Assembly (NCBI GenBank): GCA_947627435.1
Contig: CANQWB010000007.1
Location: 1-43,477, forward strand
Length of the DNA stretch: 43,477 nt
From: an uncultured Bacilli bacterium
GTDB taxonomy: Bacteria; Bacillota_I; Bacilli_A; RF39; UBA660
Direction: 5' to 3'
The notes under the pieces were generated by a model, which saw nothing but the letters and a program-made list of their open reading frames with translations, searched no databases and had not been told where the DNA came from. This document shows, piece by piece, positions 1 to 43,477 of the stretch (positions are counted from its first letter, which is position 1; every line of letters begins with the position of its first letter). The position numbers and the translations under genes were made by a program.

Positions 1-112
1 TATAAAAAAAGAAAATCAAATTTATTATAAATTCAACTTTCTTTCCTTTTTCCCCCAAATCTCTTTACACTAACGAAGTGAAATTCCTTTATTAAAATCA
101 CCCCTAAAAAGA
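1..112. other. AT-rich end of window, no gene seen
   Basis: This stretch lies downstream of the prepilin-like gene. It is AT-rich with a short run of five C (five G on the minus strand) and a small imperfect dyad around 64-82 (ACACT/AGTG arms). There is no T-run on the side expected for a minus-strand terminator, so I do not call one. Any next gene in the same direction would start beyond the window edge. Confidence 0.4.
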
Positions 113-778
113 TTACTTTAGTATAATTTTAGAAACGCTAAAATCCCAATATACAGAATGCAATTTAATTTTATATTTGCCAGTTAAATCGGATATATCG
201 AGCACATCTGTAAATGTACCAGCTGTTGTATGTCCTGTAGTGCTTAAACTACCAACCCTTATAGTTAAAGAATCATTTGGCAAGCCCATATATTTAGTCA
301 ATGTATATGTGATTTCAACTGTATTATAATATGTTAAATCATATTCTTCTATCGATTCAATATCTGCGAAACATCTTGATCCAGTATTGTTTGAACGACT
401 GAGTTGACTTCCTGTAATTGTAATAATTCCTTTTCCCGTTTCAGTTGTACTAGTAACGTCTTTAAATGCAGTATTTTGTGATGGAAAGACTGTTAACTGA
501 TTTGGAAACGCAGTAGAAAGTTTACTATAGATATCTTCTAATGTACTCTCTTCTGAAATATCAAGCTTACTGTATTTTAATGCCTCTACTAACCTATGAA
601 CAACACTTTTTTCTTCTAAACAAACCTCTCCTTGTATAGCATTAATGGTTTCTACTTTTAATTGATCCAGTATTGTTTTCTTATTTTGTAGATTATTTAA
701 GATTCCTACTAATACTACTAAAAATAAAAGTAACATCGTATATAATACAGCACTAGTTGCGAATCCCTTTTTCTTCAC
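113..778 (-). CDS. Prepilin-like single-pass surface protein, function unknown
   Basis: A 221-residue protein starting at GTG, chosen because GGAGA lies 7 nt upstream and an in-frame stop lies just before it. The N-terminus is short and basic (MKKKGF), followed by one hydrophobic helix (about residues 7-27, AVLYTMLLLFLVVLVGIL) and then a polar, charged continuation of the helix (NNLQNKKTILDQLK). This is the layout of class III or type IV prepilins and pseudopilins, which are cut beside the helix by a peptidase. The rest is polar, rich in Thr/Ser and beta-prone, with two Cys (about 53 and 136) that could form a disulfide outside the cell. No pilus ATPase, peptidase or platform gene is in the window, so assembly into a pilus is inference; a simple membrane-anchored ectodomain is the alternative. 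A G10 tract sits about 50 nt upstream. Confidence 0.6.
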   Translation of the reverse strand: MKKKGFATSAVLYTMLLLFLVVLVGILNNLQNKKTILDQLKVETINAIQGEVCLEEKSVVHRLVEALKYSKLDISEESTLEDIYSKLSTAFPNQLTVFPSQNTAFKDVTSTTETGKGIITITGSQLSRSNNTGSRCFADIESIEEYDLTYYNTVEITYTLTKYMGLPNDSLTIRVGSLSTTGHTTAGTFTDVLDISDLTGKYKIKLHSVYWDFSVSKIILK

Positions 779-803
779 ATTTCATTCTCCATTCTACTTC
801 ATC

Positions 804-835
804 GAAAAAAGAGGGGTAAAATTTACCCCCCCCCC
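804..835 (-). terminator. Hairpin with G10 tract and T-run upstream of prepilin-like gene
   Basis: On the minus strand a run of ten G (plus-strand C10 at 826-835) flows into GGGGTAAA, paired with TTTACCCC and followed by TCTTTTTT. This looks like a Rho-independent terminator whose 5' arm can slide within the G-tract. The neighbouring unknown gene already has its own terminator at 909-938, so this one may act instead on the transcript of the prepilin-like gene, whose start lies downstream at 778. Confidence 0.55.
826..835. repeat. Homopolymer of 10 C (G10 on the coding strand)
   Basis: Ten consecutive C on the plus strand, a striking run in sequence this AT-rich. It lies between the prepilin-like gene and the gene upstream of it. 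It is outside any reading frame: the frame of the prepilin-like gene has a TGA directly before its GTG. Length changes would therefore affect transcription or hairpin register, not the protein frame. Confidence 0.9.
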
Positions 836-908
836 GTTTACAAATAGCATACTTTATTTTCTGCATTCGCAAACTATTTTATGATTTTATTTGACATATT
901 TATTGTAA

Positions 909-938
909 CAAAAAAGAATCTCTTTGACAAGATTCTTT
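909..938 (-). terminator. Rho-independent terminator after unknown gene 959-1495
   Basis: AAAGAATC (913-920) and GATTCTTT (931-938) form an 8-bp stem with a 10-nt loop. On the minus strand it is followed by a T-run (TTTTTTG). It begins about 20 nt after the stop codon of the 178-residue protein. Confidence 0.8.
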
Positions 939-958
939 ATTATTAATTTACATAATTA

Positions 959-1495
959 TTATTTAGCACTCATAAAATCAGTTAGTGTATTCAAACGCTT
1001 CGTTTTTGCATAATTTGCCGCATCTTCCTTGCATTGTGTATTTTCTTCATTATTTTGTCTAGCGTCATAATATAACATTCCATTTAGCATAACTTTATCT
1101 TTAGAAATTTTCATATGGGTATTTATTGGTATATACTCTTTTTCAATGTTAGAATCAATTACAGCTTCTCTAAGCAGACTCTGTGGTATTATTTGATTAT
1201 TAATAGAAATACTTGATTTTTGACACATTAATAGAGCATATAAAATATTAATGGTTAAATAATTATTAAAACGATTCAATTGTATAGTTCTTTCCGTTTC
1301 AGTAAATTTATCATCATTTACTTTCACATAATCAGATATCTCATGTTCCCAATAAGAAACACCATTTTTGACACAATCCAATAACTTTATAGTTTCACAA
1401 GTTGGTAATTGATTTAAATATTTCTCAATTACTATTGTTCGAATTACATATTTCATTTCTATATTTAATTGTTTGAATTTTCTAACTAAATTCAT
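959..1495 (-). CDS. Hypothetical protein, 178 aa, own promoter
   Basis: I do not recognise this protein. It is 178 residues, soluble-looking, with no signal peptide or membrane segment. The first 60 residues are rich in charged and Ile/Leu positions (likely helical), the middle has a Leu/Ile stretch near NYLTINILYALLMC, and the end is Lys/Asn rich. The ATG has GGGAGG about 8 nt upstream, so the start is well supported. It sits between the terminator of the ribosomal operon and its own terminator, with a near-consensus promoter, so it is an independently transcribed monocistronic gene. Nothing in the sequence indicates a function. Confidence 0.75.
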   Translation of the reverse strand: MNLVRKFKQLNIEMKYVIRTIVIEKYLNQLPTCETIKLLDCVKNGVSYWEHEISDYVKVNDDKFTETERTIQLNRFNNYLTINILYALLMCQKSSISINNQIIPQSLLREAVIDSNIEKEYIPINTHMKISKDKVMLNGMLYYDARQNNEENTQCKEDAANYAKTKRLNTLTDFMSAK

Positions 1496-1521
1496 GATAT
1501 TCCTCCCTTAAATTGTTATTT

Positions 1522-1551
1522 ATTCTAGCATACACTATTATCATTTGTCAA
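1522..1551 (-). promoter_or_regulatory. Strong sigma-A promoter for unknown gene 959-1495
   Basis: A perfect -35 TTGACA (1546-1551), an 18-bp spacer ending in TGC, and -10 TAGAAT (1522-1527), so it also has the TGn extended -10. It lies 27 nt upstream of the ATG. Confidence 0.8.
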
Positions 1552-1565
1552 ATGATATTTGAAAG

Positions 1566-1589
1566 AAAAAAGAAGGACTATTTTCCTTC
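1566..1589 (-). terminator. Terminator of the S10-spc-alpha operon
   Basis: On the minus strand GAAGGA pairs with TCCTTC and is followed by TTTTTTC. The rplQ stop codon TAG lies in the loop. No other terminator was seen inside the operon, so this marks its 3' end. Confidence 0.8.
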
Positions 1590-1928
1590 TACTACTTCTA
1601 AAATAACCATTAACGCATCGTCCCCTTTACGTTCAGTTAATTTTAATATTCTAGTGTATCCACCATTACGACCTGCAAAACGAGTTGCAAAATCATCGAA
1701 TACTTTCTTAGTGGCTACGTTATCATTTTGTAAAAAAGCTAATGCTTTTCTTCTAGAAACTAAAGATCCGTCTTTTCCATAAGTTACCATTTTATCAAAG
1801 AACTTACGTACTTCTTTGGCTCTAGTTTCAGTCGTTTCGATTCTCTCATTCATGATTAAATCTTTTGTCAAATTAGCTAGCATACTTCTTCTATGTTTGC
1901 AAGTACGCCCTAATTTTCTATAAGCCAT
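1578..1928 (-). CDS. rplQ: Ribosomal protein L17 (bL17)
   Basis: Large-subunit protein L17, 116 residues, the bacterial core length. It begins [20 protein letters not shown], with the basic RxxLGR...HRRAM-type signature of the family near residues 4-16, and continues with the conserved [13 protein letters not shown] segment. It is the last gene of the alpha segment, 17 nt after rpoA, and its stop codon lies within the operon terminator. The start has a TAGGAGG site 6-7 nt upstream. Confidence 0.97.
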
Positions 1929-1945
1929 AATAATCCTCCTAACTA

Positions 1946-2896
1946 TTAGTCTTCATCACGGAATTTAAGTCCCATTTCTTTAATTTTATCAATAACTTCT
2001 TTCAAAGACTTTTTACCTAAATTACGAATTTTCATCATTTCTAATTCAGATTTTTCAGTTAAATCACCCAATGTGTTGATACCAGCACGTTTTAAACAAT
2101 TATAAGCTCTTACAGAGAAATCTAAATCATCAATAGAAGTTTCCAATTTCTTCATCTTGCTGTCTTCTTGTTTTGCATTCATAATTCCTGTTGTATCAGC
2201 AATTTCACTTAAATTTGTAATAATATTTAAATGTTCTATTAAGATTTTAGCACCCAAAGCCATAGCTTCTTCTGGACGAATAGAACCATTTGTATAAACA
2301 TTCATAATGAGTTTATCATAACTTGCATCTTGTCCAACACGAGCGCTTTCAACATCATAACTGATTCTTTCAATTGGAGAATAAATTGCATCAATTGCAA
2401 TATATCCAATAGAAGCATCTTCAATATATTTTTTATTATCCGTAGATGGTACATATCCACGTCCATTGGCGATAATGAATTCCATATCTAATTTTCCACC
2501 CTTAGAAATAGTAGCGATAACTTGATCTGGGTTTACAATTTCTATATCGGAATCTGTTACAATATCTGCTGCAGTAACAGTTCTTTCTTCTGAAACAGAA
2601 AGATGAGCAGTTTTAATTTCTTCTGTATGATTTTTAACAACCACACTCTTTAAGTTTAAGATAATAGATGTTACATCTTCTACAATGCCCTCAATTGTTT
2701 GAAATTCGTGCATTACGCCGTCAATTTTCACAGCAACAATTGCGCTACCTGGCATACTAGATAACATAACTCTTCTTAGGGAGTTACCAATAGTAATTCC
2801 AAAACCTCTTTCCAAAGGTTCTAATTCAAATTTTCCATAATTATTATTTTCAACATAGTCTGTTAATTTGTAGATTGGTTTTTCAAAGTTTAACAC
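1946..2896 (-). CDS. rpoA: RNA polymerase alpha subunit
   Basis: Alpha subunit, 316 residues. I choose the GTG at 2896 (VLNFEKP...) because AAAGGAG precedes it by 9 nt and the usual alpha N-terminus begins here. The longer reading from 2947 would add 17 unrelated residues and run into rpsK. Residues 1 to about 225 are the assembly domain ([18 protein letters not shown], dimer interface). After a linker at about 230-245, the C-terminal domain (about 246-310) carries the helix-hairpin-helix [11 protein letters not shown] that contacts UP elements and activators. It is 20 nt downstream of rpsK. Confidence 0.96.
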
Positions 2897-2916
2897 TTTT
2901 TCACACTCCTTTTCTT

Positions 2917-3300
2917 TTATCCACGTGGACGTTTTGGTGGACGACATCCATTATGTGGTACAGGTGTTACATCAGTAATTGAAGTAATTTCTAAACCAGC
3001 AGTTTGTAATGAACGAATTGCAGTTTCACGTCCTGAACCGAGTCCTTTTACAAAAACTTCAACTTTACGCATTCCCATATCAAATGCGGCTTTCCCTGCT
3101 GCTTCAGCTGACATACCAGCTGCGAATGGAGTTGATTTTTTACTTCCTTTGAATCCTAATGTTCCAGCAGAAGCCCAGCTAATTGCATTTCCCTCTTTAT
3201 CACAAAGAGTAACAATTGTGTTATTAAATGTTGAATGAATGTATGCTTGACCTTCTGGCACATTCTTCTTCACTTTACGTTTTCTTGGTTTATAAGCCAT
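2917..3300 (-). CDS. rpsK: Ribosomal protein S11 (uS11)
   Basis: Small-subunit platform protein S11, 127 residues. The signature [13 protein letters not shown], the [13 protein letters not shown] block and the C-terminal ...[17 protein letters not shown] tail are all present. This tail lies near the mRNA exit site in 30S. An AAGGAGG site lies upstream of the ATG. It sits in the usual alpha order rpsM-rpsK-rpoA. Confidence 0.97.
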
Positions 3301-3328
3301 ATTATATAACCTCCTTTTTTAGTTACAA

Positions 3329-3694
3329 TTATTTTTTCTTGTTAGCAACTGTTTTACCTTTACCCTTACGAGTTCTAGCATTTCTATTAGTTCTTTGTCC
3401 TCTTACAGGTAAACCTTTTTTATGACGAGTTCCTTGATATGAATTGATTTCCATTTTAGTTTTGATATTCATATTCACTTCACGTCTTAAATCACCTTCG
3501 ATAGTGTATTTATCAATTTGTTCACGAATACGATTTAATTCGTCATTGTCTAAGTCTCCTGCTTTTTTGTTGATATCTACATTCGCATCTTTTAAGATTT
3601 GATTAGATAAACTTCTACCAATACCATAAATATATGTTAATGCAATTTCTGATCTTTTATTATTTGGTATATCTACACCTTTAATACGTGCCAT
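3329..3694 (-). CDS. rpsM: Ribosomal protein S13 (uS13)
   Basis: S13, 121 residues, begins [20 protein letters not shown], typical of the family. The helix-turn part includes [14 protein letters not shown], and the C-terminus holds the conserved [20 protein letters not shown], which reaches tRNA and helix 42 in the 30S head. AGGAGG precedes the ATG. Neighbours rpmJ and rpsK are in the standard order. Confidence 0.97.
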
Positions 3695-3709
3695 AAAACA
3701 CCTCCTATA

Positions 3710-3823
3710 TTAACCTTGTCTTTGTTTATGCTTAGGGTTTTCGCAAATTACAATTTTCTTTCCCTTACGCGTAACAATTTTACATTTTGGACAAATTTTT
3801 TTAATTGATGGTTTTACTTTCAT
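3710..3823 (-). CDS. rpmJ: Ribosomal protein L36 (bL36), zinc-binding form
   Basis: A 37-residue gene between infA and rpsM. The protein begins [17 protein letters not shown] and ends NPKHKQRQG. Cys11, Cys14, Cys27 and His32 form the zinc site, so this is the C+ (zinc-containing) paralogue rather than the Cys-less form used under zinc starvation. The start codon is preceded by TAGGAGG. Position and sequence are canonical. Confidence 0.95.
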
Positions 3824-3834
3824 TTAATTCCCTC

Positions 3835-4095
3835 CTATTTCCTATAGGTTATGCGCCCACGTGTTAAATCATATTCTGATAATTCTAACACAACTGTATC
3901 ACCTGGTAAAATGCGAATATAATTCATTCGGATTTTACCAGAAACGTGAGCCACTACAGTATGTTTATTTTCAAGTTCTACTCTGAATTGTCCGCCAGGT
4001 AGAACTTCCAGTACTTTTCCTTCTACTTCAATTGATGCTTTTTTTTGTTTTTCTTCTACATAATTTGTATTTTTATTAACTTGTTTTTTTGGCAT
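3835..4095 (-). CDS. infA: Translation initiation factor IF-1 with N-terminal extension
   Basis: IF-1 occupies the ribosomal A site during initiation. The S1/OB fold is clear from about residue 20: [37 protein letters not shown] and the terminal [12 protein letters not shown]. The protein is 86 residues against the usual 71-73, because about 14 extra Lys/Asn/Gln-rich residues ([14 protein letters not shown]) precede the core. The start is supported by GAGGTG a few nt upstream and no good internal start is seen, so the extension looks genuine. It lies 4 nt after map. Confidence 0.95.
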
Positions 4096-4099
4096 ATAA

Positions 4100-4846
4100 T
4101 CACCTCTTCGTTAATATTTCGTATCCATCTTTTGTCACTAGAACAGTATGTTCAAAATGCGCAGATGGTTTTTCGTCTCCTGTTACAACTGTCCAATCAT
4201 CATCTAACAGAAATACTTGAGCAGTCCCTAAATTGAGCATTGGTTCAACGGCAATTGTCATTCCTGCTTTTAAAATAGGTCCCGTTCCGGGTTTTCCATA
4301 ATTGGGCACATCTGGTTCTTCATGTACTCGTGAACCAATTCCATGTCCAACCAGTTCCTTCACAACACCTAATTGATGTTTTTTCGCATATGTTTCAATC
4401 GCATAGCCAATATCACCAATATGTATTCCTTCATGAATTACGGATAATCCTTGATAAAGTGCTTCCTCAGTTTGTATAAGCAAACGATTGACTTCAGTCG
4501 AAACTTTACCAACTGGATATGACCAAGCGGAATCTCCATGATATCCTTGATAACAAGCACCAATATCTAACTTAATGATATCACCATTTTTTAATTTACG
4601 TTTAGATGGAATGCCATGTACCACTTCATCATTTAAAGAAATACATATTGTTCCAGGAAAACCATATAAATGTTTAAAAGATGGGCTTGCTCCAGAATTT
4701 AGAATAAATTCTTCTGCCAAATCATTGAGTTCTTTGGTAGTAATGCCAGGTTTGATAAATGGTTTTAAATAGTTATGTGTTTTTCCAACAATCTCTCCTG
4801 CTTTTCGCATCAATTCAATTTCATGTTCTGATTTAATAGTTATCAT
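4100..4846 (-). CDS. map: Methionine aminopeptidase, type I
   Basis: Removes the initiator Met from nascent proteins. It has 248 residues, the standard type Ia length. The metal-binding residues are visible: Asp in KLDIGA, Asp in YHGDSAW, His in [13 protein letters not shown], Glu in AVEPML and Glu in HFEHTVLV. The start ATG overlaps the TGA stop of adk (ATGA), so it is translationally coupled. It lacks the N-terminal zinc-finger extension found in some homologues. Confidence 0.97.
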
Positions 4847-5499
4847 ATTTGATTCACAATGCTTTCAATAGTTGCAAAAACTTGATCTGTAGGAAGTGTA
4901 CTGTCAACTTCATACAAAACATTTTGCTTTTTATAGTAATCAATAAGTGGAGCTGTTTCTTCTAAATAAGTTTGAAATCTCACAGCAAATGTTTCCGCAT
5001 TATCATCACTACGTCTTTGCAATGCAACATTACAGTCATCACATGTATTTGCGAATTTTGGTTTATTTTCTTGTATCAATTCATTATAGACACGTCCACA
5101 ATTAGGACAAGAAATTCTACCTACAATTCGTTTTTCAGCTTCCTCTTTGGAAATGGATAAATAGATAACACAAGATATTTTTTCTCCCATTTCCTCTAAC
5201 ATATGATCATAACTAATCGCTTGATTTACATTACGAGGAAAGCCATCTAAAATATATCCTGTTCCATGTTGAATTTCATTTAAACGATTACCAAGCAATT
5301 TTAATATTATATCATCGCTCACAAATTTTCCTGCTTCAATTTGTGTTTTTAAATAATCACTCATTTCATCATTTTTACGGATTGCTTCGCGAATCAAATC
5401 ACCAGTTGAAATATGAGTTAACCCATACTTCTCACATAATAAAGAAGATTGAGTTCCTTTTCCTGCAGCTGGTGGAGCTACTAAAATAATACTTTTCAT
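4843..5499 (-). CDS. adk: Adenylate kinase, zinc LID type
   Basis: Interconverts ATP+AMP and 2 ADP. It has 218 residues. Motifs: P-loop APPAAGKGTQ (8-17), AMP-site GFPRN, and a LID with four Cys (CPNC and CDDC) that bind zinc as in Gram-positive enzymes, followed by RRSDDN. The P-loop is slightly unusual: the family normally has G-x-P-G-A-G-K-G-T, and here the first and second Gly are Ala while the Lys is kept. The start overlaps the secY stop (ATGA), and the gene overlaps map by 4 nt. Confidence 0.96.
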   Translation of the reverse strand: MKSIILVAPPAAGKGTQSSLLCEKYGLTHISTGDLIREAIRKNDEMSDYLKTQIEAGKFVSDDIILKLLGNRLNEIQHGTGYILDGFPRNVNQAISYDHMLEEMGEKISCVIYLSISKEEAEKRIVGRISCPNCGRVYNELIQENKPKFANTCDDCNVALQRRSDDNAETFAVRFQTYLEETAPLIDYYKKQNVLYEVDSTLPTDQVFATIESIVNQI

Positions 5500-6776
5500 C
5501 GATTACGCCTTCTTCTTGTATATCCTGTACGAGTAACTAGTTCACTATCAATTTGTTTATAAGTCTCTAATGCAACTCCTACCACAATTAATAGTCCTGT
5601 TCCACCAATACGAACATTGGTTGGTAAACTAGATAATGTACCAAATACAATTGGAAGACCTGCAATAATGGCAAGAGCAAATGCTCCTACTGTAGTAATT
5701 CTTTTTAAAGTTTTACTGATATATTTTACAGTTTCATCACCGGGACGAATACCTGGAATGAATCCACCATTTTTATTTAAATTTTCAGCCAATTCTTTTG
5801 GTTTTAATTGTAAGAATGTATAAAAGTAAGCAAATGCAAATATACATACAATATAAATAATAAAACCAGTTCCTGTCGTCATTGTTAAGTATTTACTTAC
5901 AAATAAGGTAAATCCTTCTTTCTTAATAAAACGAGCAATGATACCAGGGATTGATATAAAAGCTGATGCTAAGATAACAGGCATTACCCCAGCTGAATTT
6001 AACTTGAACGGAATATAGCTTTGTTTTGCATCTAAGATGCTAGTAGTAGAACGATTTGCATATTGAATTGGAATTCTTCTCTCTGCACATTCTACATAAA
6101 CAACTCCTAGAATAATTGCTAAATATAATAGTGCAAATAATATAAATTTAACAATTCCAAATGAAATTAATTGAACAGTATCACCTGTTACTAATGAATT
6201 CCATGCTTCTACAAACATGTTTGGCATTGTTGCAATAATTCCTGCCATAATAATCAGTGAAATTCCATTTCCAATTCCTTTGGTTGTAATTTGATCTCCA
6301 ATCCAAAGTAAAAGTGAAGTTCCTGCTGTTAAGATTAAGGCAAATGTCATATATTCCATTGGTGTACCACCAGATACAAACGCAAATGAGAACATATATC
6401 CTTGAATAAATGCTAATGCGATTCCAAGATAACGAGTGATTTGATTTAATTTTGCTCTACCAGTTCCACCTTGTTTTGCAAGTTCAGCAAAATAAGGAAT
6501 GATATCCATTTGTAATAGTTGAACAATAATGGATGCAGTGATATATGGCATTACACCTAATGCAAAAATTGAAAATTGCTCTAAGGCTCCACCACCCATA
6601 GCATTCATTAATTCCAAAAATCCTAAGTTATCTGTTCCTAAACTTTCCGTATCAATTCCAGGAACAATAATTGTAGTTCCTAATTTAAATATGAATAAAC
6701 ATACAAAAGTAAATAATATTTTCTTTTGTAAATCTTTATTCTTGGGATTCAATATTTGCTTAACTTTCGCAAACAC
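5496..6776 (-). CDS. secY: Protein translocase subunit SecY
   Basis: Channel-forming subunit of the SecYEG translocon, 426 residues with ten predicted membrane helices. Family motifs include GIDTESLG near the start, GGTGRAKLNQITRY in the first cytosolic part, GIGNGISLIIMAGI and RIPIQYANR. The start codon is GTG; GAGGTGA, which overlaps the rplO end, sits 6 nt upstream, while upstream codons would run into rplO. It overlaps adk by 4 nt. Confidence 0.96.
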   Translation of the reverse strand: MFAKVKQILNPKNKDLQKKILFTFVCLFIFKLGTTIIVPGIDTESLGTDNLGFLELMNAMGGGALEQFSIFALGVMPYITASIIVQLLQMDIIPYFAELAKQGGTGRAKLNQITRYLGIALAFIQGYMFSFAFVSGGTPMEYMTFALILTAGTSLLLWIGDQITTKGIGNGISLIIMAGIIATMPNMFVEAWNSLVTGDTVQLISFGIVKFILFALLYLAIILGVVYVECAERRIPIQYANRSTTSILDAKQSYIPFKLNSAGVMPVILASAFISIPGIIARFIKKEGFTLFVSKYLTMTTGTGFIIYIVCIFAFAYFYTFLQLKPKELAENLNKNGGFIPGIRPGDETVKYISKTLKRITTVGAFALAIIAGLPIVFGTLSSLPTNVRIGGTGLLIVVGVALETYKQIDSELVTRTGYTRRRRNR

Positions 6777-6777
6777 G

Positions 6778-7221
6778 TTAAATCACCTCTGCTTTTCCAC
6801 CTAATTTTTCTATTTGCTCTTGTGCAACTTTAGAAAATTTATGTGCTTTCACAGTAATTTTCTTTTCTAAAATTCCATTTCCTAATACTTTTACACCATC
6901 TAATTGATTTTTTAAAATTCCCATTTCTTTTAATAATTCAGGTGTTACAACAGCACCATCTTCAAATTTATTTAAATCACTTAAGTTAATAACAGCATAC
7001 TCTACTTTAAATTTGGCATTGGTAAATCCTCTTTTTGGTAGACGTCTATATAAAGGTAATTGTCCACCTTCAAAACCAGGTCTTACTCCTCCACCACTAC
7101 GAGCATTTTGTCCTTTTTGCCCTTTTCCACTTGTTTTTCCATAACCACTTCCATTTCCACGTCCAACTCTTTTACGAGTGAAAGTAGCTCCTTCTTGTGG
7201 TTTCATTGTATGTAACTTCAT
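6778..7221 (-). CDS. rplO: Ribosomal protein L15 (uL15)
   Basis: L15, 147 residues. The Gly/Arg-rich N-terminal extension ([20 protein letters not shown], then [25 protein letters not shown]) is diagnostic, and the globular end closes with [22 protein letters not shown]. It directly follows rpsE (stop and start share a base, TAATG). In most bacteria rpmD lies between these two genes; here there is no room for it. Confidence 0.97.
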
Positions 7222-7724
7222 TAGATTTCCTCCACTTTCTTACCACGTAATGCGGCAACTTCTTCTTTGGTTCTCTGTGATTTTAAAGCTTCAAGTGTAG
7301 CATATGCCATATTAATTTTTGTATTTGATCCAAGTGATTTTGATAAAATATCTTTAATTCCTGCTAATTCAAGTACAGCACGAACTGGTCCACCAGCTTT
7401 TACTCCTGTACCTTCTGCAGCAGGTTTTAACATAACACGACTAGCTCCTCTAACACCAATCGCTTCATGTGGAATTGTTCTTTCATCAACTAATGATACT
7501 TTGACTACGTTTTTTGTAGCAGCTTGCACAGCTTTTTTAATTGCGTCTGGTACTTCATTTGCTTTACCAGTACCAAGTCCAACTTTACCTTTTCTATCTC
7601 CTACAACTACCGTAGCAGAGAAACGGAAATGACGACCACCTTTGGTTACTTTTGTAACACGACCTATATTGATTACTTGTTCTTCATATAGTTTTGGGCG
7701 TGGTTCTCTTTTTCTAGTTTCCAT
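7221..7724 (-). CDS. rpsE: Ribosomal protein S5 (uS5)
   Basis: S5, 167 residues, a decoding-site protein involved in fidelity and mRNA unwinding. The N-terminal dsRBD-like part has [20 protein letters not shown] and the C-terminal part has the conserved [28 protein letters not shown] precedes the ATG. Its stop overlaps the rplO start, with no rpmD between. Confidence 0.97.
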
Positions 7725-7737
7725 TTATGACCCTCCT

Positions 7738-8100
7738 TTAGAATTCTAATCCATTTTCACGTGCAGCATCTGCAAGTGCTTTTACACGTCCATGATATAG
7801 GTATCCACCTCTATCAAAGACTACTTCTTTGATTTTTGCTTCTTTTGCTCTTTTTGCAAGTAATTCTCCAACTTTAGTAGCAGCTTCTACATTTCCACCG
7901 TTTTCAAGTTTCAAATCTTTATCAATAGATGAAGCACTTACTAATGTGATACCCTTTTCATCATCGATGATTTGAGCAAAAATATTTCCATTTGATCTAA
8001 ACACATTAAGTCTTGGCACATTTGCAGTCCCACTCACTTTTTCTCTCACACGAGTGTGTCTAGATTGACGTACTTCATTACGAGATACTTTCTTAATCAT
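7738..8100 (-). CDS. rplR: Ribosomal protein L18 (uL18)
   Basis: L18 binds 5S rRNA in the central protuberance. It has 120 residues, with RxxRHxRVRxKVSGTxxxPRLxVFRSN near the N-terminus and the terminal [20 protein letters not shown] block, both typical. GGAGAG lies upstream of the start. The order rplF-rplR-rpsE is standard for the spc region. Confidence 0.97.
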
Positions 8101-8128
8101 GAGTATTACTCTCCTTTACTAAATTACG

Positions 8129-8659
8129 TTATGCTGCTTTCTTTCCTTCTTTACGACGAATTACTTCATCTTTATATTTAATACCTTTCCCTTTATATGG
8201 TTCAGGTTGTCTTATTTTTCTAATATTTGCAGCAAATTCTCCAACAAGACATTTATCTGTTCCTTTAATTGTAAGTTCTGTGTTACTAGCAGATTCTACT
8301 GATAGTCCAGCAGGTACTTCTACAATTACAGGATGAGAATATCCAGCTGTTACAGTGATTTTGTTTCCACTTACAGCGAAACGATATCCAACACCTACTG
8401 CTTCTAGTTCTTTTTGATAACCTTCTGTAACACCGATGATCATATTTCTAATATTTGCATTTGCTGTTCCATGAAAGTTTTTAACACTATCATCTGTTCT
8501 TTCCACAGTAAGTTCATTACCATTTACATGTACAGTAATATTTTCATTGATTTCAGTAGAAAGTTCACCTTTAGGACCTTTTACTGAAATATGAGTACCA
8601 TCAACGGTTACTGTTACATTTTCAGGTATTGTTAATATTCTATTTCCAATACGACTCAT
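8129..8659 (-). CDS. rplF: Ribosomal protein L6 (uL6)
   Basis: L6, 176 residues, two tandem alpha/beta domains near the factor-binding site. It begins MSRIGNRILTIPENVTV and carries the conserved KGPKGELS and the C-terminal signature PEPYKGKGIKYKDE followed by a basic tail. AGGAGG precedes the ATG. Length and order are typical. Confidence 0.97.
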   Translation of the reverse strand: MSRIGNRILTIPENVTVTVDGTHISVKGPKGELSTEINENITVHVNGNELTVERTDDSVKNFHGTANANIRNMIIGVTEGYQKELEAVGVGYRFAVSGNKITVTAGYSHPVIVEVPAGLSVESASNTELTIKGTDKCLVGEFAANIRKIRQPEPYKGKGIKYKDEVIRRKEGKKAA

Positions 8660-8677
8660 ACGAATCCTCCTAACTTT

Positions 8678-9079
8678 CTACCAAATGTAAGCTAAAACTT
8701 CTCCACCTAGTGTTTCTTTTCTTGCTTCCTTGTCTGTCATAATTCCTTTAGAAGTAGACAAAATCGCAATTCCTAATCCATTTAAAACTCTAGGTACTTC
8801 TTCTGCCTTAGCATAAACACGTAATCCAGGTTTTGAAATTCTTTTTAATCCTGTAATTACACGTTCTTTGTTTTGACCATATTTTAAGTTTAAAACAATA
8901 ATATTTTGCACAGGATTCTTTTTGATTTTATAATCAGAAATAAATCCTTCATCTTTTAATATTTTTGCAATTTCAACTTTAATTTTTGAAGCGGGTACTT
9001 CAACTTCGATATAACGCATTTGATTTGCATTACGAATTCTTGTAAGCATATCTGCGATTGGGTCGTTTACAATTCCCAT
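8678..9079 (-). CDS. rpsH: Ribosomal protein S8 (uS8)
   Basis: S8, 133 residues. I choose the ATG at 9079 ([18 protein letters not shown]) because GGGAGG lies 7-8 nt upstream and this is the family N-terminus; the upstream GTG at 9106 would overlap rpsN. The C-terminal [28 protein letters not shown] matches the rRNA-binding signature. In many bacteria S8 also represses the spc operon. Confidence 0.96.
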
Positions 9080-9099
9080 AATATGTCCTCCCTTCTGTC

Positions 9100-9285
9100 T
9101 TACCAACTAGACTTTTTCACTCCTGGAATTTGTCCTTTGTAAGCTAATTCTCTAAAACAAATACGGCAAATTCCATATTTTTTAAGTACTGCATGAGGTC
9201 TACCACATCTTTGACAACGTGTATACTCACGTACTTTAAATTTTGGTTTTCTTGATTGTTTTACAATCATACTTTTCTTAGCCAT
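9100..9285 (-). CDS. rpsN: Ribosomal protein S14, zinc type Z (uS14)
   Basis: The short S14 form, 61 residues, with two CxxC pairs (CQRC and CRIC) coordinating zinc. This is the C+ paralogue used when zinc is available. The core [13 protein letters not shown] and terminal [11 protein letters not shown] are canonical. AGGAGG precedes the ATG. Its stop lies 20 nt before the rpsH start. Confidence 0.96.
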
Positions 9286-9303
9286 AATTTCCTCCTATAA
9301 TAG

Positions 9304-9843
9304 TTACTTCTTAAATGGCATACCGAAACCTTTTAAAAGATCATACGCTTCATCATTGGTTTTTGCTGTTGTTACAAAAACGATATCCATTCCACGTACT
9401 TTCACAACATCATCATATACGATTTCTGAGAAAATTAATTGTTCATTTAAACCAATTGTATAATTTCCTCTACCATCAAATGCTTTATTAGATAATCCTC
9501 TAAAGTCCCTAACACGAGGCAATGTAATACTAATTAATTTATCTAAAAAGTTATACATATTCTCTCCTCTTAAAGTGACTTTACATCCAATTGCTTGACC
9601 TTCTCTTACTTTAAATCCCGCAATAGCTTTTTTTGCTTTTGTTGCAACTGGTTTTTGTCCTGTAATAATTTCAAGATCATGCATTGCAGCTTCTAACATC
9701 TTACTATTTGAAGTAGCTTCTCCAACACCCATATTAACAACAATTTTATCTAATTTAGGAACTTCCATTACACTTTTGTAATTGTACTTTTCTCTCAAAC
9801 TAGGTATGATGACAGTATTATATTTTTCTTTTAGGCGGTTCAT
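9304..9843 (-). CDS. rplE: Ribosomal protein L5 (uL5)
   Basis: L5, 179 residues, binds 5S rRNA and contacts P-site tRNA. Typical motifs: [11 protein letters not shown] near residue 33, [20 protein letters not shown], and [20 protein letters not shown]. The final [19 protein letters not shown] is the usual C-terminus. GGAGGG lies upstream of the start. Confidence 0.97.
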
Positions 9844-9860
9844 ATATACCCTCCTTCCAA

Positions 9861-10169
9861 TTAGTCAATATTAGAATTCGATTTTTTCGATACTCTAATC
9901 TTATTTCCTTTTTTATCAACAGTATGTCCTATTCTGGTTCCTTTTTTCGTTTTAGGATCGATAATCATTACATTAGATGCATGAATTGGTAACTCCACAT
10001 CTACGATACTACCAGCAGTTTGTCCGTTTGGTTTAATATGTTTTTTAGCAACATTAACACCTTCTACAACTACTTTATTTTCGTTACGTAATACTTTTGT
10101 AATGCTACCTTCTTTTCCTTTATCTTTTCCAGCAATAACAACAACTTTATCTCCAGTTTTAAAGTTCAT
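9861..10169 (-). CDS. rplX: Ribosomal protein L24 (uL24)
   Basis: L24, 102 residues, an early assembly protein. The KOW motif [18 protein letters not shown] lies near the N-terminus, followed by [16 protein letters not shown] and the conserved [16 protein letters not shown] precedes the start. It lies between rplN and rplE in the normal order. Confidence 0.97.
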
Positions 10170-10189
10170 GTTTTCCTCCTTTTTGAGAG

Positions 10190-10558
10190 TTATAACACTT
10201 CTTTCGCTAGTGATACAATTCTCATAAAATCTTTGTCACGTAATTCACGTGCGACTGGTCCAAATACACGAGTTCCAACTGGGCTCTTATCATCTTTAAT
10301 AATTACACATGCATTATCATCGAACTTAATATAAGATCCATCTTCGCGTCTAAGACCAAATTTGCTTCTAACAATTACAGCTTTCACAACTTTTCCTTTT
10401 TTTACTGTACCGTTAGGAATTGCTTTTTTTACCGTAGCAACAACGATATCTCCAATATTTCCGGTTTTTACTTTGCTTCCACCAAGAACACGAATAACAC
10501 TGACTTCACGTGCTCCAGAGTTATCAGCAACTTTTAAACGGCTTTCTTGTTGAACCAT
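10190..10558 (-). CDS. rplN: Ribosomal protein L14 (uL14)
   Basis: L14, 122 residues, part of an intersubunit bridge. It begins [19 protein letters not shown] and includes the signature [21 protein letters not shown] and the end [20 protein letters not shown], all canonical. GGAGGA precedes the ATG. It sits 25 nt after rpsQ. Confidence 0.98.
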
Positions 10559-10583
10559 AAATTGATCCTCCTCCCAGTTTTCA

Positions 10584-10844
10584 TTATAAAATGATTGCTT
10601 TTTCTATGACTTCGACTAAGCGGAAATGTTTTGTTCTAGATAATGGTCTAGTTTCTACAATACGTACTTTATCTCCTACTTTAGCTTCATTATTTTCATC
10701 ATGAGCAGCATATTTTTTTGAATATTTTACACGTTTTCCATACAATGGATCTTTTCTGTAGGTTTCAACTAAAACAGTAATTGTTTTATCTGTTTTATCA
10801 CTCACAACAGTTCCAACGATTCCACGTTTATTTACAGTTTCCAT
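10584..10844 (-). CDS. rpsQ: Ribosomal protein S17 (uS17)
   Basis: S17, 86 residues, an OB-fold assembly protein. The family core [17 protein letters not shown], the [13 protein letters not shown] block and [20 protein letters not shown] are clear. The start codon shares a base with the rpmC stop (TAATG), and GGAGG lies in the end of rpmC, indicating coupled translation. Confidence 0.97.
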
Positions 10845-11050
10845 TAGTTATCCTCCTTCTTGATTAGTTCACGTTCACGTAAGATAGTTTTCATACGAGC
10901 AACTAACTTTCTAAGTTCATGAATTCTTGAAGGTTTCTCAAGATTTCCTGTAGCTTGGCTAAAACGTAAATTAAATAATTCTTCTTTGTATTCTTCGATT
11001 TTTTGATTTAATTCTTCTGTTGTCATATCTCTGATTTCCTTATTTTTCAC
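10844..11050 (-). CDS. rpmC: Ribosomal protein L29 (uL29)
   Basis: L29, 68 residues if started at the GTG at 11050, giving [14 protein letters not shown], the usual N-terminus of the family. The site GGTGA lies 5 nt upstream of this GTG; two other GTG codons at 11059 and 11062 are in frame but would add non-conserved residues. The C-terminal coiled part holds the signature NPxRIxxLRKxIARxxTxxRE (here [20 protein letters not shown]). It overlaps the end of rplP. L29 sits at the polypeptide exit. Confidence 0.92.
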
Positions 11051-11471
11051 TTGCCTCACCACTTTCTCTTGTTACAAATTTACATTTGATTGGAAGCTTG
11101 TGCATAGCAAGTCTTAATGCTTCACGAGCCACTTCTTCTGATACACCAGCAATTTCAAACATAATTTTTCCTTTTTTTACAACTGCTACCCATACTTCTG
11201 GTTGACCTTTACCTTTACCCATACGAGTTTCTAATGGAATTTTTGTTAATGAAAGGTGTGGGAAGATATTAATCCATACTTTTCCACCACGTTTCATATA
11301 ACGCGTCATAGCAACACGAGCTGCTTCGATTTGTTGTTGTGTAATCCAAGCACCTTCCATTGCCATTAAACCATATTCACCAAAGTTAACTTTTGTATTT
11401 CCTTTAGCTACACCATCATAACGTAAACGGTGTGGTCTTCTATATTTAGTTCTTTTTGGTATGACTGCCAT
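11040..11471 (-). CDS. rplP: Ribosomal protein L16 (uL16)
   Basis: L16, 143 residues, needed for late 50S assembly and peptidyl-transferase centre organisation. It begins [20 protein letters not shown] and carries [19 protein letters not shown] and [17 protein letters not shown]. The start overlaps the rpsC end by 26 nt, with GGAGG inside rpsC. The Arg that is hydroxylated in some bacteria lies in the region RMGKGKG, but no hydroxylase is in view. Confidence 0.97.
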
Positions 11472-12123
11472 TTGATTTTACCTCCTTTTCTTTAGAGGCT
11501 AGGATTTCTCCTTTATAAATCCATACTTTTACACCTATCTTACCATAAGTAGTATCTGCTTCTTTATGTGCATAATCTACATCAGCTCTTAAAGTATGTA
11601 ATGGAATATTTCCTTCTGTATATCCTTCTGTTCTTGCCATATCAGCTCCACCTAAACGTCCAGATACTGAAGTTTTAATTCCTTTTGCTCCTGCCTTCAT
11701 CGCATTTCTGATTGCTTTCTTTTGTGCAACACGGAATGAAACACGATTTTCAATTTGATGTGCGATATTTTCTGCAACTAAAGCTGCATTGATATCTGGG
11801 TTTTTTACTTCCATAATAGAAATTTGAACATTTTCATTTACTAATTTTGAAAGCTCACTTTTAAGCTTTTCAATTTCATCTCCACCGTGTCCAATTACAA
11901 CACCTGGTTTTGCAGTGTGGATAATGATGTCAGTTTTAGTAGCATTTCTTTCAATAATAATATTTGAAACAGATGCATCTTTTAATTTTTTTCCTAAAAA
12001 TTTACGAATTTGATTGTCATTATTTAAGAATTTTGCAAAATCTTTATTTCCTGCAAACCATTTTGATTCCCAGGTTTTATTGATTCCCATTCTAAGTCCA
12101 ATTGGACTAACCTTTTGACCCAT
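11446..12123 (-). CDS. rpsC: Ribosomal protein S3 (uS3)
   Basis: S3, 225 residues, forms part of the mRNA entry tunnel. It starts [20 protein letters not shown], has a type-II KH domain with [15 protein letters not shown] (GxxG-type loop; the family usually has GRGG, here GHGG), and ends with the S3 C-terminal domain containing [36 protein letters not shown] lies upstream. Confidence 0.96.
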
Positions 12124-12139
12124 CAGTTACCCTCCTTTA

Positions 12140-12475
12140 CTATTTTTCATCACTAACAACTATTGTTATGTGACTTGTTCTTCTCTTAATTGGATCGACA
12201 TGTCCACGTGATCCGAATTTCATTCTTTTTAAAGTTTGACCTTCATTTACATATGCTTCTTTAACATATAAACTAGCCTTATCTAAATGTAAATTATTTT
12301 CCGCATTTGCTACTGCAGATTTTAATACTTTATGACTTAATCTAGCAGCATCTTTATTTAAATTGCATAAAATAATATCCGCTTCTTCTACGCTCTTACC
12401 ACGTATTAAATCTATAACTAAACGGCACTTGCGAGGTGCAATTCTTAAAGATTTTGCAATCGCTTTTGCTTCCAT
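12140..12475 (-). CDS. rplV: Ribosomal protein L22 (uL22)
   Basis: L22, 111 residues, lines the exit tunnel with its beta-hairpin. Typical blocks: AKSLRIAPRKCRLVIDLIRG at the start, SAVANAENN in the middle and RMKFGSRGHVDPIKRRTSHITIVV at the hairpin and end. AGGAGG precedes the ATG. Confidence 0.97.
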   Translation of the reverse strand: MEAKAIAKSLRIAPRKCRLVIDLIRGKSVEEADIILCNLNKDAARLSHKVLKSAVANAENNLHLDKASLYVKEAYVNEGQTLKRMKFGSRGHVDPIKRRTSHITIVVSDEK

Positions 12476-12499
12476 TTTAGTCCTCCTTCCTGGTAATCA

Positions 12500-12772
12500 T
12501 TATTTTTTATCTTTGTTATCGCCATGTCCACCAAATTTACGTGTTGGTACAAATTCTCCTAATTTATGTCCGACCATATCTTCTGTAACATAAACTGGAA
12601 TAAATTCTTTACCATTATGAACAGCAAATGTGTGTCCAATAAATTCAGGATAAATTGTTGAACGGCGAGACCATGTTTTAATTACTTCTTTCTTTCCAGA
12701 AACATTTACGGCTTCGACCTTTTTCATCAAATGTGTATCAATAAAAGGTCCCTTTTTTAAACTTCTTGCCAT
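12500..12772 (-). CDS. rpsS: Ribosomal protein S19 (uS19)
   Basis: S19, 90 residues, in the 30S head. It begins [20 protein letters not shown] and holds the signature [35 protein letters not shown] followed by a basic tail. A ribosome binding site (AAGGAT) lies upstream. Length and order are standard. Confidence 0.97.
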
Positions 12773-12788
12773 CTAAACCATCCTTTCA

Positions 12789-13619
12789 CTATTTTTTACG
12801 ACGACGAACAATTAACTTATCAGAAGCTTTTTTGTTTTGACGTGTCTTATATCCCAATGCAGGTTTACCCCAAGGAGTAACTGGTCCTTTACGTCCAACA
12901 GGTGCACGACCTTCTCCACCACCATGAGGGTGATCATTAGGGTTCATAACTGATCCACGAACAGTAGGACGAATACCCATATGTCTTTTACGACCAGCTT
13001 TACCAATACTTACAAGTTCATGATCCGCATTACCTACTTCACCAATAGTTGCTCTACAAGCACTTAATACTTTACGAACTTCACCACTTGTTAAACGTAG
13101 TAATGTATATTTTCCCTCACGTCCTAAGATTTGAACGCTTGCTCCAGCTGAACGGGCTAATTCTCCACCTTTTCCAACTTTTAATTCTATGTTATGAACC
13201 ATAGTACCTTCTGGAATATTTTCAAGTGGTAATGCATTACCGACTTTAATATCTGCATTCACACCACTTTCCACTTTCATTCCTACTTTTAAACCATTTG
13301 GAGCAATAATATATCTTTTTTCTCCATCGGCATATGTAATTAAAGCAATGTTAGCAGTTCTATTTGGATCGTATTCAATAGATGAAACTGTTCCAACAAC
13401 ACCATCTTTATCTCTTTTAAAATCAATAATACGGTATTTTCTTTTGGCTCCACCGCCACGATGTCTTACAGTCACTCTACCTTGATTATTACGACCACCG
13501 TTTTTCTTTAATGTAACAACCAATGATTTCTCAGGTGTCGTTTTGGTAATTTCTTCATTTACAAGTTTTGACATACCACGAGTTCCTGGAGTTATTGGTT
13601 TATAACTTTTAATCGCCAT
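12789..13619 (-). CDS. rplB: Ribosomal protein L2 (uL2)
   Basis: L2, 276 residues, needed for subunit association and peptidyl transferase. It begins [17 protein letters not shown]. The SH3-like and OB domains are intact and the conserved C-terminal [19 protein letters not shown] contains the essential His. The end ...[18 protein letters not shown] is typical. AGGAGG precedes the ATG. Confidence 0.98.
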
Positions 13620-13636
13620 ATATATCCTCCTTTAGA

Positions 13637-13918
13637 TTAGTTCAGTTCAATTGAACTTCCTTCTCTTAGTTTAACAATTGCTTTTTTCACTTTATTTGTT
13701 TTTCCAACATAACGACCTACTCTTTTTTTCTTAGGTTTTACGTTTACAGTATTTACACTTTCTACTTTTACATTGAAAATCTTTTCTATTGCTTGTTTGA
13801 TTTGTGTTTTATTTGCTTTCACATCTACACTAAATGTAATTGTATTGTGATTTTGCGCTAAATCAGCACTCTTTTCAGTAATAATTGGTGCTTTAATAAT
13901 ATCTCTATAGTTATTCAT
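13637..13918 (-). CDS. rplW: Ribosomal protein L23 (uL23)
   Basis: L23, 93 residues, at the exit tunnel where signal recognition particle and trigger factor dock. Motifs: [34 protein letters not shown] and [15 protein letters not shown]. The start codon shares a base with the rplD stop (TAATG), with GAGGAGG inside rplD, so translation is coupled. Confidence 0.97.
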
Positions 13919-14541
13919 TAAACAAGCACCTCCTCTATTTGTTTCATTGCATCTGTTGTAACAATCATGTAATTTGCAGAAACAATATCCAATGTATTAA
14001 TTTCATTTGCTTCTAATAAAATTACATTATTTAAGTTACGTGTTGCTAAAATCGTATTTTCATCAATTGTATCTACAACAATTAGCACATTTTTATCAAC
14101 TTTTAATGAATTTAAGAAAGTAACAGCTTCTTTCGTTTTTCCATTTTCAAAATGAATTCCATCCACAACGATTAATTCACTATTGATGGTTTTATAAGCT
14201 AAAGCTGATTTTAAAGCTAATCTTCTTTCTTTACGATTCATCTTTTTGTCATAACTTCTCATATGTGGCCCAAATACGATACCACCATGATACCATTGAG
14301 CTGCACGAATACTACCTTGACGAGCACGACCTGTTCCTTTTTGACGCCATGGTTTTCTTCCACCACCGCTTACTTCACTACGTGTTTTTGTTTCATGAGT
14401 ACCTTGTCTTTCAGAATTTCTTGCTAATGTAATCGCATCATATAAAACGGCATCGTTTGGAACAATTCCCCAAACTTCTTCGTTTAATGAAATGTCGCTA
14501 ACTTTTTCACCATTCATATTTAATACAGACATTTTTTTCAT
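13918..14541 (-). CDS. rplD: Ribosomal protein L4 (uL4)
   Basis: L4, 207 residues. The extended loop that enters the exit tunnel has the signature [19 protein letters not shown], followed by [19 protein letters not shown]. In several bacteria L4 represses its own S10 operon through the leader, and the leader here is structured (see 15755-15886). The start at 14541 has GGGAGG 7-8 nt upstream. Confidence 0.97.
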
Positions 14542-14555
14542 AATTTGCCTCCCTA

Positions 14556-15425
14556 CTAATTTTCTTCCACAGTTTCAGTAGTTTCTTCTGTTGTTTCCGC
14601 TGATTCTTCTACTTCCTCAGTTTCTTCAACTGATTCTGTAGTAGCCTCTTCAGTGACTTCTTCTGTTGTTTCTACCTCTTCTGTACTTTCTTCAGTAGAT
14701 TCCAATGCAGTTGTGTCTTCGTTTACTTCAGTTACTTCAGCTTCTTCAACAGGTTCAACATCTACATAAGAATTTAATTCTTCAGTAGCATTTATCTTTC
14801 CTGGATTTTTCACAGCTGTTTTAATAACAACTAAAGATTTTTTAGCTCCTGGAACATTTCCTTTAACTAAGATTACATTATTTTCCACATCAACCATAAC
14901 AATTTCAAGATTTTGGATTGTTACTGTTAATGTACCCATATGTCCTGGTAATTTTTTACCTTTGAAAACACGCATTGGTCTCATCGTACCCATTGAACCT
15001 GGTCCTCTATGATAATGAGATCCATGTCCCATAGGTCCTCTTGATTGCCCATGTCTTTTAATAACACCTTGGAACCCTTTACCTTTTGTAGTTCCTGTTA
15101 CATCTACAACTTCTCCTTCAGTAAAAATATCTACTTTGATTTCTTGTCCTAAAGAATAGTTTGCTACATCTACACCCCTAATTTCTCTAAAGAAGCGCTT
15201 AGGTGTAGTGTTTGCTTTGTTGGTAATTCCAACTGAAGCTTTTGTCGCTAGTTTTTCTCTTTTTGAATCAAAACCTAATTGAATTGCTTCGTAACCATCA
15301 TTTTCTTTTGTTTTGATTTGTGTAACCACATTTGGTTCTACTTCAATAACAGTTACAGGAATCAATTTTCCAGATTTTGTAAATACTTGAGTCATTCCTA
15401 ATTTACGACCTAAGATTCCTTTCAT
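14556..15425 (-). CDS. rplC: Ribosomal protein L3 with long acidic C-terminal tail (uL3)
   Basis: L3 core (about residues 1-211) is normal: [15 protein letters not shown] at the start, the signature [16 protein letters not shown] and [25 protein letters not shown]. The protein is 289 residues against about 205-215 for most homologues. The extra 78 residues (about 212-289) are low complexity, dominated by Glu and Thr with Val and Ser, and strongly acidic. No frameshift is involved; the frame runs to the stop 14 nt before rplD. The tail would leave the ribosome surface or bind a basic partner; its role is unknown. Confidence 0.96.
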
Positions 15426-15445
15426 AACTTTTCCTCCTTAATTTT

Positions 15446-15754
15446 TTATAACTTAATTTGAATATCAACACCACTTGGAATTTCTAAATGAGTTAATGCC
15501 TCAATTGCTTCCTTGCTTGGATTGTTGATTACAATAAGTCTTTTGTGTGTTCTTTTTTCAAATTGTTCTCTTGAGTCTTTGTATTTGTGTACTGCTCTTA
15601 AGATAGTGATTTTTTCAATCTCAGTTGGTAGTGGAATTGGTCCACTAATTTCGCCACCTGTTCTTTTTACAGTTTCCACAATTTTAGCACAAGCTGCATC
15701 CAAACTTTTATGTTCAAATGCTTTTAATTTGATACTAACCTTTGTTTTAGCCAT
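15446..15754 (-). CDS. rpsJ: Ribosomal protein S10 (uS10)
   Basis: S10 (NusE), 102 residues, first gene of the operon; it also binds NusB in antitermination. Motifs: [18 protein letters not shown] at the start, the signature [32 protein letters not shown] and the end [17 protein letters not shown] lies 8 nt upstream of the ATG. The upstream genes common elsewhere (rpsL, rpsG, fusA, tuf) are absent here. Confidence 0.97.
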
Positions 15755-15886
15755 ATTGTATCCTCCCTTCGCCTATATCTAGTATAGACTTGCTCCGTGT
15801 AAAAACCCGATATCAAGTTATTTTTTATAACAACTTAACCTGGCGTATCGGCAACCTCACACATCAACGCATGCCACACATACATA
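15755..15886 (-). promoter_or_regulatory. Structured 5' leader of the S10 operon
   Basis: On the minus strand the roughly 130 nt before rpsJ contain paired segments: CCGATA (right part) with TATCGG (left part) as a 6-bp stem, extended outward by GTGT with ACAC, and an inner small hairpin GTTAT/ATAAC with an A-rich loop. No T-run follows, so it is not a terminator. L4-controlled leaders of S10 operons are known in bacteria; assigning L4 here is inference from position and structure only. Confidence 0.4.
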
Positions 15887-15915
15887 ATTGTACATGAATA
15901 TTATATGAAATGCAA
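15887..15915 (-). promoter_or_regulatory. Candidate promoter of the S10 operon
   Basis: -10 TACAAT (15887-15892), 17-bp spacer, -35 TTGCAT (15910-15915, weak). A second overlapping -10, TATAAT, lies at 15900-15905 but has a poor -35 (TGTCTA). A start here would give a leader of about 130 nt. A better promoter further upstream (16253-16282) may also feed the operon. Confidence 0.4.
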
Positions 15916-16093
15916 GAGAAAATTAGACATTTTTGTAATTTTTTTGTTTTCTGATGCTTTTTTCATTCCCATACGAATAGTTATGCATCATCTATGAATA
16001 ATTCTGTACGGTTCTTGCAGTAATATTATGGTTTAATATCATTTTACATTTGTTCCGATTGTACTTACCAAATTACTTGCAGTGCATATTTTT

Positions 16094-16237
16094 CTAAATC
16101 TGTTCAACTTTTATTACTCTTCCATTTATGTAAGTAAAACTCACTCCAATTGTTTTTATCCCTTTTACAGTAATTTCATTAGTACCTATTTCCCCATCTA
16201 CGCCATCATTGAAACAAATACATAAGTTTTTTGCTTC
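16094..16237 (-). pseudogene. Decayed gene fragment, C-terminal 47 codons
   Basis: The minus strand holds an open stretch of 47 codons ending in TAG, reading EAKNLCICFNDGVDGEIG, then TNEITVKGIKTIGVSFTYI, then NGRVIKVEQI. It looks like normal protein composition and not random AT-rich translation. It is preceded in frame by TAA and has no start codon or ribosome binding site. I do not recognise the parent gene. Between this and the operon promoter (15916-16093) I see nothing else convincing. Confidence 0.3.
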
Positions 16238-16252
16238 TTATTTAATGTATTA

Positions 16253-16282
16253 ATTATGCAAAAAACCATCAAATATTGTCAA
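16253..16282 (-). promoter_or_regulatory. Near-consensus promoter in gene-free stretch
   Basis: Perfect -35 TTGACA (16277-16282), 18-bp spacer, -10 CATAAT (16253-16258). It lies just downstream of the licD-family terminator and points left, towards the relic and the S10 operon about 490 nt away. It could be an additional S10 promoter with a long leader or the promoter of a lost gene. Confidence 0.55.
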
Positions 16283-16316
16283 ATGAGAACGGAATTTCTA
16301 CATCTTCAATCTATAC

Positions 16317-16341
16317 AAAAAACTATTACTTGAAGTAATAG
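16317..16341 (-). terminator. Terminator of the LicD cassette
   Basis: On the minus strand CTATTACTT and AAGTAATAG form a tight hairpin around the end of the licD-like gene (its TAG stop is at the base), followed by TTTTTTG. Confidence 0.8.
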
Positions 16342-17181
16342 CTATTCTTCTGGATTTGGGCCATCTAAGTTAATATCTACAGTATGCTTTGCAAACCTTT
16401 TATTTTCTGGTGGCGGTGTCATATAGGTTGGACCAATATCCATACGTAAAAACGCATCATGATTATTAGCCATTTTGAATTTATAATTTTCAAACTCCAC
16501 GTCTTTTGTTGGATAGACATCCTCATATTTGAAAATATGACCTTTCCATGGTTTTATATAAGTCCAAGTTAAATCAAAACCAATGTATTTTGACTTACGA
16601 TTTAACCAACCATAAAATTTAGCAATCCCAACAAATAGCGATTTTAAAGGGATTGGATTAATATGAATGTTTTCAAACCCATTGATGATTAACATCAATA
16701 GACCATTTATGCATCTGAAAGGTACATCAATGATTTTATGCTTACTTACATAGTCTAATACAAAAACATCAATAAAAATACCATCACAATCACTACACTT
16801 ATTAGCAAGTAACGTATTCACCTCTTTAATATACGTATTTCGTTTTCGAATTTTCATTGGCGGAATTGTAACATTATATTTTTTATTTTGTTCATAGCAA
16901 TGAAACGTATATTGCTCTGGCAATTTTTCCTTTAGTACTTTAATAAAACGTTTATAATCTTTTCGCATCATTGCAATATCCAAATCGTCATCCCAAGGAA
17001 TAAATCCTTTATGTCGAATAGCACCCAATGCAGTACCACCTGTTAAAATATATGGAATATTATTTTCACGGCAAATGTGATCAATGTCAACCATCATACC
17101 CAAAAGTGCATTTTGAACATCCTTTACAGTTACAATTGTTCCATCTTTTTTCTTTTTCACAATATATTCTTGATTACTCAT
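16342..17181 (-). CDS. LicD-family phosphotransferase
   Basis: A 279-residue protein of the LicD/fukutin-like nucleotidyltransferase-fold family. The signature GGTALGAIRHKGFIPWDDDLDIAM (about residues 47-70) contains the metal-binding acidic run DDDLD. LicD of pneumococcus transfers phosphocholine from CDP-choline to teichoic acid, and animal relatives FKTN/FKRP transfer ribitol phosphate from CDP-ribitol. Here the gene follows a cytidylyltransferase and an SDR, so a CDP-polyol or CDP-alcohol donor fits. No choline kinase or choline transporter is nearby. There is no signal peptide. It overlaps the SDR by 8 nt and ends the operon. The substrate is inferred from context. Confidence 0.85.
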   Translation of the reverse strand: MSNQEYIVKKKKDGTIVTVKDVQNALLGMMVDIDHICRENNIPYILTGGTALGAIRHKGFIPWDDDLDIAMMRKDYKRFIKVLKEKLPEQYTFHCYEQNKKYNVTIPPMKIRKRNTYIKEVNTLLANKCSDCDGIFIDVFVLDYVSKHKIIDVPFRCINGLLMLIINGFENIHINPIPLKSLFVGIAKFYGWLNRKSKYIGFDLTWTYIKPWKGHIFKYEDVYPTKDVEFENYKFKMANNHDAFLRMDIGPTYMTPPPENKRFAKHTVDINLDGPNPEE

Positions 17182-18223
17182 GGTTAATACATCCCCTAAT
17201 ATTTATCGTATTTTGAATTCCTTTTTCAATATTATATTTTGGTTTCCAACCTAAAGATTCTAATTTTGCAGTAGACATACTAGTTTCTAAAATAGGAGTG
17301 TACCCAGCTTTTTCAATTTCATCTGGAATATCATATTGTACTTCTACATTCGCAATTCTTGCAATTGTAGCTGCTAAATCAGCAATTGTAATATAACTAT
17401 CATTGTTAGCAATATTATAAGCTTCGCCATTTTCTCCAAGAAATAGCTGATAGAAAATTGCATTTACTGCATCTGCCACATGGCAATAAGATCTTTTCTG
17501 CATTCCAGTACTCTTTAATACAATCGGTTCATGCTCTACAGCTTTATTTAAAAATTGTGCAACTGCTTTATCATCTGTTTTGGTATAGGTTGGTCCATAT
17601 ATGTGTGAAAATCTACCAATAATGATATCTAAATTATATTGTCTAATATAGCTTTGACATAGTGTTTCGGTTGCACGTTTACTATCCGGATAACAATTAC
17701 GAAAATTACCCAAAGAAATTAAAACTTGAGCATTTTCATTTACTTCATTTTTAGCTCCATCTCCGTAAACTTCACTACTGGATACATAGTAAATACGCTC
17801 ACATCTCGTTTTTCTAGCATGTTCTAAAATATTGAGCATTCCTAAAAAATTAGCTGTCATGATTCCTACTGGATTCGTGGAATACAATTTTGGACTAGCT
17901 CCACTTGCAGCATGGATAATATAATCAAATGCAATCTCATCATGAAAAGGTTCTGTAATATCTTGAATGATTGCATGAAATCGTTCATTATTTTCATAAT
18001 ATGAAAATCTATCTTTCATTTTTGCAATATCTCTGCCTAATGCATAAACATGTACATTTTGTTTACAATGCATCAAAGCATCTACTAAATAAGAGCCAAC
18101 TAAACCATAGGCTCCTGTAACTAGAACATTTTTATTATCTAGTTTTTTCCATGGCAAAGGCAAATGAATTGTCCCATCTAAGCATTCTTGATAATCAAGT
18201 GATTCTATTATATTATTCATCAT
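17174..18223 (-). CDS. NAD-dependent epimerase/dehydratase (extended SDR)
   Basis: A 349-residue extended short-chain dehydrogenase. The Rossmann NAD site is VLVTGAYGLVGSYLVDAL (GxxGxxG, residues about 33-50). Other marks: YIIHAASGASP, YYVSSSEVYGDG and the catalytic YPDSK (Tyr-x-x-x-Lys), then GRFSHIYGP. It is of the UDP- or dTDP-sugar epimerase/dehydratase class and not the classical 240-residue SDR fused to cytidylyltransferase in Haemophilus Bcs1. It overlaps the upstream cytidylyltransferase gene by 11 nt and LicD by 8 nt, so the three are translationally coupled. It probably modifies the nucleotide-activated compound or its precursor. The exact substrate is not visible. Confidence 0.85.
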   Translation of the reverse strand: MMNNIIESLDYQECLDGTIHLPLPWKKLDNKNVLVTGAYGLVGSYLVDALMHCKQNVHVYALGRDIAKMKDRFSYYENNERFHAIIQDITEPFHDEIAFDYIIHAASGASPKLYSTNPVGIMTANFLGMLNILEHARKTRCERIYYVSSSEVYGDGAKNEVNENAQVLISLGNFRNCYPDSKRATETLCQSYIRQYNLDIIIGRFSHIYGPTYTKTDDKAVAQFLNKAVEHEPIVLKSTGMQKRSYCHVADAVNAIFYQLFLGENGEAYNIANNDSYITIADLAATIARIANVEVQYDIPDEIEKAGYTPILETSMSTAKLESLGWKPKYNIEKGIQNTINIRGCINHE

Positions 18224-18908
18224 GGTTCGCCAACGCCTTAAATATTTTCATATCATCACTTGTTGTAATTTTAATATTTTGTTCATTACCCTTAGAAAAA
18301 TATATTTTTATACCTAATCGCATCATTAAGTCACAAGTAGCAACCGCATCAAAAATTGATTTTTGCTCGGCCATTTCATGTGCCCAAATCATATCTTTTA
18401 AATAAAAAGCATGTGGAGTTTGCGTTCTTTTCAGATTCTCACGAACCAAGTATGTATCAGAAGTCATCTGATCTTGCGTTTCTACAATTACCTCTTGACA
18501 TGGAATGACTGCTACTGCATTTCCTTTTTCCCTACAAGTTACAATCGCATCAGAAATAATGTCATCAGATACGAGTGCTCTATTTCCATCATGTACAACC
18601 ACAATGGTATCTTCCTCGCACTGTGCACGTAAAAAATCAATTCCTTTTTTAATAGATTCTTGCCCTGTTTTACCACCTGTAATAACCCATTTCAACTTAG
18701 TAATTCCATATTGTTTGGCATATGCAGTTAATATAGGTTCCCATCCTTCCAAACAAGTTACTAAAATTTCATCAATTCCTGGATATTGTTGAAATTTTTC
18801 TAAAGTATATATAATAACCGGTTTATTATATACTGTTAAAAATTGTTTCGGAACATCAGTTCCAAATCTGCTACCAGTTCCTGCAGCAGTAATTAATGCT
18901 ACTGTCAT
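18213..18908 (-). CDS. IspD/TarI-like cytidylyltransferase
   Basis: 231 residues, starting at the ATG at 18908 (MTVALITAAGTGSRFG) with AAGGAG 8 nt upstream; a GTG 9 nt earlier is less well placed. The CTP-binding loop AAGTGSRFGTDVPKQF is clear. Family members include IspD (methylerythritol-phosphate pathway) and TarI (CDP-ribitol). Canonical IspD has VHDAARP; here the block is VHDGNRA, and TQTPQ is TQTPH. With an SDR and a LicD protein directly downstream, a role in making a CDP-activated surface precursor is more likely than isoprenoid synthesis, but bench evidence would be needed to exclude IspD function. Confidence 0.8.
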   Translation of the reverse strand: MTVALITAAGTGSRFGTDVPKQFLTVYNKPVIIYTLEKFQQYPGIDEILVTCLEGWEPILTAYAKQYGITKLKWVITGGKTGQESIKKGIDFLRAQCEEDTIVVVHDGNRALVSDDIISDAIVTCREKGNAVAVIPCQEVIVETQDQMTSDTYLVRENLKRTQTPHAFYLKDMIWAHEMAEQKSIFDAVATCDLMMRLGIKIYFSKGNEQNIKITTSDDMKIFKALANHDE

Positions 18909-18913
18909 ACATT

Positions 18914-19078
18914 TCACTCCTTATGCTCATTTATTTTAATCATGGTAACAACTCCTATAATGATGATTCCCAATCCTAATAATATAAAGGAGAAGTCATT
19001 AAAAAGAAAAAGCGCAAAAGCAAACAAAACAAATGAAAACAATAATAATATTAACATCCATTTATGCCTTTTCACCAT
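18914..19078 (-). CDS. Small membrane protein, 54 aa
   Basis: A 54-residue reading frame starting MVKRHKWMLILL and ending NEHKE. Two hydrophobic helices (about residues 8-26 and 30-46) are separated by a short Asn-Asp turn, giving a two-pass hairpin with a basic N-terminus. GGGTGA lies a few nt upstream of the ATG. Its stop lies 5 nt before the cytidylyltransferase start, so it appears to be the first gene of the cassette. I do not recognise a family. It could help place the cassette enzymes at the membrane, but this is a guess. Confidence 0.6.
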   Translation of the reverse strand: MVKRHKWMLILLLFSFVLFAFALFLFNDFSFILLGLGIIIIGVVTMIKINEHKE

Positions 19079-19127
19079 ATATCACCCGATTCAAAACTTA
19101 TATATGTTAAGTATATCACAAATTTAT

Positions 19128-19160
19128 AAAAAGAAAAAGTAAGACTTTACTATCTTACTT
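19128..19160 (-). terminator. Terminator of rpsF-ssb-rpsR
   Basis: On the minus strand AAGTAAGA (19153-19160) pairs with TCTTACTT (19137-19144) across an 8-nt loop, followed by a T-rich tract. The rpsR stop codon lies in the stem. Confidence 0.8.
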
Positions 19161-19373
19161 TACGAATGGTATCAATGCCATGAAACGAGCTTTCTTAACT
19201 TCGTTTGCAATATGTCTTTGGTGTTTTGAGCAAGCTCCTGTAATTCTTCTTGGTAAAATTTTACCTTTATCACCGCTGATATATTTTTTTATAATTTCAG
19301 CGTCTTTATAGTCTACTGATTTTCCAGCACACATTTGACATACTTTTTTCTTTTTTCTATAAAATTCAGCCAT
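19155..19373 (-). CDS. rpsR: Ribosomal protein S18 (bS18), zinc-binding type
   Basis: S18, 72 residues, forms a dimer with S6 on the 30S platform. It has CQMC near the N-terminus and CSKHQRH later, giving a likely zinc site (two Cys, Cys, His) as in C+ forms. The core [26 protein letters not shown] is canonical. AGGAGG precedes the ATG. Last gene of the rpsF-ssb-rpsR unit. Confidence 0.96.
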
Positions 19374-19384
19374 AATATCCTCCT

Positions 19385-19840
19385 TTAATCTAAGAAGTTA
19401 TCATCAATTGAAACACTATCTCCGAAATCAGCAAATGGATCATTCTCCACATTGACATCATTGACTGGAGCATCTTGATAGTCATATGGACTTACATCAT
19501 TTGTATGAGATGCTTCCCTTTGTGCTTTACTTTCTACAAAATGAAATTGATCTAACACAACATCAGTTGTATATCTTTTATTTCCATCTTTGTCATCATA
19601 ACTTCCTGTTTGTAATCTTCCTTCAATTGCAATTTGATTTCCTTTATCAAAATAATTGCAAATGGTTTCAGCTTGTTTTCTCCAAGCTACAATATTAATA
19701 AAATCTGCTTCTCTTTGACCTTCTTGATTACTGAATGCTCTATTTACCGCAATTGAAAAACGTGTAAATGGTACATTAGAGCCCGTATATCTTAATTCTG
19801 GTTTTGCAGTTAATCTTCCTAATAATATTACTCGATTCAT
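19385..19840 (-). CDS. ssb: Single-stranded DNA-binding protein
   Basis: SSB, 151 residues. The OB-fold domain (about 1-105) begins [19 protein letters not shown] and contains [21 protein letters not shown]. The remainder is a flexible acidic tail. The terminal partner-binding peptide, usually DDDLPF or close to it, here reads SIDDNFLD, so it keeps acidic residues and one Phe but lacks the final Pro-Phe. It lies between rpsF and rpsR as in many Firmicutes. Confidence 0.96.
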
Positions 19841-19850
19841 ATGAATACCT

Positions 19851-20141
19851 CTACTTTTCTAATTTTGTAATTAAATGACGAATTACATCATTACTAATCA
19901 AAGCCAAACGATCAAATTCTTTGATAGCTTTATCATCGCTAGCTTCTACTTGATATACATAGTAGTATCCACTTTTGAATTTTTTAATTTCATACGCTAA
20001 TTCTCTTTGGCCCATGTCTTTTTGATCTGTTATAGTAGCACCATTTTCAGTTAAGATTTTTCCAAAGTTTTCGATTACTTTTTTAATTTCATCTTCACTT
20101 AATGTTGGTCTTACAATAAACATAATTTCATAATGATTCAT
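19851..20141 (-). CDS. rpsF: Ribosomal protein S6 (bS6)
   Basis: S6, 96 residues, partner of S18. It begins MNHYEIMFIVRPTLSEDEI and includes DMGQRELAYEIKKFKSGYYYVYQVEA, the typical core, then DVIRHLITKLEK. GGAGGTG precedes the ATG. It starts a three-gene unit with its own promoter and a structured leader that resembles S6:S18-controlled leaders. Confidence 0.97.
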   Translation of the reverse strand: MNHYEIMFIVRPTLSEDEIKKVIENFGKILTENGATITDQKDMGQRELAYEIKKFKSGYYYVYQVEASDDKAIKEFDRLALISNDVIRHLITKLEK

Positions 20142-20163
20142 GTTTTTGCACCTCCTTTTGGTC

Positions 20164-20205
20164 TATTCGGCTTCTATTGAAGCAAGGAGTAAATTAATAC
20201 TCGCT
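20164..20205 (-). promoter_or_regulatory. Candidate S6:S18-binding leader of rpsF
   Basis: The transcribed leader has two hairpins in the minus direction: GAGTA/TACTC, then GCTTC/GAAGC directly followed by CCG. Leaders bound by the S6:S18 complex upstream of rpsF are known to expose a CCG trinucleotide near a stem. The match is by motif and position; the structure was not computed. Confidence 0.4.
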
Positions 20206-20209
20206 AATC

Positions 20210-20238
20210 ATTATAACAAAAAAGCTTTATCATGTAAA
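20210..20238 (-). promoter_or_regulatory. rpsF: Promoter of rpsF-ssb-rpsR
   Basis: -35 TTTACA (20233-20238), 17-bp spacer, -10 TATAAT (20210-20215). The -35 lies inside a hairpin (GCTTTA/TAAAGC, 20224-20240) followed by a T-run in the minus direction, so a terminator for incoming transcription overlaps the promoter. Confidence 0.8.
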
Positions 20239-20333
20239 GCATTTTTCTCTCTATATATATGATATTTTATATTATTTATATACTATTTATTGAAATAAAA
20301 AGCATATTTAAACAATATTTTTTGCATTTTATC

Positions 20334-20357
20334 AAATAAAAAGGAGCTTTACTCCTT
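20334..20357 (-). terminator. Terminator after BI-1 family gene
   Basis: On the minus strand AAGGAG (20352-20357) and CTCCTT (20341-20346) pair around TAAAG and are followed by TTTATTT. The stop codon of the BI-1 family gene is at its base. Confidence 0.75.
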
Positions 20358-21003
20358 AGTCATTTGACTTACCAAATATGCTTAGTAAATCTAAAAATAT
20401 GTTAATAAAATCTAAGTATAATTCTAATGCCCCAATAATAGCGAGATGATCTTCGTGTTCAAAGTGATAACTCAATAATTTAATTTTTTGAATATCATAT
20501 GCTGTAAATCCTAAAAATACAAGTAAACTAATACAAGAAATAATGATATCAAATATTTCATTATTGAGAAATAAATTGATAATAGTACATAAAATAATAC
20601 CAATCAACGCCATTAATAGAAACGTCCCTATTTTTGTTAAGTCTAATTTTGTAAAGTGACCGAACAAAGCAAATATTCCAAACAATATTGCTGAAATAAG
20701 AAATACAAATAGAATAGATTCTAATTGAAATTCAATAAAGATTGACGCAAAAGTAACTCCTGTTATAAATGAGTACAAAAGAAACATAATTTTTGCGGTC
20801 ATCGGGTTCATTTTACGAATTCGTGCAGATAAAACTATTACGATGACAAGCTCAAGAATTATTAAGAATAGAAACATTCCTCCTGAAAAAATATTGTAAA
20901 TCATATTTTCATTAGTTGATATATAATAACCAGTACCAAAAGTTACTAACAAACCTAAAAACATCCATAAAAATATCTTTGACATTACATTTTTAAATTC
21001 CAT
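20356..21003 (-). CDS. Bax inhibitor-1/YccA family membrane protein
   Basis: A 215-residue, seven-helix membrane protein of the BI-1 (UPF0005) family. I choose the ATG at 21003 (MEFKNVMSKIFLWMF) because AAGGAGG lies 6 nt upstream; the longer reading from 21033 lacks a ribosome binding site. The N-terminus MSKIFLWMFLGLLVTFGTGY, the central SFITGVTFASIF and the late FTAYDIQKI...LELYLDFINIFLDLLSIFG, with its Asp pair, are typical. Some bacterial members are calcium-leak channels, and YccA in E. coli binds FtsH. An ftsH gene lies about 5.4 kb away. Here the gene is monocistronic. Confidence 0.9.
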   Translation of the reverse strand: MEFKNVMSKIFLWMFLGLLVTFGTGYYISTNENMIYNIFSGGMFLFLIILELVIVIVLSARIRKMNPMTAKIMFLLYSFITGVTFASIFIEFQLESILFVFLISAILFGIFALFGHFTKLDLTKIGTFLLMALIGIILCTIINLFLNNEIFDIIISCISLLVFLGFTAYDIQKIKLLSYHFEHEDHLAIIGALELYLDFINIFLDLLSIFGKSND

Positions 21004-21062
21004 ATAAATCCTCCTTATTTTTAATATATACAAAACTATATAAAAACATTACGAATACAATC

Positions 21063-22163
21063 TTATACATTAAAACGAAAATGACAAATGTCTCCATCAC
21101 GCATAATATACTCTTTTCCTTCTAAACGCATACGACCTGCTTCTTTGACTTTTAATTCTGAACCATATTGTTCTAAATCCTCATAACTCATTATTTCAGC
21201 TCGTATAAATCCTCGTTCAAAATCACTGTGAATAATTCCTGCACATTCTGGTGCTTTCATGCCTTTACGAAATGTCCAAGCCCGACATTCATCTGTTCCT
21301 GCTGTAAAATAAGTAGCAAGTCCTAGTAAAGAATAAGTTGCTTTAATTAACTTATCTAACCCACTTTCGGCAATTCCCAAATCATTTAAGAATGCCATTT
21401 TATCATCATCGTTTAACTCTGATAATTCTGATTCTATTTTTGCACATACGACAATTACTTCAGCATTTTCCAAAGATGCATATTCTTTGACTCGATTTAC
21501 ATATTGATTTTCTTCTGAAATTAAATCTTCTTCACTCACATTTGCCATATAAATAATTGGTTTTAAAGTAAGTAAATTGAATGGTTTCATTAATTTTAAT
21601 TCTTCTTCATCAAATGAAACTTGTCTTAGTGGAACATTTTGTTCCAAATTTTCTTTTATTTTTGTCAGTACATCTACTTCAAATTTCGTTTCCTTATCTT
21701 TTGACATAGCTGCCTTTTTTCCAATACGACCTAAACGATTATCAATGATTTCCAAATCAGCAAGCATCAGTTCGACATTGATAATTTCAATATCACGAAT
21801 AGGATCTACACCACCTTCGACATGAATGATATTCTTATCTTCAAAACAACGAACTACTTCACAAATCGCATCGACTTCTCGAATATGACTTAAGAATTTA
21901 TTACCCAATCCTTCTCCATTAGATGCACCTTTGACTAATCCAGCAATATCTGTAAATTCAAATGTAGTGGGAATTGTACGCTCTGGAATATATAGTTTTT
22001 CTAAAAATTCTAAGCGTTTATCGGGTACCGTTACTACTCCAACATTTGGGTCAATTGTCGCAAATGGATAATTAGCTGCCAATATATTCTTTTTTGTAAT
22101 TGCATTAAACAATGTAGATTTTCCAACATTAGGAAGTCCAACAATTCCTGCAGTTAAACTCAT
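21063..22163 (-). CDS. ychF: Obg-family GTPase/ATPase YchF
   Basis: A 366-residue P-loop protein of the TRAFAC Obg subfamily (OLA1/YchF), which prefers ATP and binds the ribosome; it has been linked to stress responses. G1 is GLPNVGKSTLFN (8-19), switch/G3 region FTDIAGLVKGASNGEGLGN, and the G4 equivalent is NVSEED (the Asn-x-x-Glu that changes base preference). The C-terminal TGS domain includes FTAGTDECRAWTFRKG and ends ICHFRFNV. It has its own promoter. Confidence 0.96.
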   Translation of the reverse strand: MSLTAGIVGLPNVGKSTLFNAITKKNILAANYPFATIDPNVGVVTVPDKRLEFLEKLYIPERTIPTTFEFTDIAGLVKGASNGEGLGNKFLSHIREVDAICEVVRCFEDKNIIHVEGGVDPIRDIEIINVELMLADLEIIDNRLGRIGKKAAMSKDKETKFEVDVLTKIKENLEQNVPLRQVSFDEEELKLMKPFNLLTLKPIIYMANVSEEDLISEENQYVNRVKEYASLENAEVIVVCAKIESELSELNDDDKMAFLNDLGIAESGLDKLIKATYSLLGLATYFTAGTDECRAWTFRKGMKAPECAGIIHSDFERGFIRAEIMSYEDLEQYGSELKVKEAGRMRLEGKEYIMRDGDICHFRFNV

Positions 22164-22185
22164 GCAATCGCCTCATTTCTTAATC

Positions 22186-22213
22186 ATTATATCATATATT
22201 TTTTCTTGCTCAA
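22186..22213 (-). promoter_or_regulatory. Promoter of ychF
   Basis: -35 TTGAGC (22208-22213), 16-bp spacer, -10 TATAAT (22186-22191), about 22 nt upstream of the ychF start. Confidence 0.65.
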
Positions 22214-22273
22214 AGATAATTTAAAAAACCACCAATTGTTGTTTAATAATTTTATTAACGAATTCATTATAAC

Positions 22274-22302
22274 AAAAAGAATCTTGATTACAAGATTCTT
22301 TA
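22274..22302 (-). terminator. Terminator of the parAB-yyzM-abgT unit
   Basis: On the minus strand AAAGAATCTTG and CAAGATTCTTT form an 11-bp stem with a TAAT loop, followed by TTTG. It overlaps the stop codon of the AbgT-family gene. Confidence 0.85.
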
Positions 22303-23823
22303 TAATGTGATATATGTTCCAATTCCAATTGGTAATCCAATAACATACCATAAAATTAAAATAAGTAACCATACACCTGCAATAATAAATACTGTTGGCC
22401 AAATTAGTTTTAATGTTCCAAATACACTAATTGGATGCTTTTCATCTGTTTTATATTTTTCTAAGAAAGCAAGCATAATAATGAAATATACAAATATAGG
22501 TGTAATACATTTTCCAATACCATCTGCAACTTTAAATATAAATTGTGTAAATCCTGGTGTAATATTAGAACGCATAAATAATGGTATTACAGTTGGATAT
22601 AAAAGATTCCATTTATCCATTGTACCTGGCAATAAAATACTCATTAGGATAACAATTATAAAGAACGTAATAATCAAAATAATACCAGAAAATTGTAATC
22701 CATTCATAAACTCTATTAATCGCGTCGCAACAACTACACCTAGATTAGACCAATTTAAAATAGCAAGCATTTGTGATGCGAAGAATGTAAGTACAAATAA
22801 GAATCCTAAATTTTCAAAGTTTTTAGATAAACCTAAACTAAACTCACTTCCATTCTTAATATTTCCTGATACTTTACCATATATATATCCAAAAATAATA
22901 AACAAGAATGTTATGATTAAAACCAAGCCATTACCAAATGGTGCATTATTGCCTAGTAATTGATCCATATATCTAACTGCATTATGGTCTAATAATATAC
23001 CAGCCATTGGTGCATGGATTGGTAAAATCATATAGATAATCAAAATAATATAAGCAAGACCAAACAATAAAGCAGCTATCAATGCTTTAGCAGATACATT
23101 CAACTCTTCTTCCTCAGTTGCATAACGGATAGAAAATTTGGATACTAAGAATTTATCAATAATAAATGTAGATATAATAGAAATTAAAATGGTAGATATG
23201 ATTGATATGTAAATGTTAGAAAATAAACTATATGCATAATTTGGATCTACATTTAATTGTGCGGAACTTTGCGCTGTCATACCAATTAAATGATCATTGT
23301 AATTGAAGATAAAACCAGTTCCATATCCCAAAGAAATTCCTAGAAACATAATTAATATTCCAAGCATTGGATTTTTACCAATATATTTATACAGAATTCC
23401 AATCAAAGGAATTAAAAATACATAACTATAATTTCCCATTACAGAACTAATCATTCCAACTATAATTGTAATAAAAATAACAAAATTCAATTTTACTTTA
23501 TATAAAGGTGTAAAAAGAACTTTTAAAAATCCACTTTTCTCACAAATTCCAATTCCAATTAAAGCAATAATAAAATAAATAAGTGGCTCAAGCATATTTA
23601 AATTCGAAACTGCTTTACCAATGAAAAAACGAAGTCCATCTATGCTAAGTACATTTTTAACTGTCATTAAAGAGGACTCCAATGTTCCATTCGCAATTAC
23701 AGTTTGTGAACCTTCAATTTCTAAAATAGAAAAGACAAAACTCAAAACTGCTATAAATAATGTAATTAACGTTAAGACCAGCACAGGCCCCATCTTTTTA
23801 TCTTTTTTGTTTCTTCTAGCCAT
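22300..23823 (-). CDS. abgT: AbgT-family transporter
   Basis: A 507-residue membrane protein with about 11-13 hydrophobic segments, of the AbgT family. Family members import p-aminobenzoyl-glutamate in E. coli; relatives MtrF and YdaH export sulfonamides. Diagnostic blocks are PLIYFIIALIGIGICEKSGF, the GYGTGFIFNYNDHLIG region, the hairpin near NWSNLGVVVATRLIE and the late FMRSNITPGFTQFIFKVADG. It starts 8 nt after the yyzM stop with AGGAGG upstream, so it is co-transcribed with the partition genes. The true substrate is not visible in the sequence. Confidence 0.88.
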   Translation of the reverse strand: MARRNKKDKKMGPVLVLTLITLFIAVLSFVFSILEIEGSQTVIANGTLESSLMTVKNVLSIDGLRFFIGKAVSNLNMLEPLIYFIIALIGIGICEKSGFLKVLFTPLYKVKLNFVIFITIIVGMISSVMGNYSYVFLIPLIGILYKYIGKNPMLGILIMFLGISLGYGTGFIFNYNDHLIGMTAQSSAQLNVDPNYAYSLFSNIYISIISTILISIISTFIIDKFLVSKFSIRYATEEEELNVSAKALIAALLFGLAYIILIIYMILPIHAPMAGILLDHNAVRYMDQLLGNNAPFGNGLVLIITFLFIIFGYIYGKVSGNIKNGSEFSLGLSKNFENLGFLFVLTFFASQMLAILNWSNLGVVVATRLIEFMNGLQFSGIILIITFFIIVILMSILLPGTMDKWNLLYPTVIPLFMRSNITPGFTQFIFKVADGIGKCITPIFVYFIIMLAFLEKYKTDEKHPISVFGTLKLIWPTVFIIAGVWLLILILWYVIGLPIGIGTYITL

Positions 23824-23831
23824 AATACCTC

Positions 23832-24014
23832 CTAATAGGTAGTTACCTTCTTCAATTTTTTATTAAAATCAATACGCGGAATCATAACACTTCTACCACA
23901 TTTAACACATTTAATCTTAATATCAGCACCTAGGCGAATGATTTCCCATTCATTGGTACCACATGGATGGGGTTTTTTCATTACAACAATACTCCCCAAT
24001 TTATATTCATTCAT
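23832..24014 (-). CDS. yyzM: DUF951 protein, YyzM-like
   Basis: A 60-residue protein of the DUF951 family. The pattern MKKPHPCG...WEIIRLGADIKIKCVKCGRSVMIPR is diagnostic: one Cys after the Pro-His and a CVKC pair suggest metal binding. In Firmicutes it often sits by parB or ychF near the origin, which is the context here. No function is established. The ATG has GGTGGCGAT upstream and follows parB by 19 nt. Confidence 0.92.
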   Translation of the reverse strand: MNEYKLGSIVVMKKPHPCGTNEWEIIRLGADIKIKCVKCGRSVMIPRIDFNKKLKKVTTY

Positions 24015-24033
24015 ATAATCGCCACCTAATGAT

Positions 24034-24924
24034 TTATTCTTTTACATCAATAATTTCTAAAATACGATTTAAATCTGCGACTGAAATAAAGGATATTTCA
24101 ATCTTTTTATCTTTTATTCTTACCTTTGCATCTAATTTATCACTAAGTAAATCTTCTACATATTTGAATTCTTTTGCCTCTGGCTGTTTTCTCTTTTGAA
24201 TTTTAACCGTACGTACAAATTCGTTTGAATCTGTTAAAGATTCTACTTCACGTACAGAAAACTTTTCATTAACAATTTTATTTGCCATTTCACGAATTTG
24301 GTTTTCATCATCTAATTTACTTAAAACACGTGCATGCCCCATGGTAATTTGAGAATTGCTTATCATATTCTGGACATCTTTTGGAAGACGGAGTAATCCT
24401 AAAATATTCGTAATATGGCTTCTGCTTTTTCCAACCTTTAAAGCCAGCTGTTCTTGTGTCAAATGTAAATGTTCCAACATAGTTTTATAGGCATTTGCTT
24501 CTTCAATCGCACTTAAATTTTCCCTTTGTAAATTTTCTAATAATGCAATTTCCATCATTTGTTCATCTGTAAAACTACGAATAATGGCAGGGACTTTTTC
24601 CAATCCTGCAAGTTTACTGGCACGAACACGTCTTTCACCTGCAATGATTTCATATCCTTTAATACTTTTCTTTACAATGATTGGTTGAAAGACACCATGT
24701 TCCTTAATAGAGGAAGCAAGTTCTCTCAATGCTTCATCATCAAATACTTTTCTTGGTTGATAAGGATTTGGACGTAATTCACTAATATCTATTTCAACAA
24801 TTTCTTCATTACTTGCCGTTTCATAGATAGTTTTTTCAATTGCATCTACATCTAAATTTTCATTATTGAACAATTGCTCTAATCCACGTCCTAATGCTCT
24901 TTTTTTAGTTTCCATTTCGCTCAA
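24034..24924 (-). CDS. parB: Chromosome partition protein ParB (Spo0J)
   Basis: A 296-residue ParB, the CTP-dependent clamp that loads at parS and helps origin segregation. The N-terminal CTP domain has ISELRPNPYQPRKVF, ...EHGVFQPIIV and GERRVRASKLAGL. The helix-turn-helix follows (LTQEQLALKVGKSRSHITNILGLLRLP), then ITMGHARVL and a C-terminal dimer domain. The start lies inside parA (20-nt overlap). A perfect parS was not found in the window. Confidence 0.96.
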   Translation of the reverse strand: MSEMETKKRALGRGLEQLFNNENLDVDAIEKTIYETASNEEIVEIDISELRPNPYQPRKVFDDEALRELASSIKEHGVFQPIIVKKSIKGYEIIAGERRVRASKLAGLEKVPAIIRSFTDEQMMEIALLENLQRENLSAIEEANAYKTMLEHLHLTQEQLALKVGKSRSHITNILGLLRLPKDVQNMISNSQITMGHARVLSKLDDENQIREMANKIVNEKFSVREVESLTDSNEFVRTVKIQKRKQPEAKEFKYVEDLLSDKLDAKVRIKDKKIEISFISVADLNRILEIIDVKE

Positions 24925-25690
24925 TCACTTCCTTCGCTAAATTCAAATAAGCTTCTGTTCCACGACTTTGTGGATCATATGAAATAATTGGTTTACCATG
25001 GCTTGGTGCTTCTGATAAACGTACAAGTCTAGGAATAATTGTGTCATACACTTTCTCTCTAAAGTAACTTTTGATATCTTCTACAACTTCTAATCCCAAA
25101 TTGGTTCTACTATCTAACATGGTAAGCAATACACCTTCAATATTTAAAGTTGGATTTAAATTCTTTTGTGCAAGCATAATAGTATTTAATAGTTGCATAA
25201 TTCCTTCCAAAGCAAAAAATTCACATTGTACTGGAATAATTACTGAATCTGCAGCCGTTAATGCATTTGTCGTTAAAATACCTAAAGATGGTGGGCAATC
25301 AATGATAATATAATCAAAAATACCTTTTGCTTGATCTAAATATTTTTTCAATTGTGCACCCCTTGTAAACTCTGGGTCCATCTTACTTTTTTCCATCAAT
25401 TCAAAATCAACACCTGCTAAATTAATGGTTGCAGGTATAACATACAAATTTTTAAATTCTGTTCGGATAATTACTTCTTTTAATGTTGCTTCATCCTTTA
25501 ATAATTCATAGATACTTTTTTCATAGTCTGTTTTTCCAATTCCAACTCCTGTTGTAGAATTTCCTTGTGGATCTAAATCAACTAATAACACTTTCTTTTT
25601 TAATATTCCAAGAGAAGCCGCCAAGTTAATACTAGATGTTGTTTTTCCAACGCCACCTTTTTGATTGACTAAAGCAATTATTTTCCCCAT
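24905..25690 (-). CDS. parA: Chromosome partition ATPase ParA (Soj)
   Basis: A 261-residue ParA/Soj, a deviant Walker-A ATPase that forms DNA-bound dimers and is activated by ParB. The P-loop is NQKGGVGKTTSSINLA (residues 9-24), with the signature Lys before the Gly pair; Walker A' and B are VLLVDLDPQGNST and YIIIDCPPSLG. It is chromosomal type: short, with no N-terminal HTH. GGTGAT lies upstream of the ATG. It overlaps parB and heads a four-gene unit with yyzM and abgT. Confidence 0.96.
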   Translation of the reverse strand: MGKIIALVNQKGGVGKTTSSINLAASLGILKKKVLLVDLDPQGNSTTGVGIGKTDYEKSIYELLKDEATLKEVIIRTEFKNLYVIPATINLAGVDFELMEKSKMDPEFTRGAQLKKYLDQAKGIFDYIIIDCPPSLGILTTNALTAADSVIIPVQCEFFALEGIMQLLNTIMLAQKNLNPTLNIEGVLLTMLDSRTNLGLEVVEDIKSYFREKVYDTIIPRLVRLSEAPSHGKPIISYDPQSRGTEAYLNLAKEVIERNGN

Positions 25691-25827
25691 AAAATCACCA
25701 TTTTCTAACTACATAATCTAACATATATTTTATCACATATAATTCTATTTTGCTATCGTTATTTTTATTTTATATGGATTTCCCAGATTTACTACTTTAT
25801 CTTTATTGAATAAACAGTTGAAATCAA
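25691..25827. other. AT-rich region upstream of parA, no gene seen
   Basis: This part of a gene-free stretch (25691-26140) should hold the parA promoter. Weak -10-like TAAAAT and TTAGAT are present on the minus strand, but no -35 at proper spacing is convincing. No parS-like palindrome is present. The remainder of the gap holds a terminator, a gene relic and a dyad, listed separately. Confidence 0.4.
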
Positions 25828-25863
25828 AGAAAAAAGGTGATAATCACTGAGCATTTCACCTTT
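25828..25863 (-). terminator. Terminator facing parA, downstream of gene relic
   Basis: On the minus strand AAAGGTGA (25856-25863) pairs with TCACCTTT (25833-25840), followed by TTTCTTT. No intact gene precedes it in that direction. It sits 8 nt beyond the stop of the relic at 25871-26071, as expected for a former gene. Confidence 0.65.
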
Positions 25864-25870
25864 CGTCAAT

Positions 25871-26071
25871 CTATGCATCAATTGGTATTTTTCTTATTGG
25901 TTCATATACATTAAATTGAATCTCATTTTTTATACATTCATCATAATTTGTGATACTTTTTATTTTAAATCAAAACTTTTTACTCCTTTTGGAAAGTTGA
26001 CTGATAGCCATAATCCACTTTTCCAAAGTTAGGTTTTGGCAGTCATTATTTCGGTTCAAACATTCAATAGA
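25871..26071 (-). pseudogene. Decayed reading frame with internal TGA
   Basis: One minus-strand frame is open for 67 codons apart from one TGA in the middle. The first half includes CQNLTLEKWIMAISQLSKRS and the second half reads NYDECIKNEIQFNVYEPIRK and ends IPIDA. Composition is protein-like, there is no start codon with a binding site, and a terminator follows the final TAG by 8 nt. I do not recognise the parent. Because the stop is TGA and TGA is a normal stop elsewhere in this genome, I read it as a broken gene. Confidence 0.3.
25988..26045. repeat. Two interlocked inverted repeats (possible pseudoknot)
   Basis: Dyad 1 pairs TTTGGAAAGT (25988-25997) with ACTTTTCCAAA (26017-26027), with one bulge. 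Dyad 2 pairs TGACTG-GCC (25998-26009, inside the loop of dyad 1) with GGCAGTCA (26038-26045). The two cross, so they would form an H-type pseudoknot or two alternative stems in RNA. It lies inside the relic. Confidence 0.45.
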
Positions 26072-26140
26072 CTATTTCGTCCCTATTTTATACATTTTTA
26101 AATTCCAATCAGTATAATCTTTGATAGGAGGAACAACAAG

Positions 26141-26365
26141 ATGATGTATAAACGATTCAAAAATTTAAAAGAGGATAAAGACTTAGCACAAAAAGATATC
26201 GCAAATATATTAAATATTTCCCAACTTGGTTACTCATATTATGAAACGGATAGCAATGATATTCCGACCGATATGTTAATTCGTTTAGCAGACTTTTATG
26301 GAACCAGTATCGATTATCTTCTAGGAAGAACCAACAAGAATAAAAATGAAAAACAAAAAAATTAG
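26141..26365 (+). CDS. Small XRE-family DNA-binding protein
   Basis: A 74-residue helix-turn-helix protein. The HTH_3 domain covers almost all of it: KNLKEDKDLAQKDIANIL, the turn NISQLGYSYYE, and PTDMLIRLADFYGTSIDYLLGRT at the end. There is no effector domain. AGGAGG lies 9 nt before the ATG; a second ATG directly after is a possible start. A -10 TATAAT lies at about 26112-26117, with a poor -35. It is one of only two rightward genes and converges on ftsH. Its targets are unknown; the dyads upstream are candidates for an operator. Confidence 0.9.
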   Translation: MMYKRFKNLKEDKDLAQKDIANILNISQLGYSYYETDSNDIPTDMLIRLADFYGTSIDYLLGRTNKNKNEKQKN

Positions 26366-26389
26366 AAGATTATTTTTCTTCTAATTTTT
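26355..26389. terminator. Shared bidirectional terminator between XRE gene and ftsH
   Basis: AAAAATTAGAAGA and TCTTCTAATTTTT form a long stem with a short T-rich loop and A/T runs on both flanks, so it can stop transcription from both converging genes. Confidence 0.85.
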
Positions 26390-28358
26390 CTTTTAACTCT
26401 TCCTTATTCATCTTAGAATATCCAGAAATTCCTTTTTCTTTAGCAAGTTCTTTTAATTCATTTAATGATAAATCATCTAAACTTGCTTCTTTAAAATTGC
26501 TGTAGTCTACTTCTAAATCATTATCTGGCATACATCCATGTTCTACCAAATAATCAATTTGTTCTTTCGTAAGTGTTTCATATTCTAATAATGATTCAGC
26601 AATTAAATCTAGCAATTTTCTATTTTGGGAAATAGTCTTTTTTGTAATTTCATAACATTCATTAATAATTTTTCTTTGTTCTTGGTCAATTTCAAAAGCA
26701 ACTTGACTAGAAAAATTACGACTCTTATTGTAATCTCGACCTAAGAATACACTTGATTCTTGATGTTCAAATTGTACAGGTCCTAAATCACTCATACCAA
26801 ATTCAGTTATCATAGCACGCGCAATCTTAGTCGCACGCTCTAAGTCATTTTGGGCACCTGTTGTCATTTCGTCAAAAACAATTTCTTCGGCAACACGTCC
26901 ACCAAGTAATCCACTAATTTGATCCAATAATTCTCTTTTAGTTGATAAATAAGTTTCTTCTTTTGGTTGCATCATATTATAACCACCAGCAGCACCACGA
27001 GGAATAATTGTAATTTTTTGGACTTCGTTGGCTCCGTCTAATTTAATTCCCATAACCGCATGTCCTGCTTCATGGTAGGCAACTACTTTACGTTCTCGTT
27101 CTGTATACTTATGGCTCTTTTTAGCAGGTCCCATGAGGACACGGTCATGTGCTTCATCAATTTCGGCCATAGTAATAGCATTTTTATTTCTTCTAACTGC
27201 AAGTAAAGCAGCTTCATTTAATAAGTTTTCCAAATCAGCACCGCTCATACCAACAGTTCTTCTTGCAATATGAGATAGTTTTACATCTTTTGCAAAAATT
27301 TTATTTGCAGCATGTACTTCCAAAATTTCTTCTCTACCTTTTACATCAGGTAAGGCAACTGTCACTTGACGATCAAAACGACCAGGTCTTAAAAGAGCAG
27401 GATCTAATACATCTGGACGGTTCGTAGCAGCAATGATAATAATTCCTTCATTGGCACCAAATCCATCCATCTCTGTTAATAATTGGTTTAATGTTTGTTC
27501 ACGTTCATCATGACCTCCACCTAAACCAGCACCACGTTGACGTCCAACTGCATCAATTTCATCAATAAAAATTAAGCATGGTGCATTGTGTTTTGCTTGT
27601 TTAAACATGTCACGAACACGACTTGCTCCAACTCCGACAAATAATTCCACAAAATCAGAACCACTAATGTAATAGAATGGTACGTTAGCTTCCCCTGCAA
27701 CAGCTCTTGCGAGTAAAGTTTTACCTGTTCCTGGAGGACCAACTAATAAAACACCTTTTGGAATTCTCGCACCTAAACGTTGAAATTTCTTTGGATTTTT
27801 TAAGAAATCTATCAATTCTTGAACTTCTTCTTTTTCTTCAGTTAATCCGGCAACTTGTTTGAAAGTTACTTTTCTACTATCTTCATTCAAACGAGCCCTA
27901 CTTTTTCCAAAATCCATAGATTTATTTGCACTACCCATTTGGCGCATAATAAAGAAGAAAGCTGCTCCAATTAGAATTACCATTGGTAATACATTAATTA
28001 AAAATAACAGAAATGTACTTGATTCTGGATCATTTTTCGTATTAACAACAAATCCATATTTTTCTTCTGCATTTAGTATTTTCGACATCACTTCTTCGGC
28101 AAGAGGAACGCGAAAGAAAAAACTCTCTCCTTCATTATAATCTTTTAAAATTCCTGTAATTTCGTATACATGGGCACGATCTTTTGGTGTAATTACAATT
28201 TCACTTACATTATTTTTTTCAACTTCATTCATAAATGCATCATAACTAATGACATTTACTTTCTGATTTGTAATATTAAAAAAATAGATAATGCCTAGTA
28301 TCACAAGAAATAAAAATAAATAGGGCATTAATCCACGTTTTACAACTTTTTTATTCAT
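26370..28358 (-). CDS. ftsH: ATP-dependent zinc metalloprotease FtsH with C-terminal Rho_N/SAP-like module
   Basis: A 662-residue membrane AAA+ protease that degrades membrane and regulatory proteins. Start ATG at 28358 with GGGAG 7 nt upstream. Two membrane helices (about 8-26 and 111-130) flank the extracytoplasmic domain. Walker A is GPPGTGKT, Walker [31 protein letters not shown], and the zinc site is HEAGH. The last 33 residues, beginning [20 protein letters not shown], match the pattern of Rho N-terminal/SAP-like helix-extended-loop-helix modules that bind nucleic acid or act as protein contacts. This appendage is unusual for FtsH. tilS precedes it by 16 nt; hprT, found between them in Bacillus, is missing. 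Confidence 0.95.
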
Positions 28359-28374
28359 CAAAATTCTCCCTTCT

Positions 28375-29700
28375 TTAATAGTACTTTAGTATTATATCAT
28401 ACTTTTCTTCTTTTGTTTTGTCAAATTTTGACTTCTTTAATCCTGGTAGCCATACAATCGTTCCCTTAGAATCGACAACAATCGGCCATAACTCCCTTTC
28501 ATTCATAGGAATTTTTTCATCAATAAAGATATCATTAATTTTCTTTCTACCTAACATTCCCTTTACAGCCATTTTATCTCCATTTATACGATTGCGAACA
28601 TGTAATGGAAAAACAATATCATCACTGGATAAACGACAGATAAAATTGTCATCTTTCGAACTTTTAGAAACCACTTCAATATTTTTGCCATTTGGTAAAT
28701 TCAAATATTGAATCAATTCAATTTCATAAGAACCATTTGGTTCTTCATCACAAATGAAAGTCAATTTATCATATGTTTTAACTGCTTTTAAATGATTTGG
28801 CAAATAAATATAAGCGTTGGCTTTTTTGGATAAAATCAATTGTAAAATCAATTCTGCATGATGATCTGTAATTAACATTAAGTCATCCTGATATACATGT
28901 TCCAATATATAGTAAATGACTTTCATCGCAATCACATGATCCAATTTTAAAAATTCATCTAAATTTAACTCATTTTGGACATAAATACGAGGTATGAGAT
29001 TCTCTACTTGACGGTCAATATAATTATTATATTCCAGTAATGTACGACTAAATTTTAAAAATTTATGATGTACATTTGGATCTTCTTTTTTTAAAGCTGG
29101 TACTACATATTTACGAAAGCGATTTCTAGTATACACGTCTTTATCATTTGACGCATCTTTGACAAATGGAATTTTATTTTTCTTATCATATTCGATAATT
29201 TCTCCCTTTGTTACTCCAATAAAAGGTCTTAAAATGGTATAATTTCCCATTTCTACTTTATAGGAAAAACCACTATATCCTCTTAATGTAGATCCTCTTA
29301 CTATACGCATTAAAATTGTTTCCATCAAATCATCACCATGGTGTGCCGTAAATAGGTACCTTGCATGATATTTTTTTACAATTTCTCCAAAATAATGGTA
29401 ACGTTTGGTTCTTGCTTCATTATGAAAATTGTCATCTCCATAATCTTCTATCTTCATATATTCAAAAATAATGCCATGATTCCTACAAAATTTTTCAACA
29501 AAGACAGCTTCTTCATTACTTTCTTTACGCACATTATGATTTACATGGGCACATACTACTGTGATTTCCATAGCATCTTTGACTTTAGAAAGCATATGTA
29601 AAAGAGCCATTGAATCTGGTCCACCACTAATTGCTGCAACTACAGTATCTCCATATTTAAAATTGACATCTTCCATTAAAAAACGATATGCATCTTCCAT
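28375..29700 (-). CDS. tilS: tRNA(Ile)-lysidine synthetase
   Basis: TilS converts C34 of the minor tRNA(Ile) anticodon CAU to lysidine so that it reads AUA. 441 residues from the ATG at 29700 (MEDAYRFLM), chosen because GAGGTG lies 6 nt upstream; the earlier GTG overlaps that site. The PP-loop is AISGGPDSMALLHML. Other family marks are HHGDDLMETILMRIVRGS and RPFIGVTKGEI, the N-type ATPase region, and a C-terminal domain near RNRINGDKMAVKGMLGRKKI. It is upstream of ftsH in one transcript with its own promoter. Confidence 0.95.
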   Translation of the reverse strand: MEDAYRFLMEDVNFKYGDTVVAAISGGPDSMALLHMLSKVKDAMEITVVCAHVNHNVRKESNEEAVFVEKFCRNHGIIFEYMKIEDYGDDNFHNEARTKRYHYFGEIVKKYHARYLFTAHHGDDLMETILMRIVRGSTLRGYSGFSYKVEMGNYTILRPFIGVTKGEIIEYDKKNKIPFVKDASNDKDVYTRNRFRKYVVPALKKEDPNVHHKFLKFSRTLLEYNNYIDRQVENLIPRIYVQNELNLDEFLKLDHVIAMKVIYYILEHVYQDDLMLITDHHAELILQLILSKKANAYIYLPNHLKAVKTYDKLTFICDEEPNGSYEIELIQYLNLPNGKNIEVVSKSSKDDNFICRLSSDDIVFPLHVRNRINGDKMAVKGMLGRKKINDIFIDEKIPMNERELWPIVVDSKGTIVWLPGLKKSKFDKTKEEKYDIILKYY

Positions 29701-29718
29701 GTGAAACACCTCTATTTT

Positions 29719-29747
29719 ATTTTATAATAATTTCCTCTTTTTCACAA
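29719..29747 (-). promoter_or_regulatory. Promoter of tilS-ftsH
   Basis: -35 TTGTGA (29742-29747), 17-bp spacer, -10 TAAAAT (29719-29724), 18 nt upstream of the tilS ATG. Confidence 0.65.
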
Positions 29748-29772
29748 GGATAATGAAAAACCTTTTTATTTC

Positions 29773-30423
29773 TCACCAATTGATTTTTTCTATATTATTT
29801 TTTTCTAAAAAAGCGTTAATTTTAGAAAATGGTTTACTTCCAAAAAAGCCTCTATTCGCAGACAACGGAGAAGGATGTACACATTCTAAAATTAAATGTT
29901 TGGGATTGGTAATCAATTCTTTTTTGCTACGAGCATAACTTCCCCATAAAACAAATACCATTGGTTTTTCCCTTTCACCTAACTTACGTATAACATTATC
30001 TGTAAATATTTCCCATCCCTTGCCTTTATGAGATAACGGATGATCTTTTACAACAGTCATAATAGAATTTAAAAGGAGAACACCTTGTTTTGCCCAATCT
30101 GTTAAATCCGTTTGTGTTCGTCTTACACCAATATCTTGATACAATTCTTGAAAAATATTTCTTAAAGAAGGTGGCATCGCAACTCCTTCTCTGACAGAAA
30201 AAGAAAGTCCGTGTGCTTCATGTTCCCCATGATATGGATCTTGACCTAAAATCACTACTTTGACATCATTATAATCCGTATAACGAAATGCATTAAAAAT
30301 ATCTTTATACTCTGGATAGATTGTTTGATGATGATAGGCATCTTTTACAAAAATACCTAACTCACGAAAATAAGGTGCTTTAAATTCTGATTCTAAAACA
30401 CGATCCCAATCTTTATTTACCAT
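29773..30423 (-). CDS. ung: Uracil-DNA glycosylase, family 1
   Basis: Removes uracil from DNA, starting base-excision repair. 216 residues from the ATG at 30423 (MVNKDWDRVLE), with GGTGA 5 nt upstream; an ATG 18 nt earlier has no binding site. Catalytic block ILGQDPYHGEHEAHGLSFSV contains the active Asp. The uracil-specific LLLNSIMTV and the DNA-insertion loop HPSPLSANRGFFGSKPFSK are present. It follows the AGCS symporter gene by 34 nt. Confidence 0.96.
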   Translation of the reverse strand: MVNKDWDRVLESEFKAPYFRELGIFVKDAYHHQTIYPEYKDIFNAFRYTDYNDVKVVILGQDPYHGEHEAHGLSFSVREGVAMPPSLRNIFQELYQDIGVRRTQTDLTDWAKQGVLLLNSIMTVVKDHPLSHKGKGWEIFTDNVIRKLGEREKPMVFVLWGSYARSKKELITNPKHLILECVHPSPLSANRGFFGSKPFSKINAFLEKNNIEKINW

Positions 30424-30427
30424 ATAC

Positions 30428-30446
30428 TTCACCAATACCATTGTAT
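30428..30446. repeat. 19-nt element, copy 1, over the ung ribosome binding site
   Basis: TTCACCAATACCATTGTAT. A second copy differing at one base lies at 31776-31794, in the same position relative to the next gene. On the coding strand it reads ATACAATGGTATTGGTGAA, so it covers a -10-like TACAAT and the GGTGA binding site. Confidence 0.7.
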
Positions 30447-30457
30447 CATAGATTTTA

Positions 30458-31771
30458 TTAATGTTTTCTTTTTTTCATATTATAAATAAACAATTCTTGT
30501 TTCACTTCGTCTCTAAGGTAAAATAAACCATAAATATTGATAATTGCGAGGAGTGCAACTAAAACATCAACTAACTTCCATAAAAAAGTAGATGACATTA
30601 TACATCCTAAGTAGACAACAAATAAAGTGATAACCTTCAGTAAAATAAGAAGAATAGGATGTATTTTATCAAAAAAGAACTTTAAAGAGGATTCTACATA
30701 ATAATAACCAGTTAATATAGTTGAAAAGGCAAACAATAAAATAGAACTAAATATAAATGCATTACCGACACTTCCTAGATGATATTGAAAAGCCATTTGT
30801 GTAATTTCGATGCCATTGACATCTGTGAATGTATATAGACTATAATCACTTGTTAAAATAATAAGTGCAGTTGCTGTACAAATGAGTAAACTTGTAATAT
30901 AAATTCCTAGGATTTGAATATATCCTTGCTCCGTTGGACTATCACTATTACTTGTAGAAGCAGCAATACTACCAGTTCCTAACCCTGCCTCATTGGAAAA
31001 TATGCCCCTTTGAATTCCAACAATAAAACTTGTTAAAAACCCTGTTAAAAATGGTCTAAAATGAAATGCTTCCTTGCAAATATTAAAAAATAAAGAAGGT
31101 ATTTGACTCCAATTTACAACCATAATATAGGATGCCAATCCTAAATAAGCAAGTGTCATAACTGGAACAATCTTTCCAGTAACACTTGAAATTTTTTTCA
31201 CACCACCAAAAATGATCACCAAAGTAACAACAACCATAACAACCCCAACTATATGTGGTCCAACCGGTCTGATTTCTTGAATCGATTTGGTAATGGTATT
31301 AGACTGAATTCCTATAAACCCTCCAATATAACATACGATAATTAAGATTGCGTATAATTTACCTAAATTCTTTTTTCCTAAACCATTACTTATGTAATAA
31401 GCAGGACCTCCTTTATAAATGAAACCCGTATCCCTTTTTTTATAAATCATTCCAAGTACAGTTTCTGCATATGCTAAAACCGACGATAAAATAGCTGTTA
31501 TCCATAGCCAAAAAATAGAGCCAATACCACCAATATAGATTGCCAAAGCAATTCCGGCAATACTACCAACACCAATACGACCTGCCAGTGTCATCATCAA
31601 CACTTGAAAAGAACTAATTCCATCTTTAACTTTCGATTTATGTAATAAATTATGAAACATTTCTCTCAAATGAAATTGAATAAATTTTAAATGAAAAGTA
31701 AAATAAATACTAGTTGTTATAATCAGTACAGTTGCGATTGCCCATAAAATACGGTTTAATATATCTATCAT
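30458..31771 (-). CDS. AGCS-family alanine/glycine:cation symporter
   Basis: A 437-residue membrane protein with about 11 helices. I start at the ATG at 31771 (MIDILNRILW), which has GGTGA 5 nt upstream; a TTG 12 nt earlier is less likely. Family marks are LAGRIGVGSIAGIALAIYIG early, FIYKGGPAYYISNGLG and the segment FSNEAGLGTGSIAASTSNSD before residue 290. AGCS members carry Ala or Gly with sodium or protons. It lies between the membrane-bound XRE regulator and ung; control by that regulator is possible but unproven. Confidence 0.92.
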   Translation of the reverse strand: MIDILNRILWAIATVLIITTSIYFTFHLKFIQFHLREMFHNLLHKSKVKDGISSFQVLMMTLAGRIGVGSIAGIALAIYIGGIGSIFWLWITAILSSVLAYAETVLGMIYKKRDTGFIYKGGPAYYISNGLGKKNLGKLYAILIIVCYIGGFIGIQSNTITKSIQEIRPVGPHIVGVVMVVVTLVIIFGGVKKISSVTGKIVPVMTLAYLGLASYIMVVNWSQIPSLFFNICKEAFHFRPFLTGFLTSFIVGIQRGIFSNEAGLGTGSIAASTSNSDSPTEQGYIQILGIYITSLLICTATALIILTSDYSLYTFTDVNGIEITQMAFQYHLGSVGNAFIFSSILLFAFSTILTGYYYVESSLKFFFDKIHPILLILLKVITLFVVYLGCIMSSTFLWKLVDVLVALLAIINIYGLFYLRDEVKQELFIYNMKKRKH

Positions 31772-31775
31772 AGAA

Positions 31776-31802
31776 TTCACCAATACTATTGTATGGTATT
31801 GG
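31776..31802. repeat. 19-nt element, copy 2, with perfect flanking dyad
   Basis: TTCACCAATACTATTGTAT at 31776-31794, over the ribosome binding site of the AGCS gene. Here CCAATAC (31780-31786) and GTATTGG (31796-31802) form a 7-bp inverted repeat with a 9-nt centre. Copy 1 by ung has only the left half. Confidence 0.65.
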
Positions 31803-31835
31803 ATTGATGATTTTTGTCACAAATAGAATCAAATA

Positions 31836-31874
31836 AATAAAAAAGTATATGCATATATTTCTATGACATATACT
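31836..31874 (-). terminator. Terminator after membrane-bound XRE regulator
   Basis: On the minus strand AGTATATG (31867-31874) pairs with CATATACT (31844-31851), followed by TTTTTTATTTATTT. It begins 22 nt after the stop of the regulator gene. Confidence 0.7.
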
Positions 31875-31896
31875 AAGCAAATAATATTTAAATATC

Positions 31897-33255
31897 CTAT
31901 GATTCCATTGTCTCGTTTGTTTTTAACTTTTGAATATTTTCTTTCGTAGTGTAAATATAAATTTCATTCACATAATAATCTACTATCTCTTGTTGATTGA
32001 AATCTTGCACAACAATACGAAATGCATCTAACAAATTAGTTTTTGTAAACACAATATCTATTGTATTTTCCAATATTTTTACGTCCATATGCTGATATGA
32101 AGAATGTTTGGAAACAATTTTAATATCTTCATTATCAGATTCTACATATTTTATTTGTAACGCATTATGCAATATAAAATCATCGCGCATTTGAATAGAA
32201 ACTTCTTCCGTTATGTAATTGTCAGATTCAATCGTATTCACAATTTTAAAGTGAGTTAAACCTACAGACACAAACCCAATTCCAATACCTATAGCTATCA
32301 ATAAAATAATAAAAGATAAAGCTAATTTATTAGATTTAATATCTTTTGTTGCAATAAACTGGTAAAAGATAAATAATAAAATGAAATTAATTCCAAGTAA
32401 AGAAAGTAATAAAAGTAAAATACCAATAAATACAATCCCTGTTTTTGCAACTAAGAACGATAATACAATCAATACAATCAGTAAAACAAAAGTAAAACAT
32501 AATAGAATCGAGAATTCTCCTGCAATCACTCTTAACATAATAAATAATACTTTAATAAGTCCTGAAACCAAATGATATTCAGAATTCTCAGGATCACGAA
32601 TAATAATATGTTCTTTTTTACGAAACCATTTTTTTCTTGTCTTATTTTCATCTAAATTTTCTACATTATCGTTTTCTATAAAATCATTTGTCTTATTTTC
32701 CTTTATATACTCAAAATAATTTAAATAACGAATCTTAAAAATATGTAAAAGAAGAATCACACCTATAATAAAACAAATTAAAATGTAAATTGCCTCTAAG
32801 ATTGCAGAAAATGATAAATAATGATAAACAGATAAAAATGAAAATAACTTTTTAATTACCTCAGATCCAACAATACCTACAATCATAAATATGATAAACA
32901 TAAAACCTATAATTCCAAGTTGTTCCATAATACATTTTATCGTTTCCTTAAAATTCATTGCAGAAAATATGTTAATCGTTTTTGTAATATAATCTAAAAT
33001 ATCAGAAATATATTGATTGACATGATTACTGGCTTTCTGTTTACTATTCACCTCATTGATATCTTGATTTAATAATTCATCTATATTCAGATGAAATAAT
33101 TGACAAAGTTGAATCATCTTATCCATTTCAGGATATGCAAGTCCTGACTCCCACTTAGAAACAGATTGTCTAGAAACACCTAATTGCTCTGCCAATTGTT
33201 CTTGCGACAAATTATGTTCTTTTCGAATTTTCTTTAAATTGTCTGATAATTTCAT
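31897..33255 (-). CDS. Membrane-anchored XRE transcription regulator
   Basis: 452 residues. The N-terminal 60 or so form a classic XRE helix-turn-helix: LKKIRKEHNLSQEQLAEQL, then GVSRQSVSKWESGLAYPEMD. From about residue 95 to 340 there are seven or so hydrophobic helices, so the DNA-binding part is tied to the membrane. A polar C-terminal part follows (about 345-452), beta-rich, ending ...ENIQKLKTNETMES. This layout is common in Firmicutes and presumably couples a membrane or outside signal to transcription. AGGAGG precedes the ATG. Two CTGGTTGCA repeats lie in its promoter region, suggesting self-control. The ligand is unknown. Confidence 0.85.
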   Translation of the reverse strand: MKLSDNLKKIRKEHNLSQEQLAEQLGVSRQSVSKWESGLAYPEMDKMIQLCQLFHLNIDELLNQDINEVNSKQKASNHVNQYISDILDYITKTINIFSAMNFKETIKCIMEQLGIIGFMFIIFMIVGIVGSEVIKKLFSFLSVYHYLSFSAILEAIYILICFIIGVILLLHIFKIRYLNYFEYIKENKTNDFIENDNVENLDENKTRKKWFRKKEHIIIRDPENSEYHLVSGLIKVLFIMLRVIAGEFSILLCFTFVLLIVLIVLSFLVAKTGIVFIGILLLLLSLLGINFILLFIFYQFIATKDIKSNKLALSFIILLIAIGIGIGFVSVGLTHFKIVNTIESDNYITEEVSIQMRDDFILHNALQIKYVESDNEDIKIVSKHSSYQHMDVKILENTIDIVFTKTNLLDAFRIVVQDFNQQEIVDYYVNEIYIYTTKENIQKLKTNETMES

Positions 33256-33292
33256 TTTTTCCTCCTTTCTGACTCTATTTTATATACTTCAA

Positions 33293-33343
33293 CTGGTTGC
33301 ACACTACCAATTTTCAAGTGATTTTTGTCTATTTCTGGTTGCA
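33293..33343. promoter_or_regulatory. Paired CTGGTTGCA direct repeats, candidate operator
   Basis: CTGGTTGCA occurs at 33293-33301 and 33335-33343, 42 bp apart (about four helical turns). On the minus strand the first copy falls in the spacer of a possible promoter (-35 TTGGTA, 18 bp, -10 TATATA/TATAAA) of the membrane-bound XRE regulator. It suits an autoregulatory site. Confidence 0.45.
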
Positions 33344-33378
33344 TTTCATAAATTATTTACTATTATACAACAAATAAT

Positions 33379-33407
33379 TAAAAAAGAATCAATTTTATTT
33401 TGATTCT
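33379..33407 (-). terminator. Terminator after rsmA
   Basis: On the minus strand AGAATCA (33401-33407) pairs with TGATTCT (33385-33391) across a 9-nt A/T loop and is followed by TTTTTAATT. The rsmA stop at 33395 falls in the loop. Confidence 0.7.
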
Positions 33408-34237
33408 AAATCTAAAGCATTTGCTATCGCAATAAAAATATCAATCGATAATGTCTCCGCACGTACTGATAAATCATAATGATATGTATTTAATACTTTT
33501 TGAATCGTATTTAAATCATAATCTTTTAAATTATTACGTAATGTTTTTCTTTTTTGCACAAAACTATCTTTTACCAATTGAAAAAATAATTTAGGATTAG
33601 AAACAGAATACAAATTTTTTCTTTTCTCCAAAGATACCACAATACTATCTACATTTGGTTTTGGTATAAATACATGCTTACTGACATCCATCAATTTTTC
33701 AATTTCATAATAATACTGTAAAAAAACAGATAAAGATCCATAATCTTTGGTACCAGGTTTAGCTTTAAAACGATTCCCCACTTCCTTTTGTACCATCACA
33801 ACAATTTTATCAACAGGTATTTGATCTTCAATTAATTTCATAATAATAGGTGTTGTTATATAGTAAGGTAAATTCGCAACTACATACAAATGTTTATAAT
33901 CATATTTTTGAATATCCGCTAAAACATTACTTTTTAAAAAATCTTGATAAATAACGTCTACATTATGGTCATATTCTAATACTGTATTCAGTACACAATC
34001 TAATGTATGATCAATCTCATAACATAAAACATGTGACGCTACTTTCGCAAGTTTATTTGTTAATGATCCAGCGCCTGGCCCTATTTCAATCACTAAACTA
34101 TCTGGTAAAATATCTGATTTACGAATAATCGAATCAATAATATTTTCATCAATAATAAAATTTTGTCCAAACATCTTTTTAAAATTAAACCCATTGTTTT
34201 CTAATAACTCTTTTATTTTTTTAGGAGAATATTCCAT
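33395..34237 (-). CDS. rsmA: 16S rRNA dimethyladenosine transferase RsmA (KsgA)
   Basis: Dimethylates the two adjacent adenosines in helix 45 of 16S rRNA as a late 30S assembly check. 280 residues from the ATG at 34237 (MEYSPKKIKELLE), with AGGAAGGAAG upstream; the longer reading from 34288 would lie inside tatD. SAM-binding motif I is VIEIGPGAGSLT, motif IV is NLPYYITTP. It begins directly after the tatD stop. In Bacillus rnmV sits between these two genes; here it is absent. Confidence 0.95.
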   Translation of the reverse strand: MEYSPKKIKELLENNGFNFKKMFGQNFIIDENIIDSIIRKSDILPDSLVIEIGPGAGSLTNKLAKVASHVLCYEIDHTLDCVLNTVLEYDHNVDVIYQDFLKSNVLADIQKYDYKHLYVVANLPYYITTPIIMKLIEDQIPVDKIVVMVQKEVGNRFKAKPGTKDYGSLSVFLQYYYEIEKLMDVSKHVFIPKPNVDSIVVSLEKRKNLYSVSNPKLFFQLVKDSFVQKRKTLRNNLKDYDLNTIQKVLNTYHYDLSVRAETLSIDIFIAIANALDLESK

Positions 34238-34238
34238 A

Positions 34239-35015
34239 TCATACTTCCTTCCTAGAAACAATTGGTAAAGAAAATACCTGTATGGCATTTTCAGTTGTTG
34301 CCTCTATCACAGTATCGACACTTATCTGTTTAATTTCTGCAATCTTATTTGCTACATATATGACATTATAAGGTTCATTTTTTTGTCCACGATAAGGTTC
34401 CGGCGTCAAATAAGGACTATCGGTTTCTAATAAAAAATGCTTTAACGGTAATGCTTCTACCACTTCTTTGGTTTTCACACCATTTTTAAAAGTTACAACA
34501 CCACCAATACCAAACTTGACACCTAATTTGACAAATTGCTTTGCCATTTCTACACTACCACTATAAGCATGTAGGATAAATGGTATTGAATCATCTTTAT
34601 ATTGCTTAATAATATCATACGTATCCTGTAGAGCATCTCTACTATGGACAACAACTGGCTTATGATATTTTTTTGCAAGCTCAATCTGTTTTTTAAATAC
34701 TTCTTTTTGTATTTCAATATTTCCTTTTGTGTAATGATAATCTAGTCCAATCTCTCCAATTCCCACAATTTTAGGATTTTTGAGTAATGATTCTAATAAC
34801 ACAAAACTATTTTCACCAATATTTTCTACTTCTTCAGGATGAATTCCAACAACCCCATAAATATTAGGATATTGATTACAATAATTCATAACCTCTTGGT
34901 TGGTCACATCATTGACACCACTTACAATCATAATGTGATCTTTCATATGTTCTAATACTTGTTTTAATTCTTCATGACTATATTCATCCAAATGACAATG
35001 TGTATCAATTAACAT
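34239..35015 (-). CDS. tatD: TatD-family metal-dependent deoxyribonuclease
   Basis: A 258-residue TIM-barrel hydrolase of the TatD family (3'-5' exonuclease on DNA, quality control). I prefer the ATG at 35015 (MLIDTHCHLDEY) because GGAGA lies 7 nt upstream; the ATG 6 nt earlier overlaps that site. Metal ligands: HCHLD near the N-terminus, GEIGLDYH, VVHSRDA, LHAYSG and ETDSPYLTPEPYRG. It ends in TGA just before rsmA. It follows a small membrane protein by 47 nt. Confidence 0.94.
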   Translation of the reverse strand: MLIDTHCHLDEYSHEELKQVLEHMKDHIMIVSGVNDVTNQEVMNYCNQYPNIYGVVGIHPEEVENIGENSFVLLESLLKNPKIVGIGEIGLDYHYTKGNIEIQKEVFKKQIELAKKYHKPVVVHSRDALQDTYDIIKQYKDDSIPFILHAYSGSVEMAKQFVKLGVKFGIGGVVTFKNGVKTKEVVEALPLKHFLLETDSPYLTPEPYRGQKNEPYNVIYVANKIAEIKQISVDTVIEATTENAIQVFSLPIVSRKEV

Positions 35016-35062
35016 AACCATCTCTCCAATAAAAAAATTATACCATATCCTCGTATAATTTT

Positions 35063-35233
35063 CTATTGTTTACTACTGATTACTAAATAACGTATCAAAC
35101 AAGCAGTAATAAATAACAAATAGGCAATGTCTAACACATTTAATTTGACAATCGTACTACCTAAAACCAAAAGCATACCCATAACACAAACCAACACAAC
35201 ATACTTAGAATCTTTACTTTTGTCAGTTGTCAT
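35063..35233 (-). CDS. Small membrane protein, 56 aa
   Basis: A 56-residue reading frame beginning MTTDKSKDSKYVVL and ending VISSKQ. Two hydrophobic helices (about residues 11-29 and 34-52) with a short loop around KLN make a two-pass hairpin. AAGGAG lies 5 nt upstream of the ATG. It lies between metG and tatD, and would be co-transcribed with tatD if no terminator intervenes. I do not recognise a family. Confidence 0.6.
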   Translation of the reverse strand: MTTDKSKDSKYVVLVCVMGMLLVLGSTIVKLNVLDIAYLLFITACLIRYLVISSKQ

Positions 35234-35286
35234 GAACTCTCCTTTTTATTCTTTTATTTAACGCAACAATACCACTATAACATAAT

Positions 35287-35321
35287 AAAAAAGGAAGTAC
35301 TATGTTTTTTCTTCCTTTTTT
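35287..35321. terminator. Terminator after metG
   Basis: AAAAAAGGAAG and CTTCCTTTTTT form an 11-bp stem with a 13-nt loop. Read on the minus strand it ends metG transcription; the A/T runs on both sides make it nominally bidirectional. Confidence 0.8.
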
Positions 35322-35340
35322 ATCGACATTTTACAACATT

Positions 35341-36906
35341 TTACACATCTTGACTAAATATTTCGGCTAATTTTGCATCTTTATCAATACGAGCAAATAA
35401 AGGTTTGGCTTCATTTAATACAATTCCAGAATCCATTCCTTTAAAATCAATGCTTTCAATATAACGATTTTCTGTATTCAATTGTGCAAATATTTCATTT
35501 GCAGTATCTGGTAAGAATGCCTGTAATAAAACCGCACCACTACGGATAGATTCTAATAAATTGTAAAGTACTGTTTTTAAACGTTCTTTTTTATCTTCTT
35601 CTTTTGCTAAAACCCATGGCATTGTTTCATCAATATATTTATTACACCTTCTAAATACTTCAAAAATTTCATCAATTGCATCCGCAACACGTAATTCATT
35701 CATTTTTTCTTCTACTTTAGCTGGCATTTCTAATACCAAATCTATCAATTCTTGATCAATTGGTTCTAAACAAGTAGGTTCATACACAATTCCATCAAAA
35801 TATTTATGTACCATAGAAATCGTACGATTCACTAAATTTCCCAATACATTCGCTAAATCAGAATTAATACGTTCAATTAAAAGTTCATAAGTAAATGTTC
35901 CATCACTCGCATATGGCATCTCATGTAACATATAATAACGAACAGCATCAACACCAAATTCTTTGACCAATTCATCTGCATATACGATATTTCCCTTCGA
36001 TTTACTCATCTTATCCGTACCAAATAGTAGCCATGGATGACCAAATATTTGATCAGGCAATGGTAGGTCAAGTGCCATTAACATAATAGGCCAGTAAATT
36101 GTATGGAATCTTAAAATATCTTTTCCAATTAAATGTACATTAGCAGGCCAATACTTTTTGAATTCTTCAGAATGATTGCCATCAACATCATATCCTAAGA
36201 AAGTAATATAGTTGCTCAAAGCATCAATCCATACATAAATTACATGTTTATCATCAAATGTGACAGGTACACCCCAATCAAATGATGTTCTAGATACACA
36301 AAGGTCTTGTAATCCAGGTTTTATAAAGTTATTAATGATTTCATTCAAACGACTTTCTGGTTTAATAAAATTAGGATGTGTTTCAATATATTTTTCTAGT
36401 CTTTCTGTATAATTGCTTAACTTAAAGAAATATGCTTCTTCGCTCGCAGGTTTTACTTCCCTACCACAATCTGGACATTTTCCATCAACTAATTGTGATT
36501 CTGTAAAGAAAGATTCACAAGGTGTACAATATAATCCTTCATACCTTCCTTTGTAGATATCTCCTTGATCATAGAGCTTTTTAAATATTTTAGAAACCAT
36601 TTCTTTATGAGCAGGATTCGTTGTACGAACAAATTTATCATAACTTGTATTCATGACATCCCATATTTTACGTACATCTAAAGCTCTTTCATCAACAAAT
36701 TCTTGTGGATTTAATCCTGCATTATGTGCTTTTTCTTCAATTTTTTGACCATGTTCATCCGTTCCAGTTTGAAAATATACATCATAACCTGTCAAACGTT
36801 TGTAACGTGCAATTGCGTCCGCCAAGACAATTTCATACGTATTTCCAATATGTGGTTTCCCTGAAGCATAAGCTATTGCAGTTGAAATATAATATTTTGG
36901 TTTCAT
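35341..36906 (-). CDS. metG: Methionyl-tRNA synthetase
   Basis: Charges tRNA(Met). 521 residues from the ATG at 36906 (MKPKYYISTAIAYAS), with GAGGAGG 5 nt upstream; a reading from 36933 has no support. Class I motifs: KPHIGNTYE (HIGH type) and DKMSKSKGN (KMSKS). The zinc knuckle between them has CTPC and CPDC. It lacks the C-terminal tRNA-binding (EMAP/CsaA-like) domain present in longer homologues such as B. subtilis MetS. It is controlled by a T-box leader. Confidence 0.96.
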   Translation of the reverse strand: MKPKYYISTAIAYASGKPHIGNTYEIVLADAIARYKRLTGYDVYFQTGTDEHGQKIEEKAHNAGLNPQEFVDERALDVRKIWDVMNTSYDKFVRTTNPAHKEMVSKIFKKLYDQGDIYKGRYEGLYCTPCESFFTESQLVDGKCPDCGREVKPASEEAYFFKLSNYTERLEKYIETHPNFIKPESRLNEIINNFIKPGLQDLCVSRTSFDWGVPVTFDDKHVIYVWIDALSNYITFLGYDVDGNHSEEFKKYWPANVHLIGKDILRFHTIYWPIMLMALDLPLPDQIFGHPWLLFGTDKMSKSKGNIVYADELVKEFGVDAVRYYMLHEMPYASDGTFTYELLIERINSDLANVLGNLVNRTISMVHKYFDGIVYEPTCLEPIDQELIDLVLEMPAKVEEKMNELRVADAIDEIFEVFRRCNKYIDETMPWVLAKEEDKKERLKTVLYNLLESIRSGAVLLQAFLPDTANEIFAQLNTENRYIESIDFKGMDSGIVLNEAKPLFARIDKDAKLAEIFSQDV

Positions 36907-36981
36907 AATAACCTCCTCAAATAATTCACACAAATTCTTTATTGTATTATATGTAAATAATTTTGTGATTGTGTAACATAG

Positions 36982-37160
36982 AAAAACGCCCTAATGTAAG
37001 GACGTTAAAAACGCGGTACCACCTTATTTTATAGATTGCTCTATACACTTAAATCCTTAACGCGGTATTACGGTTTTTGCTAAACATTCACAAAAACGAT
37101 TCCAGAGCCATTCGAAATAATATCCTTACTTGTTTCCACCAACCACAAGCTCTCTATAAA
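36982..37160 (-). promoter_or_regulatory. T-box riboswitch for metG (Met specifier AUG)
   Basis: In the minus direction: AGAGAGC (37149-37155) starts Stem I; the distal part has GGTTGGTGGAAACAAG; then GAATGGCTCTGG, where AUG (37109-37111) is the probable specifier read by uncharged tRNA(Met). The T-box proper AAGGTGGTACCGCG is at 37012-37025. The terminator ACGTCCT/AGGGCGT with T-run lies at 36982-37005. Uncharged tRNA would stabilise the antiterminator and raise metG expression. The specifier assignment is by position and fits the gene. Confidence 0.93.
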
Positions 37161-37204
37161 ATTTTATTATTTTTCTCTCTTTCATAATCTTTACAATTTT
37201 GTTT

Positions 37205-37233
37205 AGTATAACATATGTTTTTCTATTCTTCAA
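37205..37233 (-). promoter_or_regulatory. Promoter of the metG T-box transcript
   Basis: -35 TTGAAG (37228-37233), 17-bp spacer, -10 TATACT (37205-37210). The -35 lies inside the last codons of spoVT, so no terminator fits between the two genes. Confidence 0.7.
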
Positions 37234-37756
37234 GATATTTTGCCAAAAATTGGGAAGCAATTTGTACAATTTTCTCTTCCAATTCACCTACTTTATCTTC
37301 TGTTGACAATATAATGACAAGCCCAACAACATCACCATTGCTTATAATGGAATGAATAATATAAGTGCCTTCATAATTTTTATCCTCTGCAATAGTAATT
37401 GATTTAGTATGTGTTTCTAATATATTTTCTCTTCTTTTAATAGCCGCAAGCATATTTTCACTTAAATCTCGACCATTGAGTTCTTTTTTTAAAGGACCCG
37501 AAACCGCAATTATACTATCGGTATCCGTAATAATAATATTATATTTCAAAAATGAATAGATAGCATCTGTAAAACTTTGTGCAAAATCTCCTAGTTTTTT
37601 AATAGCCGAATATTTTTTTAATACAATATTTTGATTGTCATCAATAAAAATCTCAATATTTTCTCCTTCACGAATACGCATTGTCGTACGAATTTCTTTT
37701 GGAATCACAATACGACCCAATTCATCAATGCGTCTTACAACACCTGTTGCTTTCAT
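37223..37756 (-). CDS. spoVT: SpoVT/AbrB-family transcription regulator with GAF-like domain
   Basis: 177 residues. Residues 1-50 form the swapped-hairpin AbrB DNA-binding domain: MKATGVVRRIDELGRIVIPK, then EIRTTMRIREGENIEIF. Residues about 55-177 match the GAF-like C-terminal domain of SpoVT. In Bacillus SpoVT tunes late forespore genes. It lies near mfd and pth as in Bacillus. No other sporulation gene is visible here, so the organism may or may not form spores. GTGAGGT lies upstream of the ATG. Confidence 0.92.
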   Translation of the reverse strand: MKATGVVRRIDELGRIVIPKEIRTTMRIREGENIEIFIDDNQNIVLKKYSAIKKLGDFAQSFTDAIYSFLKYNIIITDTDSIIAVSGPLKKELNGRDLSENMLAAIKRRENILETHTKSITIAEDKNYEGTYIIHSIISNGDVVGLVIILSTEDKVGELEEKIVQIASQFLAKYLEE

Positions 37757-37867
37757 AAATTACCTCACTCTCTAACCATATTTTGGTTATTTTTTTGCAT
37801 TATATACTTATCAAATATGAGTTTTTTTGTTATTATAATAATAAGCTAGAAAGAGAAGTGAAGCATT

Positions 37868-39490
37868 TTGGCAAAAATTTATATTTTTGGACATAAAAAA
37901 CCAGATACGGATAGTGTAACCTCATCTATCACATTATCTTACTTAAAAAATCAATTGGGAGTAAGCACAACACCAAGAGTATTAGGCGCTATCAATAATG
38001 AAACAAAATTTGTATTAGATTATTGGAAGGTAAAACAGCCAAAATACTTAAATGATGTGCGCTTACAAATTAAAGATATTGAATATTTAAAAGATTTTCG
38101 TATGAATGGAAAACATTCTATTATAGAAGGACTAAATTATATGAACGAACATTATGTAAGTAGTCTTCCCATCGTAGATAACAACAACCATTTTACGGGG
38201 TTGGTATCTATGAAAGATATTGCGAAATCACAAATAATGGGAGATATTAATACTTTGCGTACTTCATACGATAACTTATTAAAGTCTTTAGATGCCCAAG
38301 AATTTATTCGACATGATGAAGAAATAATAGGAAGTATATTAATCGCATCCTACCGTAGTACTACATTTATGGAAAACGTAGATTTAAATCCAAATACTAT
38401 ATTAATTATTGGAGATCGCCATAGTGTAATTGAGTATGCAATACAAAAAAAGGTAAAAATGTTAATACTAACAAATTCATCAGAAATTAAAGAAGAACAC
38501 TTAGAACAAGCTAAATTAAATGGTGTAAATGTAATCAAAACACCATATGATGCTTTTGTTACCTCAAGAAAAATTGGTTTAGCAAATTATCTGGACAATA
38601 TTTCTTTTATAGACAAAGTTGTTTCTTTCAAGGAAGATGAAGATGTAAGCGATTTCGTTAGTTATGCAAGTAAAACGAAATACAGTAATTATCCTGTTCT
38701 AAATAAAAATAATGAGTGTCTTGGTATTCTAAGATTATCTGATGTCAATGACAAAAAAAGAAAGCAAGTAATTCTAGTAGATCACAATGAAACTTTACAA
38801 AGTGTTGATGGCATTGAAGAAGCAGATATTATCGAAATTGTTGATCATCATAAGATTGGAACAATCGGTACTAATTTTCCTATCAATTTTAGAAATATGC
38901 CTGTAGGAAGCACAAACACAATCATTACAATGCTATATAAGGAAAATCATGTAGAAATTCCCCCACATATTGCAGGTCTTATGCTATCTGGTATTATTTC
39001 AGACACTCTACTATTTAAATCACCAACAACAACCAACATTGATGTTACAACGGTGGTTGAATTAGCCAAAATCGCAGGCATTGATTATGAAAAATATGGA
39101 ATGGAAATGTTAAAAGCAGGTTCTTCATTAAAAGGAAAAACAAAAGAAGAAATTCTTTACACAGATTTCAAAAACTTTACAATTGATGATAGAAAAATTG
39201 GTGTTGGACAAATTACTACTCTTAATATTGATGAAATTATGAAAGAAAAAGAAGAATATGTATCATTAATTAATAAAGTGGCTGAAAACAATGATTATGA
39301 AATTGTAGCATTGTTTGCAACCGACATTATTACAAATGGTTCTTATATGTTCTACAATGATAAGGCGAAAGATATTTTAGATAACGCATTTAACATTGAA
39401 AATATATGTCAAGGATATTATTTAAAAGATATTATTTCTCGTAAAAAACAAATTATTCCAAATATCATCAATGCAATTGAAAGAAAATAA
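37868..39490 (+). CDS. ppaC: CBS/DRTGG-containing manganese pyrophosphatase (family II)
   Basis: Hydrolyses pyrophosphate. 540 residues, much longer than the 310-residue core. Order: DHH part 1 with GHKKPDTDSVTSS (about 8-20); CBS 1 (about 66-115, LPIVDNNNHFTGLVSMKDI); DRTGG (about 125-235); CBS 2 (about 240-297, YPVLNKNNECLGILRLSDV); DHH part 2 with IVDHHKIG; and DHHA2 to the end. CBS domains usually bind AMP/ADP or diadenosine phosphates and regulate activity. The start is TTG, with AGAAGTGAAG just upstream and no better ATG nearby. It is the only long rightward gene. Confidence 0.95.
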   Translation: MAKIYIFGHKKPDTDSVTSSITLSYLKNQLGVSTTPRVLGAINNETKFVLDYWKVKQPKYLNDVRLQIKDIEYLKDFRMNGKHSIIEGLNYMNEHYVSSLPIVDNNNHFTGLVSMKDIAKSQIMGDINTLRTSYDNLLKSLDAQEFIRHDEEIIGSILIASYRSTTFMENVDLNPNTILIIGDRHSVIEYAIQKKVKMLILTNSSEIKEEHLEQAKLNGVNVIKTPYDAFVTSRKIGLANYLDNISFIDKVVSFKEDEDVSDFVSYASKTKYSNYPVLNKNNECLGILRLSDVNDKKRKQVILVDHNETLQSVDGIEEADIIEIVDHHKIGTIGTNFPINFRNMPVGSTNTIITMLYKENHVEIPPHIAGLMLSGIISDTLLFKSPTTTNIDVTTVVELAKIAGIDYEKYGMEMLKAGSSLKGKTKEEILYTDFKNFTIDDRKIGVGQITTLNIDEIMKEKEEYVSLINKVAENNDYEIVALFATDIITNGSYMFYNDKAKDILDNAFNIENICQGYYLKDIISRKKQIIPNIINAIERK

Positions 39491-39510
39491 GCGAAAACGC
39501 TTATTTTTTT
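39485..39510. terminator. Terminator between converging ppaC and mfd
   Basis: AAATAAGCG and CGCTTATTT form a perfect 9-bp stem with an AAAA loop and a T-run on the plus strand. T-rich sequence on the other side lets it serve mfd on the minus strand too. Confidence 0.9.
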
Positions 39511-39512
39511 GT

Positions 39513-42500
39513 TTATGTACTATGTTGTTTTTTCAATATTTTCATCAAATCAATTAAATAATAAATAAAATGTTTATCCAATTTTACTATATCTAAAGTA
39601 ATAACCAAACAACCCATTTTCATAGAAAAACGGAACATTCTAGATAAATCATTTACTTCTAAGAATAATTGTTCACCATTGATTTGTTCAGTAAATTTTT
39701 TTGGTAACGTAATTTCAATAAAATTATTTGTCTGTTTTACACGATGAATATCTAATTCTTTGGCCATCTTTTCAAACCACTCTTCATACATATAAATCAT
39801 CATATTATGAGAAACTTTACCAAAACGATCTTCTAATTCCTTACGGATACGATTTAAATCTTTTTCATTACGAATTTGATTGATCTTTTTATGAATTTCA
39901 ATTTTTAAATCAGTTTCTTCCACATATTCATTAGAAATTGAAGTTTCTACCTCAATCAATGGCATTTCCTCTTTTACCTCTTCTGTTGCAACAGGTTTTC
40001 CTTTTAATTTAGAAACCTCCTCTTCCAACATCTTCAAATACAATTCAATTCCAATTGAATCAATGAATCCAGCTTGCTCGCTACCTAAAATATCTCCGGC
40101 ACCACGTATCGATAAATCTCTCATAGCAATCGCAAAACCACTACCCAATTCTGTAAAATCTTTGATGACACGTAAACGTTTTGTTGCAACATCTGATAGT
40201 GATTTTCCCTTATGGTACATTAAATAACAATACGCAATTTTATCACTACGTCCAACACGTCCACGAATTTGGTATAATTGCGCTAAACCAAAATGATCCG
40301 CATCCATAATAATCAACGTATTTACATTTGGAATATCAATACCCGTTTCAATGATGGTCGTACATAATAATACATCATATTCGTGATTGGTAAACTGCAT
40401 CATTACATTTTCTAGTTTTGTTTTAGACATACGACCATGCGCATAAACGATTTTTGCATCTGGAAGTAAACGTTCCATTTCCTTTAATTTCAAGTCCATA
40501 TCTTCAATTTTATTATAAAGAATAAATACTTGCCCATTTCTAGATAATTCCTTATATACAGCATCTTTTATAATATGCTGATTTTCTTCTAAAACATATG
40601 TCTGTACAGGATAACGATTCACAGGCGGAGTTTCAATCAAAGACAAATTACGGATTCCTGCCATAGACATCTGTAAAGTTCTAGGAATTGGTGTTGCCGA
40701 TAAAGTTAAAACATCAATATTATTTTTATATTCCTTTATTTTTTCTTTGTGTTTTACTCCAAAGCGCTGTTCTTCATCAATAATCAGTAATCCTAAATCT
40801 TTAAATACAATATCATCACTTAAAATTCTATGTGTACCAATGACAATATCTATTGTTCCTCTTTGTACTTCCTTTTTAATTCGTGTAACATCTTTACTAC
40901 TTACAAAACGGTTTAATAAAGCAATTTCAACTGGAAAATTTTTAAAACGCTCAATTGCATTTTGATAATGTTGATTAGAAAGTATAGTCGTTGGGCATAA
41001 AATTGCAACTTGTTTCCCTGATAATATTGCCTTCATTGCAGCACGAAAAGCAACTTCTGTTTTTCCATAACCAACATCGCCACATAATAAACGATCCATT
41101 GGTTTAGGAAGCTCCATATCTCGTTTAATTTCTTCTGTTACTTTTAATTGATCAAGTGTTTCTTCATAAGGAAACTCTTTTTCAAAAGCAATTTGATCTT
41201 CATTATCTTTGTCAAACATAAATCCTGTGCTCGCTTCTCTTGCAGCATATAATTCTAATAATTTTCCCGCGATATCTTCTAATTTTTTACGTACACGACT
41301 CTTCGTTTTTTCCCATTCGGTACTCCCTAATTTATTGACCTTTGGAACAATTCCTTCGTTTGAAGAATATTTACTAATGTACTCTATTTTTTCAACTGGA
41401 ATATATAACTTATCTCCATCACGATATTCTACCGTTAAATAATCTTTTTTCAATCCATTTTTAGTAAGTGTATTGAGCCCAATATATCTTCCAATTCCAT
41501 GAATACTATGTACAATATAATCCCCTATATTTAATTTGTTAATATCACGAATTTTTGTACCAAATTTAAAATGACTCTTATAAGGTACCATACGTTCTTT
41601 ATGTGAAAATAAATCTTGTTCACTAATAATGGTATATTTTTCATATTCAAATCCTTTTTCAATTGAAAAAATAACAGCATTGATTTTATCTAGATAAATA
41701 TTATCTAAATTAGTAAGAATCATTTCTTCTAAATTAAGTTCATCCGCAATTTTATTATATTGATAACGACTGGATAAACACACAATCACGGTTCTTTTTT
41801 TATTCAAATATTCTTGAAAACGCTTTTTCCAGTCTGCAACTACTTTAGAAAAAGGCTCAATATCATGTGAAACTACACTTATTGTATGATTGACACAATT
41901 TAAAGAATCGTCAAAGTTTTCAAGATATTTTGCATTTTCTACCTTAATTTGATAAAAATCATGCATGTATGGAGTATCACCAGGTAGTTCTTTGGTCAAA
42001 TTATAATGGAATATCTCATCTAAAAGCGTCTGATAACCAATCTCAATTTGATGATAATCAGAAAAAATAACTTTTTTACTTTCGAAAAATCCTAAAATAT
42101 TGGTTACATTAAGATGTTCTTTTAAAGTACGATAAGGTTGTTCTTCTATATCTACTAAAAATTCTGTAATAGGACGAATACAGATAGATTCATAATTTTC
42201 TATTTTTAACTGTGTTTCTGGATCAAAAGAACGAATCGAATCAATGGTATCTCCCCAAAATTCTAAACGAATTGGATTTTTTTCTTGAAAAGGAAAGATA
42301 TCAATAACAAAACCACGAATTGCCATTTCACCTGTAGTTGTTACAATCGTCTCCCTTTGATATCCCATTACATGTAGTTTTTGAATAAATTCATCCATCT
42401 TATAATCTTTGTTTTTTTCTATTGTAATCGTATAATCTTCAAATTGTTTTTTTTCTGGTAAATAGCGTAAATATCCCATTAAATTAGTAATCACTATATT

Positions 42501-42800
42501 TTTCCGATTTTCCATCAACTGATAAATAACATCCAAACGACTATACTTAAACTCTGGTGAAATTGCTAAAGCTTCACTCGTCAAAAAATCATCCATAGGA
42601 AATAATAATACATGATCTGTATAATGTAAAATTGCTTGATAAAGAGAATTTGCTTCAAATAAAGAATTGGTTACAACCAAAATAGAGTCATCTTGTTCTA
42701 AAAATGACTGACTAATATAAATTGCCTTCATTTCTGATATAAGGCCATTTATTTGCTCTGCATCAGGAATTGAAGTATATATTGTTTTCCATAAATTCAT
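39513..42800 (-). CDS. mfd: Transcription-repair coupling factor Mfd
   Basis: Removes RNA polymerase stalled at lesions and recruits UvrA. 1095 residues from the ATG at 42800 (MNLWKTIYTSIPD), with GGGAGG 7 nt upstream; a reading from 42833 is unsupported. Domains in order: UvrB-like N-terminal part (about 1-350), RNAP-interacting CarD-like domain (GDYIVHSIHGIGRYIGLN), helicase with GDVGYGKTEVAFRAA (Walker A), DEEQRFGVKH, LSATPIPRTLQMSM and GRVGRS, then the TRCF domain at the end. It follows pth by 37 nt. Confidence 0.97.
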   Translation of the reverse strand: MNLWKTIYTSIPDAEQINGLISEMKAIYISQSFLEQDDSILVVTNSLFEANSLYQAILHYTDHVLLFPMDDFLTSEALAISPEFKYSRLDVIYQLMENRKNIVITNLMGYLRYLPEKKQFEDYTITIEKNKDYKMDEFIQKLHVMGYQRETIVTTTGEMAIRGFVIDIFPFQEKNPIRLEFWGDTIDSIRSFDPETQLKIENYESICIRPITEFLVDIEEQPYRTLKEHLNVTNILGFFESKKVIFSDYHQIEIGYQTLLDEIFHYNLTKELPGDTPYMHDFYQIKVENAKYLENFDDSLNCVNHTISVVSHDIEPFSKVVADWKKRFQEYLNKKRTVIVCLSSRYQYNKIADELNLEEMILTNLDNIYLDKINAVIFSIEKGFEYEKYTIISEQDLFSHKERMVPYKSHFKFGTKIRDINKLNIGDYIVHSIHGIGRYIGLNTLTKNGLKKDYLTVEYRDGDKLYIPVEKIEYISKYSSNEGIVPKVNKLGSTEWEKTKSRVRKKLEDIAGKLLELYAAREASTGFMFDKDNEDQIAFEKEFPYEETLDQLKVTEEIKRDMELPKPMDRLLCGDVGYGKTEVAFRAAMKAILSGKQVAILCPTTILSNQHYQNAIERFKNFPVEIALLNRFVSSKDVTRIKKEVQRGTIDIVIGTHRILSDDIVFKDLGLLIIDEEQRFGVKHKEKIKEYKNNIDVLTLSATPIPRTLQMSMAGIRNLSLIETPPVNRYPVQTYVLEENQHIIKDAVYKELSRNGQVFILYNKIEDMDLKLKEMERLLPDAKIVYAHGRMSKTKLENVMMQFTNHEYDVLLCTTIIETGIDIPNVNTLIIMDADHFGLAQLYQIRGRVGRSDKIAYCYLMYHKGKSLSDVATKRLRVIKDFTELGSGFAIAMRDLSIRGAGDILGSEQAGFIDSIGIELYLKMLEEEVSKLKGKPVATEEVKEEMPLIEVETSISNEYVEETDLKIEIHKKINQIRNEKDLNRIRKELEDRFGKVSHNMMIYMYEEWFEKMAKELDIHRVKQTNNFIEITLPKKFTEQINGEQLFLEVNDLSRMFRFSMKMGCLVITLDIVKLDKHFIYYLIDLMKILKKQHST

Positions 42801-42837
42801 ACAAATCCTCCCTTCACGACAAAAATGATACATTGTA

Positions 42838-43398
42838 TCATTTCTTATTATATAGATTCATCACGTTATCATAAGTCTTTGTTAAAAAATCATCAAATAT
42901 TTTTGGACAAAGTTTTATAATTTCGTTGATTTTTTCTTTTTCTTCTTTACTTAATTTACCTAATACATAATCTTTGGTATCCATTTGTTTATTATTGGAA
43001 ATACCTATTTTCATTCGCTTATACTGTTGTGTTTTTAAATGGAGTTCAATATTTTTTAATCCATTGTGCCCTCCACTACCGCCTTGATATCTTAAACGAA
43101 AAACCCCAACTGGTAAATCCAGGTCATCTCCTATAATGAAAATATCTTCAATTGGAATTTGATAAAAATCTACATACTTTTTAATAACCTCACCAGATAA
43201 ATTAATAAAACGTTGTGGTTTCAATAAAATAACCTTTTCATCAAATTTATTGAAAGAGACATATTTTCCACCAAATTTTTCTGATGCAAATTCAACTTGA
43301 TTGGATTTCGCAATCGCATCAATTGCCATAAAACCAACGTTATGTCTCGTTTCTTCATACTCTTTTCCAATATTTCCCAAACCTACGACTAATTTCAT
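42838..43398 (-). CDS. pth: Peptidyl-tRNA hydrolase
   Basis: Frees tRNA from prematurely released peptidyl-tRNA. 186 residues from the ATG at 43398 (MKLVVGLGNIGKEYE). The catalytic His lies in TRHNVGFMAID; other marks are KPQRFINLSGEVI and DDLDLPVGVFRLRYQGGSGGHNGLKN. The only binding site is a weak GTGAT 4 nt upstream; a GTG 9 nt earlier is an alternative start. It is upstream of mfd, as in Bacillus, but without the fin gene between them. Confidence 0.95.
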   Translation of the reverse strand: MKLVVGLGNIGKEYEETRHNVGFMAIDAIAKSNQVEFASEKFGGKYVSFNKFDEKVILLKPQRFINLSGEVIKKYVDFYQIPIEDIFIIGDDLDLPVGVFRLRYQGGSGGHNGLKNIELHLKTQQYKRMKIGISNNKQMDTKDYVLGKLSKEEKEKINEIIKLCPKIFDDFLTKTYDNVMNLYNKK

Positions 43399-43477
43399 CT
43401 TAATCACGTATAATCAATCTTATAGAAATATCAATTAATTTCTTATTGATTGATCCCTTTCTATTTATATTTTTTTA

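Follow-up and report, generated by a model that had tools for sequence, protein, structure and literature searches.

The closest described counterpart of the locus analysed here is the HS5.18/HS5.17 pair of C. jejuni HS:5, in which HS5.18, a PF01128 enzyme, forms CDP-6-fructose and HS5.17, solved in complex with CDP-6-D-glucitol (8v4h), converts CDP-6-fructose to CDP-6-glucitol (PMC10918830). The same logic underlies the pneumococcal Mnp1/Mnp2, a PF01128 enzyme and an SDR that yield CDP-mannitol and share one similarity network with HS5.18/HS5.17, and about 400 pairs of an IspD-like enzyme and an extended SDR have already been catalogued (PMC10918830). Abp1/Abp2 of S. pneumoniae 17F have a role in CDP-arabinitol (PMC10118250). 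Amongst the LicD enzymes, the use of CDP-polyols is documented (PMC4873967; PMC11666461), and Mf1 represents the phosphocholine type (PMC11982090).

The window (the whole 43,477-nucleotide stretch of contig CANQWB010000007.1 that was analysed) carries four minus-strand ORFs in the order 2-TM ORF, IspD-like, extended SDR and LicD, placed between an S10 leader (RF03136, 15769-15875) and rpsR-ssb-rpsF, with the following features:

19127..19161, minus strand: hairpin ending in a U-rich tail, located between rpsR and the cassette, which probably terminates the rpsF-ssb-rpsR operon
18914..19078, minus strand: 2-TM ORF that opens the unit and encodes a two-helix membrane protein of 54 aa
18213..18917, minus strand: IspD-like cytidylyltransferase (PF01128), putative CTP:ketose-phosphate type
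17174..18223, minus strand: extended SDR (PF01370), putative HS5.17/Mnp2-type CDP-ketose reductase
16342..17181, minus strand: LicD-family putative alditol-phosphate transferase (PF04991)
16318..16343, minus strand: AT-rich hairpin with U6 directly 3' of licD, probable intrinsic terminator from folding

The first-pass annotation had described a tightly coupled four-gene cassette closed by a terminator. The coupling was confirmed, with successive overlaps of 4, 11 and 8 nt, the first of which is additional to the two it had reported. The closing terminator is plausible, an AT-rich hairpin with U6 being present, but the hairpin is weak (MFE -9.1 kcal/mol, z -1.9, 9 of 200 shuffles equally good), and a G+C-based terminator scan listed neither it nor the hairpin between rpsR and the cassette. 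The latter, a 10-bp AT-rich stem followed by a U-rich tail (z -1.5), probably separates the cassette from the upstream ribosomal operon. The 2-TM ORF is a marginal, optional part of the unit, because it is kept as a 53-aa ORF in one sister species (G003), yet nothing aligned to it in G002, G001 or G014. As the annotation had stated for tag and choline genes, neither tag/tar nor lic genes were found adjoining the cassette, and the teichoic polymerase/primase family PF04464 was not found in the window's genome either. Elsewhere in the window, ribosomal protein L3 (14556-15425, minus strand) has a long acidic Glu/Thr-rich C-terminal tail, unusual for uL3, and is 289 aa long compared to 260–273 aa in relatives, and a T-box leader (36995-37194, minus strand, 132 bits) precedes a methionyl-tRNA synthetase-like gene (35341-36933).

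Overall, the probable function of the cassette is to synthesise a CDP-linked sugar alcohol and then to attach the alditol phosphate to a surface glycan or glycolipid. For the substrate, the polyol and the acceptor, we infer the following route. The IspD-like enzyme would use CTP to convert a ketose phosphate into a CDP-ketose, the substrate being most likely D-fructose-6-P and alternatively a pentulose-5-P; the extended SDR would use NADPH to reduce the C2 ketone of the CDP-ketose, giving a CDP-alditol of the glucitol or mannitol type, or of the arabinitol type if the substrate is a pentulose; and LicD would transfer the alditol phosphate of this CDP donor onto the acceptor and release CMP. 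A hexitol derived from fructose-6-P is somewhat likelier than a pentitol. The two-enzyme logic is that of Mnp1/Mnp2 (S. pneumoniae 35A, CDP-D-mannitol) and Abp1/Abp2 (17F, CDP-D-arabinitol), to which the window pair is likened by described function, and Abp1/Abp2 follow a ketose-first mechanism. As in HS5.18/HS5.17, a PF01128 cytidylyltransferase is paired with a PF01370 SDR; unlike that pair, which lies in a capsule cluster, the window pair is coupled to LicD and stands alone between ribosomal genes, with no acceptor pathway linked to it.

Across 80 GTDB loci with close kin of the IspD-like enzyme, of which 74 were parsed, an extended SDR directly followed IspD in 53 and occurred somewhere in the locus in 64, while both an SDR and a LicD were present in 42, usually in the order LicD-IspD-SDR. 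The loci with both were distributed among the Lachnospiraceae, Oscillospiraceae, Erysipelotrichaceae, streptococci (L159, L163 and L164 being streptococcal loci with relatives of the trio), Clostridium ljungdahlii, Bacillus timonensis and others, including Streptococcus infantis, S. bovimastitidis, S. varani and Eggerthia. The LicD/IspD/SDR trio is thus common in Bacillota; less usual in the window are the order IspD-SDR-LicD and the ribosomal location, most relatives being found in a glycan cluster. The first-pass annotation had put forward a search of genomes for the trio; its suggestion of an undescribed pathway does not hold, as the pair type has been characterised as HS5.18/HS5.17 and Mnp1/Mnp2 and its many catalogued instances are on record.

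The extended SDR matched PF01370 (Epimerase) at 163 bits, far above the cut-off, and its top PDB sequence matches were 8v4g/8v4h (E 4e-43), with 28% identity to HS5.17. Its AlphaFold model (pLDDT 91) had 8v4h as the best fold match (TM 0.86) and possesses an N-terminal helix (residues 9–19), a feature that was noted as unusual in HS5.17, where it precedes the Rossmann fold (PMC10918830). Residues E151, R175, Y178 and K182, including the YxxxK pair, are invariant in 27 homologues and correspond to E140, R164, Y167 and K171 of HS5.17, with R244 corresponding to R233 and R64/K68 to R56/K60, which lie near the NADPH 2'-phosphate; E140, R164, Y167, K171 and R233 of HS5.17 comprise its catalytic and phosphate-binding residues. 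Two sugar/cytosine contacts of HS5.17 differ, Q196 and D212 being replaced by H207 and Q223, and H and Q are the commonest residues at these positions among 27 relatives. Because of this replacement, the product may be another polyol than that of HS5.17 or one of different stereochemistry, or the residues may represent a subfamily solution; naming the polyol from the active-site residues was ruled out, as the contacts differ.

Also considered was a role of the SDR as a 4,6-dehydratase or sugar-nucleotide epimerase that modifies an NDP-sugar for the acceptor glycan, with IspD and LicD handling a separate CDP-alcohol. Generic NCBIfam matches to dTDP-glucose 4,6-dehydratase and GalE models, and the sister cassettes that keep IspD-LicD without this SDR (see below), are in line with such a role, but it is very unlikely: the matches all fall far below cut-off, the top fold match is a CDP-glucitol reductase, and the SDR adjoins IspD in most parsed loci (53/74). 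Further, the SDR lacks the dehydratase Asp-Glu/Lys pair, because M139-E140 of HS5.17 corresponds to S150-E151 in the window; the acid/base pair is likewise missing in the reductases discussed in PMC10918830. The CDP-ketose reductase assignment agrees with the earlier proposal that the product depends on an epimerase-type SDR and not on a Bcs1/TarJ-type reductase.

The IspD-like ORF extends to a GTG at 18917, with a likelier start at an ATG (18908) preceded by AAGGAG. Its match to PF01128 (127 bits) is far above the cut-off, its best PDB sequence matches are ribitol-5-P cytidylyltransferases (E 4e-26), and its scores fall short of the curated cut-offs for TIGR00453 ispD (158 bits, cut-off 181.3) and for NF001183 ribitol-5-P cytidylyltransferase (150 bits, cut-off 166). 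The motif VHDGNRA, regarded as altered by the first-pass annotation, is present, but judging from the alignment HDGNR is a hallmark of the subfamily (56 of 77 close kin) and no peculiarity of the window enzyme; other IspD homologues of the class read HDAAR, HDGAR, HDAVR and similar.

The window's genome (1.21 Mb, 87% complete, 55 contigs) contains a single detected IspD, that of the cassette; gene counts for this genome refer to the searched markers, and genome-wide statements rest on family searches. IspF was found in none of 52 family genomes searched, the window's own included, and is present in 30 other genomes of the class. HMG-CoA reductase was found in none of 25 family genomes, again including the window's, and only ~20 of ~88 family genomes had an IspD match of any kind, several of them marginal. 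The second, canonical IspD that the annotation had envisaged elsewhere in the genome was therefore not found; the combination that would have spoken against its reading, a sole IspD accompanied by a complete MEP pathway, was also not observed, the sole IspD occurring without any MEP marker. Since neither IspF nor HMG-CoA reductase was found, the IspD-like enzyme does not appear to serve MEP, in agreement with the earlier call of a CDP-linked surface modification. A degenerate or moonlighting MEP IspD sharing an operon with an unrelated SDR and LicD is extremely unlikely: although it is the only IspD detected and reaches 158 bits against TIGR00453, this score is below cut-off, IspF is missing from its own genome and the other searched family members, an IspD match is lacking in most family members, and the motif is HDGNR instead of the HDAAR/HDGAR type. 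The mevalonate pathway was likewise set aside as the isoprenoid route, no HMG-CoA reductase having been found. UppS (PF01255) occurred in 3/7 family genomes checked, and PF00953 polyprenyl-phosphate-type transferases in all seven, with three in each.

The LicD protein matched PF04991 at 138 bits (cut-off 22.6), its WDDDxD metal site (D64-D66 and D68) is invariant in 25 LicD sequences, and it is the single LicD detected in the window's genome. The only significant PDB fold matches to its AlphaFold model (pLDDT 90) were FKRP. The family, the WDDDxD motif, the nucleotidyltransferase fold and a CDP-conjugate donor are shared with FKRP/FKTN (ribitol-P), Cps7C (glycerol-P) and Mf1 of Mycoplasma fermentans (phosphocholine); unlike these known enzymes, the window LicD has a donor assigned from gene context. 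An Mf1-type phosphocholine transferase was rejected, with a score far below the equivalog cut-off (NF045866, 73 bits, cut-off 225) and no adjacent lic genes.

The fold match to FKRP, together with the PDB matches of the IspD-like enzyme and its NF001183 score of 150 bits against 166, would also suit a CDP-ribitol route, in which the SDR only reduces ribulose-5-P, ribitol-5-P is then coupled to CTP by the IspD-like enzyme in the manner of TarI, and LicD, like FKRP, transfers ribitol phosphate. TarI-TarJ and Bcs1 resemble the window in combining an IspD-fold cytidylyltransferase with a reductase partner, but they differ in the reductase family, in reduction preceding CTP coupling and in the motif HDAVRP, where the window's subfamily mostly has HDGNR. 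As the NF001183 score is below the curated cut-off and the partner in the window is an extended SDR matching an enzyme that acts on a CDP-linked ketose, and not a TarJ or Bcs1-type reductase, this route is unlikely compared to the CDP-alditol reading.

The cassette differs among close relatives. IspD-LicD without the extended SDR occupies the same rpsJ-leader/rpsR site in the sister species G003, G002 and G001 and in G014, from another genus of the family, and G020 has an IspD-LicD cassette without this SDR at another site. No extended-SDR kin were found in G001, G002, G003 or G014, and only distant kin (30%) in G020; all five have a classical SDR of ~255 aa convergent to licD. A further genome of the same genus, G004, has a divergent LicD (L087:2274-3128; 34–39% identity to the others) beside a classical SDR, with no IspD detected. 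The window and G003 share 83% IspD identity (tree support 100/100), whereas the window LicD is 55–58% identical to those of G001, G002, G003, G014 and G020, and the LicD of G001, G002, G003 and G014 are 81–87% identical among themselves. In the LicD tree, G003 groups with G001, G002 and G014, apart from the window (97–99 SH-aLRT). The reductase and the LicD allele thus differ jointly around a conserved IspD.

Over the final ~100 nt of ispD, DNA identity between the window and G003 declines from ~0.8 to 0.6–0.7, and G003 there becomes closer to G002 and G001. This is consistent with an exchange of the reductase-LicD block whose breakpoint lay close to the ispD 3' end; the exchange may have been a gain in the window or a loss in the sisters, and a joint exchange is suggested because the sister cassettes keep IspD, lack this SDR, and carry another LicD allele and an adjacent classical SDR. 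Since these cassettes lack the extended SDR, IspD-LicD apparently works with another reductase or none. It is conjecture that reduction has passed to the classical SDR: its linkage to the cassette in G020, at another site, speaks for this, and its occurrence in G004, where no IspD was detected, speaks against it. Its place in the sister cassettes is putative, since in G004 it adjoins another LicD with no IspD and the genomes, the window's included, contain further classical SDRs. A remnant of the classical SDR, sought in the 15.9–16.3 kb gap of the window, returned chance-level matches only.

More tentatively, it is conceivable, if rather doubtful, that within one genus a fixed-site cassette switched its sugar-alcohol chemistry as a unit, with IspD kept and the reductase and LicD allele exchanged by recombination near the ispD 3' end, and with the sisters either replacing the reductase by the unrelated classical SDR or transferring the ketose phosphate unreduced. 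Weighing against the CDP-alditol reading of the window cassette are these sisters without the SDR, the 28% identity to HS5.17, the contact replacements, the unlinked acceptor pathway and the 87% completeness of the genome.

While the trio itself is a known and common module type, the joint reductase/transferase difference among sister species is the new and surprising part. Under the CDP-alditol reading, a trio labelled in databases as ‘IspD’ and ‘NAD-dependent epimerase’ would be reassigned to CDP-sugar-alcohol synthesis in a group of gut Bacilli that have reduced genomes and in which neither IspF nor HMG-CoA reductase was detected. The sister species constitute a natural experiment, with the same IspD and a different reductase and LicD, in which LicD donor specificity is directly testable. 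The interval from the S10 leader to rpsR (15800-16340 in the window; the same site in L034, L036, L037, L039 and L087) is itself variable, close relatives differing there in which type of cassette they carry, in the classical SDR and in additional genes (present, for instance, in G002 and G004).
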